Source: a virus. Taken from it: DNA of 30,571 bases. How positions within the stretch are numbered: position 1 is the first letter of the stretch; the number at the start of each line of letters is the position of its first letter. Shown here piece after piece: positions 1-30,571 of this stretch. The position numbers were made by a program, and so were the translations under genes. The stretch spans positions 1 through 30,571 of IMG/VR virus record IMGVR_UViG_3300037258_000478. One strand, written 5' to 3'. The notes under the pieces are model-generated. The model was given only the letters and a program-made list of their open reading frames with translations, was not told the origin of the DNA and did not search any database.

Positions 1-869
1 AAGGTGATATGAAATTGACCGGTGCTCTGGCGCACGACCGAGGCGATGTTGAAGGAGGCCTGCACCGTCACCACGGTGGCAACGACGGTGAAGACCACCC
101 AGGCCTTGGCACTGCCGGCGCCGGGCGCACCGCCGTCGGATAAGACCTTGCCGCTGGTGTCGGCAAAAACCGCAAGATGACCGGTGGTGGAAGATCCAGG
201 CCCGGTCACATCGCCACCGGCCGAGGCACCGCCGTCGGCCAGCACCTTGCCGCTGGCGTCGGCGAAGACCGCGACGTGACCGGTGGTGGAAGATCCAGGC
301 CCCGCGACGTCAGCTACGCCGCCATCCTCGAGCACCTCGCCGCTGGTATCGGCGAAAACCGCGACATGACCCGCAGTCGAAGATACCGGACCGGTGACGT
401 TGCCGGCGGCGCCGCCGTCTTCGATCACGCTGCCGCTGGTATCGGCGAACACAGCGATATGGCCCGCGACAGAAGATCCGGGACCGGTGACATTGCCGGC
501 AAACTGTATCTGCGCTGCAAAGGTGATATTTGAGGTTCCGATCACCACCGGATCGTCGGTCGAGGTGCAGATAAAGGCATGCCCGGCGCTGAGCGTTCCC
601 TGCGCGACATTGACCGCCATGCCGTCGAAAAAATGTGTATTGCTGATGGCGTCGGTGGTGCGCACCCAATTTCCGCTCGAGGCGGCGTAGATGCCGTTCT
701 GCGTCTGGTCGACCTGGTCCTTGACCAGGACGCGATCGGCTTCCGCAAGCCCAACGCCGTCGATCGTCTGCAAACCGGCAAGCGTGATGGCAGCCGTGGT
801 TGCGGCCCGCACCGGCGGGAAATAGCCGCTCTCGAGCAGCGTGTTGCCGTTGCGGGAGTTGATGCTCAC
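1..869 (-). CDS. Tail fibre protein with tandem GPGSST repeats (3' end outside window)
   Basis: This is a receptor-binding or tail-appendage protein, of which about 289 codons are visible; the gene continues beyond position 1. The start is a GTG at 869, because an in-frame TAG lies only five codons upstream and GAGG lies just before it. Residues about 21-75 form a module (AATTAAITLAGLQTIDG, then ADRVLVKDQ and NGIYAASSGNW) that recurs in the fibre gene at 2769-3767. From about residue 128 the protein has four tandem units of 30-33 residues with the pattern GPGSST(T/A)GHVAVFADTSGKVL.DGG. They resemble the widespread phage-fibre repeat GPASSTDNAIxRFDGTTGK. After them comes a hydrophobic VVFTVVATVVTVQASF segment. 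It is last in the visible tail operon, 32 nt after its neighbour. A 311-codon frame that overlaps it is an artefact of GC-rich sequence. Confidence 0.85.
   Translation of the reverse strand, partial: MSINSRNGNTLLESGYFPPVRAATTAAITLAGLQTIDGVGLAEADRVLVKDQVDQTQNGIYAASSGNWVRTTDAISNTHFFDGMAVNVAQGTLSAGHAFICTSTDDPVVIGTSNITFAAQIQFAGNVTGPGSSVAGHIAVFADTSGSVIEDGGAAGNVTGPVSSTAGHVAVFADTSGEVLEDGGVADVAGPGSSTTGHVAVFADASGKVLADGGASAGGDVTGPGSSTTGHLAVFADTSGKVLSDGGAPGAGSAKAWVVFTVVATVVTVQASFNIASVVRQSTGQFHIT
109..500 (-). repeat. Four tandem 90-99 bp coding repeats in the tail fibre gene
   Basis: On the plus strand the marker GAAGATMC (the reverse complement of the codons for the conserved GSS or VSS) starts at about 190, 289, 379 and 472. 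The spacings are 99, 90 and 93 nt, all multiples of three. Each unit encodes GP(G/V)SS(T/V)(T/A)GH(V/I/L)AVFAD(T/A)SG(K/E/S)V(L/I).DGG. The two units nearest the window start are the most alike at DNA level. In-frame variation in copy number would change fibre length without breaking the gene. Confidence 0.85.
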
Positions 870-901
870 GCGTGTACCTCGCTAAATTTTCAAAGGACAA
901 G

Positions 902-1729
902 TCAGCCGATGACGCCGCCGCGCTTGACGCGCGGGCGCGTTGCGACCGATCGCAGCACCGAAATGACCACTTGGGTGACGCGAATGTTGGAGGGCTCGCT
1001 GTAGGAATAAAGATTTGGCTGCACGACCTGGCTGGCCCGAATATTTGAGGTGTTGCTGTAGGAATAGAGATTGGCCTGGACGACCTGCGACGCCCGCTCA
1101 TTATCGGTGCCCGCTGCGCCGGTGCCGTGGATCTCAATGCCGAAAGAAACCCAATTTGCGCTGGCGATCGTGACCGAGATCGCGTCCGAGGTGCCACCGC
1201 TGACATTGATCGCGCCGTCGGCAACCCGCAGCGAGCCGTCCGCACTGCCGAAGCTGACGGCGGCCGTGTAGTTCGTCGGCAGCGGAATGGTCTGGCTGGT
1301 GCTGGCCAGAAGGATTGCGAGGATCAGACTGTTGTTGGCGGTGGTGGTGATCGAGGCGATGGTCTCGGTCGTGCTGGCGTTGGCGTTCGCGCTGTTGATG
1401 TTGCCGATGATGCCGGTTGTGGCATTGCCGGTAAGCTGCAGGACCGAAGCCTGGCAGGCCGCAGCGCCGCTCCACGTCCACGCCGGTGCTGCGAGGCCAG
1501 CGGCATCAAGCGCCCAGGCCCAGGCAGCCGACATATTTCCGGCGCTTACTTGGCCACCGACGGTCCAGCCGGCCGTCGCCGTGGTGATCGTTTTGCCGGA
1601 GGTGCTGACGCTGCAGATCGAGATCAGCAGGTTGTTGACGACAAGCGACGCTGGCAGCACCGGCGTCAGTGTGGCAGCTGAGGCAGAGACCGATTGCGCG
1701 CCGTTATTGACGAAGGACGGCGTCGCCAT
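902..1729 (-). CDS. Tail-associated protein with C-terminal 19-residue repeats
   Basis: A 275-aa protein rich in Thr, Ser, Ala and Asn with the alternating pattern of a beta-structured virion protein. Its position among the fibre genes suggests a tail fibre or appendage component. The C-terminus holds two copies of the 19-residue unit RASQVVQ(A/P)NLYSYS(N/E)(T/P)SNI, then a degenerate third copy (RVTQVVISVLRSVATRPRV) and a basic tail. Phage proteins ending in ARVTQxVVEVL-type repeats are common, and this looks like a variant of that ending. The ATG at 1729 lies 3 nt after the stop of the upstream gene, so the two are probably coupled. No enzymatic motif is visible. Function is inferred from context only. 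Confidence 0.8.
   Translation of the reverse strand: MATPSFVNNGAQSVSASAATLTPVLPASLVVNNLLISICSVSTSGKTITTATAGWTVGGQVSAGNMSAAWAWALDAAGLAAPAWTWSGAAACQASVLQLTGNATTGIIGNINSANANASTTETIASITTTANNSLILAILLASTSQTIPLPTNYTAAVSFGSADGSLRVADGAINVSGGTSDAISVTIASANWVSFGIEIHGTGAAGTDNERASQVVQANLYSYSNTSNIRASQVVQPNLYSYSEPSNIRVTQVVISVLRSVATRPRVKRGGVIG
922..1105 (-). repeat. 57-bp tandem coding repeat
   Basis: On the plus strand GCTGTAGGAATA occurs at 998 and again at 1055, a 57-bp period. Each unit encodes the 19-residue RASQVVQ...SNI segment of the tail-associated protein. A third, diverged unit lies at about 922-980. The two close copies differ by scattered substitutions. Confidence 0.8.
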
Positions 1730-1732
1730 GGG

Positions 1733-2764
1733 CTAGAACCGTTCGTAGCCGATGGTGGTGGCGTTGACCGCAGCCGCCGCCCACGGCGCGCCGGTGTTTG
1801 GGTCGGTCTGATAGCTGTCGCGGACATATTGATAGACTGTCGCCAGCGAATTGGTCGCACCGTTCGCCGTCGTGGCGCCGGAGATCAGCTTGTTGCGGTA
1901 TTGGACTGCTTTGACATCGTCCTTGCGCGCCGATGAAATTACATCGACGGCAAAGATCGTGATTGGGGTGGAGGACAGCGCACCGTGCGTAAATTCGTCG
2001 ATGGCGGCGCTTGGCGTCACATTATAGGTAGTGTCGCTATCCATGTTGACTTCTTGAATTTGGCTTAGGTTGGTGCTGGTTTTTGGCACCCATGCGACCG
2101 ATCCCTGCACCGTCATAAATAATGTCTCGACTCGAATCACGCCGAGAAACGTGTTGTAGGGAGCCGGGCCAGTATCGTCATTGACGTAAACATCATCCAG
2201 TTTTGGTGAGGGATTAACTGGCATCGGCCATGTCAGATTGTTGACTTGGTTGTTGGCTGTGGTGCGCGTGTTCTGGTTGACAGCGGTAAATTCCACTGCG
2301 CCGCCAAGACTCACTGTGAACGAGCCCGTCACATTGTTGATGGTGGCAGCCACTTCAATCCAGTAGACCCCGCCAGCAATCAGAACAGTCGAGCCGGTGG
2401 CGAGAACCGTGGCGGTGGTGCCGCGCCAGAAAAATAAACGACCAAATGCATCGACCGATAACCCGCATTGGACAGTTGCACCGTCGATAAAATGAATGAC
2501 TTCAACGCTGGAAGCGCCGATCCAGCGGAAGCCTGTAAAAAGGGTCGCGTAGTTTGAGAATAATGTAAGGGCGGCGTTGGCGCCGAAGGTGTTTGCTACG
2601 ACGGCGGAGCCGCCGAGAAGACCCGCAACTTTGCCGGTGCCGCCGGACCCCGCAAGCGTCCAATTGCCATTGCGCACCGCCGTCGTGCCGAACGGCATTA
2701 CAATTATATCTGAGGTCGGGTTCACTGATAGATTATCGAAACCCTCGAAGCCAAGGAGTGCCAT
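1733..2764 (-). CDS. Putative tail spike / receptor-binding protein
   Basis: A 343-aa protein beginning MALLGFEGFDNLS, with alternating hydrophobic and polar stretches typical of a beta-sandwich (for example GVYWIEVAATINN and SFTVSLGGAVEFTAV). Phage proteins that start with a G-F-E-G-F-D motif often have a concanavalin/LamG-like jelly-roll, so carbohydrate or surface binding is plausible but not proven. The ATG at 2764 lies 4 nt after the upstream stop at 2769. Its base composition looks visibly more AT-rich than its neighbours, especially at about 2030-2720, as often seen in horizontally exchanged receptor-binding genes. No catalytic motif was seen. Confidence 0.78.
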   Translation of the reverse strand: MALLGFEGFDNLSVNPTSDIIVMPFGTTAVRNGNWTLAGSGGTGKVAGLLGGSAVVANTFGANAALTLFSNYATLFTGFRWIGASSVEVIHFIDGATVQCGLSVDAFGRLFFWRGTTATVLATGSTVLIAGGVYWIEVAATINNVTGSFTVSLGGAVEFTAVNQNTRTTANNQVNNLTWPMPVNPSPKLDDVYVNDDTGPAPYNTFLGVIRVETLFMTVQGSVAWVPKTSTNLSQIQEVNMDSDTTYNVTPSAAIDEFTHGALSSTPITIFAVDVISSARKDDVKAVQYRNKLISGATTANGATNSLATVYQYVRDSYQTDPNTGAPWAAAAVNATTIGYERF

Positions 2765-2768
2765 CGCG

Positions 2769-3767
2769 CTACCTCTTCAAGACCTTGAGCGAGAGCGTCG
2801 CGTGCGTGATCGTCGTCACGCTGTTGACGTTAAAGCGCAGCGTGTCGCCGGCGCTGATTGCGGTGGTCCAGCCGGTGAGCGTCGTGTCCTGATATTTCTG
2901 TGCGCTCGAGAGCGTCGGCAGCGCCGCGGCGCAAATAGAATTGGCGACCGTCGGTGGGTAGGCCGAATAAGGCGCTTTCCAGATGTCGATGACGAGCGAG
3001 CCGACCTGGTCGGCGAGCAGCGTCGCCTGCAGGATGGTACAGTCAAAATCGATCGGCAGATCACCGTCCGGGCCGGTCGCAATAAGTCCGCCGCCACTGT
3101 CGCCGAACTGCCACCAGATATTGGCGAACGGCGTGACCTCCTGCCAGGCGGTGCCGTTCCAGACGTACATCAGGTCGTTGATGGAGTTGAAATAGAGCTC
3201 GCCCGTTACCAGCGCATTGCCCTGGTTGTCGTGCGTCGGCGGTGTGCTGAAAGCCCCGAGATAAAGGAACGATGACAGGCCTGCGACTGCGGCCGCAGCG
3301 GCAGCGGCTGCGGCTGCAGCTGCGGCCTCCGCTGCGACGGCTGCGGCCTCGGCCGCCGCTACTTCCGGGAAATTATACGGCACCCACGTGAGGCCGGTGG
3401 TGCCGAGCACGATCGGCAGCGGCGTCGACAATTGGAAAGCCTGCAGTGCGTTGGCGGTGCCGTTGATGACGGTCACCATCAGGCCGGGCGCAAAGTCCGT
3501 GCTGCCGTCGGCGTCGGTCGCGCGCGTCCAGTTGCCGCTCGAGACGTTGTAGATGCCGTTTTGCGAGGCGTCGCTCTGGTTCATCACCAGGATGCGATCG
3601 CCGTCTTGCGCCGCATAGCCGTCGATCGTCTGCAGCCCGGCGAGCGTGATGTTGGCGGTGGTCGCTGCCGCGACTGCGGCCTTGATCGCAAGACCCGGAT
3701 TGGGATCGGAGGCCTGCGCCGGATCGGTCGATGAAACGATGACGCCGCGGCGATCGGTGATCGTCAT
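2769..3767 (-). CDS. Tail fibre protein with Ala-rich linker
   Basis: A 332-aa tail fibre component. Residues about 32-92 carry the module ATTANITLAGLQTIDGYAAQ...DRILVMNQ...NGIYNVSSGNWTRATDADG, a well-known repeated domain of phage fibres that is also present in the gene at 1-869. Next comes an extreme alanine-rich segment (about residues 136-168, including 13 consecutive Ala), probably a helical or coiled linker. A segment with LVTGELYFNSINDLMYVWNGTAWQ follows; this 'GDLYFNTTTNQMYVWNGSAW' pattern is common in fibres. The C-terminal part is beta-rich and may bind a receptor. The ATG is supported by an excellent Shine-Dalgarno (GAGGAGGTGA). A short AT-rich intergenic island separates it from the ejection genes. 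Confidence 0.88.
   Translation of the reverse strand: MTITDRRGVIVSSTDPAQASDPNPGLAIKAAVAAATTANITLAGLQTIDGYAAQDGDRILVMNQSDASQNGIYNVSSGNWTRATDADGSTDFAPGLMVTVINGTANALQAFQLSTPLPIVLGTTGLTWVPYNFPEVAAAEAAAVAAEAAAAAAAAAAAAAVAGLSSFLYLGAFSTPPTHDNQGNALVTGELYFNSINDLMYVWNGTAWQEVTPFANIWWQFGDSGGGLIATGPDGDLPIDFDCTILQATLLADQVGSLVIDIWKAPYSAYPPTVANSICAAALPTLSSAQKYQDTTLTGWTTAISAGDTLRFNVNSVTTITHATLSLKVLKR
3285..3362 (-). repeat. GCN-rich low-complexity tract encoding poly-Ala
   Basis: About 78 bp of imperfect GCN/GCT repeats encode the Ala/Glu-Ala linker of the tail fibre protein. The synonymous codons are mixed (gcg, gca, gct, gcc), so it is not a pure microsatellite. Confidence 0.8.
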
Positions 3768-3792
3768 CGGTCACCTCCTCGCCGGCAGCGCG

Positions 3793-3820
3793 CTATATAC
3801 TTTACAAAGGACTTTACAAA
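3793..3820 (-). promoter_or_regulatory. AT-rich direct repeat upstream of the tail fibre genes
   Basis: On the minus strand the 10-mer TTTGTAAAGT occurs twice, 12 nt apart (3820-3811 and 3808-3799), followed directly by ATATAG. This is a striking AT-rich island in very GC-rich DNA. It sits in the only real gap (65 nt) between the ejection genes and the fibre operon. It could be a regulator-binding site or a promoter with a TATATA -10 element, but no good -35 hexamer lies at 16-18 nt. Confidence 0.4.
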
Positions 3821-3832
3821 CCCGGCGCCAGC

Positions 3833-6607
3833 TCAAAACGGCGAAGCGCGGCGCCCCGTGATCCACTGATCGGTCTTTGCCGGCGACACGATGAACTGCG
3901 TGCCCTGCTGTTGCTGCTGGCGCCGTTCGGCGCGCGCCAGATAACCGGGGTTGATCCATTCCTGCAGGCGATGCCAGATCAGCGTGTCGAGCGCCCAGCT
4001 GGTCGCCCACAGCGACATGAACGGCGTGTTGTCCTTGGTGAGCTTGATCAGGTCGGCGGCGCGCTCGCGCATCGCGACCTTGCCGAGTGTGCCTTCCTTG
4101 GTGCGCCCGCCGGCGTGCAGTAGATCCACCAGCGTATCAATCTGGCTGAAAGTAGGTCCTGCGAGCGAACCAACCGCCGAGAAACCGTGGCGATCGAATT
4201 CGCCGAGCAGGAAGTCGCCGACCAGCGAGCCGAAGCCCGAGCGCTGGCCGCCCTTCAGGATGGCGCCGAGCGGCGATCCGCGTATTTCCGCGATCGGGTT
4301 TTTGCCCTGGATCAATTCGCGCACCGCTTCGGAGGCAACGCCAAACACGATCGAACCGACCGCGAATTCGGCGAGCCCTGCGACCTTGTCCATGCGACCG
4401 TCTTCGATGCGGCCGTAGATCTCGCGGCCCCAGCCGCGCACCACCATGTCGGCCGGCCACAGCTTGAACTGATAGAGCAGCTTGAGTGCGATGTTGAGGC
4501 CCGTGCCGGGCTCAAAGGCATTTTGAAACAGCATGGCGCGGATGCGCGCCGACGGCATCGGAATGGCGTAGCCGGCGCGATCGGAATAAGCGGCCGCGAT
4601 CTGCAGCGCCAGATCCTCGCGCGCCTTGGCGATGTCGGCGTCGCCCGGCGGACTGAAGCGGCCGAAGGCGCCCTTCTCGGCGAGATAGGCCTTGACCTGA
4701 TCGTCGCTCAGTTTCATGGCGTCGGCCGGAAACAAATAAGTGCGATCGCCGAGCTTCGACCACTCGACGCCGTGCAGCGCTTTCCACTCGGGCTCGGCGA
4801 TGCCGAAGCCCTTAAGGACGCGCTGCTCCTTGGGCCCGACGTCCGCCCAGGTCTGATCGCGCTTGGCGCCGAGGTGGGAAGCAAACATCGCTTCCGCGTC
4901 GCCGCGCTGGTTGTCGACCACGCTCGAGACGCCGGTGAGCTTGAAAAACGTCGTCTCCCATTTGGCGAGGAAGCCGGCCGGCGCGTCGGCGACATCGTAC
5001 ATCGCCATCATGTGGCCGAGCCGGTTCTCGAAGGCGATCAGCGTGGCATCGAGCGCCTGGCGCTTGACGCTGCCCTCGAGCCCTTGCGTCATGCCGGAGA
5101 ACAATCGCGAATAGCGCTCGGCGAGGCCGATGCCCCAATACTTGGCCTCAGCCGCCTTGGTCACCAGCGAGGCAAAATGGGTGAAGTAGACGCGGCCGAG
5201 CTTGGCCATGCGCTGGATCGCCATCCAGTTTGACGTCACATTCGCCATCGTCCGGCTGACCGGCTTCTGCGAGGTGCCGTCGATTTGTGCAAAGCGGTTA
5301 TGCGCCGGCGAGCCGAAGATCTTGTCCTTGCCGGTGAAGCGCTGAAAATCCTGAAACTTGGCGACCACCTTGTCGACCCTGGCCTTGAGCTCGGCGATCT
5401 CGGCCGAGATCTTGGCCTTGGCCGCCTCGTCGGCGCTGGGCGAGCCGAGCGCAGTTTCAAGCGCGCTGATGCTGGTGAGTGCAGACTTGCTCTCGGCCTG
5501 CAGGGTGGCCTTGATAAACTGAATATCGTGCTCGAAGGCCTCGGCCGGTTTGGTGCCAAATTCCTTCATCAGCGCGACGCGGCGTGCGCCGATCGAGAGC
5601 GCCGACACCACCGTCTGGGTCGGGTTGGAGACGCCGTAATCCTCGTTATAGGCCCGCCAGTCCTTGCCGCTTTTGAAATGCAGCTCGCGCGTTGCCGAAG
5701 CCTTGTTGGCCAGACTCGGGTAGAGCGGCTCCTCAAGCGGGCGCCCGTAATCGAAATGGTCGCCCTTCGCCATCGGATCGAACATCTGATGCAGCATGTC
5801 GAGGGCGTGCTGGCGATCGGCGGTGCCGAAGGTCCTGCGCAGATCGAGCCTGGGCAGCACGTCGCTCGCCCATTTGAGCGGGCCGGCGCGCCGGATGCGA
5901 TCGGCGTCGTGCGAGGTTCGTGTGATGTAGCCCGAATAAGAACGCACCCAGCCGCCTTCGCGATTGATTGCGCTCATGCCGACGCGCTGCCATTTTTGCA
6001 CGATGCGCGCAATCTCGAGCGCCTGCTTGTCCTTGGTGATGCCGGGGCTGCCGTCGCGGCCGCGATTCAACTGAAACAGCTCGTCGGTCCATTTATCTTC
6101 GATGGCGCGCGAGGCAAAGATCTTGTCGAGACCGGCGCGCTCGAGATCCTGGCTGAAGCCGCCGACCCAGGCGCGGCGCAGCGCGACATATTGTGCATCG
6201 ACCGAAAGCCGTCCCTTCGGGATCGGCAGGTTGACACCGACGAGCTTGGCCTCGAGCGCGAGCTTGGGTGCTTCGGCTTCGAGCTTGCCTTTGAGCTTTT
6301 CGGAACTGCCGATGAGGCGCTGAACCTTAAGCCCGGCTATCGCCGTCTCGGTCTGCTTGTAATAATTGTGGCGCGCGGCGGTTTTTCTGGTGTCGAGGAT
6401 CTCGGCGCGCCGGCGCAGCGCGGTCTGCTCGCCGATCTCGGCCAGCATTTCGTCGCGCGCTTTGGCGTAGCTTTCGTCGGGCGACAGTCCATCGTGCTCG
6501 TAGGCGTCGGCACGGTCGAGAATGTCGCTCAGAATATCCTGGACGTCCTCGCGCTTGCGGCCGGTCTTTCGGGCAATGTCGTCGAGGCAATCTTGGCGCG
6601 AGGGCAT
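3833..6607 (-). CDS. Large internal virion / DNA ejection protein (polyvalent-protein type)
   Basis: A 924-aa protein that fills the position of the largest ejection protein of T7-like phages (gp16). It is predicted to ride in the head and enter the host envelope with the DNA. The first 120 residues are charged and helical. The middle holds a Lys/Ala/Glu-rich coiled-coil segment (SALTSISALETAL..., AKISAEIAELKARVDKV). The last third has aromatic and hydrophobic patches, including VAGLAEFAVGSIVFGVASEAV (about residues 739-759), which may insert in a membrane. Its end (NTPFMSLWATSWALDTLIWHRLQEWINPG, then a short poly-Gln) resembles the C-terminus of large polyvalent phage proteins (LPD38-like); that family link is from memory. 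The ATG is immediately adjacent to the stop of the upstream gene. Confidence 0.75.
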   Translation of the reverse strand: MPSRQDCLDDIARKTGRKREDVQDILSDILDRADAYEHDGLSPDESYAKARDEMLAEIGEQTALRRRAEILDTRKTAARHNYYKQTETAIAGLKVQRLIGSSEKLKGKLEAEAPKLALEAKLVGVNLPIPKGRLSVDAQYVALRRAWVGGFSQDLERAGLDKIFASRAIEDKWTDELFQLNRGRDGSPGITKDKQALEIARIVQKWQRVGMSAINREGGWVRSYSGYITRTSHDADRIRRAGPLKWASDVLPRLDLRRTFGTADRQHALDMLHQMFDPMAKGDHFDYGRPLEEPLYPSLANKASATRELHFKSGKDWRAYNEDYGVSNPTQTVVSALSIGARRVALMKEFGTKPAEAFEHDIQFIKATLQAESKSALTSISALETALGSPSADEAAKAKISAEIAELKARVDKVVAKFQDFQRFTGKDKIFGSPAHNRFAQIDGTSQKPVSRTMANVTSNWMAIQRMAKLGRVYFTHFASLVTKAAEAKYWGIGLAERYSRLFSGMTQGLEGSVKRQALDATLIAFENRLGHMMAMYDVADAPAGFLAKWETTFFKLTGVSSVVDNQRGDAEAMFASHLGAKRDQTWADVGPKEQRVLKGFGIAEPEWKALHGVEWSKLGDRTYLFPADAMKLSDDQVKAYLAEKGAFGRFSPPGDADIAKAREDLALQIAAAYSDRAGYAIPMPSARIRAMLFQNAFEPGTGLNIALKLLYQFKLWPADMVVRGWGREIYGRIEDGRMDKVAGLAEFAVGSIVFGVASEAVRELIQGKNPIAEIRGSPLGAILKGGQRSGFGSLVGDFLLGEFDRHGFSAVGSLAGPTFSQIDTLVDLLHAGGRTKEGTLGKVAMRERAADLIKLTKDNTPFMSLWATSWALDTLIWHRLQEWINPGYLARAERRQQQQQGTQFIVSPAKTDQWITGRRASPF

Positions 6608-9600
6608 TTAGGCCGCCGCCGCGGCGAGACAGGCCGCGCCCTGCTTGATGATGTCGGAGCGCTCTTCACGTTCGCGATCGAGTGTCTGCAGCGCGTCGTC
6701 GATCTGCGCGCGCTCGTCGTGGGTCATGTGCTCGCGCATGTCGGCGAGCAGCTGCTCGGCCTCGGCCGCGGCTTTTTCGGCAGCGCTCGGCGCCTTGGCC
6801 GGATCGACCGAGGCGGGCTCGGGTTCGCGCGCTGCTTCGTTGGATTGCGCTATTGCGTCGGGATTGTCGCGCTCGAGAGGGGCGTCGGCGAAGGGGCGCC
6901 AGGCGTCGTCTGCCGCGCCTCGATCGCCGGGTCGTTCGATTGACGCAACGCCTGCGCCTGGTCGCGATGCTGCAGCGTGCTCGCGCTGACGCTGGGCCGC
7001 GATCTCATCGTCACTGGCAATCATGCGGTCCATGACGCCGCGAATGTCATCGCTCACCGGCTCGCCCAATTCAGAGAGACTATGATAGATCGCCTTGAGC
7101 CAGATCTTGAAGCGCTCGAAAGCATTCGTGAGTTTGCCGGCGGGCGCTTTGCCCTCGGCGAGATAGCGCTCGAAGCCGCGGGCCCATTTCTCGTGCTGCT
7201 TGGTGCCGACGTCGGAGGCCTTCTTGACGCCGAGCCACTTGAGCACCGCCGCCATGTCGTCGCGCAGCTGCTGCGGCGCGTCGGCGCGCGCGGCGTCCCG
7301 CGTGAGTTCGTCGAGCCACAGATGCCCGCTCTCGTGCAGGAAGGTCGATTTGTCGGCCTTCTCGAACAGCTGGATCAGCGCGCGGTTCTGGCCGAGCGTG
7401 ATGCGGCCGCGGGCCTCGCCGGCGGCGCTCTTCTGGAATAGCGGGAAGCCCTGCTCGAGCGCGGCCTTGCGCAGCTCGGGCGTGATGGCGAGGGCATGAA
7501 CGGCGTGCGCCGGCTCTTTGTCTCCGGTGTTGAAGGCCTCGACTGCGGCAAACCATTGCCGCGCCGCGGCCTCCGTCTCAGGCGACATTTCCCAGCGCTC
7601 GTCAAAGTCAGTTCGATCGGCACGCATGGCCCGCGCAGCTTCCACCGGCGTGCCAAAGCCGAGATTGTCTTCCTGCTCGAGCAGCGGTTTTAGCTTGTCC
7701 CAGGCCGCGGCGCGCGCGGCACCGAGCGCGTGAACGTCGCCCTCGCCGATCTTTGCCTCTTCGACCTTCGCGCCGAATTTCTTGACCAGCTTGTTGACCG
7801 TCGCCGGCAAGATCTGATCGTAGAAGCCCTTCATGCCCTCGCCGCCGACCTCTAGGTCGGCGTTCCGCAAAGACCTGGCCCCATTATGCGGCGCTTGGTC
7901 TATGAGTTTCTCGGCAGCTTCTTTTCCGATGTGATCGGCTAATTCAGCTTCCTTGACCGGGACGCCATCGATGACGTGCTGGCCGCCCTTTGCGATAGCC
8001 GTCAACTTACCATCTTTGTAGACCACGAGGTCGATGCGCTTGCTCAGATCGTAGCGCGCGGCCTGCACGTCGCCCGGCGTCCAGGCCACCTGATCGTAAT
8101 CGTGATCGGCGGCGTAGCGAATGATCCGCTTCATCGCCAATTCAGACCAGCTGGTTTTGAATGGTGCGTCGGGAACGGCACCTGGACGCGGACCGTTTTC
8201 GGCAATCCCGCGCAACCGCTCGCGATTTCTGCTTAGGAAACTTTCGAGCACGTCGGCGGGAATACGATCGCGGTCGATGGCACTTCCGCGCTGGCGCTCA
8301 AAGTCCTGCGCAATCTCCTCGCGCGCGAGGCTTTCGACGCGCGAGTTGATCTCCGCCTCGCTTGGTTTTTCGCCGGTGTAGCCCTGCCTCTTTCCCTTCT
8401 GGTGCCAGTCGCTCTGCACCTCCTCGACAAACAGCGTCTTTTTGCCGTCGATCGTGCGATCGTTGAAGCGGACATGGGCGATGACGTTGGGCTCCTCCCA
8501 ATGGGAGCCGCGGAAAGTGTCAGCACCCGCTTGAGCTCCGCTAATTTCGCCCTGAAGGGCTTTTCGTTCCGCCATTTCGGCGGCCGTCAATTCCGGCGCT
8601 TCACGCTTTGCCCAGGCGACGAACTGATCGTCGAGAGCTTTATAACGCGCTTGTTTTGCCGCCATCGCCGCAGTGTCTCGCGTCTCCGGCAGCGTCAGCA
8701 GCAGTTCGCGGTAGTTCTCGCCACCGGGAAGCGTGTAGGAGCCAAACTTGGTCCCGCTGCCGCCACCGACGCGATGCGAAAGCTCGCGGACCGCATCGGC
8801 AAAATTGCCGAAGGTTGCACCAACCTGCTCGCCGCGGTTCTCAGCGACATAGCCGATGGCAACGCCATTCTCGTCGTGATGCACTTCGATGCCCGTGCCA
8901 GGGCGATGCTGCGGCAGCTGCAGCAGCGTGACCGTCCCGCCAAACTCATCGCGCTCCTGCGTGCTCATGGGCTGCCAGTCGTCGATGTCGGTCGACATGC
9001 CGCGGCTGGTCTTTTCGACCTCTTGCACCTCGATCGAATTGGCCCGGATAAAATCCTGCAGCTGCTGCCGGCTGACCGCGCCCTTCTGTTCTTTGAGCCA
9101 GTCCTCGAGGCCGAGCCATTTCATTTCTTCGGGCTTGACGCCGGCGGCGTTCTTGAGCGTACCGAGCCACTGCTCGGGCGAAGCCTTGTCCTGCTTGGCA
9201 CCCTCGATCGCGCGCGCGACACCGGAGAAAAACGGAGGTGCGACGTGAAGCGATTGATCGAACATGCGCGGTTGCGCCGGCGGCTTGTTCACCAGATCGA
9301 GCAGGTCGATCTGCTTATTGCTGTCGCCGAACAATCCGAAGTCGGCCGGCTTCTGTGCGACGCCGGGCTTGAGCGCCTGGTCGGCGCGGCGTTGTGCGAG
9401 CTCGGCGTCCGAGATTTTCTCGGCGCCCGGCAGAACCTCTTGATTGCCGGCCTGCGTATTTTCGGTCTGCGCGAATGAGCGGCCGCGCGGCCGCGTGGCC
9501 TCTTCGCCCTTCGCGATGTTCAATCCCTCGCGCTGGTAGATCTCAAAAGCATTGCCGGCTTTGCCCTCGAGCCGCTGCGCGCGCGTCGCGTAGCGCGCGG

Positions 9601-10969
9601 CAAAGAGCGCCGCGTGCGTCAGCGCCTCCTGGCGATCCATGCCGGTGGCCTCGAGCTTGGCCAGCACATCGGCATGCACCGCGGCCGTCTCCTGGCCGAC
9701 CGGAACCACCGGGCCGGCCTCGGGCGGTGCTGCGACCGTGCCATTGACCGATTCGGCGATGCGCGGGTCGAGCTGGGCGGCGGTCGCCAGCATTTCGCCG
9801 GCCCGCACCGGCCGCCCGGCCACCAGGTCGGCGATCGAGGCCCTGGCAACGTCCTCCCGCGCTTGGGGCGGCAAATCGGCCAAAACCTGCGCCGGATGTG
9901 CCGGCATCAAATCGGGTCGATCTACCCCGTTGACCGTGATCTGGGTTTCCTGAGAGGCATACTGGCTGCGCCCGGCTGGCGGCGGTTCGCCGGCGGCCGG
10001 TCCGGTGAACCCAGGCACCTCCTCGGTCGAAATAACGCCTCCTGGGGCTTCTGGCGGCCTCGCCGTTTCCGGTTGTGCTGCGGTGCCGTTTCGCCTTTCG
10101 GCCTGCATTTCCGCCCAAACCTTGTCGTAAATATCGAAGGCCTCTTTTTCACCGGGTGACCCAGGAAGCACCTCGCCGGCGAGCTTGCTTCGAATGTCAC
10201 CCTTGAAGGGCCCGAAGGCGCCGAACCCGGCATGAAACGCGGCGCCCATGCCGGCGCCCATGATCACCGAGCGCAGCGCCTCGGCCATCGTATAATCGCG
10301 GCCGTCGGCGGTGTGCATCCACCACTCGGCCGGCTGTAGCGCGGCGGTACCGGCAGCACCTTGCACCGCGCCCTGCAGCGCGCGAACGCCACCGCGGGCG
10401 AGAAGGCTGTCACCGGCGCTGTAGAGCAGCTTGCCCCAGCGCGCCTCACCCAACACCGGAATTGAGAAGGCCGCAGCATTGACCGGGTCGATCATGCCGG
10501 CGCCGATCGAGGTAGCAAGACCGAGCGCGCCCGGGACAAAGCCTTGCGGCCCGCGCGCGATCGCCGCCTCGCGATCGCGGTGCTCGTGCGCTTCCTGGAT
10601 CATCAGGTTGAGCACCGGCGTCTTGATCGAGGGTTGATCGGGCAGTGGCAGCAAGCCCTCGAGACCTTCCTGTTTGACGCGCGCCTTGGCGTCATCGATC
10701 GCAGTGTCGGGAACCTCATCCCTGAGCTCGTCGGCGACCGCGATGTCCTGCGGCAGCGGCTGGTCGCTGGCATTGAGGCCGGGAAGAAATTCGCCGCCAG
10801 CCATCGCCGAGCGGGCGCGGCGCCACAGCTGCATCGCCGAAATGCCCGACTGCGGATCGAGCGCCTCGGCGCCTTGCGCGGCGAGCGAAGCACCAAGCCC
10901 CTCGTGCAGGTCGGAGGCGCGGATTGGCCCGAGGTCGTCGGGTGTGGTGAAATTATCGGTGAAACTCAT
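6608..10969 (-). CDS. Giant virion protein with zincin motif (polyvalent ejection protein)
   Basis: A 1453-aa protein from the ATG at 10969 (MSFTDNFTTPDDL). An alternative ATG at 11008 would overlap the preceding gene by 11 nt; neither has a good Shine-Dalgarno. Residues about 200-300 contain Ala/Gly-rich, possibly membrane-active stretches. Residues about 845-1075 form a conserved block (FVEEVQSDWHQ, then APFKTSWSELAMKRIIRYAADHDYD, AWTPGDVQAARYDLSK and GFYDQILPATVNKLVKKFG) that I recognise from other large phage polyvalent proteins. At residues 1212-1216 (7322-7336) lies HESGH within FLHESGHLWLDEL, a metallopeptidase signature. The C-terminal 200 residues are charged and helical. Such proteins are thought to be delivered with the DNA and act in the host. 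The domain names are recalled, not searched. Confidence 0.78.
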   Translation of the reverse strand: MSFTDNFTTPDDLGPIRASDLHEGLGASLAAQGAEALDPQSGISAMQLWRRARSAMAGGEFLPGLNASDQPLPQDIAVADELRDEVPDTAIDDAKARVKQEGLEGLLPLPDQPSIKTPVLNLMIQEAHEHRDREAAIARGPQGFVPGALGLATSIGAGMIDPVNAAAFSIPVLGEARWGKLLYSAGDSLLARGGVRALQGAVQGAAGTAALQPAEWWMHTADGRDYTMAEALRSVIMGAGMGAAFHAGFGAFGPFKGDIRSKLAGEVLPGSPGEKEAFDIYDKVWAEMQAERRNGTAAQPETARPPEAPGGVISTEEVPGFTGPAAGEPPPAGRSQYASQETQITVNGVDRPDLMPAHPAQVLADLPPQAREDVARASIADLVAGRPVRAGEMLATAAQLDPRIAESVNGTVAAPPEAGPVVPVGQETAAVHADVLAKLEATGMDRQEALTHAALFAARYATRAQRLEGKAGNAFEIYQREGLNIAKGEEATRPRGRSFAQTENTQAGNQEVLPGAEKISDAELAQRRADQALKPGVAQKPADFGLFGDSNKQIDLLDLVNKPPAQPRMFDQSLHVAPPFFSGVARAIEGAKQDKASPEQWLGTLKNAAGVKPEEMKWLGLEDWLKEQKGAVSRQQLQDFIRANSIEVQEVEKTSRGMSTDIDDWQPMSTQERDEFGGTVTLLQLPQHRPGTGIEVHHDENGVAIGYVAENRGEQVGATFGNFADAVRELSHRVGGGSGTKFGSYTLPGGENYRELLLTLPETRDTAAMAAKQARYKALDDQFVAWAKREAPELTAAEMAERKALQGEISGAQAGADTFRGSHWEEPNVIAHVRFNDRTIDGKKTLFVEEVQSDWHQKGKRQGYTGEKPSEAEINSRVESLAREEIAQDFERQRGSAIDRDRIPADVLESFLSRNRERLRGIAENGPRPGAVPDAPFKTSWSELAMKRIIRYAADHDYDQVAWTPGDVQAARYDLSKRIDLVVYKDGKLTAIAKGGQHVIDGVPVKEAELADHIGKEAAEKLIDQAPHNGARSLRNADLEVGGEGMKGFYDQILPATVNKLVKKFGAKVEEAKIGEGDVHALGAARAAAWDKLKPLLEQEDNLGFGTPVEAARAMRADRTDFDERWEMSPETEAAARQWFAAVEAFNTGDKEPAHAVHALAITPELRKAALEQGFPLFQKSAAGEARGRITLGQNRALIQLFEKADKSTFLHESGHLWLDELTRDAARADAPQQLRDDMAAVLKWLGVKKASDVGTKQHEKWARGFERYLAEGKAPAGKLTNAFERFKIWLKAIYHSLSELGEPVSDDIRGVMDRMIASDDEIAAQRQREHAAASRPGAGVASIERPGDRGAADDAWRPFADAPLERDNPDAIAQSNEAAREPEPASVDPAKAPSAAEKAAAEAEQLLADMREHMTHDERAQIDDALQTLDREREERSDIIKQGAACLAAAAA

Positions 10970-10997
10970 AGCGCGGCGCCCGCCGCCACGTCGTCGC

Positions 10998-13508
10998 TCA
11001 GCCGTCATGCGTGCGCACGAATTTGTCGCCATAGATCATGTTGAGGCCGGCGTTATCCGGCGAGGTCACCCATTTGCCGTCGCGACCGAGCAGCGAAAGA
11101 TCGACCGCCGCCGGCGCGCTGCGGCCGGGAATGTCATCGACCGGCGGCACGGCGCCGAGCTTGTCGAGTTGTTCGCGGGCCCCGAGCGCGCCGGCCTGCA
11201 CGTCGTCGGGCGAGATGCCGGCACTTTTAGGAATGCGGTATGTGTCGCGAAAATCGTAGCGATTGCCGATGACGTCGCCGAAGGCTTTTTGTGCGGCCTC
11301 CGAGGAGCTCAAGCCGTCGCGCACATAAAGCGCGCCGAGCTTGGCGACGAGGCCGCTGTAGCCCGGCAGATCGCGATCGAGCTGGCGCCCGACCAGCGTG
11401 CGCTGCAGCGGCACCATGGCGGAGTTGACGTCTTTCGTCAGGTCCGAGATTTTCGTCTCGTTCTGTTCGCCGACGATGGTCTTGACGGTTTCTTTCGGAT
11501 CGAGCGAGAGCAGTCGCGTCATGGCGTTGGGGTCGGCGCCGGCGGCGATCGCGCGCACCGTCGGCTGCAGGCCCGGCGCCATCTGGCGCATCACCTGCGG
11601 CCAGTATTGGCCCCAGGTCTGCGCTTCGTCCTGGACGCGCGCGATCAACCCGACGCGCGCCTTGGGATCGTCGGAATTCGCGGCATTGGAAAACGTCTTG
11701 TTTATCGCTTCGACGTCACCGGCGGCGAGGATCGCCGGATTGCCATTCGGATTGACGTTGGCCTGATCCTGCAATGTGACGGCGGCATAGTGCTGCGCCG
11801 CGGCCTGGCGGTCTGACGCGCTGATCGCCGGATTGCCGGCCGCGGCGCGATAGGCCGCAAACGCGTCGCGGCTCGCCGGCAGCTTGGTGGCGGCGTAACC
11901 GGCAGGATCCGTCTTGAGCGCGTCCTCGATCTTCGCGTTGGCCTTCTGCGCGACCTGATAGGCCTGCGTCTTGAGCGCATAATTTGGATCGCCGACTTTT
12001 GGCGCCAGGGATTCCACCACGGAGGCGCGATCTTGCGGCCCCATGGTGCTCATGGCGTTGACGGCGCGGCCTGTCTGCACCTGCAGGTCGTATTGCTGAT
12101 AACGCGCCGGACCGTCCTTGGCGCCGTACTGCGCGATGTAATCGGTGAGTGCGAGCGGTTTTGACGGCGCGCCGGTATCGTAGGCTTCCTGCAGCGCATT
12201 GGCTTCGCGCTGCGCAAAGTCGGCGCGGCCCTCGACTGCCTGCCGGTCAATCTGCGTCTGCGCGTGGCTGATAATCTGCTCGCGCACGTCGGGGCGCAGA
12301 ATGTCGTACATCGAGCCGCCGCCGGGCGTGACGCCGCCCATCTTGGCGTCGGCCCATTGCGTCACTGAGCCGGCGAGCTTGCCGGCGAGCACCGACGGGT
12401 TGGCAGCGATCATCGCCTGCGCCTGCTTGGCGCCGACCGCCTTGGTCAGCGCGTCGGCGACCGGCATATTCGGATCGGCCTTGAGCACGGCGGCAGCGCC
12501 GCCGGCGCCGAGGAAATGCGCCAGGTACTGCGCGCCCGGCGTGGTCGGCGCGCCGGCCTTATCGAGTGCGGCGACGTTTTGCTGGCGCAGTGCATCGGTC
12601 ATCTGTCGCGCCAGCGCAGGATCGGCACGCAGCGCCAGCAGATCCTGGTCGCTGCGGCCTTGCGCCAGATCCGGGCGATTTTTCTTGATGGTGTCGAGCC
12701 AGGTCGAATCGACAAACTGGCCGACGCCGTTGGCGCTCGAGTTCGGGTTTTTGCTGGTGCCTTCGATTTTGATAATGCGGTTGGTGATGTCGTCACCGGA
12801 TCCCGGCGCGGCCTGCAGCGTGTCGATGACGCCCTGTGGATCGGTGTCGGCGCGATGCAACAGATCGGCGGTCGCAAATTGCGTCGCCCAGGTCTGTTTC
12901 ATCTGCACCGCCTGCACGGCTGAGACCGCGCCCTTGGCGACCAGGCCGTCGACCAACTGGTTGTGATTGTCGATCAGCGCGCGGCGGGTATCGTCGTCCG
13001 GCGTTGCAATGCCCTGGTTGATCGCGGTGGTGCCGGACTGCTCGACCCAGGCGACGTTGGCACTGTTGTCGAGGTTCCGGGCGTGGTTTGCAGCCTCGGC
13101 GTTGCTCTTGGCGATCAGCGGCGCCGTCTCGCTCATAAAGCGTTCGCGCATCGGGCCGTCGGGCACCATCGCAGCTGCCTGCGTCTGCAGGCCGGCGACC
13201 GCGTTGCCGTGGCGCACGGTGAGCGGCTGGCCGGTGTCGTCCGGCTGGTAATTGGTGTCGGCTTGGGTCTGGTTGTTCTGGTCGATGATGCCGGTGAGCA
13301 GATACGAGTGCGCCTTGGCGTAGTCGTAGCGAAGCTGGTCGATGCCGTAGGAGGCCACACCCTCGCCAAACTGCTGGACACCGCGGCCGAGGTTCTGCGC
13401 GCCCTGCGCGATGTCGGCGCCGCCGCGCGCGATCGCGCTGGTGTCGGTGCCGACCACCGTTGCACCCGGCAGCTGACCGAGATCCTGTTCGCCCGGGAGC
13501 CTTGCCAT
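10998..13508 (-). CDS. Internal virion protein with lytic transglycosylase domain
   Basis: An 836-aa ejection protein. Residues about 241-350 look like a lysozyme-fold (SLT-type) murein transglycosylase: ITNRIIKIEGT provides the probable catalytic Glu249, and PNSSANGVGQFVDSTWL matches the Gly-x-x-Gln-Phe box of the family. The rest of that domain (LRADPALARQMT, AHFLGAGGAAAVL) resembles virion transglycosylases. The flanking regions are long, Ala/Gln-rich and helical. In T7, gp16 carries an equivalent domain that opens the peptidoglycan during DNA entry, so the same job is likely here. The ATG overlaps the previous stop by one base (TGATG), which points to coupling. Confidence 0.88.
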   Translation of the reverse strand: MARLPGEQDLGQLPGATVVGTDTSAIARGGADIAQGAQNLGRGVQQFGEGVASYGIDQLRYDYAKAHSYLLTGIIDQNNQTQADTNYQPDDTGQPLTVRHGNAVAGLQTQAAAMVPDGPMRERFMSETAPLIAKSNAEAANHARNLDNSANVAWVEQSGTTAINQGIATPDDDTRRALIDNHNQLVDGLVAKGAVSAVQAVQMKQTWATQFATADLLHRADTDPQGVIDTLQAAPGSGDDITNRIIKIEGTSKNPNSSANGVGQFVDSTWLDTIKKNRPDLAQGRSDQDLLALRADPALARQMTDALRQQNVAALDKAGAPTTPGAQYLAHFLGAGGAAAVLKADPNMPVADALTKAVGAKQAQAMIAANPSVLAGKLAGSVTQWADAKMGGVTPGGGSMYDILRPDVREQIISHAQTQIDRQAVEGRADFAQREANALQEAYDTGAPSKPLALTDYIAQYGAKDGPARYQQYDLQVQTGRAVNAMSTMGPQDRASVVESLAPKVGDPNYALKTQAYQVAQKANAKIEDALKTDPAGYAATKLPASRDAFAAYRAAAGNPAISASDRQAAAQHYAAVTLQDQANVNPNGNPAILAAGDVEAINKTFSNAANSDDPKARVGLIARVQDEAQTWGQYWPQVMRQMAPGLQPTVRAIAAGADPNAMTRLLSLDPKETVKTIVGEQNETKISDLTKDVNSAMVPLQRTLVGRQLDRDLPGYSGLVAKLGALYVRDGLSSSEAAQKAFGDVIGNRYDFRDTYRIPKSAGISPDDVQAGALGAREQLDKLGAVPPVDDIPGRSAPAAVDLSLLGRDGKWVTSPDNAGLNMIYGDKFVRTHDG

Positions 13509-14020
13509 CAGAAGCCGGCGCTCGGGCGGCCGTAGGTGTTCGGATATTTGAAGCCGCCGTAGGTCGAGAGCATGCTGCCGGCACTACCGGCGAGCGTGCC
13601 GGCGGCGCTCAGATACGACGCGTCCTGCTTTTCCTTGCCCTCCCAATCGGCGAGCTGGCCCTGATAGAGCAGCGAGTCGTGCTGGCTCTGGCCGTTGAAC
13701 ATATCCATCAGCGATTCGTAGGAGCCGCGCTTGGCGATGTTGCCGACGTTGATCGCCGGCGAGCCGACGCCGGCATTGACGCCGGAGGCCGCAGCTCGTG
13801 CCGTCGAGGTCGACTGCAGCAAATTTGAGCGCTGTGTCGTATCGAGCGCCTTGCGCTGGCCGGAGGCAAACGCGGTCGCCGCCTCGTTGGTCATCGCCTG
13901 TTGAGTCGCGGCGCCGCCCGCGGCCGCCATGCTGCCGCCGGCGAGCGTGCCGGCAGCGCTGGTGAGGCCACCGATCGCGGTCACGCCGAGCGCGAGCGGC
14001 ATCAAGAGTGCGGGCGCCAT
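13508..14020 (-). CDS. Small internal virion protein (T7 gp14-like position)
   Basis: A 170-aa protein from the ATG at 14020 (MAPALLMPLALGVTAIGG). The frame is open further upstream, but AAAGG lies 7 nt before this ATG and the resulting overlap with the upstream gene is only 19 nt. The N-terminus is a hydrophobic Gly/Ala-rich segment (residues 5-45) that could span a membrane. A helical region follows with ALDTTQRSNLLQ...AAASGVNAGVGSPAINV, typical of small podovirus internal core proteins, in which a Gly-Ser-Pro motif follows a basic helix. It is first in the ejection-protein run and probably forms a channel or core layer with the transglycosylase protein. The family assignment rests on pattern and position. 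Confidence 0.8.
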   Translation of the reverse strand: MAPALLMPLALGVTAIGGLTSAAGTLAGGSMAAAGGAATQQAMTNEAATAFASGQRKALDTTQRSNLLQSTSTARAAASGVNAGVGSPAINVGNIAKRGSYESLMDMFNGQSQHDSLLYQGQLADWEGKEKQDASYLSAAGTLAGSAGSMLSTYGGFKYPNTYGRPSAGF

Positions 14021-14370
14021 ACGAATACCTTTCCGCGGCTGGTGTCCTCGGCACAAAAGCCGAGACGCAAAAGCCAGCGCTCGGCCTTGGGGTCGGGATC
14101 CGCGCTCGCGTAGACGCGGCGCAAGCCAAGCCGTTTGAATTCCGAGATTGCCTTCAGGCCCGCGCGGTGGATCGCCGCCGGGTACCGGCGCGCCTCTTCG
14201 TTCATCAGCACCGAGGCCCACACGCCGTTCGGTGTATGAACCAGACCGCCGACGCCGATCAGGCGGTCATCGACCAGCGCCGTGATGCAACGGCTGCGAA
14301 AGATAGGCGGCGCGCCCTGCAGCGCGAGAAAATCGGCGGCAACCGAAGGCCGAAAAACAACCCGCGTCAC
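14002..14370 (-). CDS. GNAT-like N-acetyltransferase
   Basis: A 122-aa protein starting at GTG 14370, which overlaps the stop of the nozzle gene by four bases (GTGA). A longer upstream frame would overlap that gene heavily and is rejected. The order of elements fits a small GNAT fold: VVFRPSVAADFLAL at the start, strand ITALVDDRLIGVGGLV, a helix with PAAIHRAGLKAISEFKRLG, and a C-terminal VYASADPDPKAERWLLRLGF. The classic Arg/Gln-x-x-Gly-x-Gly acetyl-CoA loop is not obvious. Similar short acetyltransferases occur in the tail regions of other podoviruses. The target is unknown; a phage or host protein is possible. Its 3' end overlaps the next gene by 19 nt. Confidence 0.75.
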   Translation of the reverse strand: MTRVVFRPSVAADFLALQGAPPIFRSRCITALVDDRLIGVGGLVHTPNGVWASVLMNEEARRYPAAIHRAGLKAISEFKRLGLRRVYASADPDPKAERWLLRLGFCAEDTSRGKVFVWRPHS

Positions 14371-17291
14371 TTTTCGTTCGTCACCATCGCGATGACAGCG
14401 GCGCTGACATAGGCGGGATAAGGCGCCTGGGCGAGCAGGCACAGGCGTCCGTCCGTATTCCATTCGCCCGGCGCCGAGATCACCGGCTGGTCGTATTCGC
14501 TCCACACCGCGTTGGCGCCGACATCGCCACCGTCTTCCTCGAGCGGCAGCTCATCGAGCTTGTCGAAGCGCTGGCCGCTTTGCAGACCCTGCGCGTGCGT
14601 GTCGAACAACACCAGGCCGAGGTGGTCGATCTTTTTCTTTTGCGTCAGCGGCGAGCCCATTTGAGCTGCGTAAGCGAGCTTTGCCGACATGAACGGCGCG
14701 ACATAGCCAAAGCACGCAACAATGCTCGAGCTGGTGAGATTTTCCGGCAGCGCAATCGTGCCGCCGGAGACCACAAAGCTGCCGAGCCGCACCATGCGGC
14801 CCGACGGCTGCTGGTCGGCAAAGACTTCGGCCGTGAGGCCTTCATAGGCGGAAAGCCCCGGCATCGCCGACACCGGCGTGTCGTTGGCGTAACTCACGAC
14901 CGAGCCGGAAAGCCCCGCAACGATGTTTGAGGCCGTGGCCGCGCCCGGCAGGGTCGCTATGCCGCTGCCATTCGTTGTGACCGCGCCGAGCGATTTGCCG
15001 TCGGCCCAGATCTGCACCGACGTGTTTGGCAGGTGCGCGAGCGTGATGGTTGAAGCCGGCGCGCCCTGGTAGACGACATGCGAATCGAGCAGCTGGTTGA
15101 TGAGGCCGCCGGTGCAGTTGTCGCGCAGCGCCAGGCGCTCGATAAAGCGCCGCGGCGTGCCGTTGATGGTGCGCTTGACGACGAAATAAACCAGATCCTC
15201 GTAGCCGGTCGCCGACGGCAGCACGCAGACGTTCTCGATCGTGCCGAGCGTCGCGATGCGCCACCAGGCGACCACATCATCGTCAGGATCATACAACAGC
15301 GCCGCGCAGATGCCGTCCTTGCGCGGGAAATAACAGGCGGTGTCGGGCTGGCGCGCGACCGCGAGATCGTTGAAGCCCGGCTTGCCGATATCGAGATTGA
15401 GCCTGGTAAGATCGTGCGCGGCGTAGTCGAGGCCTTCGGCGTTGAAGCTGCGCCAGGAGAGTTCGTAGACGCGGCGACCCGACTGCTGGACGAAGATGCC
15501 GTCCTTGTCGATCTTGAGCGCCGGCAGCCGCGCCGCGCCTTGCGTCGAGCAGTCCTTGACCGAGAAATTCGTCGGCGTCATCGGCTCATCGAAACTCGAA
15601 GATCGCGCCGAGGAGATCGAGCCCTCGCGCCCGAACAGCGGCCGCGTCAGCGACAGCAGCCAGTTGACGCTGTCGACCGGGCCCTCGCCGAAGGTCTCGA
15701 TGATGGCGCCCGAATCGCCGAGATCGTTGCCCTGCAGATCCTGGACCGCGTAGCCCTCGTAATTGTTCGACTGCGAGAACCACATCTCGTCGCGGCCGGT
15801 CCAGACCAGGCGCCCCTCGTAGAAACCGACCGCGGTTGGGTAGCCGATGACGCCGGACCAGTCCTGCTCGAGCCAGTCGGTGGTTGCAGAGAGCGAAGAG
15901 AACGGCTCGAGGATCTCGATCTGCACCTGCGTTGGCGAGTTGTAGCCCTTCACTCGCACGATCGCGAAGCCGCCGCCGCCGGCGTAGTTCGAGATCACCG
16001 TGGCGTTGCCGCTTGTGTAGTTGCCGCCCTTGAAGCCGACGCGCTCCCAGGCGATGGCATTGTCGAGATCGGGCGAGCCGCCGCTGCCGCCGGTCGAGGA
16101 GCCGATGGTACCGTTACTGGTGACGCTCGAAACATCGGTAAAGCCCGAATCGGGGCCGTCGAATGAGCGCTGCAGCGTGATGGTGCCGACCCAGGTGCCC
16201 GAGACAGTCCAGCTGTAATTACGCGCGACCGTGCCGACGCCGGTCACCCGCACCGCCGGCGAGTAGGCGTTAGCGGCGCCGATCACCGTCTGGTAAAATT
16301 GACCGCTCGAGAACAGCTGGAACAGGCATTCTTGATGACCGGCCTCGAAGTAGGCGCGGTCGCTGGTGAGCGTGCCGTTGCCGTAATAGGCCGACGGCGT
16401 GAAGTTGGCGGTGATGCCGGGCGTCGTCTGAAACGGCCCGTTGCTCGAGCGATAGGACACAAACGACCAGCCGTGCGTCGAGCGCCGCTCGATCTTGTAT
16501 TGCTGCAGCCCGTAGGCGGCGGCAAAGATCACATCGCCGGATTGCGTCTGCCGCACCGTCGGCAGATCGTCGGCTCCCCACGGCGTTGCAATCTCGAGCA
16601 CGCCGGCGGCGTCGATCGTGACCGAGCTGAGCGTCTTTGCCCACGAGTCGGTCGAATCGATCTGCAGAAAAATATCGGTTGACGGCGTGCAGGTGAGAGC
16701 GTGCGTGCCGGTGTCGATCGTCGTCTGCTGGATGAGATCGGTGAGCCCGTCGGTCGAGCCGGCGCGCACGGTCACCGGGCCGTTACTCACGACCAGGCGG
16801 ATGCCGTGTTCCTTGCCAAAATCGCCGCCGGCAACGCTGATCTGCTGCTTGACGCGCGCCAGCGCACCGATCGGCGTACAGCTCAGCGTACAGACGCCGC
16901 CGGCGATGGTGACGGTCGCCCCGGAGGTGGTGTCGCTCGTGTCCCAGGAGCCACCGCCGGCAAAATTCGGATCGCTGATGGTGGTCGCGACCGAGGGCCT
17001 GGTGACGAGATCCTCATCGACCCAAAAGCGAACGGCGCTGGGTGTGAGCTCGAGGAGAGCCGTGTCGTTCTTGGAAAAGATAAAGGGCAAAATCCGCCCG
17101 GCCTGGTCGCCGAGCATTTCGCCGATGAACTCAAGACCGGGGCGCAAGCCCATCGGGCCGATGACGCGCGGCTCCCAATTGAGCTGACACTCGGCCGAGA
17201 GCTGCAGCTTGGCGACGTCGACACGGCCGAGCGCGTGCTTGCTCACCTCGCCGCGGTTAAAGGCGAGCAGAGGCTGATTGACGCGGGCCAT
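14367..17291 (-). CDS. Tail nozzle / tail tubular protein B-like
   Basis: A 974-aa protein beginning MARVNQPLLAFNRGEVSKHALGRVDVAKLQ, the typical opening (P...FNrGE.S..l.gR.D...y..a...l.N) of large podovirus nozzle or stabilisation proteins equivalent to T7 gp12. Family landmarks continue: GLRPGLEFIGE, ILPFIFSKNDTALLEL, and a beta-propeller-like core with GFYEGRLVWTGRDEMWFSQSNNYEGY. An insert of about 250 residues rich in Ser/Thr/Gly (about 100-390, with TLTSDRAYF and TITLQRSFDG) probably carries carbohydrate-binding-like beta domains. It would form the distal tail tube below the adaptor encoded just upstream, with a 7-nt gap. The downstream GNAT gene overlaps its stop. Confidence 0.88.
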   Translation of the reverse strand: MARVNQPLLAFNRGEVSKHALGRVDVAKLQLSAECQLNWEPRVIGPMGLRPGLEFIGEMLGDQAGRILPFIFSKNDTALLELTPSAVRFWVDEDLVTRPSVATTISDPNFAGGGSWDTSDTTSGATVTIAGGVCTLSCTPIGALARVKQQISVAGGDFGKEHGIRLVVSNGPVTVRAGSTDGLTDLIQQTTIDTGTHALTCTPSTDIFLQIDSTDSWAKTLSSVTIDAAGVLEIATPWGADDLPTVRQTQSGDVIFAAAYGLQQYKIERRSTHGWSFVSYRSSNGPFQTTPGITANFTPSAYYGNGTLTSDRAYFEAGHQECLFQLFSSGQFYQTVIGAANAYSPAVRVTGVGTVARNYSWTVSGTWVGTITLQRSFDGPDSGFTDVSSVTSNGTIGSSTGGSGGSPDLDNAIAWERVGFKGGNYTSGNATVISNYAGGGGFAIVRVKGYNSPTQVQIEILEPFSSLSATTDWLEQDWSGVIGYPTAVGFYEGRLVWTGRDEMWFSQSNNYEGYAVQDLQGNDLGDSGAIIETFGEGPVDSVNWLLSLTRPLFGREGSISSARSSSFDEPMTPTNFSVKDCSTQGAARLPALKIDKDGIFVQQSGRRVYELSWRSFNAEGLDYAAHDLTRLNLDIGKPGFNDLAVARQPDTACYFPRKDGICAALLYDPDDDVVAWWRIATLGTIENVCVLPSATGYEDLVYFVVKRTINGTPRRFIERLALRDNCTGGLINQLLDSHVVYQGAPASTITLAHLPNTSVQIWADGKSLGAVTTNGSGIATLPGAATASNIVAGLSGSVVSYANDTPVSAMPGLSAYEGLTAEVFADQQPSGRMVRLGSFVVSGGTIALPENLTSSSIVACFGYVAPFMSAKLAYAAQMGSPLTQKKKIDHLGLVLFDTHAQGLQSGQRFDKLDELPLEEDGGDVGANAVWSEYDQPVISAPGEWNTDGRLCLLAQAPYPAYVSAAVIAMVTNEK

Positions 17292-17298
17292 GAAGTCG

Positions 17299-17961
17299 TT
17301 AGGGGGTTAAAGAGCCGCCGGTCGGCGAATCGCCGCCCGGTCCCGGCAGGCCGACAGCAAAGCCGCGGCGCGATCGGACCCAGCTCGACATCGGCGCAAA
17401 GCCGACGGGATCGTTCATGGCGCAGTTTGCCGCCGCAACCGTCGCGGCCCGCTTTTCCTGTGCTACCAGGCCGGTCGGCCCATCGAGCAGCTCGGCTTTG
17501 CCGGTGATGCGCTTGCAGGTGCGCAGCGCAAGCCGCAGCGCGACGTAATCGGTGAAGGTCGCCGGCCATTCGCCGAGGTTCATGCCGTAGAGCGGATCGT
17601 TCGAATTATACTGGACAAAGACCGGCGTGATGTTGGTGTACCAATAGCCGGCCTCTTCCTTCATCTGGATCAGCGGCGGATCGAATGTCGGCACCGCCGA
17701 AAACGACCGGGTGCGGATCCAGTCGTCGGGGATCACAAACGCAAAGAGAAAGCCAAAGCCCGGCGTCACCGTGTTGGAAGCGTCGATCTGCACCGCGCGA
17801 TAGGCAAAATTCCACAGCTTGCGCTCGAGGCAGTAGGCGACCTCCTGGTCCCAATAGTCGTCGAGCACACGGCGCGGCTCGCGGTTCTCGGTCAAACTCT
17901 TTAGCCGGCCTTCGGCCAGGTGACCGAGCGCGAGATTGTAGAGGGTGAGCTTGTCGGTCAT
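17299..17961 (-). CDS. Tail tubular protein A-like adaptor
   Basis: A 220-aa protein of the podovirus gatekeeper/adaptor type (T7 gp11-like). Evidence includes LTLYNLALGHLAEGRLKSLTENREPRRVLDDYWDQEVAYCLERKLWNFA at residues 5-55, a typical N-terminal block in which a bundle of helices docks on the portal ring. YWYTNITPVFVQYNSNDP and WPATFTDYVALRLALRTCKRITG at about 105-160 also match the family. The expected length is 190-230 aa. The C-terminal 30 residues are Gly/Pro-rich and divergent. The ATG overlaps the upstream stop by four bases (ATGA). It should connect the portal to the nozzle protein encoded next. Confidence 0.87.
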   Translation of the reverse strand: MTDKLTLYNLALGHLAEGRLKSLTENREPRRVLDDYWDQEVAYCLERKLWNFAYRAVQIDASNTVTPGFGFLFAFVIPDDWIRTRSFSAVPTFDPPLIQMKEEAGYWYTNITPVFVQYNSNDPLYGMNLGEWPATFTDYVALRLALRTCKRITGKAELLDGPTGLVAQEKRAATVAAANCAMNDPVGFAPMSSWVRSRRGFAVGLPGPGGDSPTGGSLTP

Positions 17962-18182
17962 TTATAGCTGCCCTCCGCAAGCGTGCGCATCTCGCGCTTG
18001 AACAGCCGGCACCACATGTCCTCGCCGATCTCGCCGGCGACCAGCTCGCAGCTGCCAGTCTCGCCGTCGTCTTTGGCTTCGATAAAATGCCGGCAGACGC
18101 CGCAGTGATCGCCGCCGAGCTTGTAGCCAACGGCAGACTTGAGTTTCTTGCCGGCGTCGCCTTTTGCTTGCGGTGTTGCCAT
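17958..18182 (-). CDS. Four-cysteine HiPIP-like phage protein
   Basis: A 74-aa protein with four cysteines at 27, 30, 45 and 58: GGDHCGVCRHFIEA, GSCELVAG and MWCRLF. The order C-x2-C, then C, then W-C-x-L-F resembles small high-potential iron-sulfur-like proteins that recur in phage tail and head operons, so a 4Fe-4S or zinc site is plausible. No activity is known to me for the phage forms. The N-terminus is basic and lacks a clear signal peptide. Its ATG overlaps the upstream stop by one base (TGATG), and it overlaps the adaptor gene by four bases, so all three are likely translated together. Confidence 0.7.
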   Translation of the reverse strand: MATPQAKGDAGKKLKSAVGYKLGGDHCGVCRHFIEAKDDGETGSCELVAGEIGEDMWCRLFKREMRTLAEGSYK

Positions 18183-18364
18183 CAGCGACCTCCGGCGAGT
18201 GTCTCGCGCGCCTTGCGATAGGCGATCGCGGCAGCTTGCGCGGTCGCCTTTTTCATGCTGCGCGGCTTGGAGTTGCCGATGCGGCCGGTCTGCTTGAACG
18301 AGCGCAGCATCTCGCCGATGTTGGTCGATCGCGTCTTTGCGCTCGAGCCAGCCATCAGCGGCAT
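18182..18364 (-). CDS. Small basic phage protein (DUF6496-like)
   Basis: A 60-aa basic protein, starting at the ATG at 18364 (MPLMAGSSAKTRS), which has GAGGGAG 7 nt upstream and lies 1 nt after the previous stop. A longer upstream frame overlaps the previous gene and is less likely. The pattern IGEMLRSFKQTGRIGNSKPRSMKKATAQAAAIAYRKAR recalls small phage proteins with a Lys-rich patch followed by QAIAIALxxAR (DUF6496-type); this is a recalled resemblance. The role is unknown; its charge suggests nucleic-acid contact. Confidence 0.65.
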   Translation of the reverse strand: MPLMAGSSAKTRSTNIGEMLRSFKQTGRIGNSKPRSMKKATAQAAAIAYRKARETLAGGR

Positions 18365-18365
18365 G

Positions 18366-18650
18366 TCACTGCTCCCTCGATCCAGGCACCGTCTCGAGCG
18401 CGCGCCGCACGACGGGCGGTGAGACAATCTGCTGCATGATTGTCGCCTTGAGCATGTCGAGGCCGAGATTGAGCGAGGGCGTGAGATCCTCCTCGCCGCC
18501 GAACAGCACGCCGGGGCGGCCGTCCTCGCCGATCCTGATAATGCCGACGAGCTGCACGTCGCCGCGCTTGGCGTCGGCCAGGACCTTGGCCAGCGCCTGG
18601 CAGACCTTGTCGTTCGGCTTGCTGCCGCCGAAGATGACGCCGTCGGTCAT
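18366..18650 (-). CDS. Conserved small phage protein, unknown function
   Basis: A 94-aa protein: MTDGVIFGGSKPNDKVCQALAKVLADAKRGDVQLVGIIRIGEDGRPGVLFGGEEDLTPSLNLGLDMLKATI and on. The middle resembles short phage proteins with a helix, the segment (A/R)GDVxxVGI and a later helix with SPSLLxALExLK. It has no catalytic motif, membrane segment or signal peptide. It lies in the tight cluster between the terminator and the tail adaptor, 6 nt after its upstream neighbour. Confidence 0.65.
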   Translation of the reverse strand: MTDGVIFGGSKPNDKVCQALAKVLADAKRGDVQLVGIIRIGEDGRPGVLFGGEEDLTPSLNLGLDMLKATIMQQIVSPPVVRRALETVPGSREQ

Positions 18651-18656
18651 GGTGGC

Positions 18657-19208
18657 CTAGATCCGCAGCGCTTTTTGGTGGTCGATAATCCAGCGCCGCG
18701 CGTCTTCGTGATTGGGGAAGCTGGTCTTGACCCGAACGCCGGTCTTGCGGCTCTTGACGCAAACACCGTCGATCGGGTCGCGCACGATCTCAAACTCGGC
18801 TTCGACGCCTGGCGCTGCCGAATAGTCGGGGCGCTCGAGCTTGGAGACCTGCGACACGATCGCCCAATTCTGTCCGGCATCCCAGACCACGAGCTCCGCC
18901 CACCAGGCGCCGTCGCGGGCCACCGCGATGATGGTGTCGCCCATGCGCATGCGCTGCGACACGTTTGCCCAGAACTCGCGTTGCAGCAGGTTCTCGAAAG
19001 GTGTGCCGACCGGCGGCACGACCTCCCAGGTATTGAACTTGATGCCGGCCTCGCGCGCCCACAGTTCGTTGGCGAGCAGCGCCTGCACCGGCGGCTTGGG
19101 CGGCGCCGGGGGCGCCGGCGGATTGGCTGGCGCCGGCGCTTTGGTGTCGCCCTGCGTCGCGGCGGCGGCGGCCGCCTCGGAATTCTTGACAGTAGCGGAT
19201 TTCGCCAT
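18657..19208 (-). CDS. Conserved phage protein with Pro/Ala-rich N-terminus
   Basis: A 183-aa protein. Residues 1-42 are low-complexity Ala/Pro/Lys. The remainder is a compact domain: FNTWEVVPPVGTPFENLLQREFWANVSQRMRMGDTIIAVARDGAWWAELVVWDAG, then a C-terminal KTGVRVKTSFPNHEDARRWIIDHQKAL. This layout, with a 'W..Va..m..GD.I.v...dg...AeL.V' centre and a terminal segment with DARRW, recurs in podovirus head-tail regions, but I know no proven function. It is the first gene after the intrinsic terminator, with GAGAAAGG before its ATG, so it may depend on readthrough or a promoter I cannot see. Confidence 0.72.
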   Translation of the reverse strand: MAKSATVKNSEAAAAAATQGDTKAPAPANPPAPPAPPKPPVQALLANELWAREAGIKFNTWEVVPPVGTPFENLLQREFWANVSQRMRMGDTIIAVARDGAWWAELVVWDAGQNWAIVSQVSKLERPDYSAAPGVEAEFEIVRDPIDGVCVKSRKTGVRVKTSFPNHEDARRWIIDHQKALRI

Positions 19209-19224
19209 GATCGACCTTTCTCTC

Positions 19225-19262
19225 GGGAAAAGAAAAACGGGCGGCCCTGGCGGCCGCCCGTT
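19225..19262 (-). terminator. Intrinsic terminator after the capsid block
   Basis: The 11-bp perfect inverted repeat AACGGGCGGCC / GGCCGCCCGTT (19236-19246 and 19252-19262) has a 5-nt loop. Read on the minus strand, it is followed by TTTTTCTTTT. This is a textbook Rho-independent terminator for transcripts coming from the capsid gene and its companion. It recalls the T7 terminator placed just after the capsid gene. There is no comparable T-run on the plus strand. Confidence 0.85.
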
Positions 19263-19293
19263 CGATGCAATGAAGCGTTACCCGCTTAGACGA

Positions 19294-19563
19294 TCAGGTG
19301 ATCGCCGTCGGCGCCGCAACCGTTGCACCGGAACCTACGGTGACGACGGTCACTTGATAGCGCTTGTATTTCGGCCCGGTGGTCGCGACCACGTCGACGA
19401 GGTCGCCCACCTTCATGCCGCGTTTGTCACCGTCCGAAAAATACAGCGCGCCGGTGATAGTGGCATCGCTGTCGGCGGCGGTGGTGTAGTCCCAGCGCGC
19501 GGCAACGGTGTTGCCGATATGCTGGGTGGCGAGGTTCAGTTTGGTGCCATCATAGCCAGCCAT
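19294..19563 (-). CDS. Small capsid-companion protein
   Basis: An 89-aa beta-rich protein directly downstream of the capsid gene (12-nt gap, GGGGAGGG before the ATG) and directly upstream of the terminator. The pattern NLATQHIGNTVAARWDYTTAADSDATITGALYFSDGDKRGMKVGDLVDVV resembles small phage proteins with YFsDa..rGm.vGD.v next to capsid genes. A head decoration, stabilising or joining role is likely from position. Being co-transcribed with the capsid and sharing its terminator fits a high-copy virion protein. Confidence 0.75.
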   Translation of the reverse strand: MAGYDGTKLNLATQHIGNTVAARWDYTTAADSDATITGALYFSDGDKRGMKVGDLVDVVATTGPKYKRYQVTVVTVGSGATVAAPTAIT

Positions 19564-19575
19564 GCTGCCCTCCCC

Positions 19576-20415
19576 TTACGAGCTGACATACGCCGAGCCG
19601 TCGTGTTTCATCACGACGACGCCGGTGTTCTGCAGCAGTTTGCTTCCGAAGAAGCCGGTGGTCCGCGCCCACGAATAGTCCTGTTCCTCGTGATAGCCGG
19701 CGAGGGCTTGGAGATCGCCGGTATTCACCGCATGGCCGATCGCATTGCGATGATAGAGGAAGCAGTATTCAAGGCTGGTCCCCTTGCCCACGATATTCGG
19801 GTGGATGATCCAGTTGATGCCGGCCCAGCGGCGAAACCGCTTGGTCGGCATGTTGAACGGCGTGATCTCGACATACGTGGCTTTCGTATATTCCGGGATC
19901 TGCATCAGATACGCGTCGAAGGCGAAGCTGATGACGCCGAACATGTTGTCTTCTTCGTCGACGTCGACGGCATTGTTGCCGAGGATGGTCTTCGCTTTGA
20001 CAACGAGGTTGAGCGAAGCCGTCACCGCATTGCCGGTGGTCTGCGTTCCGTTCTGCAGCTCACCGAGAATGTCGCTGTCGACCTTGCGGTTCAACACCTT
20101 GCGGGTCGTCTGCTGCATGATCCTGCGACCATCGCCTTGCGACGCGAAGATATTGAACGAGGTTCTCCTCACCAGGTCATTCCACTCGACGAGAGTGGCG
20201 GTGAACTGGTTGAGGTCGTCGGCGCGGGCCGGGATAAGGCCGTTGACGCCGCGAGTGTTGGGGGTCGCTCCGCCAGAGTCAGCGACCAGGAACGTTGCCT
20301 GGTTGCCTTTGAAGGTGGCCTCGGTCAGGACCGAGTGGCGGAGGTACGACACACCTTGCTCGAAGCCCATGACCGCTTCCTTGCGGTATTGGACTTGAAA
20401 GGCGCTATCGGACAC
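19576..20415 (-). CDS. Major capsid protein
   Basis: A 279-aa protein that is the best capsid candidate: it follows portal and scaffold, and precedes the head-tail and tail genes. It contains DDLNQFTATLVEWNDLVRRTSFNIFASQGDGRRIMQQTTRKVLNRKVDSDILGELQ, then FGVISFAFDAYLMQIPEYTKATYVEI and WIIHPNIVGKGTSLEYCFLYHRNAIGHAV. This pattern is characteristic of HK97-fold capsids of Bordetella phage BPP-1-like podoviruses (recalled, not searched). The start is a GTG at 20415 with GGAG 7 nt upstream; no in-frame ATG lies nearby upstream. A stronger Shine-Dalgarno serves an out-of-frame ATG at 20438, described separately. Confidence 0.87.
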   Translation of the reverse strand: MSDSAFQVQYRKEAVMGFEQGVSYLRHSVLTEATFKGNQATFLVADSGGATPNTRGVNGLIPARADDLNQFTATLVEWNDLVRRTSFNIFASQGDGRRIMQQTTRKVLNRKVDSDILGELQNGTQTTGNAVTASLNLVVKAKTILGNNAVDVDEEDNMFGVISFAFDAYLMQIPEYTKATYVEITPFNMPTKRFRRWAGINWIIHPNIVGKGTSLEYCFLYHRNAIGHAVNTGDLQALAGYHEEQDYSWARTTGFFGSKLLQNTGVVVMKHDGSAYVSS

Positions 20416-20438
20416 GTGTGTGCTCCATTGTTGAGCAT
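20325..20438 (-). other. Out-of-frame leader ORF overlapping the capsid start (37 codons)
   Basis: On the minus strand AGGAGG sits 6-7 nt before an ATG at 20438, a better ribosome site than that of the capsid GTG 23 nt further on. The frame runs 37 codons (MLNNGAHTCPIAPFKSNT...) and stops inside the capsid gene. Its protein has no recognisable features. It may act as a translated leader that delivers ribosomes to the capsid start, or the match may be chance. Confidence 0.35.
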
Positions 20439-20454
20439 CGTCGTGCCTCCTGTT

Positions 20455-20600
20455 CGGTTGTCCGCGAGCGCGCGCACGGCGCGGTTATCCGCGCTAAGCG
20501 CGCGGGCCGCATGCGTCGTCATCGGGCCTAGTGGGTTGGCGGGTGAAACGCGCTCAGTGTCGGGCCGCTTGCAGCGGTTATCCGGCGAGACGCGCGAATT
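20455..20600 (-). repeat. Three-copy CGGTTRTCCG repeat in the capsid leader
   Basis: On the plus strand CGGTTGTCCG (20455), CGGTTATCCG (20482) and CGGTTATCCG (20575) share a common core, each followed by GCG-rich sequence. The last two form an exact 11-bp repeat, GCGGTTATCCG, 93 bp apart. On the minus strand they read CGGAYAACCG. They lie between the antisense Tat gene and the capsid start, where an operator or transcription control would be expected. Confidence 0.5.
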
Positions 20601-20627
20601 GGATTAAGAAGCGGAGACCTTAAGCGC

Positions 20628-20723
20628 CTAGCGCAGCTCCGGCTCGTCGATCAGGCAAAACGCGATGACGCTGTGCCCCGAGGCGTCTTTGATTTGGGCG
20701 TTATTGAAGTACAAGGCGCCCAT
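20628..20723 (-). CDS. Possible 31-aa ORF or remnant gene, unknown
   Basis: A 31-codon frame from the ATG at 20723 to TAG. It reads MGALYFNNAQIKDASGHSVI and continues with AFCLIDEPELR, which is plausible protein composition rather than GC-frame noise. The frame stays open further upstream under the plus-strand gene, so it may be the tail end of an older minus-strand gene interrupted by the insertion. No Shine-Dalgarno precedes the ATG. A genuine small protein, a remnant, or chance are all possible. Confidence 0.25.
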   Translation of the reverse strand: MGALYFNNAQIKDASGHSVIAFCLIDEPELR

Positions 20724-20731
20724 CGTGCAAT
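20704..20731 (+). promoter_or_regulatory. Weak promoter candidate for the antisense gene
   Basis: TTGAAG (20704-20709) and TGCAAT (20726-20731) are 16 nt apart and each match four of six sigma-70 consensus bases. They would start transcription about 55 nt before the plus-strand Tat-signal gene. The match is weak, and this is the best candidate rather than a firm call. Confidence 0.22.
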
Positions 20732-20791
20732 CGTATTTTGCAACCGGTTGCTGGGATTGCGGTGACCGGCCCGTCGCGCTAGAAGCGCGCC

Positions 20792-21079
20792 ATGGACCGG
20801 CGGAAATTCATCAAAGCCATTGCGGCGGCGGCCGCGATCGGCAGCAATCCAATCGAAGCGATCGCGCCACCGCTCTACGGTTGGAGCCCGGGAATGGGCG
20901 TTACACCAGCCATGGCCAAAGCCACGGTTGTCCATTCTGCTTTTTTCGACGGGTCGTGGTGGGTCGTGTTCGATGATTTGCCGAACGCAGTTTGGCGGAT
21001 CCCAGAACGATTTAGCGACACAGCCATTCTACCAGGCGACAAGTTTGCCATTCCCTCGCGCCCATCGCCATTGAACTAG
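20792..21079 (+). CDS. Small protein with Tat-type signal peptide (moron candidate)
   Basis: A 95-aa protein and the only convincing plus-strand gene in the window. It starts MDRRKFIKAIAAAAAIGS: a twin-arginine motif (DRRKFIK, matching x-R-R-x-F-hydrophobic-K) followed by a short weakly hydrophobic helix. A possible signal cleavage follows A-M-A at residue 42. The mature part would be about 53 residues (VVHSAFFDGSWWVVFDDLPNAVWRIPERF...), aromatic-rich, with no family I recognise. Its composition looks less GC-rich than its neighbours, and only weak AGAAG precedes the ATG. An own-strand gene dropped into a late operon is typical of phage morons, which often act on the host envelope in the lysogen. 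Its TAG shares CTAG with the stop of the gene on the other strand. Confidence 0.6.
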   Translation: MDRRKFIKAIAAAAAIGSNPIEAIAPPLYGWSPGMGVTPAMAKATVVHSAFFDGSWWVVFDDLPNAVWRIPERFSDTAILPGDKFAIPSRPSPLN

Positions 21080-21486
21080 GCCGCCAGCAAAAACTTTTTC
21101 GCGGCCTCGAATGTAACCAGGCGCCCGTAGAGCGGCGCCGAGAGCTTGCGCGCAACGTGCGCGGCCAAGGTGCGCCGCATGTTGCGCTCGCTCACCCAGC
21201 GCGGCCGCTGCTGCTCGCATAGCGAATTGAATTCGGCGACGTGTGCCGGCAGCTCTTCCTCGAGACGAAATGCCGGATCGGCGATGTAACGCCGCCACCA
21301 TTCCTCGACGTTCGAGCCCTGTCGGAGGCCGTGCACCTGCTCATGCTCGTGGAGCTCAATCGGCACCGGAACTTCAGCCGGATTGAAGATGACGTCGCCC
21401 CACGCGAACAGAATGGCCTTGCCGCGCACGTGAAATGCCGCGTCGATCTCTTCGATCAGCGGCGGGTAGGCGTGGACGATCCGCAC
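21076..21486 (-). CDS. Small HExxH metallopeptidase-like phage protein
   Basis: A 136-aa protein with H48-E49-Q-V-H52 in PIELHEHEQVHGLRQG, the zinc-binding and catalytic signature of zincins; E61/E62 (SNVEEWWRRYI) or E76/E77 could supply a third ligand. FAWGDVIFNP and EEWWRRYIADPAFRLEEELPAHVAEF are features I recognise from a conserved phage family without a proven function. It lies between scaffold and capsid, so scaffold or capsid maturation is one possible role. The start is a GTG at 21486, 4 nt after the scaffold stop, with no clear Shine-Dalgarno, which suggests coupling. It converges with the Tat-signal gene, and the two share CTAG. Confidence 0.75.
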   Translation of the reverse strand: MRIVHAYPPLIEEIDAAFHVRGKAILFAWGDVIFNPAEVPVPIELHEHEQVHGLRQGSNVEEWWRRYIADPAFRLEEELPAHVAEFNSLCEQQRPRWVSERNMRRTLAAHVARKLSAPLYGRLVTFEAAKKFLLAA

Positions 21487-21490
21487 CAGA

Positions 21491-22570
21491 TCAGGCCGCG
21501 GCCTGGCCGCGCGACTTCATCTTGGCCTGAGCATCGTAGAGATCGCGCAGCTCGGCCTGCATGCGCTGGCCGGCATCGCCGCGCCAGTAGGCCGGGTTTT
21601 CCTTGCCGTCCTTGGTGTACATCTGGCCTTCGATCGCCGAGATCCGCTCGTTGATCGAGGTCATCGAGGAATTGCCGCCAGGCAGCACCAGGCTCGCGGC
21701 CGGATTGAGATCGCGTGCGACCGTGGCCGCCCATTTGTTGAAGGCCGCGGTGTTGCCGAGCATGCGGCCATCCGGCGTGCGCGCGGTCAAAAGTTCGACG
21801 CGCATATCCTCGGGCATGCCGGCGAGCAACGAGCCGACGGCGTTCATGTTGGTTTTGTAGTCGCCGGCGCCCCAGGCACCCATCAGTTCCTGCATGGCGG
21901 TCTGCTTGTGGCCGCCGTCGGCTTCCTCGCGCTGTGCCTCGGCGAGATCCTGCGCCTGGTAGTAGAACGTCATGGCCTGGTCGAACTGGCCCTGTGACCA
22001 GCCTTTATCGAGCGCAAACTTAGCGAACTCGCCGACCAGTGGCTTGTCGCCCTCGCCGAGCACAACACCGTCGGGCAATGCCAGCTTCTCGACGAAGCTC
22101 TCGGCCTTCTCCGGCAATCCGTTGGCCTGGCGCCAGGCGGCGGTCTGCTCCGGCGTTGCGTTCGCCGGCAGCGGCACCGGCGCGGCCTTGAGCTCGCCCT
22201 TCGAGATTTTTTCCTGCGTGCTGCGCAGCGAGCCGTAAAGCGCGGTCGGGTCGGTATATTTGGCAAGGTCGGTGAGCTTGGCCTTGTCACCGCCCGCGAG
22301 CAGCTCGCGCCAGTTGTCGGGGAATTTTTCCGGGCCATTTGCGGCCGCCGCCGCGGCCGCAGTTGCCGCAGCATCAGCGCCGCTGGCCGCAAGCGTGCCG
22401 GCGCCAGGATCGCCGCCGGCGGCGGCAGCACCGGCTGCAGGAGCTGCGGGAGCTGCGCCGGCGCCAGCCGCCGGAGCACCAGCTCCAGGCGCACCGCCGC
22501 CGGAACCATTCTCAGCGTCAAACAGCGGCAGCATGCTCACGCCACCGCGCAAGCGATCAATGATCGACAT
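21491..22570 (-). CDS. Capsid assembly scaffolding protein
   Basis: A 359-aa protein placed between portal and capsid. Residues about 22-80 are an extreme Ala/Gly/Pro low-complexity tract. The rest is helical and acidic: PEKFPDNWRELLAGGDKAKLTDLAKYTDPTALYGSLRSTQEKISKGEL, with a later PGGNSSMTSINERISAIEGQMYTKDGKENPAYWRGDAGQ and a basic C-terminal helix (LRDLYDAQAKMKSRG). The 'F.d.wr..la.gD......L.ky.dp.al..s....q..is.G' block is shared by many podovirus scaffolds. It would form the internal scaffold of the procapsid and leave before packaging. The ATG at 22570 is supported by GAGGTGACCG; a second ATG 12 codons in is possible. Confidence 0.85.
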   Translation of the reverse strand: MSIIDRLRGGVSMLPLFDAENGSGGGAPGAGAPAAGAGAAPAAPAAGAAAAGGDPGAGTLAASGADAAATAAAAAAANGPEKFPDNWRELLAGGDKAKLTDLAKYTDPTALYGSLRSTQEKISKGELKAAPVPLPANATPEQTAAWRQANGLPEKAESFVEKLALPDGVVLGEGDKPLVGEFAKFALDKGWSQGQFDQAMTFYYQAQDLAEAQREEADGGHKQTAMQELMGAWGAGDYKTNMNAVGSLLAGMPEDMRVELLTARTPDGRMLGNTAAFNKWAATVARDLNPAASLVLPGGNSSMTSINERISAIEGQMYTKDGKENPAYWRGDAGQRMQAELRDLYDAQAKMKSRGQAAA

Positions 22571-22678
22571 CGGTCACCTCATTGTTGGAAATTAGAACCC
22601 ACCGCCGCTTGCGCAATTCGGGGCGCACCCCTTCCGCCGGCGGTACATCCGCGCGCGGCGAGGCGGCAGGTATTGGGA

Positions 22679-22996
22679 TCAGATCTTCGGCGTCGGCGAA
22701 TTCGGCAGCTCGGCCGGCGGCGCCGAGCGCACCGGCGAGGGCATTTTCATCTTCTCGATATCGAGCAGGTTCTTGCCGACGGCGCGCTTGCCCTCGGCGT
22801 AGTCGCTCTCGCGGCGTCCATCATCGCCGCCGGCGGCAAAGCTGACCTCGTTGAAGCGGCACAATTTAAAGACGATCGCTTCGAAGCCGAGCCGGTGATT
22901 GGCTGCGATTGCCTTGATCGAGGAGACCTCGGCCGGCTCGAGCAGCGCTGGATCCCAGGCGCGGCGTCCTGTTGGACGCGGCTGCGGATTTTTCAT
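22679..22996 (-). CDS. Bbp19-like phage protein
   Basis: A 105-aa protein between portal and scaffold. The pattern FKLCRFNEVSFAAGGDDGRRESDYAEGKRAVGKNLLDIEKM resembles the Bbp19-like family (Bordetella phage BPP-1), short proteins with a conserved (N/E)GRRxVG.xLL helix found beside head genes. Function is unknown, and the family call is from memory. The ends are Pro-rich. The ATG is directly adjacent to the portal stop. A 108-bp gap follows before the scaffold gene, with no further frame I trust. Confidence 0.6.
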   Translation of the reverse strand: MKNPQPRPTGRRAWDPALLEPAEVSSIKAIAANHRLGFEAIVFKLCRFNEVSFAAGGDDGRRESDYAEGKRAVGKNLLDIEKMKMPSPVRSAPPAELPNSPTPKI

Positions 22997-24679
22997 CTAG
23001 CCTGCCATCGCTGCGCCGGCGGTCTGCAGTGACTGCGCCGCATCGCCGGCGCTCTTGGCCGCGTTGCCAACGCGCGTCGCGACATCGGCTCCCTTGGCAA
23101 CCTGGGAAGCCGCCTCTTCGGCCGCCTGCTGCTGGGCCTTCTGCATCTTGAGCTGGGCAAACTGCTGCTCGGACACGAGCCAATCGGGCGGTGCGCCGGA
23201 GCCGTCGATCGCGGCGCGCGCGGCCTTTGGAATATCGGCCAGCAGCGTGACGCTCGGATCCGCCTGGCCGCCTTCGACCAGCGTCTGCAGCATGCCCTGG
23301 AAAGCGCCGGTGAGCGCCTTGCCGGCGGCAACCGTGATAGGCGTGTCGAATTCCCAGACGATGTCGCGGCCGCGCAGGATCTGCGGCATGTCGTCGATTG
23401 CGCCGAAGGCGCCGCGCGCCAGCATGTCCTGAAAGGTGCCGTCGACCAGGTTCTCGTTGTAATCGACCTGCACGGGTTCAAATAGCGGCAGCGACTCGCG
23501 AATGAAATCGTCCCAAAGTTTTGAGGCCTCGAAGGCCGTCATTTCCTTTTTGATCTCGGGAAAGCGGATCTTGGAAAGATAGAAGCTGTCATCGAGCGCC
23601 TGCTCGAGCCGCACCATCTGCTCGGCGCCGTACCGCATGCCCTCAAAATTCTGTGTGATCGGGCGCAGCACCTCGCCGGTGCGCTCGTCGTAGTCGGCGT
23701 CGGCCTGAGTGATGCCGGCGGCGTAGAGATTGACACCGCCGTTGATGGCCTCGCCGACCGCGATCATCGGCGGATAGTTTGCCATCTCGGATGCGGTGAG
23801 CATCGACAGCATCATCTGCTGCATCATGCGACCGTCGGGCAGGCCGTAGACCACCGCGGGCGAATAGCCGTACTGGTTGCCGAACATCGAGCCGCCGAAT
23901 TCCCAGCGCGGGATCGTGACCCCGAGCGAGCGCAGCGGCGTCTCTTCCAGAACAATCTGGTTTTCGACGTCGACGTGGATCGAGACGAATGGCAGGCCCC
24001 GGCGTTTTTTCGGGTCCATGTCGTATTCGTCGGCCGGCAACAGGATGCGCCGGCACTTGATCTCGCGGAACGCCTCTTCGTTTCGCAACTCAGCAACCTT
24101 GGGCGAGATCGTATAGGCACCCTTGGCCGCCCTTTCCTGCAGGTGGCGGGCCTGCGGCTTCCAGTCGAAGTGAACCGTGTTGATGGCGCCGGTGATGCCA
24201 TCGTCCCAAGCGACGTCGCGCAGGTGCCAGCAGCGAAAGAGGTAATGCTCGTAGTCGCAGACCTCGCGCGTGATGACGGCGTTGCCGAAGGCGCAGAAAT
24301 CGCCGTCCGCCGTCTTGGTCGCGCGCACAAAGCCGGCGCGATGGTCGTACATTCCGAGCCGCTGGGTCTTGGAGGCCCAATCGAGCCAGATCTTGGCCTG
24401 ACGGTCGTTGTTGACGGTCTCGCTGTCGGTCTTGGCGTGAAACCACTGGTCGCGCCGCAGCATCGAAGAGAAGGCGTTCTTGAGATCGCGATGGCAGCGC
24501 GCCGGCCGCCCCGTCATCAGGTAGCTGCCGAATTCCTCGGAGAAATAACGGCGCCGCGTGAAGTCGGCGCGCATGACGTGGAAGTTTTCGGCCTGAACCT
24601 GCCACAGGCTCATAATCGGGAAACGATCGGCGAAGAGCTTGTCGCCGACGCGCACCAGGTCCTGCACCCGCTGCTTCAT
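22997..24679 (-). CDS. Portal (head-to-tail connector) protein, T7 gp8-like
   Basis: A 560-aa protein that forms the dodecameric portal ring through which DNA is packaged and ejected. T7 gp8 is 536 aa, so the size fits. Landmarks of the head-tail connector family (PF12236) include a long N-terminal helical region (RYFSEEFGSYLMTGRPARCHRDLKNAFSSML), TADGDFCAFGNAVI, the wing region with FVSIHVDVENQIVLEETPLRSLG, and the central YGYSPAVVYGLPDGRMMQQMMLSMLTASEMANYPPM. The C-terminus (QKAQQQAAEEAASQVAKGADVATRVG) is the usual helical tail. The gene sits 3 nt after its upstream neighbour and directly before the Bbp19-like gene. Confidence 0.92.
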   Translation of the reverse strand: MKQRVQDLVRVGDKLFADRFPIMSLWQVQAENFHVMRADFTRRRYFSEEFGSYLMTGRPARCHRDLKNAFSSMLRRDQWFHAKTDSETVNNDRQAKIWLDWASKTQRLGMYDHRAGFVRATKTADGDFCAFGNAVITREVCDYEHYLFRCWHLRDVAWDDGITGAINTVHFDWKPQARHLQERAAKGAYTISPKVAELRNEEAFREIKCRRILLPADEYDMDPKKRRGLPFVSIHVDVENQIVLEETPLRSLGVTIPRWEFGGSMFGNQYGYSPAVVYGLPDGRMMQQMMLSMLTASEMANYPPMIAVGEAINGGVNLYAAGITQADADYDERTGEVLRPITQNFEGMRYGAEQMVRLEQALDDSFYLSKIRFPEIKKEMTAFEASKLWDDFIRESLPLFEPVQVDYNENLVDGTFQDMLARGAFGAIDDMPQILRGRDIVWEFDTPITVAAGKALTGAFQGMLQTLVEGGQADPSVTLLADIPKAARAAIDGSGAPPDWLVSEQQFAQLKMQKAQQQAAEEAASQVAKGADVATRVGNAAKSAGDAAQSLQTAGAAMAG

Positions 24680-24682
24680 GGG

Positions 24683-25159
24683 CTAGACCGGCGCGATCGT
24701 GACGTTGATGTTCATACCGCGCGGGATGCCGAAGGTATCGTCGGCCCAGCGGATCTGAGAAAGATTGCCGTGCTCGCCGCGCAGGTCGACGAGAGGGCCA
24801 GCGACGTCGTCCGGCAGGATGCGGTCGCCCTTGTGGTCGCGGGCAAAGCCGTCACGGTCGACATGGAAGCCGGCGGCGGCGGCGGTGATCTTTACAGGCT
24901 TCGGCGGTCTAGGCTTTCTCGCCCTGACCGGCTGGCTCGCGCCACCGTCAGCAACGCTCTGGCGCATGGCGTGACCCTCCGACTTGCCGTAAGCGAGCGT
25001 GAAGGCTGTCGCCATCAGCTCTAACCAGGCCTTGCGCTCGGCAGCTGGCCACGGCGCGCCCGGCGCCGGCAGCTCCTCGATCAGCGCGTTGATGACGGCG
25101 TGGCCACGCCCGGCGCCTGGCGTTTCGCCGGCGCTGCGCAGCGGAACCGGACTGGCCAT
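24683..25159 (-). CDS. Conserved phage protein upstream of the portal, unknown
   Basis: A 158-aa protein. Residues 20-65 (HAVINALIEELPAPGAPWPAAERKAWLELMATAFTLAYG) match a pattern I recall from phages of Rhizobiales, in which a short helix pair contains I(V/N)ALI..LP....W....R..WL.....f...Y. A basic linker (RARKPRPPKPVKIT) and a C-terminal domain (FHVDRDGFARDHKGDRILPDDVAG) follow. A helix plus basic linker could bind nucleic acid, but this is only inference. The ATG is 1 nt after the previous stop. Confidence 0.65.
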   Translation of the reverse strand: MASPVPLRSAGETPGAGRGHAVINALIEELPAPGAPWPAAERKAWLELMATAFTLAYGKSEGHAMRQSVADGGASQPVRARKPRPPKPVKITAAAAGFHVDRDGFARDHKGDRILPDDVAGPLVDLRGEHGNLSQIRWADDTFGIPRGMNINVTIAPV

Positions 25160-25160
25160 C

Positions 25161-25358
25161 TCAATGCGGCCTGTGCTCGGCGAAGGTTTCTGCGAGCGTC
25201 GCGCGCCGGCGCGTCCTGGCGTCGCTCGAGCGTTCGAGCGTCCTGATCGCCGACATGCTCAAATTCTGGTTGCCGTGGATCAGGCCGCGGCGTTTGGCGG
25301 TGGCGCGCAAGGCGCCGGGATGTTTGACCGCGCCTGCCATCCAGTGGGTTGAGGCCAT
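25161..25358 (-). CDS. Small conserved phage protein (HWxAGAxKHPGAL motif)
   Basis: A 65-aa basic protein: MASTHWMAGAVKHPGALRATAKRRGL, a motif shared by small phage proteins that begin WIAGAxKHPGALRr and end in a basic RRATLAETFAxxR helix. It lies in the head gene cluster upstream of the portal, 3 nt after its neighbour. Function is unknown. Its conservation and tight packing argue that it is real despite its size. Confidence 0.7.
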   Translation of the reverse strand: MASTHWMAGAVKHPGALRATAKRRGLIHGNQNLSMSAIRTLERSSDARTRRRATLAETFAEHRPH

Positions 25359-25361
25359 CGC

Positions 25362-25562
25362 TCAGCTCCCGAGCTTGGTCGAACCGGCGAGCGTGCCGGT
25401 GGCGCGCGAGGCCGGCGTCGAGAGGATGGTCGCGGTGCGGCCGGCGGAATTCGCGGCTGCGGTCGCCTGGCGCTGGGCCTCGAGCGCCGACGGCGACATC
25501 GGGTCCGGCATGGTCGGCGGCGGCGGCGGTGTCGGCGCCGCCTTGGAGAACATCTGCGACAT
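25362..25562 (-). CDS. Small Pro-rich conserved phage protein
   Basis: A 66-aa protein: MSQMFSKAAPTPPPPPTMPDP, then EAQRQATAAANSAGRTATILSTP and a terminal TGTLAGSTKLGS. Short proteins with a Pro-rich N-terminus, a helix and a (G/S)RxxTILTGP...KTLLG ending recur beside portal or terminase genes in podoviruses; I recall the pattern but no function. The ATG follows GAGGAGATGACCG, the last bases of the upstream gene, and three nt separate its own stop from the next gene. Confidence 0.7.
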   Translation of the reverse strand: MSQMFSKAAPTPPPPPTMPDPMSPSALEAQRQATAAANSAGRTATILSTPASRATGTLAGSTKLGS

Positions 25563-25565
25563 CGG

Positions 25566-25796
25566 TCATCTCCTCATCGAGTGATAGAGCTCGCAGCGGA
25601 GCTCCTCGGCTTGGCACTGCAGACGATTGCGTTCCGCTAAATCGGTTTGCTCGGCCGCCTGGGCCTCGAGATCGGCAATGTCGGCAAGCAGTTGGTCGCG
25701 GCGTCGCAGGGCGGAATCGAGTTGGCGGCGTTCGGCCGCGATCTCGCTAAAGGGCCGCGGCTGCTCGCCGGCCGGAATGAAAGGTCGCTCGCGCAA
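25566..25796 (-). CDS. Small coiled-coil protein (TTG start)
   Basis: A 76-aa protein, helical throughout with a strong coiled-coil pattern (AAERRQLDSALRRRDQLLADIADLEAQAAEQTDLAERNRLQCQ) and mixed charge. The start is probably the TTG at 25796, directly after the TGA of the upstream gene, because no ATG or GTG lies nearby in frame. That arrangement implies re-initiation. A structural or chaperone-like role in head assembly is possible; I do not recognise a family. Confidence 0.55.
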   Translation of the reverse strand: MRERPFIPAGEQPRPFSEIAAERRQLDSALRRRDQLLADIADLEAQAAEQTDLAERNRLQCQAEELRCELYHSMRR

Positions 25797-26207
25797 TCAA
25801 AGACCACCACCCGGCGGGTAGAAGCAGGTCGGCTGATCGCCGAGTGCAAACATGACCGCGCGGCCGTCGGGCGCGTGCTCGTCCCAATGGATGATGTCGG
25901 CAGGCACACGATGCCAGGGACCATCAGCCCGCTGGTAGAACCATTGGTCGTCGCTGGCGACTTTGCTGACGGCGAATTTTGCCTGCACCACGTCGGAATT
26001 GTTGCAGCAGGATTTGAAATGAAAGCGCGCCTCGGCCGCAGGCGTCAGCTCGCGACTTTCGTACCAGTCGCGCACCGCGGGGGTGGCGCTGGCATATTCC
26101 GGCTTCCAGTGTGCGGCGGCCGGGAAGATCTGCAGCGCGAGATAGAGCGCCCAGCACACCAGAAGCCCGGCGATAAACAGCCCGAGCGCGTTCAACGCAT
26201 CCCTCAT
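25797..26207 (-). CDS. Membrane-anchored or exported protein with Cys-Cys motif
   Basis: A 136-aa protein. Residues about 8-29 (LGLFIAGLLVCWALYLALQIFP) form one hydrophobic segment, either a membrane anchor or an uncleaved signal, with the remainder outside the cytoplasm. The domain contains VRDWYESRELTPAAEARFHFKSCCNNSDVV, then WHRVPADIIHWDEHAPDGRAVMFALG and CFYPPGGG. This resembles a small exported family common in alphaproteobacteria (a Trp-Tyr start, a SCC..sD motif and a C-terminal C(F/W).P), whose function I do not know. Its ATG overlaps the terminase stop by four bases (ATGA), so it is part of the packaging operon, an unusual place for an envelope protein. Confidence 0.7.
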   Translation of the reverse strand: MRDALNALGLFIAGLLVCWALYLALQIFPAAAHWKPEYASATPAVRDWYESRELTPAAEARFHFKSCCNNSDVVQAKFAVSKVASDDQWFYQRADGPWHRVPADIIHWDEHAPDGRAVMFALGDQPTCFYPPGGGL

Positions 26208-27772
26208 CGAGGCCCTCTCTGGCTCGCAAATTGCCGGCCGCCGGTATTGGCGTGGGCGCCGAGGGCACCCGATCGGGCGGTGCGCAGCGCGCGCTCTACG
26301 GCGCGGTTGCCTTCGCTGATGAGCATGATCACCGTGTCGCCTTTGTCTGGCGACCGACCTATCCGCTCTTTCTGCTTTTCCTTAGGCTCGATCAATATGC
26401 CGCCGCTCGTGATCTCGTAGCGATACGAGGCCAGATCGGCCTTGAGCTCCGCATCCGGCGGCAGCGCGATCGCCGAGCCACCTTCTTGGCTCGGGTCGAG
26501 CTCCTCGCGTAAATTCCAAGTGGCCCAGGCGCGCTTGTTGCGGCAGGTATATTTGCCGCAGCGGCTGCGCCGCGTGGTTGACTCCACGCCGTTGAAGGGC
26601 ACAACGAAAATGCCGTTATCCTTCATGGCGACGACCGCGGCGCCACCCCAGCCGCCGCCAAGGTCCACGATGACGGGACAGCGATCGCGGCGGTGGCGCA
26701 CGACGTCGGCCGCCGTATTGCGACCGGTCTTGTCCTGCTCGCGTTTGGCGTCGAGCGGCGCGATCCAGCCGGCGTAGCGCCAACCGATGACGCGCTGGTC
26801 GCCGCCGCCGGGCGCAACGTCGACCGCCATGACCGTCATGGCAAGGCGCGGGATCTTGTTTTCCCAGCGCTGCATCGCGGCTTCGATCCAGGCAGTTGGG
26901 ATGACCTGCCAATCGTCGTCGCTGATCTGCGCCTTAAAATTGCCGTCGCGGTAAGCGGCGCGCAGCTCGGCCGGCAGCGCATCGAGCTGGGCCTGATAGC
27001 CGGAGCGCACCAGGTCTGGATTGTCGGTCACCTTCGAGCGAATGAAAGTGCGTGAACGGGCAAACACCGGCTTGGCGGTGTCTGGCAAAACATGCGGGCC
27101 GCGGCCCTCGACTTCGATCTCGTTGCCGAGATCGTCGGAAGTGTACCAGCGCAGCTCGCCGGCTTTTGCCGGCCGCGGATGATTTGGATCGAGCCAGGCG
27201 CCCCAGCGCTTGAGCACCCAGAAGCCTTCGGGCCTGGTCGGCGGATTGCCGGTCGCCACCACGCGGCAGCGCTGGCCGTCTTCGGTGGAGCGGTTCCAGC
27301 CAATGACAAACGTATATTGCGTCTGCGTGAAGTCGCAGATCTCGTCAAAGCCGTAGAGATCCCGCGCGCGACCCTTGTGGCGTTCCTTGTCGTCCTCGAG
27401 CTGCAGGCCGCCGAACTCGAGCGAGCGGCCCTGCGGCGTAACCAGCACCTTGTCCTGGCCGTTGTAGCTCGAGCGCCGCGGCGCAACTTTACGCGCGCGC
27501 TTGGCGAGCGACTTGGCATCGTTCGAAAGCCGTCGCAGGATCAGCGAGTCGCGGTGCTCGGTGAGACCAAGCCCGATCAGCAGATCGGATTTACCGCCGC
27601 CGGCCTGGCCGCCGTAGAACAGTTCGTCGGCCTCGCAAAAGTAAGCCTGCGTCTGCGGGCCGGCGTTCGGAAACCACGGCCGATCGGTCGCAACGGCGAC
27701 CGCCTCGAGCTTTTCAAAAGCCGCCGCGGGCAGAGCCTTGACGCGATCGAGCAGTTCCTCGATCGCGCCCAA
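26204..27772 (-). CDS. terL: Terminase large subunit
   Basis: A 522-aa packaging motor with an N-terminal ATPase and C-terminal RNase H-like nuclease. Walker A is GGQAGGGKS at residues 54-62, Walker B is LYGFDE at 139-144, and the coupling motif is VVATGNPP at 171-178. The nuclease acids are visible at D318 (VMAVDVAP), D370 (VIVDLGGG) and D476 or D479 (SPDKGDTV). Length is normal for the family. The start is probably the TTG at 27772, which lies 5 nt after the TGA of the upstream gene; an in-frame stop lies about 20 codons above and no ATG or GTG intervenes. It is separated from the small subunit by four genes. Confidence 0.93.
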   Translation of the reverse strand: MGAIEELLDRVKALPAAAFEKLEAVAVATDRPWFPNAGPQTQAYFCEADELFYGGQAGGGKSDLLIGLGLTEHRDSLILRRLSNDAKSLAKRARKVAPRRSSYNGQDKVLVTPQGRSLEFGGLQLEDDKERHKGRARDLYGFDEICDFTQTQYTFVIGWNRSTEDGQRCRVVATGNPPTRPEGFWVLKRWGAWLDPNHPRPAKAGELRWYTSDDLGNEIEVEGRGPHVLPDTAKPVFARSRTFIRSKVTDNPDLVRSGYQAQLDALPAELRAAYRDGNFKAQISDDDWQVIPTAWIEAAMQRWENKIPRLAMTVMAVDVAPGGGDQRVIGWRYAGWIAPLDAKREQDKTGRNTAADVVRHRRDRCPVIVDLGGGWGGAAVVAMKDNGIFVVPFNGVESTTRRSRCGKYTCRNKRAWATWNLREELDPSQEGGSAIALPPDAELKADLASYRYEITSGGILIEPKEKQKERIGRSPDKGDTVIMLISEGNRAVERALRTARSGALGAHANTGGRQFASQRGPR

Positions 27773-27777
27773 GATGA

Positions 27778-28038
27778 TCAGCTCGTCGGTTGCGCCGGCG
27801 CGTTCGACGGGGGCGGCGGCGTCTGGACGTCAGCTGCAACTGGCGCCGGCTGGGCGACCGCTGCAGGAGCCGCAGCCGCCGCCTGCGAATCCGCGGATTC
27901 ACGAACGCGGCTCTTGTGGTGCATCAGATCGAGATCGGCCTTGAGGCATTCGACCTCTTCGCCGAGATGCAGCAGCGCGTTGTGGTAGCCATCGCCGGTA
28001 GTGGCGATGATCTCTTTCATTCTGGCGACGAGGCTCAT
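27778..28038 (-). CDS. Small protein with Pro/Ala-rich tail upstream of terL
   Basis: An 86-aa protein. Residues 1-45 are a charged helix (MSLVARMKEIIATTGDGYHN, then LGEEVECLKADLDLMHHK), and the remainder is Ala/Pro/Gln low complexity. It has no known motif. The ATG is preceded by GGAG and lies 20 nt downstream of a perfect hairpin. Its TGA is 5 nt before the terminase TTG, so it probably drives translation of terL by coupling. Confidence 0.6.
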   Translation of the reverse strand: MSLVARMKEIIATTGDGYHNALLHLGEEVECLKADLDLMHHKSRVRESADSQAAAAAPAAVAQPAPVAADVQTPPPPSNAPAQPTS

Positions 28039-28057
28039 GCTTGCTCCATGTGATGAA

Positions 28058-28089
28058 GCTGATTAGCCAATATTGATTGGCTAATCAGC
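28058..28089. promoter_or_regulatory. Perfect 14-bp inverted repeat (hairpin)
   Basis: GCTGATTAGCCAAT (28058-28071) and its exact complement ATTGGCTAATCAGC (28076-28089) flank the loop ATTG. The element is AT-rich relative to its surroundings and lies in the 68-bp gap between two minus-strand genes, 17 nt after one stop and about 20 nt before the next ATG. No T-run follows on either strand, so it is not a standard terminator. An RNA processing or stabilising hairpin, or a dimeric protein-binding site, are the main options. Confidence 0.75.
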
Positions 28090-28106
28090 GTTGACAGGAT
28101 GGCCGA

Positions 28107-28553
28107 TCAGGCCGTGGTGAGGGCATCCGACATCACCCATTCGCCGTTCGGCAGCAGCAGGCCGAGGAAGGCAACCTCATGGGCGGTGTCGGTCCAGCTC
28201 AGGGTGAAGGTGCCGTTGGCGTCGGTGACGCCGAAGAAATGCTTTTTGGCAATCAGTGCTTCGACGATGCCGACCGAAGCTGCGATGCCAGTCGAGCCGC
28301 CGGTGGCGGCGAAGGCGACGCGTGCGGCGTCCAGGAACAGCACCAAGCGCACCGCGACCGCGATCGCCACCGGGTTGCCGTCGATGTCGGTGAGCTGAAC
28401 GGTGACTGCGCGCGGCGAGGTCTGCGAGGCAGCAACGACGATGGTCGCACCGACCGCCTTCGAGCTGATGTTTTTTTCATTGCCGACAAGCTGGCCCTGG
28501 TCGCCAAGGCCCAAGCGGCGCCCGTGAATTGAGGTTCGCATAATGCTGGTCAT
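28107..28553 (-). CDS. Beta-rich phage protein, probable virion component
   Basis: A 148-aa protein: MTSIMRTSIHGRRLGLGDQG at the start, then SPRAVTVQLTDIDGNPVAIAVAVRLVLFLDAARVAFAATGG and a C-terminal GVTDANGTFTLSWTDTAHEVAFLGLLLPNGEWVMSD. The pattern 'v.vqL.Di.Gnp.a..v.vr..l' followed by 't.a.G.ftl..t' looks like an Ig-like or jelly-roll sandwich, as in small phage head proteins. It is expressed with the terminase genes; a decoration or neck role is inference. The ATG at 28553 has GGGAG upstream. Confidence 0.7.
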   Translation of the reverse strand: MTSIMRTSIHGRRLGLGDQGQLVGNEKNISSKAVGATIVVAASQTSPRAVTVQLTDIDGNPVAIAVAVRLVLFLDAARVAFAATGGSTGIAASVGIVEALIAKKHFFGVTDANGTFTLSWTDTAHEVAFLGLLLPNGEWVMSDALTTA

Positions 28554-28623
28554 GGTATTTCTCCCTTACGTGCTGTTGCTGGTTGCTGGTGGAGTGCCGC
28601 AAAGTCCGTCGCGGCGGCGGATG

Positions 28624-28638
28624 CCCGCTGACAGCGGG
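28624..28638. repeat. Short hairpin between two virion-like genes
   Basis: CCCGCT-GAC-AGCGGG forms a 6-bp perfect stem with a 3-nt loop, just after the stop of the upstream 130-aa gene. No T-run follows on the minus strand. It may pause transcription or protect the RNA end; chance is also possible in such GC-rich DNA. Confidence 0.35.
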
Positions 28639-28641
28639 AAT

Positions 28642-29034
28642 TCAGGGGGTCTTGACGGCGACGGCAAAGCTGCCGCTGAGCGTGTTGCCACCCGAGGCAA
28701 TCACGAGCTTGAGGCGCTCGCCGGCGAGCACGATCTTGCCGAGCACGCCGGTACCGGCTGCGGCATAGAGCGCCGCCGAGCCGTCGGAGTTCAGATGCGT
28801 CGGCTGGCGCGGTGCGAAGGTGACGGCCGAGGTGCCGAGATTGGCCTTGTTCAGGACGCCGATGCCGCTCTCCTCGCCGGTGAAGGTCGCGGTCGAGCCG
28901 GTGGCGAGCGGATTGGTGCCATCGGGCGTGTAGCGGATCTGCAGGACCTCGCCCTTGACACCGCCTTGCGAGAAGGCCGTGGCGTTGCCGCTGGCGTCGG
29001 TGGTGACGTCGAGGCGAAAATTTGTGATGCTCAT
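28642..29034 (-). CDS. Small beta-rich phage protein, probable virion component
   Basis: A 130-aa protein: MSITNFRLDVTTDASGNATAF, then EVLQIRYTPDGTNPLATGSTATFTGEESGIGVL, PRQPTHLNSDGSAALYAAAGTGVLGKIVLAGERLKLVIASGGNTLSGS. I recognise this as a conserved small phage protein: a beta-sandwich with 'd.tG.aa...' and 'l.GErlk..ia.gg' elements, often encoded beside structural genes. No enzyme motif. Its location, before the terminase large subunit and after the small one, favours a head accessory protein. GAGG precedes the ATG. Confidence 0.7.
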   Translation of the reverse strand: MSITNFRLDVTTDASGNATAFSQGGVKGEVLQIRYTPDGTNPLATGSTATFTGEESGIGVLNKANLGTSAVTFAPRQPTHLNSDGSAALYAAAGTGVLGKIVLAGERLKLVIASGGNTLSGSFAVAVKTP

Positions 29035-29044
29035 TTTGTGTCCT

Positions 29045-29254
29045 CTATTTTGCCCGCGGCGCGGGCGCAGACCGCGCCGGCGGCGGGTCGCGCTCGCATT
29101 TGATCCGAAACGAAACGCCGGGCTTCGGCGTCATTGTCATCAGCGTGGCGATCATCGCCTCGTTACAGTCGCGGAGCGTGAAGTAGCTGCTGCGGGATCT
29201 GATGATTGGCCCGGCATGATGGGCGATGATCACCAGCAGCAGCACGCGATACAT
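29045..29254 (-). CDS. Short protein with hydrophobic N-terminus
   Basis: A 69-aa protein: MYRVLLLVIIAHHAGPII as a short hydrophobic start, then SSYFTLRDCNEAMIATLMTM, KPGVSFRIKCERDP and a Pro/Ala-rich end. Two cysteines (in DCNEA and IKCERD) fit a pattern of small phage or bacterial exported proteins with F.t...C..a.........C, so a periplasmic disulfide-linked protein is possible. The ATG lies 2 nt after the terminase small subunit stop. The function is unknown. Confidence 0.6.
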   Translation of the reverse strand: MYRVLLLVIIAHHAGPIIRSRSSYFTLRDCNEAMIATLMTMTPKPGVSFRIKCERDPPPARSAPAPRAK

Positions 29255-29256
29255 CG

Positions 29257-29886
29257 CTATTTGCCCCGCTTGGCGGCGGCAGCGCGCGCGCCTTGCTCGA
29301 GGATGAAGGCGATGCGACGCGCGAGCTCGAGCTCGCCGAGGCGCTCGGTGGCGTCCTTGGTTGTGATCGGGCCGCCGCCAGGACCGGCGTGCTCGTGGCG
29401 ATCGGTAAACATCTTCAGATGGCGGCCAATGTCGACGAGCGCTGCGCGTTTGTCGGCGAGCTTGAACTTGGTGCGCGTGATCTCGCGGCCGTCTTCATCG
29501 TCGCCGATGCGCGTCGTCTCGGTGGTGATCTCCTGGATTGCGGCTGCTTCGTCTTTTGTCAGCCGCGTGAAATCTAGTCTGAGATCCTCACCGTCGATGC
29601 GCACGTAGCTCAGCATGTTGGCGAAGCCGAGCTTGCCAAGCTCGGTAATGACCCGCTCGACCGTGATGCCGGTTTTCTCGACGACCTGGTCGACGACGGC
29701 CTGCTCGAGCTCGGCGAGCCGTGCTGAGAACTCAGCAATCTTTAGCAGCCGGCTCCACGCAACTTCCGCCGCGCGCTGTCCGCTTTTCTTGTAGACGGAG
29801 GCGTATGCTTTCCAGCCGACGCGATCCTTCGACGCGATGAACGCTTGAATAACCGCTTCGTGCTTGGCGTTTCTGAGCGCCGTCAT
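29257..29886 (-). CDS. terS: Terminase small subunit
   Basis: A 209-aa DNA-recognition subunit of the packaging terminase. Features: KHEAVIQAFIASKDRVGWKAYASVY at residues 8-32, matching the helix-turn-helix start of the family; a coiled-coil ELEQAVVDQVVEKTGITVERVITELGKLGFANMLSYVRI (about 60-98); and FKLADKRAALVDIGRHLKMFTDRHEH (about 142-167), a helix characteristic of this small-subunit group. The C-terminus is Ala/Lys-rich. The ATG overlaps the upstream stop by four bases (ATGA). Four genes separate it from terL. Confidence 0.87.
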   Translation of the reverse strand: MTALRNAKHEAVIQAFIASKDRVGWKAYASVYKKSGQRAAEVAWSRLLKIAEFSARLAELEQAVVDQVVEKTGITVERVITELGKLGFANMLSYVRIDGEDLRLDFTRLTKDEAAAIQEITTETTRIGDDEDGREITRTKFKLADKRAALVDIGRHLKMFTDRHEHAGPGGGPITTKDATERLGELELARRIAFILEQGARAAAAKRGK

Positions 29887-30089
29887 TTCAGCGGATCAAC
29901 CAGCAGCGCGATCATTTCGAGATCGACGGCACCCTCGACAATCAAGGCAACCAGTTCGTCGACATGGAGATTGCGCTGAGCTGCAGCAAATTCGAGAGCG
30001 GCATACATTTCGGTGTGCAACCATGCGTGCGCGACCGCGCAGCGCGGCGGCGTGAAGGCCGCCGCAGCAAGTGGCTCGTTCGCCGACAT
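29883..30089 (-). CDS. Small unknown protein between integrase and terS
   Basis: A 68-aa protein (MSANEPLAAAAFTPPRCAVA...), mostly helical (TEMYAALEFAAAQRNLHVDELVALIVEGAVDLEMIALLVDP). I do not recognise it. The ATG at 30089 shares one base with the integrase stop (TGATG), and its own TGA overlaps the terS start by four bases. A GTG one codon upstream is a possible alternative start. The length and both overlaps argue for a real gene that bridges the integrase and packaging frames. Confidence 0.6.
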   Translation of the reverse strand: MSANEPLAAAAFTPPRCAVAHAWLHTEMYAALEFAAAQRNLHVDELVALIVEGAVDLEMIALLVDPLK

Positions 30090-30571
30090 CACAGAAACCC
30101 TTTGCCGGCGTGGTTCTGGAAGCCGCGCGCGCGACGATCGTAGATCCGCAGCGTCTTGACCTCGCGATGGCGTGTGACGTCCATCACCTTGAAGACGTCG
30201 GCGCCGTCCTCGAGCGCGGAGGTGACAAAGCCGGCGCGCAGCGAATGGCCGGAGAATATCGATGGGTCAAATCCTGCTGCAGCTGCAGCGCGTTTGATGA
30301 TGCGCGCGATCGAGCGCGTGCTGAGCGGCGCAGCGCCGATCCGACCGTGACGATCGACCTCGCGAAATAGGGGACCGGTCGTGAATTGCGCGGCGGCGAC
30401 CCAGGCGTCGATGCTTGCGACGGGTTTGAGCCTGGCGCCGTTCGGAATCGCGACGGTCTGACCCTCGCCTTCCTGGTCGGTCTTTGACCGCCGGATGGTG
30501 ACGAAGAGCCCTTCGGGTGTGTGCTCGAGGTCGTTGACATTTAAGTCAACAAGCTCGGAACGCCGTAGAGC
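30089..30571 (-). CDS. Tyrosine recombinase (phage integrase), C-terminal part
   Basis: Only the last 160 residues lie in the window; the frame is open at 30571. They form the catalytic domain of a tyrosine recombinase. ALRRSEL carries the first catalytic Arg, at the window edge. SKTDQEGEG carries the Lys of the beta-hairpin, GHSLRAG the His-x-x-Arg box (near 30247-30236), and TRHREVKTLRIYDRR the second His and the nucleophilic Tyr (30142-30140). The ending RGFQNHAGKGFL is typical of an integrase group common in Rhizobiales. It would insert and excise the phage genome at an attachment site, which is not visible and probably lies upstream, outside the window. The gene is translationally coupled to the packaging operon downstream. 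Confidence 0.92.
   Translation of the reverse strand, partial: ALRRSELVDLNVNDLEHTPEGLFVTIRRSKTDQEGEGQTVAIPNGARLKPVASIDAWVAAAQFTTGPLFREVDRHGRIGAAPLSTRSIARIIKRAAAAAGFDPSIFSGHSLRAGFVTSALEDGADVFKVMDVTRHREVKTLRIYDRRARGFQNHAGKGFL

Follow-up and report, generated by a model that had tools for sequence, protein, structure and literature searches.

Hotspots of P2-like phages are reported to hold prophage cargo that includes anti-phage systems (PMC9122126), and a moron in a hotspot is an already known kind of thing. The locus described below resembles such hotspot morons in that a unique putative gene occupies a constant position of variable content in a temperate phage, with cargo that differs among relatives; it differs in that the 95-aa open reading frame (ORF) of interest has no recognised promoter or terminator of its own and no homolog.

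A second comparison is with Tat signal peptides (Pfam PF10518, TIGR01409), whose RR-x-F-I-K motif, Ala-rich h-region and AxA sites (residues 23–25 and 40–42) recur in the ORF, which begins MDRRKFIK; however, the ORF scores beneath the curated cut-offs of these short profiles (15.4 versus 22.7 bits and 14.7 versus 16.7 bits). Known Tat substrates are mostly larger proteins, and the mature domain here is ~50 residues. Similar real Tat-type N-termini exist, for example MERREFIKLCAAAGTLGANPVFAAA in a Betaproteobacteria genome.

The scaffold–capsid interval

The window, that is, the whole stretch of DNA analyzed, is a 30,571-bp virus record. Its minus strand carries all of the confident genes (terminase-like, head–tail connector, scaffold-like, capsid, and further genes), and a tRNA search of the window found none. 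The phage is podovirus-like, of alphaproteobacterial type, and temperate, the last because it encodes an integrase. The largest gap in the otherwise minus-strand map (20416–21075) is the site of the plus-strand 95-aa ORF, which converges with the HExxH gene, the two stops sharing 4 bp (CTAG, 21076–21079). The earlier note had placed a plus-strand ORF with an RR-x-F-I-K start between the scaffold/HExxH genes and the capsid gene, and both the ORF and the gene map agree with this; it had also described the flanking gap as non-coding, and here the gap stands and its emptiness does not, given the conserved capsid leader and a 31-codon frame that lie in it.

Features of the window and antisense ModE-type domains at other loci
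Feature	Position	Strand	Remarks
Major capsid protein	19576–20415	-	Pfam Phage_capsid_2, E=1.2e-16
Conserved capsid-gene leader	20416–20605	-	Downstream border of slot; contains the hairpin
Covarying RNA hairpin	20477–20513	-	GCGG-CC-stem-loop-stem-GAYAA-CCGC; about 65–95 nt upstream of capsid start
Inserted cargo segment	20606–21069		~465 bp; no counterpart in relatives having both flanks
31-codon frame	20628–20723	-	MGALYFNNAQIKDASGHSVIAFCLIDEPELR; native-like codon usage; upstream of 95-aa ORF
95-aa ORF, ATG start	20792–21079	+	Start MDRRKFIKAIAAAAAIG; RRKFIK at residues 3–8; full translation MDRRKFIKAIAAAAAIGSNPIEAIAPPLYGWSPGMGVTPAMAKATVVHSAFFDGSWWVVFDDLPNAVWRIPERFSDTAILPGDKFAIPSRPSPLN
HExxH gene	21076–21486	-	Another slot cargo gene; zinc-peptidase-like; conserved HExxH plus E/H residues
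Scaffold-like gene	21491–22570	-	Upstream border of slot; PHROG 3742; "scaffold" inferred from position
Integrase C-terminus	30089–30571		Tyrosine integrase; PF00589, E=1.5e-11
ModE-type N-terminal DNA-binding domain	L079:5249–5743	-	Antisense to operon
ModE-type N-terminal DNA-binding domain	L093:2334–2831	-	Antisense to operon
ModE-type N-terminal DNA-binding domain	L098:5224–5688	-	Antisense to operon
ModE-type N-terminal DNA-binding domain	L104:3043–3486	-	Antisense to operon

The interval between the scaffold-like and capsid genes is a cargo slot: the insert found in the window is absent at the locus in relatives, and different genes lie there in others. Of 80 loci with both neighbors, about 47 have a bare slot (about 140–300 bp from scaffold stop to capsid start) and about 33 a filled one (about 345–2,465 bp); many of the loci are near relatives, and the counts are not independent. 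Its contents include the HExxH gene (the window and 4 relatives, the family also occurring elsewhere in other viral contigs), HNH endonucleases (L043, L050), radical-SAM proteins of ~295 aa (L055, L056, L060, L069, L090, and others), the ModE-type domains (TIGR00637 matches with E 1e-23 to 4e-25, just under the cut-off), and an antisense 117-aa orphan (L015). L142, a Rhizobiales prophage, has a lysozyme of phage type there (PF00959, E=4.7e-31) together with a protein bearing a Sec-type signal. The antisense ModE-type regulators (L079, L098, L104, and others) share both slot and orientation with the 95-aa ORF, whereas they are unrelated to it in sequence and consist of DNA-binding domains that lack signal peptides. 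The slot thus has antisense passenger-gene precedents, and the idea that the ORF is a moron gains positional support.

Three further observations concern the cargo itself. In PADLOC, the radical-SAM proteins weakly resemble prokaryotic viperins (L056, E 3e-6), and the ModE-type domains of L079, L093, L098, and L104 lack the molybdate domain. The small HExxH family (about 130–147 aa), which has no Pfam or NCBIfam match and only a sub-threshold PHROG match, moves between phage loci, with members in L144, L149, and L150 as well as in the window.

Relatives were collected with the capsid protein, which found 22 close ones, and then from a larger viral-contig set and 8 loci from genomes; the 95-aa ORF is in none of them. 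Because relatives with the same HExxH gene have a shorter interval from this gene to the capsid start (about 240–290 bp in L002, L003, L008, and L009, and 660 bp in the window), and because the alignment of L002 reaches window positions 20568 and 21070 with no more than 64 bp of L002 separating the two, the inserted segment is specific to the window phage. Homology to L007 starts at window position 20605. Repeats of the kind that flank a transposon were sought around the segment, with short chance matches as the only result. The comparison with related prophages that the earlier note had proposed came out as absence of the segment at the locus in all relatives, with conserved flanks.

Coding evidence for the 95-aa ORF

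We consider it somewhat doubtful that the ORF arose by chance in inserted or decaying non-coding DNA and that its Tat-like start is a coincidence singled out afterwards. Dinucleotide shuffling of the segment yields a plus-strand ORF of at least 95 aa in 22% of cases (7% with an ATG), and ORF length is therefore no evidence for a gene. The ribosome-site and promoter results likewise favor the chance origin: there is no Shine–Dalgarno sequence before the ORF, only AAG, but 5 of the 21 scored minus-strand genes have no match either; and no sigma-70-like promoter was seen in a scan that is confined to this promoter type and covers alphaproteobacterial promoters poorly. The search for terminators gave one terminator-like site, a number equal to that in shuffles, and no significant one. 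Synonymous codon choice is no better than that of spurious ORFs, codon usage is non-native, codon bias is absent, and the overall codon-usage score is intermediate (+0.13 bits/codon, with genes at 0.20 to 0.68 and spurious ORFs at −0.27 ± 0.35), although it beats that of overlapping ORFs in other frames. Two of the latter, 20665–20976 (+) and 20651–20935 (−), were ruled out as real genes by this score, and fold confidence also speaks against the first.

The motif itself argues against coincidence. The strict pattern RR.F[LIVM]K within the first 20 residues occurred in 0 of 5,000 shuffles, and among 5,513 ORFs of at least 60 aa from the window and about 100 relatives the 95-aa ORF is the sole one to have it near the start; the pattern was picked after the ORF had been seen, and these figures thus somewhat overstate its rarity. 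The predicted fold points in the same direction. AlphaFold2 run on the single sequence gave a mean pLDDT of 64.9 and a pTM of 0.57, with residues 41–90 modeled fairly confidently as a small beta barrel (pLDDT about 70–80), far above the overlapping spurious ORF at 20665–20976 (pLDDT 34.1, pTM 0.19), a large contrast that nonetheless rests on one control ORF and not on a distribution.

A Foldseek search of the PDB returned nothing at E ≤ 0.001 (best 0.067, TM 0.3–0.44), a PDB sequence search likewise gave nothing at this threshold, and a search of a viral structure library found nothing consistent. The top PDB matches are mostly OB-type barrels, namely C-domains of ABC-ATPases and the di-Mop domain of ModE. 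In OB-fold barrels of the MOP/TOBE type (ModE di-Mop, ModG, ABC-ATPase C-domains) the last strand resembles LPGDKFAI of the 95-aa protein, whereas there is no sequence similarity, and a shared fold class is the most that could be claimed; we rejected assignment to the MOP/TOBE OB fold given the weak Foldseek scores and the moderate-confidence model.

Sequence comparisons mark the 95-aa protein as an orphan, in keeping with the earlier note, which had recognized no family and had called for a homology search. The absence of homologs from the searched sets, which also favors a chance ORF, extends to phages and plasmids (tblastn, chance matches only), to genome and viral contigs scanned with peptide patterns (close relatives only for the genome collection), to a degenerate WW(I/V)xFDD pattern scan (chance matches only), and to about 800 alphaproteobacterial genomes (Alphaproteobacteria and Rhizobiales searches), longer homologs included. 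PHROGs, NCBIfam, PADLOC, and PDB sequence searches matched only Tat profiles. Chance matches dismissed as homologs were antisense frames (L113, L117), Ala-rich stretches (L116), and a bare Tat signal (L111).

Decidedly less probable, in our estimate, is a pseudogene, in which the segment brought in a host Tat-exported gene of which the ORF is a shortened, non-working remnant. Such an origin would fit the uniqueness of the segment, the lower GC content, which the earlier note had judged by eye and which is borne out at 58.0% for the ORF versus 64.3% for the window (among the lowest 4.9% of 288-bp windows), the non-native codon use of the second half of the ORF, and the neighboring 31-codon frame, which resembles another remnant. 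No relative of this short frame was found, and it is possibly a tiny gene or the remnant of a minus-strand gene. The 95-aa frame is, however, unbroken from ATG to stop, its C-terminal domain is predicted as a complete barrel, and the roughly 800 genomes hold no longer homolog from which it could have been shortened. That the ORF is instead an envelope accessory for lysis, the slot being a place for lysis genes as the contents of L142 might suggest, is scarcely credible, as an ORF that lies antisense would be uncoupled from the late operon and neither a lysis-related profile match nor a catalytic motif was seen.

The capsid leader and its hairpin

The capsid-gene leader is untranslated and conserved, and it contains a hairpin in which an internal loop (CC / about GAYAA) separates an outer stem from a variable inner one. 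This hairpin is also present at L013:9904–9940, at L018:9903–9942, and at −100 to −72 from the capsid start in L031. Covariation supports it: both sides change in 7 of 9 pairs, and 84.8% of cells pair versus 24–42% in slid controls, figures that are favored by the derivation of the pairs from the tested sequences themselves; relatedness is not accounted for in the shuffle control. A covariance model recovers held-out hairpins in place in L018, L001, L019, L008, L100, L065, and L102, mostly with weak single scores. At 96 loci, some of which are near duplicates, the 150 nt before the capsid start contain a simple hairpin pattern in 51 cases; shuffles give 6.8 ± 2.8 and random windows 2.2 ± 1.4, and about 13 of the loci had served to define the pattern. 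The hairpin extends to Rhizobiaceae genomes (L029–L031) in which the prophage capsid is only about 33% identical, and an Rfam search gave no credible match. We propose it as a candidate element for controlling translation of the capsid gene; recurring across the clade, it is perhaps of more interest than the 95-aa ORF.

Closer to the capsid gene (window 20416–20445, minus strand), the capsid GTG has GGAG immediately before it and also follows a second strong ribosome site, AGGAGG. This site goes with ATGCTCAA in another frame and is kept in most close relatives (in L002 the start is not ATG); the pair possibly represents a leader peptide or a coupled start.

A possible lysogeny trait

The earlier note had proposed a moron that exports a small protein to the host envelope. 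The insert, the cargo hotspot with antisense genes, the temperate phage, and a fold unlike that of the control give this plausible proposal partial support, and the Tat-profile scores under the cut-offs weigh against it. We regard the moron reading of the ORF as reasonable, and we see about an even chance that the ORF is truly a small gene, carried as cargo in the slot of a temperate phage and encoding a Tat-exported lysogeny trait. Such a cargo gene would have reached the scaffold–capsid slot and would read against the late operon, and its own promoter would allow transcription in the lysogen independently of that operon. As a Tat-signal protein, its product would fold in the cytoplasm into a beta barrel of ~50 residues, cross the Tat pore as a folded barrel, and be cleaved after A25 or A42. 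The cleaved protein would then act in the periplasm and would most likely provide a lysogeny trait, for example an envelope change that stops other phages or benefits the host. We would take the functional assignment of the 95-aa protein no further than a putative small barrel of the periplasm that probably serves a lysogeny trait. A broader proposal, that it represents a new family of prophage-encoded Tat-exported mini barrels that remodel the host envelope (e.g., for superinfection exclusion) and lie antisense in the slot for lysogeny expression while the head operon is off, seems to us unlikely.

If true, the moron reading would add one more exported orphan to lysogeny genes. More usefully, it would define a scaffold–capsid cargo slot in a large, little-studied environmental group of podovirus-like temperate phages, a slot in which new genes that act against phages or modify the host could be sought across several hundred contigs or more.
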